The translations under genes were made by a program, and so were the position numbers. The notes under the pieces were generated by a model that made no database searches, was not told the DNA's origin, and saw only the letters and a program-made list of their open reading frames with translations. This document shows, in pieces, positions 1 to 64,000 of a stretch of DNA of 64,000 nucleotides. Every line of letters begins with the position of its first letter. The first letter of the stretch is position 1. The stretch comes from Methylocystis sp. KS32 (GTDB lineage Bacteria > Pseudomonadota > Alphaproteobacteria > Rhizobiales > Beijerinckiaceae): positions 372,001-436,000 of the forward strand of contig PHSQ01000003.1 of the NCBI GenBank assembly GCA_002862095.1, given 5' to 3'.

Positions 1-2
1 AA

Positions 3-1469
3 ATCTTCGTTGCTTCAGACGAAGCCGAAGCGCTCGCGGCTATGCGTGCATATTATAACGGAGCCCCAATTCGAGTTGTCGAAAACGAGCGTGCGGCGGT
101 AGCGCAATGGGCGGAAGCCGCAAGCGCCCCGACGTCTCCGCTGCCCGAGATTCCGGTTTGGCGCGACGAGGACGTGCTCGATACCTGGTTCTCCTCGGCG
201 CTGTGGCCTTTCTCGACTCTCGGCTGGCCCGACGAGACGCCGGAGCTGAAGCGCTTTTATCCCACCAATGTGCTCGTCACCGGCTTCGACATCATCTTCT
301 TCTGGGTCGCCCGCATGATGATGATGGGGCTGTATTTCCAAAAAGAGGTTCCCTTCCTCGACGTCTATATCCATGCGCTCGTCCGTGACGAGAAGGGCGC
401 CAAGATGTCGAAGTCGAAGGGCAATGTCATCGACCCGCTGCATCTCGTCACGGATTACGGCGCGGACGCTCTGCGCTTCACGCTGGTCGCGATGGCGGCG
501 CAGGGCAGGGACATCAAGCTTTCGACCAGCCGCGTCGAAGGCTACCGCAATTTCGCGACCAAGCTCTGGAACGCCTCGCGCTTCGCCGAGGTCAACGGCT
601 GCGCCCGCGTCAAAGGCTATGACCCCGCCGCCAACAAGATCACGCTGAACCGCTGGATCGTCACCGAGGCGGCGCGGGCCGCGCGCGACATCGGCGCGGC
701 GGTCGAAGCCTACCGATTCAACGACGCCGCCAACGCCGCCTATCGCTTCGTGTGGAACATTTTCTGCGACTGGTATGTGGAGCTGACGAAGCCATTGCTT
801 CAGGGCGAGGACGGCCCGGCCAAGGACGAGACCCGCGCCTGCACCAGCTTCGTGCTCGACCAGATCTATGCGATGTTGCATCCGTTTATGCCCTTCATCA
901 CCGAGGAGCTTTGGGCGATCAAGGGCGCGGAGGGCGAGAAGCGCGAGGGGCTGCTGGCGCTGGCGCGCTGGCCGAGGCTGGAGGGTTTCGAGGACGTCGC
1001 CGCCGAGGCGGAGGTCGGCTGGATCGTGGAGTTGATTTCCGAGACGCGCTCGGTGCGGGCGGAGATGAACCTTCCCGCCGGCGCAGAAATCCCGCTCGAA
1101 ATCGTCGGAGCCTCCGAAGAGAGCAAGGCCCGCGCCCTGGCCTGGGAAGACACGCTGAAAAGACTGGCGCGCTTTTCGCGCGTCTCCTTCGTGGACGCCG
1201 CGCCGAAAAGCAGCGCGCAATTCCTGGTGCGAGGCGTTCTCGCGGCCTTGCCGCTCGAAGGGATCATCGATCTCGCCGCCGAGGCTAGGCGGCTCGACAA
1301 GGAGATCGAAAAGCTCGACGGCGAAGTCAGGAAACTCGAGGCCAAACTCGCCAATCCCGGCTTCCTCGCCAAGGCCGAGGAAGAAGTGATCGACGAGCAC
1401 AAGGAACGCCGTGACGTCGCTCTCGCCCGTATCGAAAAACTGCGCGCGGCGCGCGCGCGACTGGGATAG
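3..1469 (+). CDS. valS: valyl-tRNA synthetase, C-terminal part (5' end outside window)
   Basis: Open frame from the window edge (IFVASDEAEALAAMRAYYNG...). Contains the class I aaRS KMSKS motif (GAKMSKSKGNVIDP), W.SSALWPFSTLGWP and a C-terminal coiled coil typical of ValS. Confidence 0.97.
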   Translation: MFVASDEAEALAAMRAYYNGAPIRVVENERAAVAQWAEAASAPTSPLPEIPVWRDEDVLDTWFSSALWPFSTLGWPDETPELKRFYPTNVLVTGFDIIFFWVARMMMMGLYFQKEVPFLDVYIHALVRDEKGAKMSKSKGNVIDPLHLVTDYGADALRFTLVAMAAQGRDIKLSTSRVEGYRNFATKLWNASRFAEVNGCARVKGYDPAANKITLNRWIVTEAARAARDIGAAVEAYRFNDAANAAYRFVWNIFCDWYVELTKPLLQGEDGPAKDETRACTSFVLDQIYAMLHPFMPFITEELWAIKGAEGEKREGLLALARWPRLEGFEDVAAEAEVGWIVELISETRSVRAEMNLPAGAEIPLEIVGASEESKARALAWEDTLKRLARFSRVSFVDAAPKSSAQFLVRGVLAALPLEGIIDLAAEARRLDKEIEKLDGEVRKLEAKLANPGFLAKAEEEVIDEHKERRDVALARIEKLRAARARLG

Positions 1470-1484
1470 GCCCGCCGGGAGGCA

Positions 1485-2345
1485 ATGCGAATGAAGTCGA
1501 GCTTTATCGGTTGGGCCGTCTTCAAACGCGCGTTCGCGCCAGCTTTTTTCGGCGTGGCGCTGCTCTTTCAACCAGCTTCCGCCGCCGAATGCGGGCAAAC
1601 TGCGGCCGGTTTCGAAAACTGGCTCTCCGATTTCAGGCGGGAGGCCGCGAGCGCGGGCGTTTCGCAAGCCGCGATCGATTCGGCCTTGCGAGGCGTCTCC
1701 TACGACCGCGCGGTGATCTCGCGGGACCGGAGTCAGGGGGTGTTCCACCAGAGCCTGGAGCGGTTTTCCGGGCATTTGCTCAGCTCCTGGCGGATCTCGA
1801 AAGCAAAGGCGCTATTGCAGCGCCACGCGGCGCTCTTTCGCGCCGTCGAGCAGGAATATGGCGTCCCCGGCGCGGTCTTGGTCGCGATCTGGGGGCTCGA
1901 AACGAGCTTCGGCGCCGACAACGGCAATTTCAAGATTTTCGACGCGCTGGCGACTCTCGCATACGACTGCCGGCGCTCGGAGCGGTTTCGCGCCGAACTG
2001 ATGGACGCGCTGCGCATCGTGGAGAGAGGCGACATGTCGCCCGCGCAAATGCGGGGGGACTGGGCTGGCGAAATCGGCCAGACCCAATTCCTCCCGTCCT
2101 CTTATCTGAAATACGCGGTCGATTTTGACGGCGACGGCCGCCGCGACCTGCTCCACGACACGGCCGACGCGCTCGCCTCCACCGCCAATTTCCTGCGCGC
2201 CAATGGCTGGCGGCGCGGCGCCGGTTGGGACGAAGGCGAGCCCAATTTTCCGGTATTGCTGGAATGGAACAAGGCGCGGATCTATGCCGAGACCATCGCG
2301 CTCTTCGCCGACAAGCTCTACGGCCGCGTCGGCGGAGCGAATTAA
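1485..2345 (+). CDS. lytic murein transglycosylase (MltB-like)
   Basis: Signal-peptide-like N-terminus; FENWLSDFRREAASAGVSQAAIDSAL and AIWGLETSFGADNGNF / GEIGQTQFLPSSYLKYAVDFDGDG motifs of the MltB family. Confidence 0.92.
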   Translation: MRMKSSFIGWAVFKRAFAPAFFGVALLFQPASAAECGQTAAGFENWLSDFRREAASAGVSQAAIDSALRGVSYDRAVISRDRSQGVFHQSLERFSGHLLSSWRISKAKALLQRHAALFRAVEQEYGVPGAVLVAIWGLETSFGADNGNFKIFDALATLAYDCRRSERFRAELMDALRIVERGDMSPAQMRGDWAGEIGQTQFLPSSYLKYAVDFDGDGRRDLLHDTADALASTANFLRANGWRRGAGWDEGEPNFPVLLEWNKARIYAETIALFADKLYGRVGGAN

Positions 2346-2364
2346 GCGCGCGAACAACTTTTTA

Positions 2365-2388
2365 GCCCTCTCCGTCCAGGGAGAGGGC
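2365..2388. terminator. hairpin between convergent genes, possible terminator
   Basis: GCCCTCTCC-gtccag-GGAGAGGGC perfect 9-bp stem between the stop codons of the transglycosylase and the 2399 gene. There is no strong T-run after the stem on either strand. Confidence 0.45.
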
Positions 2389-2398
2389 TTGGCTGTTC

Positions 2399-3106
2399 TT
2401 ACTCGGCCGGCGTCGCCGCCGGATCGTGAGGCTCGGGGTCCTCGGGCGGCGCGATCGGCTTCACCGGCGCGGGCGGCGTCAGCTTGCGGTGATGCATGTA
2501 GATAAAAAAGAGCGCGATCACGCCGAGCGTCAGGAGGATGTACACAGGCAAGGTTCTCATGAAGGTCTTGCCAACGGAAAACGGGAAGCGCGACACCCAG
2601 CGCTCGCCGTGATCCCCAAGAACCGTCACGATTCCCACAAAATAACCCGCTTCGGGAAAATCGTGCTCGAAGTTGATCGTGCCGGTCGGGTAGAGCTTGG
2701 GCTCGCGATAAGCGATGGTCACGGCGTCGAGGTCCGCGTTTTCTGTTTCCTCGCTCCCAATGTCCTTGACGATCCGAATCTCCACCTTCATGTCGCGCAA
2801 TTCAGGCTGCTCGTCGTCGAGCACCATGATCATGCGTCCGATGGCCGGGATATCCTCGCAGAATTCGTTTTTCGAGGCGTCCGGCGTGTAGCCGGTGAAG
2901 TTCATGATGTCGGGGCCGATGAACAGACGGCAGCGACCTTCGGCGGCGCCCAGACGGCCATGAGCCGACGCAGGGGACGAAACGCACAGCGCCGCTGCGA
3001 CCATAAGTCCTATAGACAATGTGGCGCATGTCGCGGCTAATGAATCGACAAGGCGGGGAACGCCTTTTCGAAACGGGCAAGGCGCCGATGATTCGTCGTC
3101 ACGCAT
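2399..3106 (-). CDS. uncharacterised exported protein with C-terminal transmembrane helix
   Basis: ATG at 3106 preceded by AAGGAGG; N-terminal signal/TM (LSIGLMVAAALCVSSPASAHG), periplasmic domain with Cys residues, C-terminal TM (LPVYILLTLGVIALFFIYM). Confidence 0.8.
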   Translation of the reverse strand: MRDDESSAPCPFRKGVPRLVDSLAATCATLSIGLMVAAALCVSSPASAHGRLGAAEGRCRLFIGPDIMNFTGYTPDASKNEFCEDIPAIGRMIMVLDDEQPELRDMKVEIRIVKDIGSEETENADLDAVTIAYREPKLYPTGTINFEHDFPEAGYFVGIVTVLGDHGERWVSRFPFSVGKTFMRTLPVYILLTLGVIALFFIYMHHRKLTPPAPVKPIAPPEDPEPHDPAATPAE

Positions 3107-3722
3107 TGTGTTCCTCCTTGGTCTCCATGTTGCAAGGACAGGCGACACTAGGGACATTACACGGGCCGCGCCCGCTCTATCGTAAGCGCTTGGGGCGCGG
3201 ATTGTCATTCAACCATGTTACCGCATTCTTTTGTCTCGGCAAGTGCCTCTAGTCAAAGTCGGCGAGAATGCGCTGCGGGCGAGGGGAATCGGGGAGATTT
3301 TGGAACAGAGGAACTGTCCATCGTTGCAGTATATTCAATGCATATCTTCCCCTCGGCGCCTCAATCAGAGGTAGTTGTAAAGTAATATTCGATCACCGGC
3401 TTGGCTCTCATGAAATAAATCATGACAATAGTGTCGGTTTGCCCAGCTTTTGCGCCGCATATGCGATGCGTGGATCGCGCTTTCGTCCCTGACGAGTGGC
3501 GTTTCGCCCGCCGCGATTGCATTGCTGCTTGAAAATGCGAGATTCTTGTGGGGCCGACGGATTCATCGCTTCGGCGGGCGAAAGAAACCGCCGGCAAGCT
3601 TAACAAGAGTTCATGCGCCGCATGTCTTGTCACACCGGATGACAAGCGCCATATTCACCCGCAGGGCCGCGCCGTGGGCTAAGCAGCAGCGCGCGCTATC
3701 TCGCCTGGATTAAGAGGAACTC

Positions 3723-4484
3723 ATGTCGAATTTTGACCGCAACACCAGCTTCGGGGCGCGGGTCGCCAGAAAAGCGACTGCGGAGATAGATCAGGGCCTG
3801 CGCGCCTATATGCTGGGCGTTTACAACTACATGACGCTCGGGCTCGGCGTCACCGGCCTCGTCGCGCTAGGCGCCCAAATGCTTGCCGTCACGCATGACG
3901 CCGCCGGCCGCTTGGCGCTGACCCCATTCGGCCAACTGATCTATACCAGTCCGCTTCGGTGGATCATCGTGTTTTCGCCGTTGGCGTTCGTGTTCTTCCT
4001 CAGCGCCCGCGCCAACGTCATGTCGGCGGCCACGGCCCGGACCATGTTCCTGTCCTTCGCGGCCCTGATCGGGCTGTCGATGTCGTTCCTGCTGATGGTC
4101 TACACCGGCGCCTCAGTCGCCCGGGTCTTCTTCATCACGGCGGCGGCTTTCGGCGGCCTCAGCATATACGGATACATGACCAACCGCGACCTGTCTCCGG
4201 TAGGCTCGTTCCTGATCATGGGCGTTTGGGGTCTGGTGATCGCCGGCGTCGTGAACATCTTCCTCCACAGCTCGAGTCTTCAGTTCGGACTTTCGATTCT
4301 GGCGGTGCTGATATTCTCCGGCCTGACGGCGTGGGACACCCAGGCCATCAAGGACGAATATTACGCTGGCGACGGCTACGAAGCGGTCCAGAAGAAGAGC
4401 GTGTTCGGAGCGCTGCGGTTGTATCTAGACTTCATCAACATGTTCCAGTCGCTGCTCTATCTGTTCGGCGACCGCAACGACTGA
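3723..4484 (+). CDS. Bax inhibitor-1/YccA family membrane protein
   Basis: Polytopic protein; LGVTGLVALGAQ...SAATARTMFLSFAALIGLSMS...GLTAWDTQAIKDEYY...SVFGALRLYLDFINMFQSLLYLFGDRND signature of the UPF0005/YccA family. Confidence 0.95.
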   Translation: MSNFDRNTSFGARVARKATAEIDQGLRAYMLGVYNYMTLGLGVTGLVALGAQMLAVTHDAAGRLALTPFGQLIYTSPLRWIIVFSPLAFVFFLSARANVMSAATARTMFLSFAALIGLSMSFLLMVYTGASVARVFFITAAAFGGLSIYGYMTNRDLSPVGSFLIMGVWGLVIAGVVNIFLHSSSLQFGLSILAVLIFSGLTAWDTQAIKDEYYAGDGYEAVQKKSVFGALRLYLDFINMFQSLLYLFGDRND

Positions 4485-4506
4485 TATCCCGGAAGCGGAA
4501 AAGTCG

Positions 4507-4537
4507 AAGGCCCCGTCGCGACGGCGGGGCCTTTTTC
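4507..4537 (+). terminator. Rho-independent terminator after yccA-like gene
   Basis: GGCCCCG-tcgcgacgg-CGGGGCC followed by TTTTT. Confidence 0.85.
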
Positions 4538-4979
4538 ATTCCGCGCCGACGAGTCGGAATTTTCGATTCAATACGCCGACGACGCGGGCGAGATCCTGGC
4601 CTCGGCGCAAAACGAGTCCGCTGGCGTCGATTACGCTATAGGCGCACTGTTTCCGCGCGAGGGCCGGGTTCTTCTCGATTCGGTAGAGCGGGGTTTCGCA
4701 GCTTCGGCGGAAAATCGAAAAAACCGCTTTGGACGTCGAAAAGTCCAGCGCATAGTCGCGCCAGTCGCCGCTCGCCACGCGCGCCCCGTAAAGGTCGAAT
4801 ATGACACGCAGCTCGCTTCGATCGAAGGAAACGATAGTTGGCGCGTCCCGCCGCGCCGGTGGAACCTGAGGCTTGTTCCGCCAATCCGCGCCCAGCCTCT
4901 CGACCTGGGTCAAATGGCCCGCGACGAGTGTCAAATGGGCCGCGCCGTTGCGATGTTGATCCGGTTCGCCGTCCTTCAT
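4536..4979 (-). CDS. DUF2794 domain-containing protein
   Basis: VSFDRSELRVIFDLYGARVASGDWRDYALDFSTSKAVFSIFRRSCETPLYRIEKNPALARKQCAYSVIDASGLVLRRGQDL matches the alphaproteobacterial DUF2794 pattern; ATG at 4979. Confidence 0.88.
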   Translation of the reverse strand: MKDGEPDQHRNGAAHLTLVAGHLTQVERLGADWRNKPQVPPARRDAPTIVSFDRSELRVIFDLYGARVASGDWRDYALDFSTSKAVFSIFRRSCETPLYRIEKNPALARKQCAYSVIDASGLVLRRGQDLARVVGVLNRKFRLVGAE

Positions 4980-5506
4980 GCGCGATCCTCCATGAGAGGC
5001 GTTTGAAATGCTTGCGGAGCGCATGTTTGCTCGCTCTCGCGGGAAGAGCAAGCATCCGATGACAGAATTGCGACTGTCGTTGTTTCGCGCGACGTGAACA
5101 AGATTTCATGATTTGGCCGAAGTCGGGCCACTTGCAGGTCAAGAGCAACACCCAATATCTGCACTATTGCCTCGGCCGGCAGCGGCGCGCTTTTCCGGAT
5201 TTCGTCAGCCCCCCAGCCCCCCGGAAGGGCGCACGCCTTCAGCGCCGGCGCGTACGTGGCGATGGGCGAGCTGGCGGGAGAAGTAATGGCTCCCGCCGGC
5301 TCGTCTTGTACCGGCGAGGTTCGACCTCGTCATCGCGAACTTGCATTTTCATCGTCATCGCCGATATGAGTCGCGGGTCCGATGGCGAAGCGCGCTAGTT
5401 TCGGGAATCATCGATTCCCGATATGTCGGTTTCCTCGTCGTGTCCGCTTGTCATCGTAGAACCACGCGTCGCTTCGCGAACGACGATTCAACGATGGTGG
5501 ATACTA

Positions 5507-5618
5507 GAGCGTTTTCCGACCAGACGGAATCGTCTGGTCGATAAGAAATCGCTCCAGATTCAAAAAGCGGGAGCAAAATCTAGTCGAAAAAGTCTATCAA
5601 CTTTTTCGGATTTTGCTC
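5507..5618. repeat. double-hairpin intergenic element upstream of htpG
   Basis: Hairpin 1 CGACCAGACG-gaat-CGTCTGGTCG (5517-5540) with outer GAGCG/CGCTC arms; hairpin 2 GAGCAAAATC-tagt-CGAAAAAGT-ctatca-ACTTTTTCG-GATTTTGCTC (5571-5618). Confidence 0.8.
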
Positions 5619-5678
5619 TAGGCGCTTGCCAAGAGCCTCGGCGCGTCTCGCTCAGTCGCGCCTTTTCATCCTGGATCA

Positions 5679-7598
5679 TTGGAGCAGAAAAAAGTGATCG
5701 ACGCTTCCGCCGCAATCGACTCAGACGCGCAAGTCACCAGCCACGGATTCACCGCGGACGTCGCGCGTTTGCTTCAGTTAATGGCGCATTCCGTTTATTC
5801 CGAGCGTGAAGTCTTCCTGCGCGAACTGGTTTCCAACGCCGCCGACGCCAGCGAGAAACTACGCTACGAGGCGCTTTCCAACGAATCGCTGGCCGCGCGG
5901 GCGGGGTCGCCTCTCGTCGCAATCTCGTTGGACAAGGACAAAAAGACCCTGACGGTGGCCGACAATGGCGTCGGCATGAGCCGCGAGGAGCTGGTTTCCG
6001 CTCTCGGCACGATCGCTAATTCCGGCACGCGCGCCTTTCTCGACAAGATCAACGCCGATGGCGCTTCGGATAACGGCCAGAGCCTCATTGGCCAGTTCGG
6101 CGTTGGCTTTTATTCGGTGTTCATGGTCGCGGATCTGGTCGAGGTCGCGACCCGCCGGGCTGGTTCCGACGAGGCCTGGTTGTGGACCTCGGACGGCAAA
6201 GGCTCTTATCGGATCGCGTCGGCGAAGCCCGAGGAGGCTCCCGCAGTTGGTACGCGCGTCACGCTCCATCTCAATAGCGAGAGCGAGGAATTTCTGGACC
6301 CCCACCGGATCGAGCGCGCGCTGCGCGAGCATTCGGGCGCCTTGGCGATTCCCATCGAGATCATAGGCGCTCCGGGAGAGGAGCCGCGTCGGATCAGCGA
6401 TGGCGCGGCGCTGTGGACCAAGCCGAAATCCGAAATATCGAACGAGGAATACGCCGATTTTTATCGCCAGCTTGCTGGCCAGTTCGACGAACCGGCGCTG
6501 ACGATACATTGGAGAGCGGAAGGGCGCACCGAATACACGGTTCTCGCCTTCGTGCCGGGCTCGCGGCCTCTGGATCTTTTCGATCCGTTGCGCAAGAGCA
6601 AGAGCAAGCTTTATGTGCGGCGCGTGCTGATCTCCAAGGAAATCCAGTTGCTGCCGGCCTGGTTGCGCTTCGTGCGCCTGGTCGTCGACAGCGCCGACAT
6701 TCCGCTCAACGTCTCTCGCGAGATGGTGCAGCAGAGCCCCGTCGTCGCGCAACTCGGCAAGGCGATCGCGTCACGCATCGTTCAGGAGCTGAGTAAGCTC
6801 GCCGAGTCCGAACCAGAAAAATTCGCCAAGGTGTGGGCGGATTTCGGCGCCGTCATCAAGGAAGGCCTGCACGAGGATCCGCAGCGGCGAGACGACATCT
6901 TCAAGATCGCCCGCTTCGCCTCGACCCGCGCGGCTGAGAAAACCCGCACGCTGAAGGACTATGTCTCGGAGCTGCGGGAGCACCAGACCGCGATCTATTA
7001 TCTGGTCGGCGACGACCGTAAGCGGCTGGCGCAAAGTCCCCAGATCGAGGAATTCGCCGCGCGCGGCGTCGAGGTTCTCCTCCTCGACGATCCGGTCGAC
7101 GCCTTTTGGGTGACGAGTTGCGTTGGTTTCGAGGGCAAACCGTTCAAATCCGTCACGCAGGGCGGGGCGGATTTGTCGCTGGTGCCGCTGAAGGAAGGCG
7201 AGGCGGAGCAGCCTGCCCCGGAGGCGAGCGGCGAGGTTGCGAGTCTGGTCGGGCGAATGAAGGAAACCCTGAAGGAATATGTCGACGACGTGCGCGTTTC
7301 GACCAGGCTGAGGGAAAGCGCCGTTTGCCTGATCGCGCCCGAGCATGGGCTCGATCGCCAACTCGCGCGCTTGCTGGCGGAGCATGGTCAGGCCGGCGCG
7401 CTCGGCAAACCGGTGCTAGAAATCAATCCGCGCCACCCGGCCATCACGGCGCTCGCGCGATCCGGGCCGGGGCCGGACACGGAAGACAGTTGCTTCATGC
7501 TGCTTGATCTCGCGCGCATCGCCGATGGGGAACTGCCGGTCGACGCGAGCGCCTTCGCACGACGTTTGACCGCGCGGCTCGCCAAGGGCGCGGCCTGA
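5679..7598 (+). CDS. htpG: molecular chaperone HtpG (Hsp90)
   Basis: LMAHSVYSEREVFLRELVSNAADASEKLRYEAL, DNGVGMSREEL, GTIANSGT, GQFGVGFYSVFMVAD. Start (TTG 5679 or GTG 5694) uncertain. Confidence 0.97.
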   Translation: MEQKKVIDASAAIDSDAQVTSHGFTADVARLLQLMAHSVYSEREVFLRELVSNAADASEKLRYEALSNESLAARAGSPLVAISLDKDKKTLTVADNGVGMSREELVSALGTIANSGTRAFLDKINADGASDNGQSLIGQFGVGFYSVFMVADLVEVATRRAGSDEAWLWTSDGKGSYRIASAKPEEAPAVGTRVTLHLNSESEEFLDPHRIERALREHSGALAIPIEIIGAPGEEPRRISDGAALWTKPKSEISNEEYADFYRQLAGQFDEPALTIHWRAEGRTEYTVLAFVPGSRPLDLFDPLRKSKSKLYVRRVLISKEIQLLPAWLRFVRLVVDSADIPLNVSREMVQQSPVVAQLGKAIASRIVQELSKLAESEPEKFAKVWADFGAVIKEGLHEDPQRRDDIFKIARFASTRAAEKTRTLKDYVSELREHQTAIYYLVGDDRKRLAQSPQIEEFAARGVEVLLLDDPVDAFWVTSCVGFEGKPFKSVTQGGADLSLVPLKEGEAEQPAPEASGEVASLVGRMKETLKEYVDDVRVSTRLRESAVCLIAPEHGLDRQLARLLAEHGQAGALGKPVLEINPRHPAITALARSGPGPDTEDSCFMLLDLARIADGELPVDASAFARRLTARLAKGAA

Positions 7599-7611
7599 TC
7601 GCGGCGCGCCG

Positions 7612-8514
7612 ATGGCGGGAAAATCGGGCGCCGCTGCCGCCCTGGTCGGCTCCGCCACGCGCGCGCAAGCCGTCGCGGCGATTTCGAAATTGCTCGCGTC
7701 GAGCGGCGTGGAGGAAGCGCGGTTCGACGCGCGCGCGCTGCTTTTCGCCGCAGCGGGGATAACCCATGCGGAGCTTGTGCTCGAACCCGATGCGCCGTTG
7801 GGAGAGGATGCCGCCCAGCGCCTTAATCTTTACGCGGCGCGACGCGCCAGCCGCGAGCCGGTCTCGCGCATTCTGGAGACGCGGGGGTTTTGGACTCTCG
7901 ATCTTGGTGTCGCGCCGGGGGTGCTCGATCCCAGGGCGGACACGGAGACCGTCGTCGATCTGGCCTTGCGCCTGCTCTCGAATCGTCGAAACGATCCTCT
8001 CGCGATCCTCGACCTTGGCTCCGGCTCGGGCGCAATCGTTTGCGCGTTGTTGAGCGAATTGCCGCGCGCCTTTGGCGTGGCCGTCGATGTTTCGGCGCCG
8101 GCCTGCGCGCTGACGAAAGCGAATCTCGCCCGTTGCGGCGTCGCCGACCGCGCGCGCGTCGTGCGAGGGCGTTGGGCCACGGCGATCCGCTCCCGTTTCG
8201 ATCTCGTGGTTTCGAATCCGCCCTATGTCAAGAGCGGCGAGATCGACGGTCTGGCTCCCGAAGTGCTGCTGCACGATCCAAGACTAGCGCTGGACGGCGG
8301 AGACGACGGTCTCGAATGCTACCGGGAGATCATACGGGCTTTGCCTTGCAGGCTCGCGCCAGACGGCTTCGCGCTCGTGGAGGCGGGGGCGGAACAAGCG
8401 CGAGGCATTGTCGAAATATTCGCGGAGGCGGGGCTCGAAGTCGAGGCGACCGCCCGCGACGTGGAGGGCCACGAGAGGGCCGTGGCGGCGCGGCTGGCAA
8501 AAACCCAAGCGTGA
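7612..8514 (+). CDS. prmC: peptide chain release factor N(5)-glutamine methyltransferase
   Basis: ILDLGSGSGAIVCALLSELP and catalytic NPPY motif (VVSNPPYVKSGEIDGL) of the HemK/PrmC family. Confidence 0.95.
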   Translation: MAGKSGAAAALVGSATRAQAVAAISKLLASSGVEEARFDARALLFAAAGITHAELVLEPDAPLGEDAAQRLNLYAARRASREPVSRILETRGFWTLDLGVAPGVLDPRADTETVVDLALRLLSNRRNDPLAILDLGSGSGAIVCALLSELPRAFGVAVDVSAPACALTKANLARCGVADRARVVRGRWATAIRSRFDLVVSNPPYVKSGEIDGLAPEVLLHDPRLALDGGDDGLECYREIIRALPCRLAPDGFALVEAGAEQARGIVEIFAEAGLEVEATARDVEGHERAVAARLAKTQA

Positions 8515-9207
8515 CAATTAGGGTACAGTTTTGGTTTTTTGTTCTCTGTCGGTCCGGTTGCTCTTGGCGATCCCGAGCCTATCTTGTATAGGAGAGATGG
8601 ATAAACGAGTTTTGCTGACTTTGGGCGTGGTAAGCCGTCAGCGCTTCTTGATGGCATTTCGCGGCAGCCAAAAGCGGCGCCGAGAAGCCATAAGGACAGG
8701 GCAGGCCGCAATTAAAAGCGCTGACCCGTCCACCTTGCGCAACCCGCATCCGTCTTAGCAGCGGCCTTTAGCAGGAACAGCCTTGAGCTGGAGCGTTTTG
8801 AGGGAATATCGGAGCCTGCCGATTAGCCAGTAGCGGAAAGAAGCTCAGGCCGGTTCTACGCGCATATCACGCTCCGGCTTTTAGAATCGATCGCGTTGTC
8901 GGCGCAAACGCGGCATGATCTAGCGGTAAAGCGGGAGCGGCGGGTAGGTGGCTCGCGACGAGCGCAAGCCGAACCATGGAGCTTTCTAGAGCGCCGGTTT
9001 GGCGAAGGGGCCGAAAAGCGGGGCGGACCGTTTCAAGGGCGAAGGATCAATTGGCCAGGCGACGGTCGTCGCGGCTCATGGGAACGCTTCCGCAAGTAAA
9101 GAATGATCGTCACACGAGAACAGCGCGCGCGACGCGTCGTCAATCTCATCCAGGCGAATTGAGGCGAGAGTCGGGCGCCGATCGAAAGGGACTATTGGGG
9201 ATTGTCA

Positions 9208-10182
9208 ATGAGACCAGGACAAAACAAGAGGATGCGTGGGCGCAATGGCGGACGAAAAGTCCCAAATCCGTTGACGCGCTCTTTCGAATCGAACGGTCCC
9301 GAAGTCAAGATTCGCGGAACGGCCCAGCACGTCGCCGAAAAATATCTTCAGCTCGCCCGCGACGCTCAATCCTCGGGCGACATCGTCATGGCGGAAAATC
9401 TGCTTCAGCACGCGGAGCATTACTTCCGTTTGATCTCCGCCGCGCAGCAGCAGACCAATAATTACGGTCGTCAAGCCGGCGAGCCCGAGGACGACGTCGA
9501 GGACGACGACGATTTTCTCGGGGTGCCGGACCGCTTCGCGTCGCTGGCGGAACGCTTGCCCGCCATCGCGCCGGCCTATCCCGCGCCCCAGCCTTATCAA
9601 GCGCCTCAACCTCAGGTTCAGCCGCATTTCATCGCGCCGCAACCGCAGCCACAGCCGCAGCCTTTCGAGGAGCGGCCCTATTCGGAAACCCGCCATGAGC
9701 GCCCCATGCGCCCCGATCGTCCGCCCTATGGCGGGCGCAACCGGGGCAACCCGCCCGATCGCGGGTTCGATCGTTCCCAGGATCGGGGAAATCAGCCCGA
9801 ACGCGGCGGCGAAGCAAACGAACCGCGCCCGCAACAGTCGGGCTTCGATCGTAATCGCGGCCGTTTTCAGCCGCGGCAGGAACGTTACGAGCCGGCGCCC
9901 GCCGTGGCCGAGCAGCCTCCGCTCGCTCCAGACATGACCGCCGCGGCGGTTGGTCTTCCCGCCTTTATCACGGCGCCGCCCCCGATCAATGTGTCGCGCG
10001 CCGCGCCGGCGATCGAAAGTTCCTCCGCCCCCGCGCCGCAGCAGCCTCCACGCGACGAAGGAGCCGGCTATGGCGCCGCCCTCGCTCCCCGGCGTCGCCG
10101 ACGGCCGCGTCCCCCCGCCGGGGAGGCGGTAGCGGGCGCCGAGGACGGGCCTTCGACGGGAGAACTGCCGTTGGCCGATTGA
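9208..10182 (+). CDS. DUF4167 domain-containing protein with long disordered Q/P- and R/G-rich tail
   Basis: MRPGQNKRMRGRNGGRKVPNPLTRSFESNGPEVKIRGTAQHVAEKYLQLARDAQSSGDIVMAENLLQHAEHYFRL matches the DUF4167 N-terminal domain; ATG at 9208 (the ORF track uses TTG 9202). Confidence 0.92.
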   Translation: MRPGQNKRMRGRNGGRKVPNPLTRSFESNGPEVKIRGTAQHVAEKYLQLARDAQSSGDIVMAENLLQHAEHYFRLISAAQQQTNNYGRQAGEPEDDVEDDDDFLGVPDRFASLAERLPAIAPAYPAPQPYQAPQPQVQPHFIAPQPQPQPQPFEERPYSETRHERPMRPDRPPYGGRNRGNPPDRGFDRSQDRGNQPERGGEANEPRPQQSGFDRNRGRFQPRQERYEPAPAVAEQPPLAPDMTAAAVGLPAFITAPPPINVSRAAPAIESSSAPAPQQPPRDEGAGYGAALAPRRRRRPRPPAGEAVAGAEDGPSTGELPLAD

Positions 10183-10206
10183 CGGTCGCGGCGCGCGCCG
10201 TTCTCG

Positions 10207-10401
10207 CTATGATATTTCGCGAACCGGGGCGCGCGCCAATTCGTCGAGGCGGCGGATTTCCTCCTTGCACAGCGCCTTTGCTCGCGCGTCCCAATTGCGT
10301 TCATAGGCAAGGCGCAGGCGCGCGCGCCAGTCTTCGATCTCGATCCGAAGGCGCCGCTTTCGCGCGCCCGTTTCAAACGGAATGATTCTGGCGTCGGTCA
10401 T
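10207..10401 (-). CDS. small conserved-looking hypothetical protein (64 aa)
   Basis: ATG at 10401; MTDARIIPFETGARKRRLRIEIEDWRARLRLAYERNWDARAKALCKEEIRRLDELARAPVREIS; compact charged protein between DUF4167 and MOSC genes. Confidence 0.6.
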   Translation of the reverse strand: MTDARIIPFETGARKRRLRIEIEDWRARLRLAYERNWDARAKALCKEEIRRLDELARAPVREIS

Positions 10402-10454
10402 GGGGCGTTGCTCCAAAAGTCTTCCCCTTAGCCCGGCCGCTGGGCAGCCTTCGC

Positions 10455-11204
10455 TCAGGTGAGGAAATCTCCGCGCGAGACCCGGCCGCCATGCGCCACG
10501 CGGGCGTAAACGCCGCAATCGACATGATCGAAATTCTTCAGAAGCGTCTGGACGAGATCGACGTCGCGCACGCCGGTTCCCGGCTCGACGCCAGTCGCCG
10601 CGCAGCGATCGATCATTTTGTGGATTTCCAGCTTCGCCTCTCCAATGGCGACGGTCTTCCCGACCAGCCCGGTTTCCTCCCAAGGACCCAGGCCCTCGAT
10701 GTATATATTGGCGCGAAACCGCAAGGGATCAATCTCGCGCCCTGCGGCGGCGCTTATCGCGTCCACGCTGGCGATGTTCACCAGCGACACGAATCCCGAC
10801 CTGGAGTCTGTGAAGCGGAAATTCGCGGGAGCCTCAAGAAGTTTCACGGGTCCCCGAATTTGATCGCCCAAAAACCCCGTCATGAAATTTTCGATCGCTA
10901 GGCGCCCTTCTGGCTTGCGTAGGTCGCCGTTGGCCGCCTCCATGCCGTCCTTTTCGATCGTCAGCACGCCGGAGTTGGGGGCGTAATGGGTCGATAGGCC
11001 CGCGAGCGCCGCGTTGCGCATCAGCATCAGAAATTTGATTTTGGGCTGGTGTTCCGGCCTTGCTGGATCGAAGCCCGACGGGCCGTTCTCGAGCGCAAAG
11101 AGCCGATCGCAAGGGAAAAAGCCGCCGGCGACAAGCTCCGCCTGCTCGATGGGTTCTGGCGAGAGGCCCTTTACAGGGTAGCGATAAAGATATTTCACGC
11201 GCAT
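10455..11204 (-). CDS. MOSC domain-containing protein
   Basis: MRVKYLYRYPVKGLSPEPIEQAELVAGGFFPCDRLFALEN (MOSC N-terminal beta-barrel pattern) and NIYIEGLGPWEETGLVGKTVAIGEAKLEIHKMIDRCAATGVEPGTGVRD. Confidence 0.9.
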   Translation of the reverse strand: MRVKYLYRYPVKGLSPEPIEQAELVAGGFFPCDRLFALENGPSGFDPARPEHQPKIKFLMLMRNAALAGLSTHYAPNSGVLTIEKDGMEAANGDLRKPEGRLAIENFMTGFLGDQIRGPVKLLEAPANFRFTDSRSGFVSLVNIASVDAISAAAGREIDPLRFRANIYIEGLGPWEETGLVGKTVAIGEAKLEIHKMIDRCAATGVEPGTGVRDVDLVQTLLKNFDHVDCGVYARVAHGGRVSRGDFLT

Positions 11205-11443
11205 GTCGTCTCCCGCGGTTCCCTGCCGCACGATAACGCGACGGAGCCGTTCTCCCAAGACGCTTTGGGGGAGGCGCTTCGGGGCATTCGCGGCCACCTA
11301 TCAGCGCGGCCGGGCGCGACGCTTCGCGGCGCCCCCCTTTGAATTCCAGAAGCTGTTCCCATATCGCGTCTAGGGCCGCCGCAAGGGGCCATTCGATGCG
11401 GGACGCGCCCCTTGAGGGCGATCCGAAGGCGCTGGGAGTAGTT

Positions 11444-14068
<2,625 letters not shown>

Positions 14069-14074
14069 GTCGTT

Positions 14075-14200
14075 CCACCGCGTCGTAAAGGAGTTCGACG
14101 CCAGCCCCGTCATTGCCGGGAATGTGAGTTCCGAAGCAATCCGCCAGCCGTAGGGCGGATCGCTTCGAGCATTCTCGCTGGCGCGACAAGGCGGCCGGAG
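14075..14200. repeat. dispersed intergenic repeat, copy A (degenerate)
   Basis: ccaccgcgtcgtaaaggagttcgacgccagccccgtcattg resembles the reverse complement of caatgacggggctggcgccgagttggtttatggcgcggtgg in copy C. Confidence 0.6.
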
Positions 14201-14205
14201 CCGTT

Positions 14206-16149
14206 TCACGCTGCGATATTCCGGGGGTTCCAGCGCGCGAGGAAGCTCTCGAAATCCTCGGCGTTTATCGGTTTGCCGATGAAATAGCCCTGAGCTTCAT
14301 GGCAGCCGTTCCAGCGCAGGCATTCGAGTTGCTGGACATTTTCCACTCCTTCCGCCACGCAGCGAATGCCAAGATCGGCGGCCATCCTTATCAGGCCCCG
14401 CGTGATGGCCTCGCAATCGCGCTGAGTCGGGACGTCCTTGACAAAGCTACGGTCGATCTTGATTTTGTGGAGAGGCAGCTTGCGAAGATAGCTCAACGAA
14501 GAATAGCCGGTTCCGAAGTCGTCGAGACTTATTTCGACGCCGCTGCTCGCGAGTTTGCGTATGGAACAGTCGGTGGCCTGGTCGTCGGAGAGCAGCGCCG
14601 TTTCCGTGATTTCCATCCCCAGCCGGGAGGGGGAGACGCCTGCCGTGGCGAGGATGCGCAGCGCGCGCTCCGCGAATTTGGGATCGCGGAGTTGGACTGC
14701 GGATACGTTGACGGCGATACGAATATGCTGCGGAAATCGGGCCGCGGCCCGGCAGGCTTCTTCTATGACCCAAAGTCCGAGATCGTGGATGAGGCCGGAG
14801 CGCTCGGCGATGGGAATGAAGATGGTGGGAGGCGTTGGGCCGCGCGTGGGATGCGTCCACCTCAGCAAGGCCTCGCATCCCTTGATGTCGCCCGAGCAAA
14901 TTTCGAGCATCGGCTGAAATGCGAGCGAAAATTGATCGAGCTGGAGCGCGCGACGCAAATCGTGCTCCAAGGCGCGCTCCTCGCGCGCCACGGCGTCGTG
15001 GCGAGGCTCGAAAACGCAGAACAATCCGCCGTTTTGCTTCGCGCGATAGAGCGCGATATCCGCGTTTCGCGACAGGGTGTGCGGATGATCTCCGTCTCGG
15101 GGAGCGATGGCGACGCCAAGGCTGGCCCCGCAAAAAATTTCCTCGGAACCGAGCGAGAACGGCGCCTCGAAACATTGGGTCAAGCGTCTGGCGACGCCGA
15201 TGGCGTCATCGGGCACACGTAGCGATGTCACCACGATCGCGAATTCGTCGCCTCCGAGCCGCGCCACCAAATCCGTCGGGCGCACGACCGATTTCATCCT
15301 TTGCGCGACTTGAACAAGCAATGCGTCGCCCGCCGCGTGGCCCAGACGGTCGTTGACGAGCTTGAAGTCGTCGAGATCGACGCAAATCAGCGCGAAGAAT
15401 TTATTCTCTCGCGATACCCGCGAGAACTCCGTGTCGACGGTTTCCTGGAACCAAACGCGGTTCGGAAGCGACGTCAGGGCGTCGGTCCGCGCTCGCCGCT
15501 CGCTTTCCATTTGCTGGAGCAGACAAGTCTTCATATGTTCGGCGTAAGAAAAAACGCCGCGCAGTAGCACCAGAGTGTAGACGACCAGAACGGCGGTGAT
15601 AAGGAGATAGTCGGGGCCGCCGCTTTGAACCAGGGTTATCGCCGAAGCGATGAAAATTGGCGTCGTGAAAGCGACGGCGGCGTGAGGCATGCTCGCGAGC
15701 GCGAATGCGCCGCCGCAGAGCATCCCCGCGCAAAGACAGCTAATGAGAAGCTGCGCTCCGGGCGTCGCGTCGGTGAAGAATAACAAGGGCACGACCGCCC
15801 AGCACAGGCTGAGGGCGAGCGCGTAAACGATAGCCTTCGACATAACCGCCGAGCGGTGGGGGCCAGAGCGATAGCCCGGCGCGCGCCGTCTTTTCCTGAA
15901 GTAGATGAATCCGGCGATCGTTACGACAACGATCGCCCACAATAGGACGGCGTCATGCTGGGGAGTCGACCAGAGGGCCGCCAACAGAACGAGCGCGTTG
16001 CATGCGTTCGCCAACATCATATTCGGCGTTTGACGCAAAATGGCGGAGAGTTGCTCCGTTCGCAATCGCGCCAGCACCTCGCGATCGAGGGGGCGGGGTT
16101 TCGCGCCTTGCGCGCGGCGCCTCAGGCAATCCGCGATTACGGGGAACAT
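14206..16149 (-). CDS. membrane-anchored GGDEF-EAL protein (diguanylate cyclase/phosphodiesterase)
   Basis: N-terminal TM helices; RPTD-LVARL-GGDEF (I-site plus intact GGDEF) and GCEALLRW / ISLDDFGTGYSSLSYLRKLPLHKIKIDRSFV (EAL domain). Confidence 0.95.
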   Translation of the reverse strand: MFPVIADCLRRRAQGAKPRPLDREVLARLRTEQLSAILRQTPNMMLANACNALVLLAALWSTPQHDAVLLWAIVVVTIAGFIYFRKRRRAPGYRSGPHRSAVMSKAIVYALALSLCWAVVPLLFFTDATPGAQLLISCLCAGMLCGGAFALASMPHAAVAFTTPIFIASAITLVQSGGPDYLLITAVLVVYTLVLLRGVFSYAEHMKTCLLQQMESERRARTDALTSLPNRVWFQETVDTEFSRVSRENKFFALICVDLDDFKLVNDRLGHAAGDALLVQVAQRMKSVVRPTDLVARLGGDEFAIVVTSLRVPDDAIGVARRLTQCFEAPFSLGSEEIFCGASLGVAIAPRDGDHPHTLSRNADIALYRAKQNGGLFCVFEPRHDAVAREERALEHDLRRALQLDQFSLAFQPMLEICSGDIKGCEALLRWTHPTRGPTPPTIFIPIAERSGLIHDLGLWVIEEACRAAARFPQHIRIAVNVSAVQLRDPKFAERALRILATAGVSPSRLGMEITETALLSDDQATDCSIRKLASSGVEISLDDFGTGYSSLSYLRKLPLHKIKIDRSFVKDVPTQRDCEAITRGLIRMAADLGIRCVAEGVENVQQLECLRWNGCHEAQGYFIGKPINAEDFESFLARWNPRNIAA

Positions 16150-16493
16150 GGACGGCGCCGCTTGGCGTTTGACGGAGTGTCGCCTCGCGTTTGGGGGCGG
16201 GTCTCACGGACGCGGGATTGGAAAATCGCCAAGGCATGGTTTGCGGGGCGATCGCGGATCGATTGTAACTGGGCGGCCATTAAATTTTTCCGCTTGAGTC
16301 GGACAAGGATTGGCGCATCCGGTATGTCCCGGCGGCGGAAATGCGGCTTCATGCCTTCCGAAACATTATGCTTCGAATTCTCGCGCATTTACTAGTTAAG
16401 CGCGAAACAACTTAACAAGATGATAAAACGAAAGGATTTTGGCGCGGGATCGATTCCGCGGCGCCACAAGCCCCGGGTTGGCCGCATAAACGT

Positions 16494-16730
16494 CATTGCG
16501 AGCGCGAGCCGAAGCCTTAGTTCTACTGCGTCACGAAGCAGAAACTGGATCGGTAAAGGGCGCCGTCATTGCGAGCCGAAGGCGAAGCAATCCAAAGGCG
16601 GTAGGGCGGAGGCTGGATCGTTTCGAGCATGACGAGGCGAAAAGGGGCTGGCGGGACTCTGGATTGCTTCGCCTTCGGCTCGCAATGACGAACCCGTCGC
16701 TGGACTCGTCTACGACGCGGTGGCGCCAGT
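16494..16730. repeat. dispersed palindromic intergenic repeat, copy B
   Basis: gtcattgcgagccgaaggcgaagcaatcc (about 16565-16593) facing its inverted counterpart ggattgcttcgccttcggctcgcaatgac (about 16662-16690), plus gctggactcgtctacgacgcggtgg. Confidence 0.8.
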
Positions 16731-16765
16731 TCCTTGATCGCGATCCTGCGACTTTCGCTTTTCTA

Positions 16766-17740
16766 TTAAAGTTTACGCAAAGAGACTTCGGCGATGTGGT
16801 GATCCGGGTTCTTTGTCAGGATCAGGCTCGCGCGAGGTCGGGTAGGGGCTATGTTCTGTCGCAGATTTTTGAGATTGATCCTTTGCCAGATGTCGCGAGC
16901 GACGCGGTCCGTCTCGGTCTCGTCGAGATCGGCGTAGATGCGAAAATAGGAACGGGGATCGCGAAACGCTGTCCGCTTCAAGCGCTGGAACCGCTCGACA
17001 TACCATTTTTCCAGATCGGATTCCTCGGCGTGGAGATAGACCGAGAAGTCGAAGAAATCCGAGACGAAGGGCACTTCGCGTCCGTCGCGGGGACGGCGCG
17101 GCGCCAGCAGCACGTTGACGCCTTCGACGATCAGTATGTCCGGTCGGTCGACGACGAGTTTTTCGCCTTCGATCACATCGTAGGTCAGATGCGAATAAAC
17201 CGGCGCCTCCACATTGCCGCGGCCGGCCTTGACGCTGGAGAGAAAACGCAAAAGCGATCTGTTGTCGTAACTCTCGGGAAAGCCCTTTTTGTCCATCAAC
17301 CCCTGGCGTTCGAGCGCCTTGTTGGGGAAGAGAAAACCGTCGGTGGTGACGAGTTCGACTTTCGGCGTGTTGGGCCATCGCGAAAGCAGCGCCTTCAATA
17401 TTCTGGCGGTAGTGGACTTCCCCACCGAAACCGAACCGGCGACGCCGATAATATAGGGCACCTTGCCATCCTCGGCGCCAAGAAACCGCTGCGTCGCCTT
17501 GAACAACCCCTGTGTCGCGGCGACATAGAGCGCAAGGAGGCGCGACAGCGGCAGATAGATTTCGATGACCTCTTCCAGCGAAATGGGATCGTGAAGCGAC
17601 TTGAGCCGCGTGAGGTCGTCGATCGTCAATGTCAGCGGCGTGTCGGCGCGCAGGCTAGCCCATTCCGCGCGCGTGAAGTGATGATACGGCGACGCGATAT
17701 CCGTGTCCGGCTGCTGTTCCTCGGTCTTCGCCGAGGTCAT
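16766..17740 (-). CDS. coaA: type I pantothenate kinase
   Basis: [73 protein letters not shown]. Confidence 0.97.
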
Positions 17741-18060
17741 GACGAGACACCGCGCGCGGCTTTTTCTTCCAGTCCCGAGCGGCTGGTTCTGCGCTCCAGT
17801 TCGAGCAGCACGTCGTCGAGCGAAATCCCGCGCGCTTCCATCAGCACAAGAAGATGATAGAGCAAATCGGCGATTTCGCCTTCAAGCGACTTCTTGTCCT
17901 CGCCGAGGGCGGCGATCACCGTTTCGACCGCCTCTTCGCCAAGTTTTTTCGCGATGCGTGGCACGCCGGCTTCGAACAAGCTCCTGGTGTAGGATTTTTC
18001 CGCCGCAGCGTCCCGCCGCGCCCGAACGATCGCCGCCAGTTTGTCGAGTGTGAAACTCAT
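17737..18060 (-). CDS. hisE: phosphoribosyl-ATP diphosphatase
   Basis: [74 protein letters not shown]; his gene neighbourhood. Confidence 0.96.
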
Positions 18061-18833
18061 GCCGCCTCCAGTCCGTCGAGGCGCATGGCGAGCCCCGCTC
18101 GCGCCATGTGCAACTTGGCCTGTTGGATCGAATATTCGCCGAAGTGGAAGATCGAGGCGGCGAGCACGGCGCTGGCGTGCCCGTCCTTGACGCCGGCGAC
18201 CAGATGATCGAGATTGCCGACGCCGCCGGAGGCGATGACCGGAATGTTCACGGCGTCGGCGACATTGCGCGTGAGTTCGATGTCGAAGCCGTTCTTGGCT
18301 CCGTCGCGGTCCATCGAAGTCAGAAGGATTTCGCCGGCCCCGAGCGCGGCGACCGCGCGCGCGAATTCCACGGCGTCGACGCCGGTGGCGCGCCGTCCGC
18401 CATGAGTGAAGATTTCCCAGCGATTTTCCGCCGCCTTTTTTGCGTCGATCGCGACCACGATGCATTGAGCGCCGAATTTCTCGGCCGCCTCCCGCACGAA
18501 GTCTCGATTGGCGACGGCGGCGGAATTGATCGAGACCTTGTCGGCGCCCGCCAAGAGAAGCTTGCGAATGTCGTCCAGAGTGCGCACTCCGCCGCCGACG
18601 GTCAAAGGCATGAAGCAGGCTTCCGCCGTGCGCCGGACCACGTCGAGAAGGGTGCTTCGGTTCTCGTGGCTCGCCGTGATGTCGAGGAAGCAGAGTTCGT
18701 CCGCCCCCGCCGCGTCATACGCTTTCGCGGCTTCCACCGGGTCGCCGGCGTCGCGCAAATCGACGAAGTTTACGCCCTTGACGACACGGCCGTCCTTGAC
18801 GTCGAGACAGGGAATGAGGCGAGATTTGAGCAT
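18057..18833 (-). CDS. hisF: imidazole glycerol phosphate synthase cyclase subunit
   Basis: [55 protein letters not shown]. Confidence 0.98.
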
Positions 18834-19585
18834 TATGAGCTCGCGGGGGCTGGGCGCCGCGCCTGACGCAAGAGCGCGAGAGCCTGAGCGGGGTCGAGGC
18901 GGCCGTCGTAGAGCGCGCGTCCCGTGATGGCGCCGGCGAGCCTGGCGCAATCGGGCTGCGTTAGGCGGGCGATGTCTTCGAGCGAAGCCAAGCCGCCGGA
19001 GGCGATCACCGGGATGGTCAGAGCGTTAGCCAGCGCCAGCGTCGCCTCGATATTGAGGCCTTTCAGAACGCCGTCGCGCGCTATGTCCGTGTAGATGATG
19101 GCGGCGACGCCCGCGTCCTCGAAACCGCGGCCGAGGTCCAGGGCGGAGATGCGCGTCGTGTGCGCCCAGCCTTCGACCGCGACCACGCCGTCCTTGGCGT
19201 CGATGCCGACGGCGATGCGTCCGGGATAGAGGCGCGCCGCTTCCCGCACCAGCGCCGGATCCTTGACCGCGGCGGTTCCAATGATGACGCGCGCGACCCC
19301 TTTTTCGAGCCAGCGCGCGATGGTGCGCATCTCTCGAATGCCGCCGCCGAGTTGAACGGGGATGGTGAGGGCCTGAAGGATGGCCTCGACCGCGTCCGCG
19401 TTGCGGGGCGCTCCAGCGAAAGCGCCGTCGAGATCCACCACATGCAAATATTCGAATCCTTGCCGTTCGAAAGCGTGCGCCTGCTCGGCTGGATCGTCGT
19501 TGAATATGGTGGCGCGGCTCATGTCGCCTTGGGCCAGCCGCACGCATTGGCCTTCTTTAAGATCGATCGCGGGGAAAAGAATCAC
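18833..19585 (-). CDS. hisA: ProFAR isomerase
   Basis: [56 protein letters not shown] start at 19585 inferred. Confidence 0.96.
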
Positions 19586-20232
19586 GGACGCCACCTCAGG
19601 AAATTGGCGATGAGCGCGAGACCGAGCCGCTGGCTCTTCTCGGGATGAAACTGAACGCCGAGGAGATTGTCTCGCGCGACGGCCGCGGTGAGCGGTCCCC
19701 CATAATCGGTGCGGGCCAGAATGTGCTCGGCAGATATAGGGACGAAGTGATAGGAATGCACGAAATAGGCGTGCAGGCCGCCCTCGCCCGATCTTATTCC
19801 CTCGAAGACGGGATGCGCGCGCGTCATCGAGATGGTGTTCCAGCCCATATGGGGTATTTTCAGGGTGGGGTCGGATGGGGTTATCGCGGTCACGTCGCCC
19901 GCGATCCAGCCCAAGCCCGGTGTTTCGCCGTGTTCGAGCCCCCTGGTCGCCATCAGTTGCATGCCAACGCAAATCCCCAGAAACGGCCGGCCCTTTTTTA
20001 TGACCGCTTCGACGAGCGCTTGCGCGAGGCCGGGGATCGAGTCGAGGCCATTGCGGCAATCGGCGAAGGCTCCGACGCCGGGCAGGACCACCCTGTCGGC
20101 GCCGCGCAAAACATTGGGATCGTTGGTCACGAGTATATCGTTCGGGGCGCCGCTTTCCCGCGCGGCGCGCTCGAACGCTTTCGCCGCCGAATGAAGATTG
20201 CCCGAGCCGTAATCGATGATAACGGTGCTCAA
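19582..20232 (-). CDS. hisH: imidazole glycerol phosphate synthase glutaminase subunit
   Basis: [63 protein letters not shown]. Confidence 0.98.
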
Positions 20233-20657
20233 GAGCGCGGCTCCTCGCGAGCGGCCTCGGCCGGGGGCAGAGGCGTCGCGGGGCGCCAGTCGTGGAAGAA
20301 GACTTCCTCTGCGTCGTCGATGTTATCTCCCGTGACGACGCTGCTCTCGCGAAAGCCGCGCCACGCCAGGTTCCATGCGATCAGCCGGACGCCCTCGAAG
20401 CCCAAAACGACCGAGAGAGCAATGGTGACGAGCGCAAGCATGCGCTTCGGAAAGCCAAGCTTGACGCCAATGAAGGCGATCGCCGCGAGCAGGGTCGACC
20501 AGCCGATCGCGGCGATCCACGCGCGGTTCCAAGCCAGCCACAGAGGGCCGAATATCATGGCGGAAAGAGAGAAACCGTCCCGCAAAAACACGACTTTCTC
20601 GGCGGGCGGCGGCTCTCCCGCTCGTGTCGCGGGAACGTGCACGGTGAAGATGGCCAT
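20229..20657 (-). CDS. DUF2628 domain-containing membrane protein
   Basis: [32 protein letters not shown] typical of DUF2628; located inside the his cluster. Confidence 0.85.
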
Positions 20658-20669
20658 GTGCGAGTTCCT

Positions 20670-21290
20670 TTATTTAGTGAGCGTGCCCTTGGTGGACGGC
20701 ACGGCGCCGGCGCGGCGCGGGTCGAGCGCCGTCGCCTTTCCGAAAGCTCGCGCGAAGCCTTTGAAAATGCTCTCCGCGATGTGGTGGCTGTTGTCGCCGC
20801 GCAAACACTCGATATGCACCCCCATGCGCGCGTGGACCGCTACGGCCTGGAAAAACTCCCGGACCAGCTCGGTGTCGAATTCGCCGATCTTGTGGGATGG
20901 GAAGCGGACTTCGTAAACCAAAAATGGCCGGCCGGATATGTCGATCACGACGCGGGTGAGCGCCTCGTCGAGCGGCACATGGGCGTCGCCGTAGCGCGAG
21001 ACGCCTTTTCGGTCGCCGAGCGCGACGTTCACCGCTTGGCCGAAGGCGATTCCCGTGTCCTCGACGGTGTGGTGGGCGTCGATATGGAGATCTCCCTTGG
21101 CCTCGAGTTCGAGATCGAGCGGCGCATGGCGGGCGATCTGATCAAGCATATGATCGAAAAAGCCGACGCCTGTCGAAATTCGTGACGCGCCCGCGCCGTC
21201 CAGGTCGACGGAGACCGCGATTTTCGTCTCCGAAGTGGCGCGCTCAACTTTACCGCTGCGCATTGCTTTTTGGCTCTCAGGGGTTTGCAT
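20670..21290 (-). CDS. hisB: imidazoleglycerol-phosphate dehydratase
   Basis: [71 protein letters not shown]. Confidence 0.98.
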
Positions 21291-21421
21291 GCCCGCCGCG
21301 GCGGACCCGTGCGGGCAGCTTGTAGCAATTTCATTGCCGCTTTTCCACCCGGCGAATGCGCCGGGGGAACAGGAAAGAAATTTGATTTAAGTCATAAATC
21401 TCCATGGCGCGCCGCTCGCAC

Positions 21422-22027
21422 TCAAACCGCGCTCTGCAACGCCTTGAGGCAAAAGTCGATCATCTGGGCGCTGGTGGGCTCTGGACGATCGGCGCATTCG
21501 ACCAAGAGCCTCGGGTGGCAATAGCGGATGCAGGCGGTATGCACGAGGCGCGCCGCGAGTTTTGCATCGCGCGGCGCGAATTCCCCGCTTTCGACGCCGG
21601 AGGCGATCACGATCGCGATGGACTCGTCGATATTCTGGATATGCTCCGCGATGATTGGCCAATTTTCGTTGAGCGCGGCTTCGACGACGTCATGCAGCTT
21701 GCGCTCGCGGACATAGCGCGCCGCGTTCATCGATTCGTTGGTGGCCACCAAAGCGCGCAGCCGCTGCGCCGCCAAGCCCGGTCCAAGCGCGATCCGGCGA
21801 AGGGCTTCCTCGACCTCTTTCATCATCCGGCGAGCCACGGCCTGGCTTATCTCGGATTTCGCGCCGAAAAACCGATAGACGTTGGCGGGAGACATGCCCA
21901 GCGCGCGCGCGATGTCGGCGACGGTCGTTTTTTGATGCCCGATTTCGCGAAACAGCTTTTCCGCGGCGGCGATGATTCTGCAACGTTGCACGCCTTCCCG
22001 TTGCGCGGGGGTGTCGGCTGTCGTCAT
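21422..22027 (-). CDS. TetR/AcrR family transcriptional regulator
   Basis: IIAAAEKLFREIGHQKTTVADIARALGMSPANVYRFFGAKSEISQAV helix-turn-helix; ATG at 22027. Confidence 0.94.
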   Translation of the reverse strand: MTTADTPAQREGVQRCRIIAAAEKLFREIGHQKTTVADIARALGMSPANVYRFFGAKSEISQAVARRMMKEVEEALRRIALGPGLAAQRLRALVATNESMNAARYVRERKLHDVVEAALNENWPIIAEHIQNIDESIAIVIASGVESGEFAPRDAKLAARLVHTACIRYCHPRLLVECADRPEPTSAQMIDFCLKALQSAV

Positions 22028-25000
22028 CGCGCATCCTCGCCGATATTTCCGGCGGGTCCATAGTCCCGCGCGCTCGCGGAGGCTTGCGCGGCGAGGGAGC
22101 GCCGGAACCAAAGGGCGTAGAGCGCCGGCAGAAACAGCACGGTCAAAAAGGTCGCGACGAGAAGTCCTCCCATGATAGTGAGCGCCATCGGCCCCCAGAA
22201 CGCCGAACGGGACAGCGGAATCATGGCGAGGATCGCGGCCATCGCCGTCAATGCGACGGGTCGGGCTCGCCGCACCGTGGCGCCGATGATCGCCTCCCGA
22301 TACGACGCGCCTTGTTCGAGATCCTGGCGCATTTGATCCACCAGTATGATGGAGTTTCGCATGTCCATGCCGGAGAGCGCGATCAATCCGAGCAGCGCGA
22401 CGAAGCCAAAAGGCGCATTGGCGAGGTTGAGCGCGAGGGAAGCGCCGATGATTCCGAGCGGCGCGCTCATCATGACGAGGCCCAGTCTCGCGAAGTCCTG
22501 CAACTGAAACATCACGATCGTCAGCATGAGCAGGCCGACCGCCGGGAATACCGCCGCGATCGCGGCGTTGGCCTTGGAGGACTCCTCTATGGCGCCGCCG
22601 ATTTCGAGCCGATAGCCCGGAGGCAGCGCGGCTTTTATGTCGTCGAGCCTCGGCCACAGGCGGGAGGTGACGTCCGGCGCTTGCGCGCCGTCCTTCACAT
22701 CGGCGCGGACCGTGATGGCGAGATCTCGGTTGCGCCGCCAGAAAATCGGCTCTTCATGCAGGTATTCCATTTTGGCGATCTGGGAGACCTGGATAGGCAG
22801 GCCTCCGTCCGAATAGATCACCATATCGCCGAGTCGCCCCAGATCGCCCCGCTCGCTTGCCGCCGCGCGGGCGATCACGTCGACCTGATCGACGCCGTCG
22901 CGCAGCGTGGTCACGGTCACGCCGGAGAGCAACATTTTCAGCCTCGTGGCGATATCGAGCGGCGTAAGCCCCAGAAGCGTCGCGCGATCCTGGTCGATGA
23001 CAAGTTTCACGCTCGGCGATTGCTCATTCCAATTCAGATTTGGATCGATGATCGCTTCGTCCGAGCGCATGACGTCCCGGACGCGATAAGCGATCGCGCG
23101 GACTTGCGCCGGGTCGTCGCCGATGACGCGGAACTGGACCGGAAAACCCACCGGCGGCCCGAAATTGAAGCGATCGACCCGCGCCCGCGCCTCGCTCAGG
23201 CTTCCCGAGGCGATGGCGTCGTCGAGCTTCTTCTTCAGACGCTCGCGCGCCTGCGTGTCCTTGGCGACGATGACCATTTCCGAATAGGCTTCATTGGGCA
23301 GCGCAGGGTTCAGGCCAAGCCAGAAACGCGGCGGTCCCCGGCCGATGTAGCTGGTGTAATGCAGAGCGTCGGCGTCGCCTCTCAGCAGTTCCTCGGAGCG
23401 CTTCGTCGCTTCGAGCGAGGCGCCTATCGCCGAGCCTTCCGGGAGCCGGAGCTGAAGGAACAGTTCCGGCCGCTCGGACAGCGGAAAAAACTGTTTTTGG
23501 ACATGGACAAACCCCACGCAGGCGAGGACGAAAACACCGACGGTCGCGGCGACCACTTGCTCGCGATGGTCCACGCTCCAGGCGATCGTCTTTCGCAACA
23601 GCAGATATGGCGGGGTCCGGTAAATCTCGTCGGGGTCGCCGTGCGGATGCAATTTTCCGAAATCGGGCAATAGTCTCACGCCGAGATAGGGGGTGAAAAT
23701 CACCGCGACGAACCAGGAGGCGATCAAGGCGATCGCCAGCACCCAGAACATCGAGCCGGTGTATTCGCCCGTCGAGGAGTTCGAGAAGGCCACGGGCATG
23801 AAGCCGGCCGCAGTGAGCAAGGTCCCGGTCAGCATCGGGAAGGCGGTGGAGTCCCAGGCGAAAGTGGCCGCATTCGCGCGGCTGTGGCCCTGCTCCATTT
23901 TCACCATCATCATCTCGACCGCGATGATGGCGTCGTCGACCAAAAGCCCCAGCGCGATGATCAGGGCGCCAAGCGAAATACGTTGCAAATCGACGCCGAG
24001 CGCGTTCATGAAGATGAATACGATGGACAGAACCAGCGGCACGGAGAGGGCGACGACGACCCCGGGGCGCGCGCCGAGCGAGGCGAAGCTGACCAGCAGA
24101 ACGATGACCAGCGCCTCGACGAACGACCGGGAGAATTCGCCGACGGCTTCCTCCACCACGCGCGGCTGATCCGCGATCTGCTCGATGTCGATGCCAAGGG
24201 GGGTCTTCGCCCGGACCTCGTCGACCGCGAGGGCCAGATTCTTGCCGAATTCGAGGATGTTTCCGCCGCGCGCCATCGCCACGCCGACCACGATGGCCGG
24301 CGCGCCGTTTTGCCTCACGAGAAAACTGGGCGGGTCCTCGAAGCCGGGCGTGATCGTCGCGATGTCGCCAAGACGAAGGATTTGGCCATTGGCGGCGATG
24401 GGAAGGGCGGAGATCGAATCGGCGCCTTGCAGCGACTGGGCGACCTGAACCCTTACGCGGGCCGACGAGGTTTCGAAGGCGCCGGCGTCGGAGACCGCGT
24501 TTTCCTTGGCGACCGAGTCGAAGATCGCCTGCGGCGGAATTCGCAAATTCGCAAGTTTCGCCTGACTGAATTCGACGAAGATTTTCCGGTCCTGATTGCC
24601 GTAGACGTTGACCTTCACCGCGTCCGGAGTGCGCACGAGGCGCTGGCGCAGGACTTCGACGACCCGATCGAGTTGGCGATAGTCGGCGCCGTCGCCGGTC
24701 ACGGCGTAAAGGACGGAATCCACGTCGCCATATTCGTCGTTCACCGCCGGGCCTTTTACGCCGGCGGGGAGATCGGGCTTGACGTCGTAAAGCTTCTTGC
24801 GCAACTGATAAAACAGCGTCGGGACCAGAACGGGCGGAGTCGTGTCCTTGAGCGTGACCGCCATCGCCAGAAAGCCCGGCTTCGCATAAGTCTCGATTCG
24901 GTCCAGATAGGGCAACTCCTGGAGTTTCTTCTCCATCGGATCGCCGACCTGATCGCGCATCTCCTTGGCGGTCGATCCGGGCCATTGCGCGGTGACATTC

Positions 25001-25143
25001 GCGACCTTGATCGTGAAGGAGGGATCTTCGGCGCGCCCCAGCCGGGCGTAGGACATTGTTCCGCCGATCCCGACGACGATGACGAGGAACAGAACGAGCG
25101 TCGGATGGCTCACCGCCCATTTCGAAAGATTCAACGCTTTCAT
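22024..25143 (-). CDS. RND efflux transporter permease (AcrB/HAE1-type)
   Basis: 1039 aa; GRAEDPSFTIKVANVTAQWPGSTAKEMRDQVGDPMEKKLQEL; GLLVDDAIIAVEMM; multiple TM segments. Confidence 0.97.
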   Translation of the reverse strand: MKALNLSKWAVSHPTLVLFLVIVVGIGGTMSYARLGRAEDPSFTIKVANVTAQWPGSTAKEMRDQVGDPMEKKLQELPYLDRIETYAKPGFLAMAVTLKDTTPPVLVPTLFYQLRKKLYDVKPDLPAGVKGPAVNDEYGDVDSVLYAVTGDGADYRQLDRVVEVLRQRLVRTPDAVKVNVYGNQDRKIFVEFSQAKLANLRIPPQAIFDSVAKENAVSDAGAFETSSARVRVQVAQSLQGADSISALPIAANGQILRLGDIATITPGFEDPPSFLVRQNGAPAIVVGVAMARGGNILEFGKNLALAVDEVRAKTPLGIDIEQIADQPRVVEEAVGEFSRSFVEALVIVLLVSFASLGARPGVVVALSVPLVLSIVFIFMNALGVDLQRISLGALIIALGLLVDDAIIAVEMMMVKMEQGHSRANAATFAWDSTAFPMLTGTLLTAAGFMPVAFSNSSTGEYTGSMFWVLAIALIASWFVAVIFTPYLGVRLLPDFGKLHPHGDPDEIYRTPPYLLLRKTIAWSVDHREQVVAATVGVFVLACVGFVHVQKQFFPLSERPELFLQLRLPEGSAIGASLEATKRSEELLRGDADALHYTSYIGRGPPRFWLGLNPALPNEAYSEMVIVAKDTQARERLKKKLDDAIASGSLSEARARVDRFNFGPPVGFPVQFRVIGDDPAQVRAIAYRVRDVMRSDEAIIDPNLNWNEQSPSVKLVIDQDRATLLGLTPLDIATRLKMLLSGVTVTTLRDGVDQVDVIARAAASERGDLGRLGDMVIYSDGGLPIQVSQIAKMEYLHEEPIFWRRNRDLAITVRADVKDGAQAPDVTSRLWPRLDDIKAALPPGYRLEIGGAIEESSKANAAIAAVFPAVGLLMLTIVMFQLQDFARLGLVMMSAPLGIIGASLALNLANAPFGFVALLGLIALSGMDMRNSIILVDQMRQDLEQGASYREAIIGATVRRARPVALTAMAAILAMIPLSRSAFWGPMALTIMGGLLVATFLTVLFLPALYALWFRRSLAAQASASARDYGPAGNIGEDAR

Positions 25144-25155
25144 GCGGGCCGATCC

Positions 25156-26247
25156 TTAAAGACGGTCTTGAGCGACGACGCGCACTCTCTGTCCCAGATC
25201 GAGCTTTTGCACCCCGAGAACGACGATCTTGTCGCCTTCCTGGAGCAGCCCCGACACGATGGCCCGATTGGCTTCGTAACGCAGCACCGAGACCGGCTTC
25301 AGCGAAAGCTGGCCTTCTTCATCGACCTTCCATAGCGCGGCTCCTTGCCCCTGGTTGAAGAGGGCGGAAAGAGGCACGTCGACGACGGGGGTGTTGTCCC
25401 GGCTCGAAATGGCGAGCGTGGCGCTCATGCCGAGAGAAATCGTCGCGTCGGGATCGAGGATCGAAAATCTCGCCGCGAAATTTCGCGTCGCGGGGTCGGC
25501 GGAAGGGCTGAGTTCGCGCAGTTTGGCGCGATAGATTTTGTCGGGATTCGACCACAGGAACAGTCGCGCCTCGCCCGAGCCGGCGACACTGGCGTAGGCT
25601 TCGGGTAAGGCCGCCAGCGCCTCCATTTCGCCGTCGCGGGCGATGCGAATCGCCGGGCTGCCGGCAGCGACCACCTGGCCCGGTTCGATCGAGCTTTGGG
25701 TCACTACGCCATCCGCGTCTGCGCGCAGCACGGCGTAATCGAGACTGTTCTTGGCGAGTTCGACCGCGCGGGCCGCGCGCTGGTTGCGGCCGCGGGCCTC
25801 CTGCGCGGCCGCGTGCGCCCGATCCAGCGCGGCCTGAGCCGTCCAACCCTGCTGTTTGAGCTTCGTCGCCCGCGCCTCGTCGGCCGAGGTCTGCATCAGC
25901 GCCACGTTGGACGTGGCGTATTCCGCGTCGGCCTGCTCCTTTTGCAGCTTGAGGTCGGTGTCGTCCAGCGTCGCCAGGATTGCTCCCGTCTTTACCCGCT
26001 GCCCCACTTCGACGAAGCGCTTAACGACCTTGCCGGCGACCCGGAAGCCAAGGTCCGATTCGATGCGCGGATGGATGGTGGCGGCGAATTCCCGCGTCCG
26101 CGACCGAGGCGCGAGATGAACCGTCGAAACCAGAACCGGGCGGGCTGGTTCGGTTCCGGCGCTCCTCGGCTTTGCGTCGCAGGCGCCGAGCGCGAGCAGC
26201 GCGGAGGTCAACAAAACGAGGCGACGAGAGAATGGGAAGTTTCGCAT
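25156..26247 (-). CDS. RND periplasmic adaptor (membrane fusion) lipoprotein
   Basis: MRNFPFSRRLVLLTSALLALGACDAK lipobox; DLGFRVAGKVVKRFVEVGQRVKTGAILATLDDTDLKLQ; adjacent to the RND permease. Confidence 0.94.
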   Translation of the reverse strand: MRNFPFSRRLVLLTSALLALGACDAKPRSAGTEPARPVLVSTVHLAPRSRTREFAATIHPRIESDLGFRVAGKVVKRFVEVGQRVKTGAILATLDDTDLKLQKEQADAEYATSNVALMQTSADEARATKLKQQGWTAQAALDRAHAAAQEARGRNQRAARAVELAKNSLDYAVLRADADGVVTQSSIEPGQVVAAGSPAIRIARDGEMEALAALPEAYASVAGSGEARLFLWSNPDKIYRAKLRELSPSADPATRNFAARFSILDPDATISLGMSATLAISSRDNTPVVDVPLSALFNQGQGAALWKVDEEGQLSLKPVSVLRYEANRAIVSGLLQEGDKIVVLGVQKLDLGQRVRVVAQDRL

Positions 26248-26649
26248 GAGATCCGCCACCATTGTCGAGGCTAGGTGGCATGACTGATGATGAAAATCAA
26301 TATTCGTCACAGCGCCATCAAAGCCGCGTATCGAGAGGACCGCAAGCCCGAGGCAGGGCGAGCCGCGCCGCGAAGGTGAAGCCCTACGGCGCGGATATCG
26401 CGCTTGACGCCGACAAGTCTGGCGCGGCGCGGCGCCCGAAATGGGGCCACGCGCTTGCCGCCGTCAAAACATCGATTTATATGCGCTTATTATGCCGGTT
26501 ACGCCCTTGCGACGGAGCGGCCTAGACACAATCTCATCTGACGAAGGGATAGGGCGGCGAGGCGGGCTTTTGGGGAAAGCCGCCGGCATTCCAATTCTCG
26601 ATGGACCGCTACGGGGTCCGAAAAAATTGCACATGGAAGGACCAACAAA

Positions 26650-28557
<1,908 letters not shown>

Positions 28558-28586
28558 GGGCGGCCGATTACGTTCGTTCGACACTT

Positions 28587-28613
28587 GTGGAGAGGGGGGG
28601 TATCCCTCTCCAC
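28587..28613 (+). terminator. hairpin terminator downstream of dnaK
   Basis: GTGGAGAGGG-gggtat(g)-CCCTCTCCAC perfect 10-bp stem followed by TTTAAAC. Confidence 0.7.
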
Positions 28614-28637
28614 TTTAAACACTCTGATTACGATTAC

Positions 28638-28676
28638 GGGAAGGCCGGGGACAACGATACGGGCGATGCGGGTCAT
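28638..28676 (-). pseudogene. RAYT/IS200-like transposase, 5' fragment (upstream copy)
   Basis: Reverse strand from 28676: ATGACCCGCATCGCCCGTATCGTTGTCCCCGGCCTTCCC = MTRIARIVVPGLP, the canonical RAYT N-terminus, abruptly ending. Confidence 0.65.
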
Positions 28677-28733
28677 ATACTCTCGGTGGCATCGAACAGA
28701 TATAAGGTAAATGCGGGCAGGTCACCGTAATTC
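28639..28733 (+). repeat. direct repeat, upstream copy, flanking the low-GC insertion
   Basis: ggaaggccggggacaacgatacgggcgatgcgggtcatatactctcggtggcatcgaacagatataaggtaaatgcgggcaggtcaccgtaattc; about 90% identical by eye to 30755-30848. Confidence 0.9.
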
Positions 28734-28757
28734 AATTCGGCGTGTCACCGTAATTCG
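28720..28757 (+). repeat. REP-like GTCACCGTAATTC repeats (2 units)
   Basis: ggtcaccgtaattc and gtgtcaccgtaattcg in direct orientation. Confidence 0.8.
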
Positions 28758-28855
28758 AATCTCCCAAAGTTGTCGCAAACAAAGAGAATCAAGGGCCGCG
28801 AGGCCGGTCAACCAAATTCAGATCAGGCTCTGATAACCAATCCCACCGCAAATGT

Positions 28856-30565
28856 GTGAACCTTAACAATTACTATCGTTCTATGGAGACTGCCAGCATG
28901 CATGAAATTAATTCAAATATATGTCAATTAAGTAACATCAGTGATGTATTTAAAACTATTAATTACTGGGCTACGCAGCAATTTTCTCCTTGGCGCAAGC
29001 GCACGATTTCACGCAGTGAACTTCAATCACATTTAACAGAATTGAGCAATCGCAATCATAACGTGTTTGTATTCACAATTGATCGTGGGAATGTAGATCT
29101 GGCGGATAAATCGACGCTATTTCATGATGAATATTTTGAGCATTCACTCCTCAGGGCGAAAATGTATCGGTTATTTCTGGAAACCACGGTCCGCTGCCTC
29201 TGTCCGGATTTGTGCACCACTCTCGCAATATTTGTCGGCGATGGATCTCTGGATCATATCGAGATGCCAATCTTTTCTTTCCAAAAGATTTTGGGAAACA
29301 AAAGTCCTTTACTTCCTGACGTAGGCCTAATAGATCCTAGATTCTTCATGGCGCAGAATTATCTCGATCACATAAAATACGAAGAAAAGGAAATCTCGGC
29401 TATATTTGCCGGATCGACAACTGGTGGCCTGATAACGCCCGAAGCGATTCGTAACGGTTCCATCCCACGCGTGCGCGCGGCTATGTTTTTCAGCGGGCAC
29501 GAGAACGTCCACTTCCATTTACCAAACATATTGAACCATGACTCTGACGAAGCATTGAATATGTTGCGCGATCTCGGGTTTGGACGCGGAGAACATATCG
29601 ATTGGCCTGAACAATTTAGACATCTTTTTTTGTTGAGCATGGATGGGAACGGGCCGTCACCTGCGCGGATCGCAATTGGCCTAAAATCCAACTGCATTTT
29701 GATGCACTATGTGACCGAACACAATTTGTATTATTTTGCTGGACTGCAGCCTTGGGTTCATTATCTCCCAATTTACCAAGACGAAGATGTCCTACAATTA
29801 ATCGAGCACGAACGCAAAAATCCAGGTTTTTACAGATTTGTCGCATTAGAAGGAAAGAATTTCGCCGAAAATTATCTCACTCCCTTCGGGGTAATGTACT
29901 ACACTTGCCAGTTGCTGCGGAGCTACGAACGTTTGTTCGATGATGCCGTAGAAAAAGGTGGAAAAACTAGCAGATTGGCACACTGGATAGGGTTGGAAGA
30001 GCTTTCCTTGCTCAGTTCTCGCGTATTCCAATTGGAAATGGTCGCAGCGCAGGAGAAGGATCGCGGAGACACACTCGCTGCCATGTTTTGGAAGGAACGG
30101 GAACGAGCGGAAGCTGCCTATCCCCAAGAAAAACTGAAAGCAGAGAGGACTGCAACTGCACTCGATGAAGAACGACAGCAAACAGCCGCAGAGATCTCCG
30201 GTCTGCGAGATCGTGTAGATTTGCTGGAAGCTGTGTTACGAAATATTGAGATTGAAAAACAACTTGATAGCCCCTTTCAAAAGTGCCTTCAACATCTCCG
30301 TTGGGCAGCCACGTTCCAGTTTATGTCCAACCGCCGGTCAAAGCAACGTATGCGCAAGGTAATGGAGGCGACATTGCAGTCGGGCTTGTTTGATCGCGAA
30401 TGGTATCTCTGGGCCAATCCAGACGTCGCTGCCAAGGGGGTTGATCCATTGAAACATTATTGCTCGTCAGGATATCTTGAAAGACGCCGACCCGGACCAA
30501 ACGCTGACGACGCTTGGATATCGCGCTTGTTAGAAGCTTTTCCTCCAGAGAACTCCCCAGCTTAG
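28856..30565 (+). CDS. GT90/CAP10-like glycosyltransferase with C-terminal coiled coil and 'EWYLxxNPDV' module
   Basis: HLFLLSMDGNGPSPARIAIGLKSNCILMHYVTEHNLYYFAGLQPWVHYLPIYQDEDVLQLIEHERKNP resembles the CAP10/GT90 core; C-terminus FDREWYLWANPDVAAKGVDPLKHYCSSGYLERRRPGP as in multi-domain glycosyltransferases. Visibly AT-rich against its neighbours. Start (GTG 28856 or ATG 28883) uncertain. Confidence 0.75.
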   Translation: MNLNNYYRSMETASMHEINSNICQLSNISDVFKTINYWATQQFSPWRKRTISRSELQSHLTELSNRNHNVFVFTIDRGNVDLADKSTLFHDEYFEHSLLRAKMYRLFLETTVRCLCPDLCTTLAIFVGDGSLDHIEMPIFSFQKILGNKSPLLPDVGLIDPRFFMAQNYLDHIKYEEKEISAIFAGSTTGGLITPEAIRNGSIPRVRAAMFFSGHENVHFHLPNILNHDSDEALNMLRDLGFGRGEHIDWPEQFRHLFLLSMDGNGPSPARIAIGLKSNCILMHYVTEHNLYYFAGLQPWVHYLPIYQDEDVLQLIEHERKNPGFYRFVALEGKNFAENYLTPFGVMYYTCQLLRSYERLFDDAVEKGGKTSRLAHWIGLEELSLLSSRVFQLEMVAAQEKDRGDTLAAMFWKERERAEAAYPQEKLKAERTATALDEERQQTAAEISGLRDRVDLLEAVLRNIEIEKQLDSPFQKCLQHLRWAATFQFMSNRRSKQRMRKVMEATLQSGLFDREWYLWANPDVAAKGVDPLKHYCSSGYLERRRPGPNADDAWISRLLEAFPPENSPA

Positions 30566-30607
30566 AGCCCGACTCGAATTTCACACCTGACCGGCTTTCG
30601 CCCTCGC

Positions 30608-30656
30608 AATTACGGTGACGCCCAATTGCAATTACGGTGACACCAATTACGGTGAC
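30608..30656 (-). repeat. REP-like repeats in inverted orientation (3 units)
   Basis: aattacggtgac at 30608-30619, 30630-30641 and 30645-30656. Confidence 0.85.
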
Positions 30657-30663
30657 ACGCCCG

Positions 30664-30791
30664 TCTTTCTCCTTTAAATAGCCGATACAACTCATAATCG
30701 CCCGCCTCGAAAAACACGGTTGCGCGACGATTGTCACGCTGGGTGACATGATGCGGAAGGCCGTGGACAACGATACGGACGATGCGGTCAT
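30664..30791 (-). pseudogene. RAYT/IS200-like transposase, frameshifted 5' fragment (downstream copy)
   Basis: Reverse-strand reading IVRIVVHGLPHHVTQRDNRRATVFFEAGDYELYRLF resembles RAYT N-termini. Relative to the upstream copy one C is missing after ATGACC, shifting the frame from the start codon; the frame then runs into REP-like repeats. Confidence 0.8.
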
Positions 30792-30848
30792 ATACCCTCG
30801 GTAGCATCGAACAGATATAAGGAAAATCCGGGCGTGTCACCCTAATTC
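30755..30848 (+). repeat. direct repeat, downstream copy
   Basis: ggaaggccgtggacaacgatacggacgatgcggtcatataccctcggtagcatcgaacagatataaggaaaatccgggcgtgtcaccctaattc. Confidence 0.9.
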
Positions 30849-30921
30849 GTAGGTAAATGCGGGCGTGTCATCGTAATTGGTGTCACCGTAATTCCACTGT
30901 AATTCGTGTCACTGTAATTCT
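30834..30921 (+). repeat. cluster of degenerate REP-like GTGTCACCGTAATT units (4-5)
   Basis: gtgtcaccctaattc, gtgtcatcgtaattg, gtgtcaccgtaattcc, cactgtaattc, gtgtcactgtaattc. Confidence 0.8.
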
Positions 30922-31114
30922 GTGATCCATCTACGCGGCGGCGGGCGAGGCGGACGGTTCACCGGATTGATTGAGTATCGGCGCGAAGAGTCATCTCGAC
31001 GCCGCGAGCTTCGATGCTTACATCGAGCGATGAACTGGTGTATCCGCTCCTCCAAGGCGCGATCTCGGCTCGCGCCGGCGACCGGTTTCCCAAGACCTGC
31101 GGACTCTTAAAAAT

Positions 31115-32236
31115 ATGGCGAAGCGCGACTATTACGAAATTCTAGGCGTCTCCCGAACGGCCACCGACGTCGAGATAAAAATCGCCTTTCGCAAGTCGGC
31201 GATGGAATGCCATCCCGACCGCAATCCCGGCGACAAGGCGGCCGAAGCCCGTTTCAAGGAATTGAACGAGGCCTATCAGGCCTTGTCGGACGCCCAGAAA
31301 CGGGCCGCTTACGATCGCTTCGGGCACGGCGCCTTCGAGCAGGGCGCGGGCGGCTTCTCCAGCGACGGCTTCTCGGCCTCGATGGCCGATATTTTTGAAG
31401 ACCTGTTCGGCGATGTGATGGGCCGCCGGGGCGGGCGGCAGGGCGCGAACGGGCGCGAGCGCGGGTCTGATCTTCGCTATAATATGGAGATTACGCTGGA
31501 GGAGGCGTACACGGGGAAGGCGGCTACGCTGCAAGTGCCTACCTCCGTCACCTGCGACGCCTGTGGCGGCGCGGGCGCCAAAAAAGGGTCGAAGCCGAAA
31601 ACCTGCACCACCTGCGCCGGTTACGGCAAAGTGCGAGCGCAGCAGGGCTTTTTCGCGATCGAGCGGATCTGTCCGACCTGTCAGGGGCGCGGCGAAATCA
31701 TCGATAATCCTTGCCCGTCCTGCGCGGGTTCCGGCCGCAAGGCGCTGGAGCGCACGCTTTCCGTCAATGTCCCGGCCGGGGTCGAGGACGGGACGCGCAT
31801 TCGATTGGCGGGAGAAGGCGAGGCGGGACTTCGGGGCGGGCCGGCGGGAGACCTTTATATATTCCTCTCGGTGAAACCGCATCCCTTCTTCCAGCGTGAC
31901 GGAGCGGACCTCTATTGTCGGGTGCCGATCTCAATGGTGCGCGCCGCCATCGGCGGCGAAATCTCGGTCCACGCCATCGACGGGTCGGAATGTAAGTTGA
32001 AGATTCCCGAAGGCGCCCAATCGGGCCGGCAGCTCAAGATCAAGGGCAAGGGAATGCCCGTGCTGCGCGGACGGGATCTGGGCGATCTCCACGTCCAGAT
32101 CAGCGTAGAAACGCCGCAGAACCTGACCAAGCGGCAACGCGAATTGCTCCAAGAATTCGAGCAGGAATCCTCCCATCATACCCATCCCGAGGCCACGGGC
32201 TTCTTCGCGCGGATGAAAGAGTTGTTTGGAAAATAG
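31115..32236 (+). CDS. dnaJ: chaperone DnaJ (Hsp40)
   Basis: [40 protein letters not shown]; four zinc-finger CxxCxGxG-type repeats. Confidence 0.99.
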
Positions 32237-32320
32237 GCGTCAATCGGCCCCGAGGGTATTATCAAACTCAACCAGGAAGGATAGGAAAGAGCGGGGGCTT
32301 CGCGCCGCGGAGCCGCCTTA

Positions 32321-33019
32321 TTGAGTCGTCCCCTGATTTGGGGGCGTTTTGCGTGGGCAGCCAGCTGCGAACTTGAAGGCGAGAAATCCGTGCCGCACCC
32401 CCAGCCGTCTAGAAAAAGCATATTCGCGGACAATGCGCGTTTCCTTCGTCAGATGATCGAAAAGCCGCACATCGTCGGTGCGGTTTCCCCTTCGGGTCCC
32501 GCATTGGCCAAAGCGATGGCGAGCTATGTCGATCTGTCCCGGCCGGGGCCGATCATCGAACTCGGACCGGGCACGGGGCCGGTCACCAAGGCGCTGCTGG
32601 CTAGAGGCGTCCCGATGGAGCGACTGATTCTGGTCGAATACGAGACCAAATTCTGTCACCTGCTGGCAGAGCGTTATCCGAGCATAAAACTTATCCAGGG
32701 CGACGCCTACAGCCTCAAACAGACGCTAGAGGGACATCTGGACGGCCAGGTGGCGTCAGTGGTGTCGAGCCTGCCGCTTCTTATCCGGCCCGAGCGCGAC
32801 CGCATCGAACTGCTGCGCCAGGCCTTCGACCTGATGGGGCCGGAGGGGTTGTACATCCAATTCACTTACGGACTCACGATTTCGCCCATGCCGATCCATG
32901 CTCATGGCGTCGGCGGGGCCTATGTCGGCAAGGGTTCCGCGCCGATCCTGCTCAATTTCCCTCCCGCCCGCGTCTGGCGCTATCGGAGCGCCGGCCGTGT
33001 GGTCGGTCCAACGAAGTGA
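32321..33019 (+). CDS. phospholipid N-methyltransferase (PmtA-like) / SAM-dependent methyltransferase
   Basis: [53 protein letters not shown]...VVSSLPLL...IQFTYG. The true start may be GTG 32390. Confidence 0.85.
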
Positions 33020-33750
33020 GCGACGAGATAGGGATCGATAGCGGGCGGGATCGCATCATCGTCGCTCTCGACGTCGACAGCGTCGAGGCCGCTCGCGTTC
33101 TGATCGACGCGCTGGGCGATTCCGTTTCTTTCTACAAGATCGGCATGGAGCTCGCCTACGCCGGCGGCCTCGATCTCGCCAAGGAACTGAAACGCGCCGG
33201 CAAGCGCGTTTTTCTCGATTTGAAGCTGCACGACATCGGCGCCACCGTGGAACGCGCGACGCGACAGATCGCGCGTCTTGGCGCCGATTTTCTCACCGTG
33301 CACGCCTTTCCGCAAAGCATGCGCGCCGCGCGGGCGGGGGCTGGAGCGAGCGGTTTGCGCTTGCTCGCGGTCACCGTCCTGACCTCATACGACGACGCCG
33401 ATCTCGAAGAGGCCGGTTACGCCTTGGGGGTGACGGAGTTGGTGACGCAACGCGCCATTCAGGCGCGCAACGCCGGTATGGATGGTCTCATTCTCTCACC
33501 GCTGGAACTGGCGCCGGTCCGTGCTCTGGTCGGCGCCGATATGCTCTTGGTCTCGCCGGGGGTGCGTCCTTCCGGCGCCGACATCGGCGACCAGAAGCGT
33601 GTCATGACCCCAGGACAGGCCATTATCGCCAGCGCGAATTACCTCGTGATTGGCCGTCCCATCACGAGAGCGCCCGATCCTTGGGAGGCCGCCATTCGGA
33701 TCGCTCAGGAAATCGAAACGGCCGAGGGCGTTTCCGTCAGGAAACCATAG
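33016..33750 (+). CDS. pyrF: orotidine-5'-phosphate decarboxylase
   Basis: [85 protein letters not shown] start. Confidence 0.97.
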
Positions 33751-34349
33751 CTCTTCAAGGTCGCTTCCAACTGGGCCGGGTTCAGGAACAGCGCCGCGTT
33801 CCAGCCAAGCTCTCGCGCCGCGGCGACATTCGCGGGCCTGTCGTCGATGAAAAGACACGCTTCGGGCCGCAACTCGTAGCGCCGCGTCGTAAGCCGGTAG
33901 ATGGCCGGGTCCGGCTTCGTCATCTCTTCCTCGCCCGAGACGACCACGCCCTCGAAGAGCCTGAAAAAGTCGTATAGTCGGCGCGTTTCCCGGTATTTTT
34001 CCGCGGAGAAATTGGTCAGGGCGTAAAGCGGCGCGCCTTCGTCGTGCAAGGCCTCGAGCAGTCGCACGGAACCTGTGATGGCGCCCTTCAAGGTTTCCTG
34101 CCATCTGAGGTCGAAGGCGGCGATCTGCTCCGCATATCGAGGGAAAAGCCGGCTGCGCTCCGCTACTCCCTCGACAAACGGCAGGCCTCGATCCAGCTCC
34201 AGAATCCAGTCCGCCGCGCAGACGTTTTCCAAAAACCAGTCGAGTTCGGCTTCGTCCCGAAAAATTTTGGAATAAAGGTAGCGCGGGCTCCAATCGAGCA
34301 GCACGTTGCCGATATCGAAGATTATGCTGGAAACCACTTTTTTGCTCAT
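33705..34349 (-). CDS. HAD-family hydrolase
   Basis: [62 protein letters not shown] at 34349. Confidence 0.92.
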
Positions 34350-34451
34350 GCGGGCGGATCTCTTCGCGGGATGAGGTTTGCGCGCCGGGCTCGGGGCGCC
34401 TAAAGGTAGGGTCGCAACACCCCGGCGCCATTGCAGCGGAGCCATCGACTT

Positions 34452-35231
34452 ATGCGTATCGCCAGCTGGAACGTCAATTCGGTGCGGCAAAGATTGGAGG
34501 CCTTGCGCTCCTATTTGAAGGATGCGGCGCCGGACGCGCTCTGCCTGCAGGAGCTTAAATGCGAGGACGCCGCTTTTCCGCGTCGGGAGATCGAGGACGC
34601 GGGTTATAACGTCGAGGTGCTTGGCCAAAAGACCTTTAACGGGGTCGCCCTGCTTTCCAAAACGCCGATCGAGGATGTTTCGCGCGGGCTCCCCGGGTTT
34701 GAGGATTCGCAGGCGCGCTATATCGAGGCCGTCGTCGGCGACGGCGCGGGAGGAATATACCGCATCGCCTCGATTTATCTGCCCAACGGCAATCCGCCGG
34801 CGAGCGACAAATACACCTACAAGCTCGCCTTCATGGAGGCGTTGATCCGCCGCGCGAGCGCCCTGCTGGCCGGGGAGGAGCGCGTCGTTCTAGCGGGAGA
34901 TTACAATGTCATTCCTTCGGCGGAGGATGTCTACGACCCCAAGGCCTGGTCCGGCGACGCCCTGTTCCTGCCGACGAGCCGGGCCAAATACCGCGAATTG
35001 CTCAACCTCGGATTCACCGACGCCCTGCGCGCGACGACGGACGCTCCCGGCCAATATAGTTTTTGGGATTATCAGGCCGGCGCCTGGCAGAAGAACAACG
35101 GATTGCGCATTGATCATCTGTTGCTGTCGCCGCAGGCCGCCGACCGGCTGAAAGGCGTCGAGATCGACAAGAAGATGCGAGCCGGCGACAAGCCCTCGGA
35201 TCATGTGCCGATCCGCGCCGAATTCGCCTGA
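34452..35231 (+). CDS. xth: exodeoxyribonuclease III
   Basis: MRIASWNVNSVRQRLEALRSYLKDAAPDALCLQELKCED; LAGDYNVIP; LRIDHLLLSP; PSDHVPIRAEF. Confidence 0.96.
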   Translation: MRIASWNVNSVRQRLEALRSYLKDAAPDALCLQELKCEDAAFPRREIEDAGYNVEVLGQKTFNGVALLSKTPIEDVSRGLPGFEDSQARYIEAVVGDGAGGIYRIASIYLPNGNPPASDKYTYKLAFMEALIRRASALLAGEERVVLAGDYNVIPSAEDVYDPKAWSGDALFLPTSRAKYRELLNLGFTDALRATTDAPGQYSFWDYQAGAWQKNNGLRIDHLLLSPQAADRLKGVEIDKKMRAGDKPSDHVPIRAEFA

Positions 35232-35234
35232 AAA

Positions 35235-36707
35235 CTATTCCCGCGGCAGCGGCGGCATCAGAGCGCGCAAGGGATGATCCGGCCAGCAGGGCTTTGAGCC
35301 GAGGTTCGAGGCCGGGTTCCGCGCCGCGCCCATCAGGCCTGCCGGCGCCGCTTCGACCCTGGCGATGTAATTGGTCGGAACTCCCCTCGGGTCGAGTTGC
35401 AGCGACGCGGTGAGCAGATCGCAGGAACTGACGGCGAAACTGGGCTGGATCAGCACGTTTTTCAGCTCCAGTCCCGGCGTGAAGGCGCCGAGCGAGACAA
35501 TCCAGAACACTGCCTTTTTCGCCCATGTTTCATCCGGCCGCAGTTTCAACGCGACGTCCGCGAAGACAAAAGCGAGGATGAAAAGCGGCGCTATGGACGC
35601 CCGCATCTCCAGATCGTTGAGGGGGCCAAAGTTGAATAAAGGCAGAGCGAGCAAAATCACGATCGAGGCGATCAACAGGCCTTGCAAGGGCCTCGCCACC
35701 CGGTCCCATAGCCAGAACAAAACAAAGGCGTGCGGAATTTCGACAACGATGAAAAGCGCATATAGCCACGGGTTCAGCGTAGACATCCCGTGAGAAAGAG
35801 AGCTGGCGTCGATGGTGAGATAATAGGCGATGGGCAGAAAGCCGGTCGCGGCGAGGACGCCGAGCCACAGTCGTTTCGAGGTCAAGAGTTTCACTCGGAC
35901 GGGCCAGGCGAGCAAAGGCATGTAGACGAGGCCCGGCAAAACCGCCAGCGGCGACCACATCAGCAGCGCCGCGAACATAACGCCCAGAAAGGCGATGTCG
36001 ACTTCCTCTCTCGGCGCGAGCAGGCAAAGCGCCGCGAAGAAGAAGCCGGGCAGCGCGTGGTTCGGCGCCCAGAACAGCTGGGTGACGGTGCTCGAATATT
36101 TCCATAATTCGAGATCGGGCCTCACCACGCCGGGCGCGCGCAAAAACTGGTCGTAGAGCGCGGGCAATATATCGAGCCCGCTGAAGACGGCGATGAGCAG
36201 CGCCAGCCGCCAACCGCCCGCCAGAGAGCCGACAATGTAAAAGACGATCCCGCACAGCAGCGTATTCTGTGCGAGGAGGGCCACATGGGCGCCCTGAACC
36301 CCGAGTAATTTTCCCGCCGCCGCAGGCAGGAGATACATGCCGAGCGGCGCGCGCAGGAAATATTCGACGCCGCGATAGGAATAATAAATCGGCGCCTGGC
36401 GCTGCGTGAGGTCGCCAAGAACGGCGTCGCGGATCAGCCAGTCAGAGTTCGGGTAAAAAAGATGCGTCTCGCCGCCAAAAAGCAGGATCGTGGTCGCGAG
36501 CGCGAGGCAGATCGCCAGCAGACGAGCATCAATCGGCGCGTCGAGAAAAAGAGCTTTGCCCGCGGAGGCGCGCGTGGAGACGAGGGCGGCCGACAATGTA
36601 ACGCCGAAGACGATGATGAGCGCGGGCGCCCATTGCAGGCTCGCTGCGAAAACCAGATCGGATGCGATGAAAAGCAGCGCGGCGAAGACGACAAGCCAGC
36701 GATTCAT
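35235..36707 (-). CDS. polytopic membrane protein of unknown function (490 aa)
   Basis: About ten hydrophobic segments; ETHLFYPNSDWLIRDAVLGDL in the first large loop; no recognised family. Confidence 0.75.
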   Translation of the reverse strand: MNRWLVVFAALLFIASDLVFAASLQWAPALIIVFGVTLSAALVSTRASAGKALFLDAPIDARLLAICLALATTILLFGGETHLFYPNSDWLIRDAVLGDLTQRQAPIYYSYRGVEYFLRAPLGMYLLPAAAGKLLGVQGAHVALLAQNTLLCGIVFYIVGSLAGGWRLALLIAVFSGLDILPALYDQFLRAPGVVRPDLELWKYSSTVTQLFWAPNHALPGFFFAALCLLAPREEVDIAFLGVMFAALLMWSPLAVLPGLVYMPLLAWPVRVKLLTSKRLWLGVLAATGFLPIAYYLTIDASSLSHGMSTLNPWLYALFIVVEIPHAFVLFWLWDRVARPLQGLLIASIVILLALPLFNFGPLNDLEMRASIAPLFILAFVFADVALKLRPDETWAKKAVFWIVSLGAFTPGLELKNVLIQPSFAVSSCDLLTASLQLDPRGVPTNYIARVEAAPAGLMGAARNPASNLGSKPCWPDHPLRALMPPLPRE

Positions 36708-36862
36708 TGGGCGCGGACTCTGTTGGAGGGCGAAAAAAGAGGCGATCGCCGGCAGGAGGGCCTGGCTCGGACCCCGCCAGGGAACGACGGGCGAGGCTGG
36801 GCGATCGAGAAATAGGTAAAAATGACGAATTTTTTCTTTCGCCGCGAATCCAGCTCGGCGCC

Positions 36863-36892
36863 TTGCCTTTCATCCCGGTCCCGGCCTATAAG
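36863..36892 (+). promoter_or_regulatory. putative sigma70-type promoter upstream of rpmI
   Basis: TTGCCT (36863-36868), N18, TATAAG (36887-36892). Confidence 0.5.
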
Positions 36893-36903
36893 CGCGTCGC
36901 TAG

Positions 36904-36942
36904 ACCGCCCGGCCAGTGATGGGCTGCCGGGGCGGTTTTTTT
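36904..36942 (+). terminator. terminator-like hairpin in the rpmI leader
   Basis: ACCGCCCGGC-cagtgatgggct-GCCGGGGCGGT (one bulged G) followed by a T7 run; 84 nt upstream of the rpmI ATG. Confidence 0.8.
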
Positions 36943-37025
36943 CGCTCATGCGAACGCTCGCCGAATGTCTCCGTCAAGGGAACAGCGCGCGCAAAACTAA
37001 CGGGCCAAAGGCCCAGGAGAGCAAA

Positions 37026-37226
37026 ATGCCCAAGTTGAAGACCAAATCCGGCGCGAAAAAGCGCTTCAAGATCACCGGCACCGGCAAGGTGGTCTACGCC
37101 CAAAAGGGCAAGCGCCACGGCATGATCAAACGCACGAACAAGCAGATCAGAAATCTGCGGGGAACCTCCGTCCTGTTCAAGACGGATGGAGACAACATCA
37201 AGAAATACTTCCTCCCCAACGGTTGA
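37026..37226 (+). CDS. rpmI: 50S ribosomal protein L35
   Basis: [66 protein letters not shown]. Confidence 0.99.
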
Positions 37227-37277
37227 TTCCCCCTCTTTCGAGCAATCGCTCGCATGGATTTCTGAAGGAGTTTCGTC

Positions 37278-37640
37278 ATGGCTCGCGTCAAACGGGGCGT
37301 TACGTCCCACGCCAAGCACAAAAAGACCCTCAAGGCCGCCAAGGGCTTTTACGGCCGCCGCAAGAACACCATCCGGGCGGCCAAGGCCGCCGTCGATCGC
37401 TCGATGCAATATGCGACGCGCGACCGCAAGGCGAAAAAGCGCACGATCCGGTCGCTATGGATTCAGCGTCTGAACGGCGCGGTGCGTGAGTTCGGCCTGA
37501 CCTACAGCCGTTTCATCGACGGACTGAACAAGGCAGGCGTCACGCTCGACCGCAAGGTGCTTTCCGACCTCGCGATCAACCAACCGGAGGCTTTCGCCGC
37601 CATCGTGGCTCAGGCCAAGGCCGCGCTTCCCGCCGCCTGA
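37278..37640 (+). CDS. rplT: 50S ribosomal protein L20
   Basis: [83 protein letters not shown]. Confidence 0.99.
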
Positions 37641-37667
37641 TCCGGCGGCAGGCTCAGGAAAAACCAA

Positions 37668-37704
37668 AAACCCGCTGCAGGGCTTCCGCGGCGGGTTTTT
37701 TCTG
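37668..37704 (+). terminator. Rho-independent terminator after rplT
   Basis: aaaaaCCCGCtgcagggcttccgcgGCGGGtttttt. Confidence 0.85.
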
Positions 37705-37726
37705 CGAGGGGAGGGCGATCCCCCTG

Positions 37727-38554
37727 TCAGGGCAAAGCGTTTCTCACGTCCGAATGACGATTTTTATTCGCCAACGCGCGCCAGGCCAGAGTTGCAAAGA
37801 GCATGGAGCACTGCGCGTAGCGCGCGGTCAGACGGCGCGGATCGTTCGCCAGGCGCCAGAACCACTCGAGCCCCGCCATTTGCACGCCGCGCGGCGCCCG
37901 GACCATGTTGCCGGAGATGAAATCCAGCGCCGCGCCCACGCAAATGAATCCGACCTCCGGGCAATGGCGGAGCAGGGCTTCGGCAAGCAATTCCTGCTTT
38001 GGGGCGCCAAGCGACAGAACGCAGATGCGCGCGCCGGAGTCCTTGATACGCTGGGCGAAGGCCTTCGCGGTTTCCTCTATCCGATCCACGCGCACATGCG
38101 GCGTGTCCGCCCCCGCGATCGCGAGGCCGGGATAGCGTTTTATCAAGATATCCAGAGCCTTGCGTTGGGACGCATAGCTCGGCCCAATGAAAAAGAGAGG
38201 CAGCCCTTCCTTGGCCGCGCGCGCGCAGAGCGGTTCGACGAGATCGGCGCCGGTGGTGCGCTTTACCAATGTGCCCTGCTGGCGAAGCAGCCAGACGATG
38301 GGCCATCCGTCCGCGCTCACCAAATCCGCGCGGCTGTAGGCCGCGCGAAAGCGACGATCCTCTTTCAGTTTCACGAGGTGATCGAGATTGATTGTGAATA
38401 GCGTGAAGCCGCGCCGCGCCTTCGCGCGGTTCGCCATGATCTCGAGAGCGGATTCCATGTTCTGAAGATTAACCGAGATTTCCGAGTTCGAGGGGACCGG
38501 CAAGCTCTCGGAGAAGACAGAGGACTGAAGAGCATACATGAGACTCACACCCAC
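37727..38554 (-). CDS. WecB/TagA/CpsF family glycosyltransferase
   Basis: FTINLDHLVKLKEDRRFRAAYSRADLVSADGWPIVWLLRQQG...LSLGAPKQELLAEALLRHCPEVGFICVGAALDFISGNMVRAPRGVQMAGLEWFWRLANDPRRL. Confidence 0.93.
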   Translation of the reverse strand: MGVSLMYALQSSVFSESLPVPSNSEISVNLQNMESALEIMANRAKARRGFTLFTINLDHLVKLKEDRRFRAAYSRADLVSADGWPIVWLLRQQGTLVKRTTGADLVEPLCARAAKEGLPLFFIGPSYASQRKALDILIKRYPGLAIAGADTPHVRVDRIEETAKAFAQRIKDSGARICVLSLGAPKQELLAEALLRHCPEVGFICVGAALDFISGNMVRAPRGVQMAGLEWFWRLANDPRRLTARYAQCSMLFATLAWRALANKNRHSDVRNALP

Positions 38555-39055
38555 ACCGCTGCATTCAATGCTTTACGGAGCCGATCGACGGATGCTCGCT
38601 TTTGGAACATCGCTCGACCCCGGGCGTAACGCAGCAAGCGAAACGCCATCGGGAGCCATTGAAGCTGGGGGGAATTGCTGATCACGTACAAGCATATATT
38701 AAATCAGGTTAATTCTCGTTCATAATTGCAATGCGGAAAGGCCGGAAGCCGCGCAAACCCGCGAATTAACCCTGCGCGCAACGACCGGGGCCGGCTCTGC
38801 GATTTGAGGCGTCGTCGCGCGACCAGAGTCCGCGCGATGGAAAACCTCGACTTAATTGTCCCGTTTTGACACGGATTTCGGAGTTTGGGCCGTCCCGAAA
38901 AGCGACGCCCGATACGCCTGCCTTTATGCTGGCGTGGAAGTATTTTGTATAAACATGTCTGGTATCAAATTATCGTGGAAAGCAGAGGGAGTTCCCTGTG
39001 TTCGCGTTGACGGTCGACGGTAGGCCGATCTCGCCATCATTCATGAGACAGCAGG

Positions 39056-40516
39056 ATGAAAGATCACACGGGCAAGCTGCTCCGCAATACGATCCTCTAT
39101 ATCCCAGCGCAGTTCCTTCCTCCCGCCATCCAATTCGCCACCACCGTCGGCTGGACTTATCTTCTTGACCCCGCCTCGTTCGGCATTGTCACCTTTGTGA
39201 TCGCCGCGCAGGAAATCACCGCCTATATGGGAATAACCGCCTGGTCGCTTTATGTGCTGCGCTACCATACGCGGTTCGTTGACGGCGATGCGGACCGCTT
39301 CCGCCTGATGGACAACCGCATGGCGGTCTACGCCGTCTTGGTTCAAATCATGATGTCCATTCCAATCCTGTGGACGCTCGGCGCCGCCACCGGAGCATCT
39401 CTTTTCCTCGCGACGGCGTTTTACCTCACCACCAGAACCCTGCTCATGCACTACGGCGAATGGGCGCGGGCGGAGCACAGGATCGCTCCCTATACGACAG
39501 CGCAATTGATCGGAACGGGAGCGGGTTCGGGCCTGTCCATTATCGCCATTCTATCCTTGGGGCCGCTTCCCGCCGTGGCGCTTGGAGCCCAGGCGCTCGG
39601 CCAATTGGTCGCGCTCCTGATCCTTTGCGGACAGATCGGGGTGCGCCTTCGTCTAGGCGTCTTCGACGCCGCGATTTTTGGCGAGGTCCGACGCTATGGC
39701 GTTCCCTTGATTGTCGGCGGCGTCCTTGGCTGGGCGGCCGGCAACGGTATTCGCGTTTTGGTGCAATATTCAGAGGGGCCGGTCGCGCTTGGTTTGATGT
39801 CGGTCGGATGGGGATTGGGACAAAGGATCGCCAGCGTTCTATCAATGCTGCTCACAGCCGCGGCCTATCCGCTCGCGGTCGGCAATCTGGAGCGTGGCGA
39901 CCGGCGAGGAGCGCTAAGCCAGGTGTCGTTGAATGGAGTCTTTCTTTTGGCTATTCTCGCGCCCGCTTTCGTGGGTGTGATGCTGCTGTCGAAACCTCTG
40001 ACGAACTTGCTCATCGCGGAGAATTTCCGCGAGACGACGATCGTGATCTTGCCCATAGCGATGCTTGCCGCAGCGTTACGCGGGCTGCGTCTCCACACCA
40101 GCGATCAAACCATGCTTTTGCTGGAGCGCACGGATGTTTCGATGTATGTCACCATGATTGAAACCGCGCTGAATCTGGTGTTTTGCGCCATTGGACTGCA
40201 CTTTGCCGGGGTTTATGGCGCGGCGCTCGGCATGTTGCTCGGAACGGCGATCGCCTGCGTGGGCGGTTTCTCCTACTCCTTCGCATTGCTCGGCCTGCCA
40301 ATTCCCCCGTCGGGGACTCTCATTCGAATTCTATTGACGACGGGCGTCATGGGATTTGTCGTGCGCTCTTTGCCCGAACCGACGACGATCCCTGCGCTTG
40401 TCATCGTCATATTGGCTGGCGTCCTCTGCTACGCCGTTTTCATCGTCCTCGCGTTTCCGGCCTGCAGAGTCCTTTTGGAGAAGCAGGTCCGGCGGCTTTC
40501 GGGAGCGCCCGCTTGA
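39056..40516 (+). CDS. Wzx-like polysaccharide flippase
   Basis: Polytopic MATE/PST-type protein, 12-14 hydrophobic segments, in a glycosyltransferase neighbourhood. Confidence 0.85.
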   Translation: MKDHTGKLLRNTILYIPAQFLPPAIQFATTVGWTYLLDPASFGIVTFVIAAQEITAYMGITAWSLYVLRYHTRFVDGDADRFRLMDNRMAVYAVLVQIMMSIPILWTLGAATGASLFLATAFYLTTRTLLMHYGEWARAEHRIAPYTTAQLIGTGAGSGLSIIAILSLGPLPAVALGAQALGQLVALLILCGQIGVRLRLGVFDAAIFGEVRRYGVPLIVGGVLGWAAGNGIRVLVQYSEGPVALGLMSVGWGLGQRIASVLSMLLTAAAYPLAVGNLERGDRRGALSQVSLNGVFLLAILAPAFVGVMLLSKPLTNLLIAENFRETTIVILPIAMLAAALRGLRLHTSDQTMLLLERTDVSMYVTMIETALNLVFCAIGLHFAGVYGAALGMLLGTAIACVGGFSYSFALLGLPIPPSGTLIRILLTTGVMGFVVRSLPEPTTIPALVIVILAGVLCYAVFIVLAFPACRVLLEKQVRRLSGAPA

Positions 40517-41640
40517 ACGCGCCGCTCTTCGATGCGCGAACAAACTCGAATGCGCCCGGCGCGAGACGAGTCGCGTTCTTTCACCAAAACGACGTCTTTG
40601 GCCGACAGGGAGGAATCGAGCGTTATCTCGCCACGCTCCTGACCTCCTCGCAGGGACGGGCGGCGCTGGTGAGTTCGGAAATCACGCAACCCTTCGAGGC
40701 TCATTTTTGCGTCGAGGAATCTGGGTCGCCTCGGCTTCCCCAATGGATGCGCTACGTCGCCGCTCTGTTTAAAAATCGGCGCGACATCGCGGCCTTTCTC
40801 GAAGACCGCCGGATCGCCGTGCTGGAATTCAGCCGGCCCGAATATCTTCTGGCCGGATGGATGTTCAAGGGCAAGCGCGTCGTTACGATTCACGGCACCG
40901 GCCCTGATCCCGGCAATCGGGCGCATTACGTCGTTCACCATCTCTGTTGCTTCCTGTCGCCGTTCCTCGCGGACAGGGTGCAGGTCGTGGGCCGAGACCC
41001 GAGCGGCCTGCCGAGGATCGTCCAATTTCTGCTCGGAAAGCGCGTCGCTTATATCGACGCCTGGTATGATGACAGGTTTAGCCCGGCGCCGTTTCCGGGG
41101 CTGGACAATCGACCTTTGAAGGTCTTTTACGCGGGGCGCATCGCCGCGCAAAAGAATCCCGAGTTGCTTTACGCCATCATCCGCGAAGTCTCGCGAACCG
41201 CGCCGGGGCTGTTCGAATTTTATTACTTCGGTTCGGACTACGAGGAATTTTCGAAAGCCGGCCTTTCGGAACTCGTGACGAACAAGGGTTTCCTCGGACC
41301 CGCCGAATTGGCGCGGGAAATCGGGGACTGTCACCTGGGCCTTCTGTGCTCCGGCTATGGGGAGGGTTCGCCTTTCATCGTCGTCGAGTCCCTGGCCTGT
41401 GGACGACCCTTCCTGCTGCCGCCGCTGCGCACTCTCGTCGAAGCCTATGCGGGCTTCGCGGGGATTCGCATTGTCCAAAGCTATGAGGTCGAGGAGTTTG
41501 TTCGCGCGCTCATGCGGGTTCGCGAGGATATTCTCGACCTGCGGATCGAACCGGAAAAGATCGCGGCCCAGCTGTCCGATCGATCGCAATCACGCGCCGC
41601 GCGACGTCTGATCGATTCGTTGATCGGCCTGGCGGAGTGA
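40513..41640 (+). CDS. glycosyltransferase, GT4-like
   Basis: VAFFHQNDVFGRQGGIERYLATLLTSS; LKVFYAGRIAAQKNPELLYAIIREV; LGLLCSGYGEGSPFIVVESLACGRPFLLP. TTG start at 40513 inferred from the 4-bp overlap with the flippase gene. Confidence 0.88.
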   Translation: MNAPLFDARTNSNAPGARRVAFFHQNDVFGRQGGIERYLATLLTSSQGRAALVSSEITQPFEAHFCVEESGSPRLPQWMRYVAALFKNRRDIAAFLEDRRIAVLEFSRPEYLLAGWMFKGKRVVTIHGTGPDPGNRAHYVVHHLCCFLSPFLADRVQVVGRDPSGLPRIVQFLLGKRVAYIDAWYDDRFSPAPFPGLDNRPLKVFYAGRIAAQKNPELLYAIIREVSRTAPGLFEFYYFGSDYEEFSKAGLSELVTNKGFLGPAELAREIGDCHLGLLCSGYGEGSPFIVVESLACGRPFLLPPLRTLVEAYAGFAGIRIVQSYEVEEFVRALMRVREDILDLRIEPEKIAAQLSDRSQSRAARRLIDSLIGLAE

Positions 41641-41685
41641 TTTTGGCGGCCGAGGCGTGCTCGGTCAAATCGGGAACAAAGCGCG

Positions 41686-42744
41686 ATGTTGATCTTCGAC
41701 CTGGTGCTCGCCACGAGGCGGAAAGAGAGAACGGGGGTCGAGCGCTACGGCGTTCATCTCTTCAACGCGGTTCGCGCCCGGCGCCCCGACACCCTGGCTT
41801 TCGTTCGCGACGCGGAAGATTTCGAAGACAAAACGAGAGTCATTCCCGTTCCAAACGTCTATCGCGGTTGGTCTACACTGCCCTGGCGGATCCGCCAATT
41901 GGGCCTTAAACCGAGCGCGGTGATTTTTCCGACGGCGCCGGCAAGCCCCTTGTTCCTGCCTTCCAATATGAGGCTTTGCCGCATAATCCACGACGCCTTC
42001 CCCTGGAGCAGGGAGCGCGCGATGCCTTTGAAGGGCCGGTTGCTTTATCGCGACGTCGAGAGCCTCATGGCGCGCCGCTACGACGTGCTGCTGGGAACGA
42101 CGGAACCGGTCGCCCAGGAATTGCGCCGCCAATTGGGACGAGCGGACATCGCGCCTGTCGGCAATGCGCCCGGCATCGACCTTCTGTCGTTGAAGGAGGC
42201 GCCGACTCACGGCTTGCCGGAGGATTTCATTCTGGCGGTCGGCACGGTGGAGCCGAGAAAGAATTACGAACAGCTCTTGTCTCTCGTGGAGAGCGATGAG
42301 CCGGGGGCGCTGCCCGTCGTGCTGGTGGGGCGGCCCGGTTGGGGCGATATTGTCGAGCGGGTGCGAGCAGCCTGCGAACGCAGGCCCGAGCGCCTGATCT
42401 GGCTGCGCGATCTCACCGACGACGGCGCGCTTCTGTGGCTTTACCGTCGGGCGAAGTGTTTCCTGTCCCTTTCGAAAGCCGAAGGCTTCAATATGCCGCT
42501 GGTGGAAAGCGCCATGTGCGGAAGTCCGGTAATCTGCTCGGATTTGCCAATCCATCGGGCGGTCGCACCGCCGTGGGCCCGCTTCGTGGGGGCGAACGAT
42601 TCTTCTTGCGCGATATGGGAGTTCGCGCGAAACGCATCGCGTCCGGAGCAAGAGGCGCTGCAAGCCTATCGGACGCGTTACAGTTGGGACGGCGTTGCGT
42701 CCTGCTTGCTCGCTTCGCTTGGTCGGGAGGGGGCGGATGAATGA
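41686..42744 (+). CDS. glycosyltransferase family 4
   Basis: MLIFDLVLATRRKERTGVERYGVHLFNAV; ILAVGTVEPRKNYEQLLSLVE; FLSLSKAEGFNMPLVESAMCGSPVICSDLPIHR. Confidence 0.92.
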   Translation: MLIFDLVLATRRKERTGVERYGVHLFNAVRARRPDTLAFVRDAEDFEDKTRVIPVPNVYRGWSTLPWRIRQLGLKPSAVIFPTAPASPLFLPSNMRLCRIIHDAFPWSRERAMPLKGRLLYRDVESLMARRYDVLLGTTEPVAQELRRQLGRADIAPVGNAPGIDLLSLKEAPTHGLPEDFILAVGTVEPRKNYEQLLSLVESDEPGALPVVLVGRPGWGDIVERVRAACERRPERLIWLRDLTDDGALLWLYRRAKCFLSLSKAEGFNMPLVESAMCGSPVICSDLPIHRAVAPPWARFVGANDSSCAIWEFARNASRPEQEALQAYRTRYSWDGVASCLLASLGREGADE

Positions 42745-43969
42745 AGTTCCTCACGCGCCGCCCGGCGAGAAAAAACACATGATCACTTTCCAACGCCAGC
42801 CGACGCTTATTTTTTATATTCACGCCCTGGCCGGCGGCGGAGCCGAAAGAGTGATGGCGCGCCTTGCGTCGAGCTACGCGAGGCGTGGCGCGCGCGCGCT
42901 GCTGGTCATGGATCACGAAGCCTCGGAGTGGGCGAGCATCCTCGACGAGCGGGTGGAAAGAATCCTGCTGCCCAAAGGACATTTTCGCGGCGCCCTCGCG
43001 CTTTCCCGGTTATTGTTTCGCGTCTCGCCGGACATCAGCATATCCGCTCTAAGCGCAAATAATTTGAAACATGTCCTCGCGGCGACGCTGGCCGGGACCC
43101 TTCGTCGAGCCGTCATCACTTTTCATGGCTTCGCGGAGAACGAACCCAAGAAGCTCGCCCAATTCAGTTATTGGCTGACGCCGGTTTTAACGAGCCTCGC
43201 CGCGAGAAACGTGGCCGTTTCGGACGCTTTGAAAGAGGATTTGATCCGGCGCTTCCATGCGTCGCCGGATCGGCTCGAGACAATCCATAATCCCGCGTCT
43301 CCTGAGCATGCGCATCCGCCTGTTTCGCCGCAAAACCTCGCGAACCGCGAGGCCATCGTCGTCGCCGTGGGAAGGCTCGTCGTTGACAAAGGCTTCCTGT
43401 TTCTGGTGAGAGCCTTCGCGAAGGTAACTTATCCTGGAGCGAAGCTTATCGTTTTGGGAAAAGGACCGGACCTCCCAAGGCTGAGGAGCGAAGCGGAGCG
43501 TCTTGGTGTTGCGGAGCGCGTCGAGTTCGCAGGTTATGTCGCGGAGATCGACAGCTATTTATCGCGGGCGCGTTGTTTCGTTTCGCCGTCGTATCACGAG
43601 TCTTTTGGGCTCGCGATCGTCGAGGCGCTCGATTTCGGCCTCGCCGTCGTTTCGACGGATAGCGGCGGACCGCGCGAGATTCTGAATTCACCCGCCGTTG
43701 GAAAAATAGTTCCCCTGGGCGACGAAGCGGCGATGGCGACCGCGATCTCGGAAAGCCTGGCGGCGCCAGGAGATCCCTCCGTGCGTCAGCGTCGATCGAG
43801 GGATTTTACTCTGGAAATCGCCCTGCGTCGCTACGATAAAATATTCGAGGAAATTTCGCCTTCCCTTGCTTTGCAATTGCGATCTCCCGGAACGCCGCCG
43901 ATTGATGGAGGTTTTCGCGCGGGCGGCGAGTCGTTGGAGAACATAAACAGCAGCAAGATCGCGAAGTGA
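42737..43969 (+). CDS. glycosyltransferase family 4
   Basis: IHALAGGGAERVMARLASSYARRGARALLV; VAVGRLVVDKGFLFLVRAFA; CFVSPSYHESFGLAIVEALDFGLAVVSTDSGGPREIL. ATG at 42737. Confidence 0.92.
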   Translation: MNEVPHAPPGEKKHMITFQRQPTLIFYIHALAGGGAERVMARLASSYARRGARALLVMDHEASEWASILDERVERILLPKGHFRGALALSRLLFRVSPDISISALSANNLKHVLAATLAGTLRRAVITFHGFAENEPKKLAQFSYWLTPVLTSLAARNVAVSDALKEDLIRRFHASPDRLETIHNPASPEHAHPPVSPQNLANREAIVVAVGRLVVDKGFLFLVRAFAKVTYPGAKLIVLGKGPDLPRLRSEAERLGVAERVEFAGYVAEIDSYLSRARCFVSPSYHESFGLAIVEALDFGLAVVSTDSGGPREILNSPAVGKIVPLGDEAAMATAISESLAAPGDPSVRQRRSRDFTLEIALRRYDKIFEEISPSLALQLRSPGTPPIDGGFRAGGESLENINSSKIAK

Positions 43970-45180
43970 TCGAACATCGTCGTCTTGGAGGCGAGGCCCG
44001 TGGCCGAGCTGACGATGACGATGAAGAAGACGAACAAAAACACGGCGCGGGGGCGCGCCTGTCGCCAGAGTTCCCACAAAAGCGCGAACAGACCGACGAC
44101 GAAAAACAGCGTCATGATCGCGCCGTATTGGAAGATCATCGCGACCCAGGTGTTTTCGATGCCGACCGCGATGCCGAGCGTGCGCTGCGTGGAAGAGACC
44201 AATTGCGGATCTGGCCCCATCAGTAAATCCGCGATGTCGAAGGCGTCGAACATCTTCATCATGATGATCCGCGCCTCGGCCGAGCCGTTGTCGTCGATGA
44301 AGCGTCCGATCAAATCGTCGAAGACGCCTAGGGCGATCGTATAGGCGACGGCGCCTGTCACGACTGGCGCGATGAACATCAGGAGGATCAGGCGACCGAT
44401 ATCGAATTTCCTCCCCAGCAGAATCAGGGCGAAATCCTTGAGAAAAAAACCCGACACAATCAGGCCGGACATGAGAATCGAGGTTCTGCCGCCAAAGGCC
44501 GCGAGACCAAATATCTGGACGCCGATCAGAAACGCGCGAACGATCGGCGTCAGGGCTTCGTCGGCGCCGAAGAACAGACACAGCATATAGGCCGCCGAGG
44601 TGGCGGCGTTCTGGAGCGGATGGCCCAGCAAGGCGGTGGAGCGATAATCCCCGGTTAAATCCTCTCCGGCGATCACGTAAGGAAAAAGTCTGATGTGGGT
44701 GAGGAATTCGAAAACGCCGATCACGGCGTTTACGAACAGGATCAGGTGAATGAACCTTCGCAAGAATTGGCGCGTGTCGGTCCGAAGGTCGTCGTGCATG
44801 AGCAAAGCGACGAAGCCGATGAAATAGGTTTCTATCGGGGCGGCGATTGGCGCATGTTGGACGAGAGCGGCATAGGCGATCAGCAGGAGCCAGGAAAAAA
44901 AGAACAGAGCCGCTCCGGGGAGTCGTTCCGCTAGACCCCGGATGAAACCAAACGGCTTTGATTTTCCAGCGAGTTCGGCCGCGAAGGCGAGCGCCATGAG
45001 GTAGGTCGCGGGATGGAGCTTCTGCCATAGGGAGCCGCCCACGGAATCGTAATTGACCCCGATAAAGCCCAGAGCCAGCGACGACACGGAAAAGAGCAGC
45101 ACAATCGATGCGACGAACAGGATGGAGGCGAGGCGCTGGGCGGTGAACCGGGCGGCCGGCGAGGCGAGGGCGAAGCTCAT
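43831..45180 (-). CDS. O-antigen polymerase/ligase-like membrane protein (Wzy/WaaL type)
   Basis: Polytopic; large central loop and many TM helices; flanked by Wzz-like and GT genes. ATG at 45180. Confidence 0.8.
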   Translation of the reverse strand: MSFALASPAARFTAQRLASILFVASIVLLFSVSSLALGFIGVNYDSVGGSLWQKLHPATYLMALAFAAELAGKSKPFGFIRGLAERLPGAALFFFSWLLLIAYAALVQHAPIAAPIETYFIGFVALLMHDDLRTDTRQFLRRFIHLILFVNAVIGVFEFLTHIRLFPYVIAGEDLTGDYRSTALLGHPLQNAATSAAYMLCLFFGADEALTPIVRAFLIGVQIFGLAAFGGRTSILMSGLIVSGFFLKDFALILLGRKFDIGRLILLMFIAPVVTGAVAYTIALGVFDDLIGRFIDDNGSAEARIIMMKMFDAFDIADLLMGPDPQLVSSTQRTLGIAVGIENTWVAMIFQYGAIMTLFFVVGLFALLWELWRQARPRAVFLFVFFIVIVSSATGLASKTTMFDHFAILLLFMFSNDSPPARKPPSIGGVPGDRNCKAREGEISSNILS

Positions 45181-47435
45181 GCCCGCATCCGGTTCTCGAC
45201 TCTGACCGGTCCGCTCTGTCGCCGGACCTTCGCATCGGCGCGATTGCGCCCGAACAGAATGCAGGCCTGGCGCTCGTTCTGCGCAGTCGACTCGACCATG
45301 ACGAGCGCGTCGATTTCCTCGGCCGGCGGCGGATTTTGATTTTGCTCCAGCAGCGCGCCGCAATCGAGAAGGATGAGATCGAATTTGGATTTGAAATAGG
45401 GCTCGCGAGGCCAGCCTTGTTCGAATGTGGCCATCAGAACCTCGCCGCCCGAGTTTCTGTCCTTATGAAAATTATATAGGGCGCTTTCGAAGCCAAAGCG
45501 CAATTTCACCCGCCGAAGGTTCGCGAGGAGAGGCGTTATATTCGGACGTTTTGCGCTGCAATCGATCAGCAGAACCCGGTCTCCCTGGGCGCAAGCCATG
45601 AAGGAGAGGGAAAGAGCGACGGTGGAGACGCCGGCGCCTTCGGCGCTCGCCCCAATGGCCACGATGGGCGTGGGGGAGGCGACGCCGCCCGACCAGAGCG
45701 CGTCGTATATTTTCTCGATCGCTTGTCGATAAGGCGCGCGGGGGCTTTGCATCGTGATTCTGACGCCCGAGACGAGGGCGCGCGCCTTTGTCTCGCGAGT
45801 ATTGGCGCTGTCGCCGCCGGCGACCAGGGCGGGCAGCGCTACGATCACGGCGGCCGGCTCTTGCGAATCCAGAGCTTTCCAGCGGCTCTCGAGGGCTGGC
45901 GCGGTTCGCTCTAACGCGGTGCGATCCGCAGGGGGGGCTTTCCTTTGTCCGACCGCGCCCTGAGAGGAATCGGAAGGGCTCTCCTTCGTGGATTGCTGGG
46001 GGCGATCCGCGTCGTTGGTCGACGCTGTGCGCTTGCGTTCGCGAAATTCGAGAATCAGAGCGGCCGCAATCCAGATATTGAGGCTGGCGGCGAGGGCGAT
46101 GATCAGCGCGGGCAGGGTCTTCGGGCTGACCTTGCTTTTCAAAGCCGTGGGTTGATCGATCAAGACGCCGTTGGGCGACGACACCACTTCGCGGTGCACG
46201 TTTTCCCGCGCGGCCAGCGCTTTCTCGTATCGCTCACGCACAGCCGCCGTTTGTCGTTCGAGTTCGTTATATTCGAGGCGGTCGCCGCCGGTATTGTTGA
46301 TCGACGTTTCGAGATTGGCGACGATTTGCTCCGCCAAGCGTTCCGTATTCCGCGCGGTTTTGAGGTCATTCGCCCCCGCCGCCGAAATCCGGCCCAATTC
46401 GGCCTTGATCTGCGCGCGCAGGGAGGAAAGCTGAGCCTTGATGATTGTGTATGACGGATGGCGCGGACCCAGCGTCGATTCCGCATAGGCCGCGTCGCGC
46501 GACAAGGTTGCGTATTCGCCACGAAGCTTTTCGATAAGCGGGGATTTGATCGCCTCGTCCACGTTTTCGATGGAGCCGCCCGCGCGGATGGCGGCCTGGA
46601 TCTGGGCGTATCTCGCTTCCAACTCCGCGCGTTTGCCACGCGCGTCCACGAGGGCGGAATTCGCGTCCTTGAGTTGCTGTTCCAGCGGCGTATGACCATC
46701 GGTCATAATGATCGAATGCGTCTTGCGGTAATCCTCGAGCCGCTGCTCGGACTGTTGCAGCCGCGTGCGAAGATCGGCGATTTTCTTGTCCAGCCAATCG
46801 ATCTCGCGGTCGGCGATGTCGTCGCCCATTTTGGTCTGGGTTTCGTAATAGGCGTTGGCGAGGCCGCGGGCGAGACGTTCGGCCTTTTCGGGGCTCGACG
46901 CCCTCACCTCCACATCGATGACATAGCTCTTTTCGTTGCGCTTGGTGGTGATGGTCTTGCCGAGATTTTCAACAATCCCGTCGATGGTCGCGTCGGATTT
47001 CGGCGCCGCCATGCCGACGAGGGATTTCAGTCTCGCGAATATGCCGGGCTTGCCCGGCGCGAATTCGGGATCGACGCGCAGCTGCTCGTCGGCGATCAAC
47101 CGGCGGAGCACCTCGTTCGAGGTCAGGAGGCGCATCTGGCTTTCTATGAGCCCCGTGTCCGGATTTTGAGCGATCGGTTGCGCGTCGACGCCGATGGGTG
47201 GGCGCTCTCGTGTATCGACCAGAAAGGACATCGTGGCGGCATAGCGCGCCGGGGTGATGAGAATATAGACGCCGGCTAGCGAAGCCGACAACGCCAGCGC
47301 CGGGACGAGCAGACGCCACCGGCGGACGACCGCGCTATAGAGGTCGCCTATGTCGATAGTCATGTTCGAATCGGCGGACGAGACCATGTTGGATCGCGAT
47401 CGCGCTGACTCGATGTCGCCGTCGGTGCTGGTCAA
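45177..47435 (-). CDS. polysaccharide co-polymerase (Wzz/GumC-type) with degenerate C-terminal BY-kinase-like domain
   Basis: DIGDLYSAVVRRWRLLVPALALSASLAGVYILITPARYAATMSFLVD; long coiled coil; C-terminal IGASAEGAGVSTVALSLSFMACAQGDRVLLIDCSAKRPNITPLL. Confidence 0.9.
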   Translation of the reverse strand: MTSTDGDIESARSRSNMVSSADSNMTIDIGDLYSAVVRRWRLLVPALALSASLAGVYILITPARYAATMSFLVDTRERPPIGVDAQPIAQNPDTGLIESQMRLLTSNEVLRRLIADEQLRVDPEFAPGKPGIFARLKSLVGMAAPKSDATIDGIVENLGKTITTKRNEKSYVIDVEVRASSPEKAERLARGLANAYYETQTKMGDDIADREIDWLDKKIADLRTRLQQSEQRLEDYRKTHSIIMTDGHTPLEQQLKDANSALVDARGKRAELEARYAQIQAAIRAGGSIENVDEAIKSPLIEKLRGEYATLSRDAAYAESTLGPRHPSYTIIKAQLSSLRAQIKAELGRISAAGANDLKTARNTERLAEQIVANLETSINNTGGDRLEYNELERQTAAVRERYEKALAARENVHREVVSSPNGVLIDQPTALKSKVSPKTLPALIIALAASLNIWIAAALILEFRERKRTASTNDADRPQQSTKESPSDSSQGAVGQRKAPPADRTALERTAPALESRWKALDSQEPAAVIVALPALVAGGDSANTRETKARALVSGVRITMQSPRAPYRQAIEKIYDALWSGGVASPTPIVAIGASAEGAGVSTVALSLSFMACAQGDRVLLIDCSAKRPNITPLLANLRRVKLRFGFESALYNFHKDRNSGGEVLMATFEQGWPREPYFKSKFDLILLDCGALLEQNQNPPPAEEIDALVMVESTAQNERQACILFGRNRADAKVRRQSGPVRVENRMRA

Positions 47436-47610
47436 TGGCGTGAAATCCGCGCGTTGCCGATCATTGGTTTTCGTGTCTCGCGAGTTCGAGAAAAATTAAC
47501 GTCCTATGGTTACGAATTAATTAGCGATTGGAGACCTTTGAAGCGTCCCGGCGACGTAAGGGGGCGAGCGCGAAGAGGTTCTTCGATCACTATTTAGAGA
47601 AGAGCGCTTC

Positions 47611-48558
47611 ATGGACGAGTCGACCAGCCAAACCAAAACCTTCGTGTCGGATTCCCAGCCCCGAATATTGGTTTTCGCGCAGTGGTTCGGGGCCTGGCCC
47701 GAATGGATGCGGTTTTTTCTGGAATCCTGCCGTTGGAATCCAACCATAGATTGGCTTTTGATCGGCGACGCGCCTGCGCCCGCGGAGCTTCCCGGCAATG
47801 TGCGCTTAAAGCAAATCGGCTTTGCCGATTATCGCGCATCTATCGCCAAAAAGCTCGGCCTCGCGCCGCTCTGGAACAACGCCTACAAGCTTTGTGATTT
47901 CAAGCCTGTCCTCGCGGCCATCCACGAGGAGGAGCTAGATGGATATGATTTCTGGGGCTATTGCGACATCGACGTGATCTTTGGCGACATAAGGCGCTTT
48001 TACACTCCCGAGGTTCTCGCATGGGACGTCGTGACCACTCACGCGCATGTGGTCGGCGGACATTTCACTCTGCTGAGGAATAAGCCGCGCATGACCGGCG
48101 CTTTCCGAAAAATACCATTCTGGAAGCGGCTATTGTCCGTCGCGGAGCATAAAAGCTTCGACGAACGGGTTTTCTCGCGGCTCTTCATGCCTTTTCCGCC
48201 GAGACAGAAATGGCGGCGGCTGTTCACGCCTTTTGTGGGCGGCGCGCTGATGGTCGAACGCTACTCCACCAACATCCCGCCGCTACGCTGGATCGACGGC
48301 GGGACCGACTGGCCGGAAGAGTGGTGCTGGGACCGGGGAAGGCTGACGACCTGCAAGACAGGGGATCGCCAATTCTTGTATCTTCATTTCTCGCATTGGC
48401 AATCCAACCGCTGGACCCGCGAGGCGGTCGCGCCGTGGCGCGCAATCGAGCGACTGGACAATCTGCCGCCGGGACGGTGCGAGCATTTCGTCATCGGCGC
48501 GCGCGGCTTCACCTCGCGGGGAGAGGCCGGCTCGGGGCCGGGGGAGGCGGCGGCCTGA
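47611..48558 (+). CDS. DUF6625-like putative glycosyltransferase
   Basis: ILVFAQWFGAWPEWMRFFLESCRWNPTIDWLLIGD; LCDFKPVLAAIHEEELDGYDFWGYCDIDVIFGDIRRFYTPEVL. Confidence 0.85.
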   Translation: MDESTSQTKTFVSDSQPRILVFAQWFGAWPEWMRFFLESCRWNPTIDWLLIGDAPAPAELPGNVRLKQIGFADYRASIAKKLGLAPLWNNAYKLCDFKPVLAAIHEEELDGYDFWGYCDIDVIFGDIRRFYTPEVLAWDVVTTHAHVVGGHFTLLRNKPRMTGAFRKIPFWKRLLSVAEHKSFDERVFSRLFMPFPPRQKWRRLFTPFVGGALMVERYSTNIPPLRWIDGGTDWPEEWCWDRGRLTTCKTGDRQFLYLHFSHWQSNRWTREAVAPWRAIERLDNLPPGRCEHFVIGARGFTSRGEAGSGPGEAAA

Positions 48559-48562
48559 TCGC

Positions 48563-50059
48563 TCACCAGCGCGCGCGGGCGCCCACGATGTCGATCGTCT
48601 CGATCCCGCCAGCGACGTTCAGAGTATGCGCGCCGTGGGCTCCCAGAGTGCGGGGCGGTTTGACGCGGGCGCGCACGGATTGACGAAACTCGTGTTCATC
48701 CAACCGCTCCACCGCACAAAGCGCGATGCCCCCGCCATAGCCCTCGGAGCAATCCTGCGCCGGGCGCCATAACGCGCCATTCCGCGTGAACATCGCACCG
48801 GCCGGCCTCGCGCAACTGGCGTCGATCAAAACGGGATTGGCGATATGCGCGGTCCAGGGACCGGTCAGGCGATCGGCGTGATAGAGGCAAAGAGCGTCCC
48901 AACTCGACAGGCCGTCCCTGGCCACGGTCGCGAAAAGCCAAAGCCGTCCGCCATGTTCGATCAGCGTCGCGTCCGAGGCGGGCGTATCCTCGACCAGAAT
49001 TGCTTCCCTCGTCCAGCGGTCGGGGAAGCGGGTCGCCCGGTAGAGCTCGATCCGGTTCGCCGCGCAGGTCTCCGGGATCATCCAGATTTCGCCGTCTCGC
49101 GCGAAGACCTGCGGATAAGAGAGGTGCCAGGGCTGCTCCATGACCGGGAGGGGCGGACCGGCGGTTCCGTCTTCGAGCAGTTCGAACGCCGTCAGCACGC
49201 CTTTTCCGGCGGCGTAGGGAAATTCCTCGCAAAACAGGAAGGCGCTTCCCTGGTGCGAAAAAACGAAAGGATCGGCGAAATATCTCTTTCCGTCGTCGGG
49301 CAGGTAATTATAGGACTGCTCGGGCCAGGAAAGCGTGTCGGTCATCGTCTCGCCGGCGTTTGTTCGACGCCAGCCAACCCGAAAATGTTCGCGGTGGACG
49401 GCGAACCGGGTCAACCGATTGGCGATTTTCGCGCCGAGGGCGCTGAGAGCGAACATGGCCGGCGAGCCGGGAGGCGCGCCTTGCGGGGCGGTCGGATCGG
49501 CGAAAGCCAAGGGCCGCCCGCTCGCGATGCGATCCACAGCGTTCTCCAGCAGGGAGGCGAGGCTTGCCGTCACTGCCCGAACCCCCGGCGTGAACAGCTT
49601 GCGGTTTTCGAGAGCCGGCGTCGCGCTGGCGATACAGCGCGGGGCGTCGCCGGGCTCTATCAGCATGAGGTCGATTTGCGGCGCTCGCCGCGCCAGAAGC
49701 GCGTCCGCCGCGGCCGCGTCCCGCGCCCGCAGGTCGAAAAGAGGTTTCAGCGTCGGGGCTGAAACCGGCCCCGGATTTGTCCCGGTAAGGTCGATGATGA
49801 GGTCTGGGGAGCGCGCCAGACAGTTTCTCGGCGCGGTGGCCTTCGAGCAATAATGCGAAGCGCTCGCGGGCAGCCGATAGAGCCGCCGCTCCAGTTCCAT
49901 CAGCCTTCGCGGGCCGGAAGGTCCAGCCGCGCCGGGCGCGCGATTGCAAGCAACTATATGCCCCTGTCGCCTAAGTCTTTCCGCGAGCGCGACACGCCAG
50001 TTCTCCAGCTCTCCCGCGGCGGATAGCAATTCTATGCGCAAAGAGCGATGTTCCGCCAT
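48563..50059 (-). CDS. GINT1 N-terminal-like beta-propeller protein with extra N-terminal domain
   Basis: KRYFADPFVFSHQGSAFLFCEEFPYAAGKGVLTAFEL...QPWHLSYPQVFARDGEIWMIPETCAANRIELYRATRFPDRWTREAILVEDTPASDATLIEHGGRLWLFATV resembles the glucosamine inositolphosphorylceramide transferase 1 N-terminal family. Confidence 0.8.
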   Translation of the reverse strand: MAEHRSLRIELLSAAGELENWRVALAERLRRQGHIVACNRAPGAAGPSGPRRLMELERRLYRLPASASHYCSKATAPRNCLARSPDLIIDLTGTNPGPVSAPTLKPLFDLRARDAAAADALLARRAPQIDLMLIEPGDAPRCIASATPALENRKLFTPGVRAVTASLASLLENAVDRIASGRPLAFADPTAPQGAPPGSPAMFALSALGAKIANRLTRFAVHREHFRVGWRRTNAGETMTDTLSWPEQSYNYLPDDGKRYFADPFVFSHQGSAFLFCEEFPYAAGKGVLTAFELLEDGTAGPPLPVMEQPWHLSYPQVFARDGEIWMIPETCAANRIELYRATRFPDRWTREAILVEDTPASDATLIEHGGRLWLFATVARDGLSSWDALCLYHADRLTGPWTAHIANPVLIDASCARPAGAMFTRNGALWRPAQDCSEGYGGGIALCAVERLDEHEFRQSVRARVKPPRTLGAHGAHTLNVAGGIETIDIVGARARW

Positions 50060-50118
50060 GTCCCGCTTTTACGCGCAATCGCGCTCGATGCGAAGTAAGA
50101 CCCGGCGCCTGAGGGGGG

Positions 50119-50682
50119 TTATTTCTCTTTTGGGGTGAAAATACTGTGAACGCGGCCGGAACCCTGCCCGCCGCCGCCGGCCTGAACCACGGCTTGTCCG
50201 GTCGTCACGTCGTAGATCAGCCGGTCGCCCTTGGTGACGGTTTCGCCCTGGGTCAGAACCACGTTTCCGTTCAGATAAACCTTGTTCTCGGCGCGGTCGT
50301 AGCTTCCGCTGTCGCCCGTGCCCACCTGGTCCTTGGAAACCATCGTCACCGGGCCTTCCGCGTCGATGTGTTTCACTTTGTCGCTCGTCGCCTGGCCTTC
50401 GCCCGCGGGCTGGTCCTTTCCGCCGGCGGTTTTATTGTTTTCCAGATAAATCGTGAGCTTCGAGGCTTTCAGCGTCGAAGGTCCGTTGACCACGATGACG
50501 CTGCCCGAATAGACGAGCTTCTGCTCCTTGTCGAAATAGTCGAGCTTGCCGGCGTCGATGTTCAACGGGTCTTTCGCGCTGGCGCCGGGAAGGATGCCTC
50601 CGGTTCTGCCTCCCTTGGCCTGCGCGGATCCCGAGAAAGCCAGGGCGAGCGCCATTAACCCGGAAATTATCTGGAGCAGCAT
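50119..50682 (-). CDS. lptA: LPS transport periplasmic protein LptA (OstA-like)
   Basis: DPLNIDAGKLDYFDKEQKLVYSGSVIVVNGPSTLKASKLTIYLEN...VYLNGNVVLTQGETVTKGDRLIYDVTTGQAVV. Confidence 0.93.
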   Translation of the reverse strand: MLLQIISGLMALALAFSGSAQAKGGRTGGILPGASAKDPLNIDAGKLDYFDKEQKLVYSGSVIVVNGPSTLKASKLTIYLENNKTAGGKDQPAGEGQATSDKVKHIDAEGPVTMVSKDQVGTGDSGSYDRAENKVYLNGNVVLTQGETVTKGDRLIYDVTTGQAVVQAGGGGQGSGRVHSIFTPKEK

Positions 50683-50736
50683 CGAGTGATCGCTTTCCTT
50701 ATATTTGGCCTGCTTCGCTGTGGCGCGCCGGGCGCG

Positions 50737-51438
50737 TCAGGGGGGCGATCGACGATCGCCGGCCGTCATGGCGTCGTCTCCGGTTTCCCCATACAGCACC
50801 GAATGCACGTGGCCAATGAAAGTGGCCTGTCGATCCGCCTGGCTGAACTTCACGCTGTCGGCCACGACCTCTCCGCCGTCCAATGTCAGCGTCGCGCTCC
50901 GATCCGAGGTCAGCGTGTTGGCCTTGAAATCCATGACGCCCGACTCAAGGCGCAGATCGAAATTTTTGTCGTCATGGATGCGAACGGCGTTGTTCAGGTC
51001 GGCGCGGTCCTTTTTGGCGTCGTAGAGGCCTTCGCCGGCCTCGAGCAGCACGGCGCTGTCGTTCCCGGTTTCAAGCCTTACCGCGAGGTCTTCGAGTTCG
51101 AACAGGTCAGGCTTCGACATGTCCTGAACGCCCAGTCTCGCTCTTAATTCGTAGGGGCGGCCATCCTGCCGATAGCCGACCAGCTTGGGCGATTGGATGG
51201 TTATTCTGGTTCCATTGAGCCCGATATGCGAAAAACGAAGGTCGACGGGCAGGAACCGCAGTGTCTGGAAGGCGATGATAACGCCGACGACCGTGACGAT
51301 GATCCCGCTGCCCCAAAGAGTCGCGCGCCGAAGGCGGGTGACGCGCGCGGTATGGCGCAGCGCCTGAGGGAAGGAGCTTTCCCGCGGCGCGACGATGCTG
51401 TTCAGCCGGCTGTGGGAGCTTGGTGGAGCGTCCTGCAA
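50737..51438 (-). CDS. lptC: LPS export ABC transporter periplasmic protein LptC
   Basis: Single N-terminal TM (TLWGSGIIVTVVGVIIAFQTLRFLPVDL) and LptC-like beta-jellyroll region upstream of lptA. The start codon (TTG 51438?) is a guess. Confidence 0.8.
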   Translation of the reverse strand: MQDAPPSSHSRLNSIVAPRESSFPQALRHTARVTRLRRATLWGSGIIVTVVGVIIAFQTLRFLPVDLRFSHIGLNGTRITIQSPKLVGYRQDGRPYELRARLGVQDMSKPDLFELEDLAVRLETGNDSAVLLEAGEGLYDAKKDRADLNNAVRIHDDKNFDLRLESGVMDFKANTLTSDRSATLTLDGGEVVADSVKFSQADRQATFIGHVHSVLYGETGDDAMTAGDRRSPP

Positions 51439-51514
51439 TGATGCCTCGATCCGCTGAATCTTTTGCTGTTGGCTCAGCTCCGGTAGCCGCGCCGCATGGC
51501 GAATTCGAGGCGGC

Positions 51515-52129
51515 TCAGCTATGTGCGAAAATGTCAGTTTCGGGCCACCCCGCCAGATCGAGGCGCGCCCGGGTGGGCAGAAACTCGAAACAGGAGGCGG
51601 CCATCGCCGCGCGTCCCTCGCGTTCAAGCATGGCGTCGAGACGGTTCTTGAGTTGATGCAGATAGAGAACGTCCGAGGCGGCATAGGCTTGCTGCGCTTC
51701 CGAGAGCGTGTCCGCGCCCCAATCGGAGGATTGCTGCTGTTTGGAGATTTCCACCCCCAGAATCTCGCGCACGAGGTCCTTGAGCCCGTGTCGGTCGGTA
51801 TAGGTGCGCGTCAGCTTCGAGGCGATCTTGGTGCAGTAGGCAGGGCGTGGAACCGCTCCGAAGGTCTGGCCCAGAATGCCGAGGTCGAAACGAGCAAAAT
51901 GAAATAGTTTCAAGGTGTTGGCGTCGTTTAGCAGACGCTCGAGGTTCGGTGCGCGGCTTTGGCCGCGGGCGATCTGAACCAGTTCGGCGTCTCCGTCTCC
52001 GTTGGAGAGTTGCACCAGGCACAGCCGGTCGCGCCAAGGATTGAGACCCAAGGTCTCCGTGTCGATGGCGACAATCGGTCCGGCGCGAAAATCGTCGGGC
52101 AGGTCGCCCTTATGCAGTCGAATGGTCAT
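51515..52129 (-). CDS. ribonuclease D-like 3'-5' exonuclease
   Basis: PIVAIDTETLGLNPWRDRLCLVQLSNGDGDAELVQI; LFHFARFDLGIL; QQAYAASDVLYLHQL: DEDD exonuclease motifs. ATG at 52129. Confidence 0.94.
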   Translation of the reverse strand: MTIRLHKGDLPDDFRAGPIVAIDTETLGLNPWRDRLCLVQLSNGDGDAELVQIARGQSRAPNLERLLNDANTLKLFHFARFDLGILGQTFGAVPRPAYCTKIASKLTRTYTDRHGLKDLVREILGVEISKQQQSSDWGADTLSEAQQAYAASDVLYLHQLKNRLDAMLEREGRAAMAASCFEFLPTRARLDLAGWPETDIFAHS

Positions 52130-52323
52130 TGATGACGCCGATTTCCATGGTTTCGTGACGGTCTTATAGCCGAGGTCGGGCCGATTCGCCGAAATTTCGA
52201 CCAAAAAACGCGGCGGCGCGGCAGGGCGGGCCGTGCTTGGCTTGTCAGTTCCGGCGAAGGCGTTTATCCTTTATCCTTGGCGACGATAACCCGAGCTTTT
52301 AGGCCAATTGAGGATTTTGGAGC

Positions 52324-52434
52324 ATGGAGCGTATGACCGCCCCTGCGACTTTTCCAGCCACGCGACGCCCCGAGGCGACGCACGCCCTTGCTCGTTCCGC
52401 TGCCCTCCTGCTGCTTTCGCTTAGCCGCCCCTGA
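52324..52434 (+). CDS. putative leu leader peptide (attenuator) upstream of leuA
   Basis: MERMTAPATFPATRRPEATHALARSAALLLLSLSRP*: six Leu in the last 17 codons including LLLL (CTC CTG CTG CTT); ends 93 nt before leuA. Confidence 0.75.
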   Translation: MERMTAPATFPATRRPEATHALARSAALLLLSLSRP

Positions 52435-52527
52435 GCGCACCAAGGGCGTTGGCCCAGGCTTTCAGGGGATGAACGCGAAGAGAACCAGGATCGCCCAACA
52501 TGGGCCAGCAGCTTTAGGGATTTTTCC

Positions 52528-54114
52528 ATGACCCCGACGACCAGTGACGCAGGAGCGGCCGCGCAGCGGGATGACGCCAACCGCGTCGTCATCTTCGACA
52601 CCACATTGCGAGACGGCGAGCAGTCGCCGGGCGCGTCCATGACCTTCGAGGAAAAGCTCGAAGTGGCCGATTTGCTCGACGCGCTGGGCGTCGACGTCAT
52701 CGAGGCCGGTTTTCCTATCGCGAGCGAGGGCGATTTCGAGAGCGTGCGCGAGGCGGCGAAACGCATCCGGAACGCCTCGGTGGCGGGTCTCGCCCGCGCG
52801 TCGGAAAAGGATATCGACCGCTGCGCCGAGGCTTTGCGCGCGGCGCGGCGGCCCCGCATCCACACCTTCATTTCCACCTCGCCGGTGCACATGAAATACA
52901 AGCTCCAGATGGAGCCCTCCCGCGTGCTGGAACTGGTGGCGTCTTCGGTGACACGGGCGCGAAATCACGTCGCCGAGGTGGAATGGTCGGCCGAGGACGG
53001 CACCCGCACCGAGTTGGATTTCCTCTGCCGCGCGGTTGAGATCGCCATCAAGGCGGGCGCGACCACGATCAATATTCCCGACACCGTGGGTTACGCGACG
53101 CCGGCGGAATACGAGGAACTGTTCCGCACGGTGCGCGAGCGCGTGCCCAATTCCGACAAGGCCATTTTCTCGGTCCATTGCCACGACGATCTGGGTATGG
53201 CGGTGGCCAACTCTCTGGCGGGAGTGCGGGGCGGCGCCCGGCAAATCGAGTGCACGATCAACGGCATCGGCGAACGCGCCGGCAATGCGGCCCTGGAGGA
53301 GGTCGTGATGGCGATGCGGACTCGCCCGGACGCGCTGCCCTATCACACCGGCGTCGACGCCAAGCTGCTGACGCGCGCCTCCAAGCTGGTGTCGGCGGTG
53401 ACATCCTTCCCCGTTCAATACAATAAGGCGATCGTCGGGCGGAACGCTTTCGCCCATGAGAGCGGCATCCATCAGGACGGGATGCTCAAGAACGCCCACA
53501 CATACGAAATCATGACGCCGGAGAGCGTCGGCGTCAGCAAGACCTCCCTGGTCATGGGCAAGCATTCCGGGCGTCACGCCTTTCGCGAGAAGCTGAAAGA
53601 GCTCGGCTACGATTTGGGCGAAAATGCGCTGGAAGACGCTTTCAAGCGCTTCAAGGATCTCGCTGACCGGAAGAAGGTCGTTTACGACGAGGATCTGTTG
53701 GCGCTGGTCGACGACGAGATCGTCACCGCCCATGACCATATCAAGGTGCTGGCGCTGATGGTGATGGCGGGCACGCATGGGCCGCAGTCGGCCGCCTTGA
53801 CCCTCGACATCGACGGCGAGAAGGTCACGCATCAGGCGACCGGCAACGGGCCGGTCGATGCGCTCTTCAACGCCATCAAGGCGCTCGCGCCGCATGACGC
53901 CACGCTGGAGCTGTTCCAGGTCCATGCCGTGACGGAAGGAACCGACGCCCAGGCTGAAGTCTCGGTGAGGCTCTCGGAGGACGGCAAATCCGTCACCGGC
54001 CGCGGCGCCGATCCCGACACGCTGGTCGCTTCCGCGCGGGCCTATGTTTCGGCGCTGAACAAGCTGATGAGCAAGCGGGCGAAGACCAAGCCCGAGGCGA
54101 TGCAAGTCGGATAA
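52528..54114 (+). CDS. leuA: 2-isopropylmalate synthase
   Basis: [85 protein letters not shown]. Confidence 0.98.
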
Positions 54115-54485
54115 GAGCCACGGCGAAACTCGTGCTCATCCGGCGTTTGATTGAAGAGGCGGTCTCGGCGCCCATCGCGCCTGGACCGCCTTTTATTTTC
54201 CGGGCGGACCCCATCTTTTCGTCGCCCCGAGCGGTCGTCCGAACGAATCCGCTCCGCGGGGAGCTGGCCCGCGCAAAACACTTTGCGCGGCGTGAGATGC
54301 GGGCTATTTGATCCAAGGGGATCGCGGCGATTGCGATTCTAGCGCAAGTTTTATGGCCATTGGGGCGCGGGCGGCATCGGCGATCGGGCCTTAGGAAGAT
54401 TCGTATTGCGATCTCCTTCAACCATTGGCTTGGGTTTTGCTGCGTTGAACGGAACTTTAGCGCGGAATTCGGAAGGATGAGGAAT

Positions 54486-57209
54486 ATGGATTCTCTCGAC
54501 AGTTTCAAAGCCCGCAAAAAACTCGTCGTCGGAGCCAAGACCTATTACTATTTTTCCTTGAAAGCGGCTGAAAAGAATGGCCTTTCGGGCGTATCCCGGC
54601 TTCCCTATTCGTTGAAGGTCGTCCTCGAAAACCTGCTGCGCAACGAAGACGGGCGCACGGTCACCAAGGAGATGATCGAAGCCTTCGCGGGCTGGATCGA
54701 GACCAAGGGCAGTAAGGAAGTCGAAGTCGCTTTCCGGCCCGCGCGCGTGCTCATGCAGGATTTCACCGGCGTTCCCGCCGTCGTCGATCTCGCCGCGATG
54801 CGCGACGCCTTTGTCGCGCTCGGCGGCGATCCGCAAAAAATCAATCCGCTCGCGCCGGTCGATCTCGTCATAGACCACTCGGTGATTGTCGATCAATTCG
54901 GCACGGCGCGAGCGCTCAAGCAAAACGTCGATCTCGAATATCAGCGCAACGGCGAACGCTATCGCTTTCTGAAATGGGGTCAATCCGCCTTTGACAATTT
55001 CCGCGTCGTGCCGCCCGGCGCCGGCATCTGTCATCAGGTCAATCTGGAATTTCTCGCCCAAACGGTCTGGACCAGGAAGGAAAAGATCAAGGTCAAAGGC
55101 CGGACCCAAACCATCGAGACCGCTTTTCCCGACACTCTCGTCGGCACCGATTCGCACACTACCATGATCAATGGATTGTCCGTGCTCGGCTGGGGCGTCG
55201 GCGGCATCGAGGCCGAAGCCGCGATGCTGGGGCAGCCGCTGTCGATGCTGGCGCCCGAGGTGATCGGCTTCAAGCTCGAGGGCCAACCGCGCGAGGGCGT
55301 GACGGCCACCGACCTCGTGCTCACCGTGACCCAGATGCTGCGCAAAAAGGGCGTGGTCGGCAAGTTCGTCGAATTTTTCGGGGACGGATTAAACCATCTT
55401 TCGCTGGCCGATCGCGCCACCATCGCCAATATGGCGCCGGAATATGGCGCGACCTGCGGCTTTTTCCCGATCGACGCCGAAACGCTTGATTATCTGCACG
55501 TCTCCGGGCGCAATTCGGCGCGCGTCGCCCTGATCGAGAAATACGCGCGGGCTCAGGACATGTTCCGCGCCAAGCGATCGCCCGAACCTGAGTTCACCGA
55601 CACGATCGCGCTGGACCTTGGAACCGTCGTTCCCTCGCTTGCCGGCCCGAAACGGCCCGAGGGGCGCGTCGCGCTCGAAGACATGGGAGCGACTTTAGAA
55701 ACCGCGCTCGCCAGCGAATATAAAAAACCGGGCGGCCTCGGTCAGCGCTTTCCGGTCGAAGGCGCGAATTTCGACCTTGGTCACGGCGACGTGGTGATCG
55801 CCGCGATCACCTCCTGCACCAACACCTCGAACCCCGGAGTGCTGGTCGGCGCGGGGTTGCTTGCGCGCAACGCCCTGGAGCGGGGCCTGAAGGTGAAGCC
55901 CTGGGTCAAGACGTCGCTCGCGCCTGGCAGCCAGGTGGTCGCGGAATATCTGCAAAAATCCGGGCTGCAAAAATCCCTGGACAAACTCGGCTTCAACCTC
56001 GTGGGTTTCGGTTGCACCACCTGCATCGGCAATTCGGGACCGCTGCCCCCGCCGGTGTCGAAGACGATCAACGCGCATGATCTCGTCGCGGCCTCGGTAT
56101 TGTCCGGAAATCGCAATTTCGAAGGCCGCGTGAACCCGGACGTGCAAGCCAATTATCTCGCCTCGCCGCCGCTGGTGGTCGCTTTCGCCATCGCTGGCAC
56201 GGTGGCGATAGACCTGACCAAGGAGCCGCTCGGCCACGACAAGAAGGGCGAGCCGGTCTATTTGCGCGACATCTGGCCGAGCAACGCGGAAATCGAACAG
56301 GTCATCGGGAAAAGCATCACGCGTTCGATGTTCCGAAGCGCCTACGCCAGCGTGTTCGACGGCGACGCCCATTGGCGCAAGATCAAGGTTCCCGCCGGCG
56401 AAACCTATGGTTGGGATTCTCGCTCCACCTATGTGCGCAACCCGCCTTATTTCGAAGGGTTGACCAAGACGCCAAAGCCTGTCCGCGACATCGAGAACGC
56501 GCGCATCCTCGCGCTGTTCGGCGACAAGATCACGACGGATCATATTTCTCCCGCTGGCTCCATCAAGGCCGCGTCGCCGGCCGGAAAATGGTTGCAGGAG
56601 CAGGGCGTCGAGCCCAAGGATTTCAACCAATACGGCACGCGTCGCGGCAATCACGAAGTCATGATGCGCGGCACTTTCGCCAATATTCGCATCAAGAACA
56701 ATATTCTGAAGGACATGGCGGGCAATGTGCCGGAGGGTGGAAACACCAAGCATTTTCCGGATGGCGAGGTCATGCCGATCTATGACGCCGCGATGAAATA
56801 CGCGGCGGAAGGCGCGCCTCTGGTCGTGTTCGCGGGCGCCGAATATGGCAATGGCTCGTCGCGCGACTGGGCGGCGAAAGGCACGGCGCTGCTTGGCGTG
56901 CGCGCGGTGATCGCGCAAAGCTTCGAGCGCATTCACCGCTCGAACCTCGTCGGCATGGGCGTATTGCCGCTGACCTTCGAGCCGGGAACCAGTTGGTCGT
57001 CTCTTGGTCTCACCGGCGAGGAAACCGTCACGATCGAAGGATTGGGCGAGACGCTGACGCCGCGCCAGACCTTGCACGCGAAAATCATCTATAAGGACGG
57101 CAAGACCAAGGATGCGCCGCTTCTCGCGCGCATCGACACGCTGGACGAGCTGGAGTATTTCCGCAATGGCGGCATCCTGCATTACGTGCTGCGCCAGTTG
57201 CTGGATTAA
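54486..57209 (+). CDS. acnA: aconitate hydratase
   Basis: [105 protein letters not shown]. Confidence 0.98.
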
Positions 57210-58363
57210 TCTCGCTCGATTTTTCCCGGCGTCACGGTAAAGAAGTCGGCGCGATCCGCGAGCGGCGCGAAAAGTTCGCGGTCGGCGCCGCTCATCCAGA
57301 CTTGGCCGCCGAATTTTTCTAGTTCGTCGAACAAGGCCTCTCGTCTTCGAGAGTCGAAATGCGCCGCCACTTCGTCGAGAAGCAGAATCGGCGTTCGGCC
57401 GTTCATCGCGGCGACAAGACGCGCGTGGGCCAGAACGAGCCCGGTGAGCAGGGCTTTCTGTTCTCCGGTGGAGCAATGTTGGGCCGGTTCGCCCTTGGGG
57501 CCATGACTGACGGCGAGGTCGCTGGCCTGCGGCCCGATCAAGGTGCGCCCCGCGGCGGCGTCCCGGCGGCGGGAATCGGCGAGGATGGCGCGATAGCGTT
57601 CCTCGACGGTGAAAGCCGGCTCTTCCAGTAGCATCCGCTCCAGATCGCCCTGCAGGCGAATCCGCGCGTGAGGGAAGGGCGATGCGTCGTCGCGGCCGGC
57701 TTCGATCAATGCGCTAAGGCGCTGCACGGTGTCGAGCCGGGCGCTGGCGACAGCGACGCCGAGCGCGGCGACTTCCTGCTCCGTCGCCGTCAGCCAACGA
57801 GAATCGCGTTGCTCCTCCAGCAAACGATTGCGGTTGCGCAGCGCCCGCTCCAGCTTCGCGACGCGCGCGCCATGATCCGCGTCGACGCCGAGCGTCAGCC
57901 GGTCCAAAAAGCGTCGCCTTTCTCCGGCCGAGCCCGAGAAAAGTCCATCCATCGCGGGGATCAGCCACAGCACGTGTATGTAATCAGCGAAGGCGCGGGC
58001 GGAGGAGACGGGCGCGCGGTCGACGCGAAAGCGGCGCGCCGCGGCGTCTTGCGCCCCCGGCTCGTAGCCGTGGCCGAGTTGCACGGCGTAATCGCCGCTC
58101 TCGACCTCGATCGAAACCGCGAAACCTCCCGGGCCGTCATGTCTCGCGCAGAGGCCGATCTCGGCGCGGCGCAGGCCGCGCCCCGGCGAAAACATCGAAA
58201 TGGCCTCGAGTATATTGGTCTTGCCGGCGCCGTTCTCGCCCGTGAGCGCCACGAGTTCCGCATCCGGTCGCGCGTCCAGCGCGGGATAGGAGCGAAAATC
58301 GCGCAATGTCAGCCGACGGATCAGCGGACGGGCAAGGGCGGGGGTGGCGTCCTCTGGAGACAT
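57206..58363 (-). CDS. recF: DNA replication/repair protein RecF
   Basis: [82 protein letters not shown] at 58363. Confidence 0.97.
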
Positions 58364-58459
58364 TGGGCATCGCTTTGCCACGCTCTCGCGAAAAGAGCCA
58401 GCCGTCTTAATTCCGCGCCGTCGTAAGCCATGGGCCGGCCGGAAAATGGTTGTCGCTGG

Positions 58460-58640
58460 CCGCCGTCACTGCGAGCCGAAGGCGAAGCAATCCAGCGGCG
58501 ACGCCCGTCCCTCTCGCCTTTGTGGCGCTCTCGAGAAGGCCCGAAACGATCCGGCTCACGGCCCGTGGATTGCGTCGTCGCTTCGCGCCTCGCAATGACG
58601 GGGCTGGCGCCGAGTTGGTTTATGGCGCGGTGGAATGAAA
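58460..58640. repeat. dispersed palindromic intergenic repeat, copy C
   Basis: gtcactgcgagccgaaggcgaagcaatcc ... ggattgcgtcgtcgcttcgcgcctcgcaatgacggggctggcgccgagttggtttatggcgcggtgg. Confidence 0.8.
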
Positions 58641-58791
58641 TACGCCGCGAACGCCTGGATTCTCGACGAGAATCGCAAGCTTTGCGCCGGTGTCGGAACG
58701 GATGTTTTTCTCGCGCGCTCTTTTGCGCCCTCTTGGGCGCCGCCCGCAAAGCGGCTATTGTCCCCGCCGCGCTGGGTAGGGAGGAATTCGC

Positions 58792-60057
58792 GTGACAGGG
58801 GCCAGTGCGCGGCAAAACCTCGCGGGGAAGCGCATCCTGCTGATCGTTGGGGGCGGCGTCGCCGCCTATAAGAGCCTCGAGCTCGTCAGGCGGCTGAGGG
58901 AGCGCGGCGCGTTCACGCGGGTCGTCATGACCCAATCAGCCAAAAAATTCGTCGCGGAACTCTCCTTCGCGGCGGTTGCGGGTTCGCCGGTTCACCACGA
59001 TCTCTTCGACGCCGCTGCTGAAGGCGAGATGGGGCACATCGGGCTTTCGCGCGAGGCCGATCTCGTGGTGGTCGCGCCGGCCACGGCCAATCTGGTCGCG
59101 CGCGCGGCGCTGGGGCTCGCCGACGATTTGGCGACCACGCTTCTGCTCGCGACCGACAAACGGGTTTTGTTCGCTCCGGCGATGAATTTGCGCATGTGGC
59201 TGCATCCGGCTACGCAGCGCAATGTCGCGACCCTGGGCTCGGACGGCGCTGTTTTCGTCGGCCCCGAAAAGGGCGAGATGGCCTGCGGAGAATTCGGACC
59301 CGGACGGATGAGCGAACCTCTCGATATTGTCGCGGCGATCGGGAGCGCGCTGGCGGAAGATACGGGCCTGCCCTTGCCTGGCGCCGGAGGCGCGGGCGGG
59401 CTGGCCGGCCGGCGCGTCGTCGTGACCTCGGGGCCGACTCACGAGCCGATCGATCCGGTTCGTTTCATCGCCAACCGGTCCTCGGGCAAGCAGGGCCACG
59501 CCATCGCGGCCGCCGCGGCGAGGGCGGGGGCTAGAGTGACGCTGATATCGGGGCCGGTGAATATCGCCGATCCGCCGGGCGTCGAGACGCGCCATGTGGT
59601 CACCGCCCGGGAAATGCTAGCGGCGGTCGAAGAGGCGCTTCCGGCCGATATATTCGTCGCCGCCGCCGCCGTCGCGGATTGGCGCGTGGAGGCCGCCGCA
59701 GAGAAAATCAAGAAGACCGGCGCGCCGCCTTCGCTGACGCTGGTCGAGAATCCCGACATTCTGGCGACGGTCGCGGCGCGCGACCGCGACCGGCCCGCGA
59801 TTGTCGTCGGCTTCGCCGCCGAAACCGGCGAGCTGTTGCGGCGCGCCCGAGAAAAATTCCTTCGCAAGGGTTGCGACATGCTCGTGGCCAACGACGTAAC
59901 TTCGGGCGTGTTCGGCGCCGACGAAAACACCGTGCATATCGTGACCGCCGAAGGGGTGGAAGACTGGCCTCGGCTCGACAAGGAAGCCGTGGCCGAGAGA
60001 CTCGCGGGGCGTCTTGTTGAAATCCTCGCGCAACAACGCAATGGAAAATCGCCATGA
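58792..60057 (+). CDS. coaBC: bifunctional phosphopantothenoylcysteine decarboxylase/phosphopantothenate-cysteine ligase
   Basis: [92 protein letters not shown] start. Confidence 0.97.
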
Positions 60058-60521
60058 AACTGCTTGTGCGACGTTTGCCTCATGGCGAGGGTCTGGAACT
60101 GCCCTTCTACGCCAGCGTCGGCGCCGCCGGTCTCGACCTGCGCGCGGCCTTGCCCGTCGGCAGAAAGCTGGTGCTGGAACCCGGCGCGAGGGATCTCGTG
60201 CCGACCGGCTTCGCCCTCCAGTTGCCGGAGGGTTTCGAGGCGCAGCTTCGCCCGCGCTCCGGTCTCGCCCTCGAACATGGCGTGACGATCCTCAACGCGC
60301 CGGGAACGATCGACAGCGACTATCGCGGCGAAGTGCAAGCGCTGCTGATAAATCTGGGCGCGCATCCGTTCGAAATCATGCGAGGGATGAGAATCGCGCA
60401 ACTGGTGGTTTCGCCTGTCGCGCGAGTCTGCCTCGCCGAAACAGACGAGCATCTGGAGGCGAGCGAAAGAGGGGGCGGCGGCTTCGGATCCACCGGGGTC
60501 GGCGAAGACGCTCGGGCATGA
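60054..60521 (+). CDS. dut: dUTP diphosphatase
   Basis: [93 protein letters not shown]. Confidence 0.98.
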
Positions 60522-60970
60522 GTCTTCTACCGCGCGCCGCGCGTTTTGCGTTATTGGCGGTGCTCGACGTCGCCTTGCATGCGCGGGGACGACCCGTATC
60601 GTCCAGAGAGCTTGCCAAACGCTACGATCTTCCGCCCCGCCGGCTCGAGAGTCTGCTGCAAGCGCTGGTGCGCGCCGGAATTCTGAAGAGCGTGCGGGGA
60701 CCGTCCGGCGGATACGAACTCGCGCGCGAGCGCCGCAGGCTGACAATGGCCGAAATCTTGCGCGCGGCGCTTGGCGCGGAAGGCGAAAGCGAAGATGGCG
60801 CAAGGCCGCGCCGCGCGGCCCTCGATGCGACGATAGAGCCGGTCCTGCGCGAGGTCGAAGCGGAGATGTTCGAACGGCTCGAAGCGGTCACGCTCGAGGA
60901 TTTGCATTCCCGGGCGCTGGCGGACGGCGTGGGCGAAACCTCGGAGAGCGGCGGCCATTTCGAGATATGA
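60518..60970 (+). CDS. Rrf2 family transcriptional regulator
   Basis: [78 protein letters not shown]; no three-Cys Fe-S motif seen. Confidence 0.88.
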
Positions 60971-61005
60971 TGGGATTGTCGCCCGATCAACACGGAGATG
61001 CGCGC

Positions 61006-61779
61006 ATGAACTACGAGACGATACAGGTTGAAACCCACGGCCGCGTCGGGCTTGTCAGATTGCACCGGCCGGAAGCCCTCAACGCCCTCAACGCCCGGCT
61101 CATCGAGGAGCTCGACGAGGCGCTTTCGGCGTTCGAGACGGATTCAGGAATCGGTTGTTATGTTTTGACGGGTTCCGAAAAAGCCTTCGCGGCCGGCGCG
61201 GACATCAAGGAAATGCGCGATAAGAGCTTCGCGGACGCCTATCTTGACGATTTTCTCTCGCGCTGGGACGCGGTGGCGAGACTGCGCAAGCCGGCCATCG
61301 CCGCCGTAAGCGGCTTTGCGCTCGGCGGAGGCTGCGAACTCGCGATGATGTGCGATTTCATCATCGCATCCGACACCGCCCAATTCGGACAGCCGGAGAT
61401 CAAACTGGGTGTTATTCCCGGAGCTGGCGGCACGCAGAGATTGACCCGCGCGGTTGGTAAGGCGAAGGCGATGGACCTTTGTCTGACGGGTCGGTTCATG
61501 GGCGCCGAGGAAGCCGAGCGCGCCGGTCTGGTTTCCAGGATTGTCCCGGCGGAGCAACTCGCGCCCGAGGCGATCAAAACCGCCCAGATCATCGCGGGAA
61601 TGTCGACGCCCGCCGTCATGACGGCCAAGAACGCGGTCAATAGCGCCTTCGAAACCACTCTGGCGGAGGGCGTGAAATTCGAACGCCGGGCGTTCTATTC
61701 GTTGTTCGCGACCGAAGACCAGAAGGAGGGCATGGCCGCTTTCGTCGAAAAGCGGCGTCCGCAATTCAAGAATCGGTAA
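61006..61779 (+). CDS. enoyl-CoA hydratase
   Basis: [91 protein letters not shown]. Confidence 0.95.
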
Positions 61780-61905
61780 TTCTTCGCAAATGCCGTCTCC
61801 ACGAAGGAGAGCGTGTGACGGGAGCGGGGCGTTGTGTTCGGATGGAGGGGTAAAGCCGATCTCCAGGGGCGCCGGGACGCTCGACCGGCGTTCTCTCGTT
61901 TTTCG

Positions 61906-61935
61906 TTGACGGAAGGCCGGCGGTATGAGTATACA
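61906..61935 (+). promoter_or_regulatory. putative sigma70-type promoter upstream of rpsT
   Basis: TTGACG (61906-61911), N18, TATACA (61930-61935). Confidence 0.6.
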
Positions 61936-61946
61936 GCGGGCGCTGC

Positions 61947-61975
61947 GGCCGCGTTTACGCGGCCCCATTGTTTTT
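61947..61975 (+). terminator. terminator-like hairpin in the rpsT leader
   Basis: GGCCGCG-ttta-CGCGGCC then ccattgTTTTT; begins about 12 nt after the predicted -10. Confidence 0.6.
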
Positions 61976-62017
61976 CCGGGGAGCCTTTATCGCTCCTCGC
62001 CAAAGAAAGCAGAACAT

Positions 62018-62290
62018 ATGGCCAATACGAGTTCGGCTAAAAAGGCCGTTCGCAAGATCGCCCGCCGCACTGCGGTCAACCGCGCTCGCCGCAGCTTGAT
62101 GCGGACATTCGTGCGGAAGGTCGAGGAGGCGATCGCCTCGGGCGACGCCGCCGTCGCCTCTCAAGCGCTTCAGGCCGCCGCTCCTATCGTCATGAGAGCC
62201 GCGCAGCGTGGCGTGATTCACAAGAACACCGCATCACGCAAAGTGTCGCGCCTGACCGCGCGCGTGAAGGCGCTCTCGGCGTCGGCTTGA
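62018..62290 (+). CDS. rpsT: 30S ribosomal protein S20
   Basis: [43 protein letters not shown]...[26 protein letters not shown]. Confidence 0.98.
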
Positions 62291-62315
62291 TCGTCGCATT
62301 ATCGGTTTATTCCGC

Positions 62316-62345
62316 AAAGGCCCGGCTTCGCCGGGCCTTTTCTTT
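62316..62345 (+). terminator. Rho-independent terminator after rpsT
   Basis: AAAGGCCCGG-cttcg-CCGGGCCTTT followed by TCTTT. Confidence 0.9.
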
Positions 62346-63223
62346 ATGCAGCGACTTCCAGGATCCGCGCGGGCATCGATGCAACAAAGCCACAGCGCGG
62401 GAGAATTTTTATCCTGGCCGAGCTCGAACCAGCGAAGAGCCGCCGATTCAAACTCTTGCATATAAGCTGGATCGTGGAGGCGCGCGCGGTCGGTCTTGAC
62501 AGAATCATGAAGCCTGTCCGGGCGCTCCGCCGCAGCGTTCTTGCGTTGCATCGCCCGCGATTTTTAGAAGCTCACCAAATCATTAGTTTAGATCATTCTC
62601 GCGCGTGGGAGATCATTATCCGAGCGTCTCCCGAGCTATAATTCGTCGCTTTGGACATTGCGTCCAAGGCGGGGCGCATGTAATTTTCATCCGGTCGAAC
62701 CAAGGAGAGTGCCACCCATCGTGACAAAGCAGCATATGGGTCGCGCATCTTCGAAATCATGAGTTTCCACACTCGCCCGCCTCTCCAAACGGAGGTCAGC
62801 CGACTGCTGAAAGGGCGCAGGTTCGATAGCGCATTAGATTTGTGTAAGCGTGGCGAGTGCTCCTTGGCGGCGGCGGCGCTTTTGTGATGGGTGGGCCTTT
62901 TAGAAGGGCGGCGGCTTTTCTAGGTTTGGGGGAATTCGCTATGGCGCTTGTGCGGAAGACCGGGCAGATACACATTGTGACGAGCGCAAATCGCGTGTGG
63001 CGTGACATGCAATCGCATTGTGGAGGCGCGTTCGGCGAACGAACTTTCACCTTGTACCTTGGTTGCGCCATTGGCCCCCCATGGCATGGGCCGGAAGTCT
63101 GGAGAGAAACGCGCTGAGCGCAAGCGCGCGAGGCCTTCTCTGTTTTCCTGATAATTCGGAATCGACGCCTCCGGCGCCTATCGTCGCCGGTCCCGCGCGC
63201 TCGTTCCTTTGCCAAGGCATGTC

Positions 63224-64000
63224 ATGTCCGATTCCAAAACTCCGCAATCTAACGATTACACGAACGAGGATCTGCAACGTTGGGAGCGGGTGCGCCGGCG
63301 CCTGCGCGCCGAGTTGGGGGATGCGATCTATGGTTCGTGGTTCACGCGCCTCGAACTGGAGAAAGTTGAAGGCGCCGGCGTGCATCTCACGGTGCCGACG
63401 AAATTCCTCCGCAGTTGGATGCAGGCCCATTACCTCGACCGCATCAAGGCGCGGGTCTTGAGCGAATTCGGCATGGACCGCGTAACCATCGAGCTGCGCT
63501 CACCCAGTCGGAAGTCGAAAAATCGCGACGTCTCCGCCGCTCCGGAAAGCCGCGCGGAAACGACTCAGGCCCCGCTCCCTGATCAGAAGACGCAATTCGC
63601 GCCGCCCCCGCGCCGGGCTGTCTCTAAAGCTGGAGGGCGTGGGGATGGAGAGGCGTTCATCGGTTCGCCGCTGGATCGCCGCTTGACCTTTTCGAGCTTT
63701 CTTGTGGGGCCTTCCAACCAGCTGGCTTACGCGGCCGCTTGTCGCGCGGTGGAGTTGCGCGATCCGGATAGCGCTCCCTTGTTCAATCCGTTCTACACTC
63801 ATGCCGCGGTCGGTCTCGGCAAGACACATCTGTTGCAGGCGATGGCGCACGCGGCCCTGGAAAACAAACGACGCGTCGTTTATCTGACCGCCGAGAAATT
63901 CATGAGCGGCTTCGTGTCCTCCCTGACCGCTCAAACGGCTATTGCATTCAAGGAGAATCTCCGCGCGATCGACATGCTCATTATCGACGACGTGCAATTT
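63224..64000 (+). CDS. dnaA: chromosomal replication initiator DnaA, N-terminal part (runs off window)
   Basis: ATG TCC GAT TCC AAA... WERVRRRLRAELGDAIYGSWFTRLELEKVEG; RRLTFSSFLVGPSNQLAYAAACRAVE; FYTHAAVGLGKTHLLQAMAHA; MLIIDDVQF. Not in the supplied ORF list because it has no stop in the window. Confidence 0.97.
   Translation, partial: MSDSKTPQSNDYTNEDLQRWERVRRRLRAELGDAIYGSWFTRLELEKVEGAGVHLTVPTKFLRSWMQAHYLDRIKARVLSEFGMDRVTIELRSPSRKSKNRDVSAAPESRAETTQAPLPDQKTQFAPPPRRAVSKAGGRGDGEAFIGSPLDRRLTFSSFLVGPSNQLAYAAACRAVELRDPDSAPLFNPFYTHAAVGLGKTHLLQAMAHAALENKRRVVYLTAEKFMSGFVSSLTAQTAIAFKENLRAIDMLIIDDVQF

Follow-up and report, generated by a model that had tools for sequence, protein, structure and literature searches.

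The VpsF family of Wzy polymerases takes its name from the VPS of Vibrio cholerae, and VpsF-family Wzx/Wzy loci resemble the locus of Methylocystis sp. KS32 described here through this shared polymerase. The present locus has neither a PHPT nor a Wza gene, and the matches found on Vibrio plasmids by tblastn are distant (27% identity). Another VpsF locus, on plasmid pAU20a of Aureimonas sp. AU20, brings together a Wzz, a VpsF-type Wzy, a GT4 enzyme, an acetyltransferase and a glycosidase, but its Wzy is 32% identical to ours and neither WecG nor GINT1_N is found among its annotated genes.

In Alphaproteobacteria, the Caulobacter holdfast (hfs) system shares with this locus a WecG-type second transferase, an HfsF-like Wzx and a Wzz, and with other places in the genome an HfsD-like Wza, a GNAT and a deacetylase. 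The gene order is unlike hfsEFGHCBAD, however, the polymerase here is of the VpsF type, and the Wzx scores 86.8 bits against the HfsF equivalog NF050818, so far below its cut-off of 700 that it does not count as HfsF. WecGs from Hyphomicrobiales, Caulobacterales and Rhodobacterales can stand in for HfsJ, and the PHPTs of Alphaproteobacteria produce UndPP-Glc (PMC11340318). The promonan (prm) EPS system of Sphingomonas sp. LM7, compared by its description, also combines the Wzx/Wzy type with a WecG-type enzyme and several glycosyltransferases, although, unlike our locus, its cluster holds a PHPT and the full export set (PMC11340318). In the UPP systems of Hyphomicrobiales, PHPT and Wza are encoded apart from Wzx/Wzy, as they are here: a published account calls Agrobacterium uppABCDEF a Wzy-type cluster that is incomplete (PMC4018554) and UPP genes are encoded in several regions (PMC12727192). 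A split pathway is a documented habit of UPP adhesins, and the present locus fits this known kind. In the collections searched there was no characterised locus closely matching it, in agreement with the first-pass annotation, which had held that the product could not be assigned to a known polymer.

The window, that is, the whole 64-kb stretch of DNA that was analysed, lies on contig C1 of a 3.36-Mb assembly (seven contigs, 92.8% complete). Nine ORFs occupy positions 37727-50059, all with open frames and host-like codon usage. They correspond to the nine genes named in the first-pass annotation, and the family class of every one is backed by Pfam and NCBIfam searches:

37727..38554, minus strand: WecB/TagA/CpsF (GT26) glycosyltransferase (wecG); PF03808, 156 bits
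38555..39055, no strand: divergent wecG-wzx intergenic region, 0.5 kb; no Rfam match
39056..40516, plus strand: Wzx-type flippase, distant HfsF homologue; PF13440, 38 bits; NF050818 (HfsF), 86.8 bits
40513..41640, plus strand: GT4 glycosyltransferase 1 (gt1); PF13692, 33 bits; L034 orthologue, 560 bits
41686..42744, plus strand: GT4 glycosyltransferase 2 (gt2); PF00534, 44 bits; L034 orthologue, 540 bits
42737..43969, plus strand: GT4 glycosyltransferase 3 (gt3); PF13692, 111 bits
43831..45180, minus strand: Wzy polymerase, VpsF family; NF038256, 290 bits (cut-off 150)
45177..47387, minus strand: Wzz-type co-polymerase, its C-terminal BY-kinase-like domain degenerate; PF02706, 31 bits
47611..48558, plus strand: DUF6625 protein; PF20330, 168 bits
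48563..50059, minus strand: GINT1_N protein; PF24793, 128 bits

Wzx, Wzy and a Wzz-type PCP are encoded together, as expected of a Wzx/Wzy-dependent pathway, which bears out the earlier view of the region as a surface-polysaccharide locus of this kind. Judging by the layout, wzx-gt1-gt2-gt3 may form one unit on the plus strand and wzz-wzy, two genes that overlap by 4 bp, another on the minus strand. The start of gt1 is uncertain (a TTG at 40513 would overlap wzx by 4 bp), and WecG is 270 to 275 residues long depending on whether it begins at the ATG at 38539 or at the GTG at 38554. The 3' ends of the convergent genes gt3 and wzy overlap by 139 bp, the C-terminus of gt3 extending beyond that of its counterpart in the congener. 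An Rfam scan of the entire 64-kb window gave no match. With a GC content of 58-65%, the locus is close to the remainder of the window, and the idea of a recent foreign island was dropped on account of this similar base composition. The flanking genes are LptA- and LptC-like (LPS export).

The polymerase, annotated at first as Wzy/WaaL-like, passes the curated cut-off of NF038256 (VpsF) with 290 against 150 bits; by family assignment it is a VpsF-type Wzy rather than a WaaL, and only the Wzy part of that label stands. It is 63% identical to the Wzy of the congener G025, with invariant residues preserved. The Wzz/BY-kinase-like designation likewise holds for its first half only (PF02706, 31 bits). 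The P-loop reads EGAGVST instead of EGKST, so that the Walker A lysine is absent, and the last 60 residues contain no tyrosine, whereas the paralogue on contig C7 has EGKST and nine tyrosines. Since both the P-loop and the C-terminal tyrosines are lost, chain-length control via tyrosine phosphorylation is unlikely here, and the BY-kinase-like half is probably a pseudo-kinase. The same erosion is common to every VpsF-linked relative aligned while the C7 paralogue is intact, and it is therefore not a local lesion. The protein also matches the exopolysaccharide families TIGR01005 and EpsF, both below cut-off.

The locus WecG is the sole PF03808 match in the genome, a count to be read with the 92.8% completeness in mind, as a second copy could be missed. 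In an alignment with the solved TagA structure 7mpk, its T54, N56 and D82 stand opposite T37, N39 and D65, which we take to be the active-site residues of that enzyme; judged by this alignment, the TagA-like active-site positions are kept, and WecG is expected to extend an undecaprenyl-PP-linked sugar with a second one. In a phylogenetic tree, the WecGs of most VpsF loci form one clade with 100/100 support, which also includes two Rhodobacterales plasmid genes and leaves the G051 copy outside; plasmid searches for VpsF and for WecG returned distant relatives only. This clade is separate from the type-A WecG of other congeners, which occupies one conserved, unrelated chromosomal place, matches the locus WecG with 62-71 bits and occurs in several genus members alongside a C3-class Wza.

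Among the locus genes, family searches detected no nucleotide-sugar, PHPT or Wza gene, as the first-pass annotation had stated, and contig C1 as a whole holds none of the five PHPT (PF02397) and four Wza (PF02563) genes that the whole-genome search it had proposed brought to light. The pathway does depend on genes elsewhere, then, PHPT and Wza being encoded only on other contigs, and those genes make available an initiating PHPT and a Wza exporter, which a Wzx/Wzy pathway requires. The genome has three Wzz genes by Pfam and three Wzx-like matches, one of them below cut-off. Two places stand out: an orphan PHPT on contig C6 (G000:C6:394657-395988) and a UppC/HfsD-like Wza on contig C3 (G000:C3:333427-333990), which are members of the same protein families as uppE and uppC, a likeness at family level only. 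The C3 locus holds a PHPT, Wza, Wzz, GNAT acyltransferase and polysaccharide deacetylase, and within the 20 kb read there is no Wzx, Wzy or WecG. As C3 has none of these three of its own, the window and C3 loci look complementary in gene content. Against this partnership stands the presence of a PHPT and a Wzz in the C3 locus itself.

The likely pairing of the locus with a PHPT and a Wza was drawn from linkage and co-occurrence in relatives. A VpsF wzy homologue was found in 17 of 120 sampled relatives, and Wzz, Wzy, Wzx, WecG, the GT1-3 classes and GINT1_N recur in the 20 kb around it. In five of these genomes (G056, G062, G082, G047 and G040) a PHPT lies within 5 kb of wzy and scores 398-509 bits against our C6 PHPT, versus about 220-245 bits against our other PHPTs where compared; in our genome the C6 gene is the sole representative of this PHPT class. 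In eleven relatives a C6-class PHPT lies within 20 kb of WecG, and WecG is present in 30 of the 31 genomes positive for this PHPT versus 60 of 120 overall (Fisher p = 1.5e-10, shared ancestry ignored) and in 16 of the 17 Wzy-positive relatives. Nevertheless, a close homologue of the C6 PHPT is absent from six of those 17, and within the genus this PHPT is an orphan whose surroundings are conserved and housekeeping-like; it is also found where VpsF wzy is missing, which indicates that it is not exclusive to this pathway.

For the exporter, only one Wza class, that of C3, is represented in every Wzy-positive relative (17 of 17 versus 76 of 120 overall, counts that ignore shared ancestry), and two genomes, G054 and G071, combine VpsF wzy with a single Wza, of the C3 class in each case. 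A C3-class Wza without VpsF wzy occurs in 59 genomes. The notion that relatives encode a Wza next to wzy was dropped, none being found in 14 genomes examined, so that C3 is proposed as the export route on grounds of co-occurrence and elimination.

Conservation of the locus, which the first-pass annotation had proposed to compare across strains, is confined to part of the group. In the congener G025 the genes stand in this order too, flanked by rplT and lptA, and a methyltransferase gene separates gt3 from wzy; the 139-bp overlap of gt3 and wzy in the window is consistent with loss of the methyltransferase gene there. In G009 the locus has a different place and arrangement, not by lptA, and in congeners without the locus the lptA neighbourhoods read show a different neighbour gene. 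Taken with the WecG clade, these comparisons of gene order mark the locus as accessory and variable in position.

The least explained part of the locus is the GINT1_N protein. PF24793 is its only match above cut-off, a GH43 match being sub-threshold, and the GT64 domain that follows GINT1_N in the plant GINT1 glycosyltransferase was not found by Pfam. In its AlphaFold model (pLDDT 82) the N-terminal half is Rossmann-like and is followed by a C-terminal beta-propeller, to which Foldseek places glycosidases of GH159, GH43 and GH117 nearest among solved folds (E about 1e-7); D263, E330 and D363 are invariant acidic residues. There is no evident signal sequence, and of 43 GINT1_N copies across the genomes sampled, 19 have WecG, VpsF wzy or a C6-class PHPT no more than 20 kb away. 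For GH130/GT108 enzymes, a propeller-type transferase or phosphorylase has been proposed. As a speculative suggestion that is rather unlikely to hold in full, the GINT1_N protein might belong specifically to the machinery of WecG/VpsF-type pathways, a membership that has gone unrecognised, alongside a kinase-dead Wzz whose function needs no tyrosine phosphorylation, and might modify the glycan of the lipid-linked repeat unit, perhaps by acting as such a transferase or phosphorylase. The DUF6625 protein is probably an accessory that adds or modifies sugars; its gene is missing from the syntenic G025 locus, with no call in L034, no PDB relative was detected by sequence, and its predicted model (pLDDT 36) is uninformative. 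A literature search on GINT1_N in polysaccharide clusters, on DUF6625 and on VpsF in Rhizobiales found nothing specific.

From the gene identities, genome inventory, synteny, co-occurrence and linkage observed, we infer how the partners would act together, in which order sugars would be added and what role the product would have. We favour, with a probability of about 55%, a split Wzx/Wzy pathway in which the window locus is the inner-membrane half, a PHPT on C6 (or C3) provides the start and the C3 Wza the export, the product being somewhat more likely a holdfast/UPP-like adhesin than a free EPS. A PHPT encoded elsewhere, for which the C6 orphan is the best candidate and the C3 PHPT the alternative, would load the first sugar, probably glucose, onto undecaprenyl phosphate, and the locus WecG would add the second, committing the intermediate to this pathway. 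The three GT4 enzymes, perhaps with DUF6625, would then finish a repeat unit of some five sugars or more, about five being the number expected from a single PHPT, a single WecG and the three GT4 enzymes. Wzx would flip the unit, the VpsF-type Wzy would polymerise it, the kinase-dead Wzz would set chain length by scaffolding instead of phosphorylation, and export would most likely proceed via the UppC/HfsD-like Wza on C3.

Sequence alone does not decide between an adhesin and an EPS, and a substantial minority chance goes to an EPS or capsule that is secreted separately and has no relation to the adhesin-like C3 locus, borrowing a general PHPT and exiting via a Wza of the C6, C7 or C5 class. 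In relatives, VpsF wzy has acyltransferases and glycosidases of GH10-like and cellulase-like type as neighbours, an arrangement typical of EPS clusters; promonan, a mucoid EPS, uses a WecG-type enzyme that could not replace HfsJ (PMC11340318); and since type-A WecG coexists with C3-class Wza in several genus members, the C3 pathway need not use the locus WecG. Such a product is harder to reconcile with the finding that no Wza class except C3 occurs in all Wzy-positive relatives, and with a C3 locus devoid of Wzx, Wzy and WecG.

It is improbable that the locus is decaying or non-functional, cut off from its partners, with its methyltransferase lost and its BY-kinase domain dead. Such decay would account for the gt3/wzy overlap where G025 carries a methyltransferase, for the lost Wzz P-loop and for the lack of linkage to PHPT and Wza, but none of the nine frames is interrupted and all show the codon usage of the host, degeneration of the kinase domain extends to every aligned VpsF-linked relative, and Wzy has retained its invariant residues at 63% identity to that of G025. 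Least probable of all is an O-antigen locus whose product is joined to the lipid A core by WaaL-type ligation: the LptA- and LptC-like neighbours and the Wzy/WaaL similarity noted at first would fit it, but the polymerase scores above the VpsF family cut-off, the PCP is long, carries a domain resembling a kinase and finds its matches among exopolysaccharide families (TIGR01005 and EpsF, below cut-off), and the G009 locus is not by lptA. The WaaL/O-antigen identity was dropped because the polymerase belongs to the VpsF family.

The split pathway with partners on C6 and C3 remains our preferred reading. As to the first interpretation overall, the kind of pathway, its dependence on outside genes and the unassignable product are retained, and what changes is that the missing functions are present in the genome, with particular partners on C6 and C3 indicated. 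The scattered type of pathway is already known, and the locus is a new example of it, neither incomplete nor of an unknown type. Comparison with relatives can thus match an incomplete-looking polysaccharide locus to its probable starter and exporter, which gives this locus named partner genes on C6 and C3. In Alphaproteobacteria, a degenerate kinase domain and the GINT1_N protein, a widespread, uncharacterised family of the propeller type, emerge as regular companions of VpsF-type polymerases.

The third GT4 glycosyltransferase gene of the locus (gt3) converges on wzy, which encodes the VpsF-family polymerase, and the 3' ends of the two genes share 139 bp (window 43831-43969); comparison with the congener G025, where a methyltransferase gene occupies the corresponding place (L034:8671-9333), indicates that a deletion probably occurred in the window lineage.

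The proposed Wza exporter belongs to a locus on contig C3:

G000:C3:322000-341900, C3 locus (L027): PHPT, short Wza, Wzz, GNAT acyltransferase and polysaccharide deacetylase

The kinase domain of this Wzz is degenerate, and the gene set is holdfast/UPP-like, with neither Wzx nor Wzy in the region read.

Within the window, an additional envelope gene product could be encoded beside rpmI-rplT, by a gene whose product has no match in Pfam or NCBIfam:

35235-36707, 490 aa protein, apparently membrane-spanning

Two genes flank a gene-poor, AT-rich stretch (28560-31110, GC about 48-50%), for which no match was found to plasmids or in Rfam:

26650-28557, DnaK-like gene
31115-32236, DnaJ-like gene

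Among the sampled relatives, the VpsF locus of G071 (L042, contig C13) adjoins genes resembling a dTDP-rhamnose set. G045 and G047 each carry a gene similar to mannose-1-phosphate guanylyltransferase next to the PHPT gene. Together, these neighbouring genes hint that the sugars used may differ among relatives.
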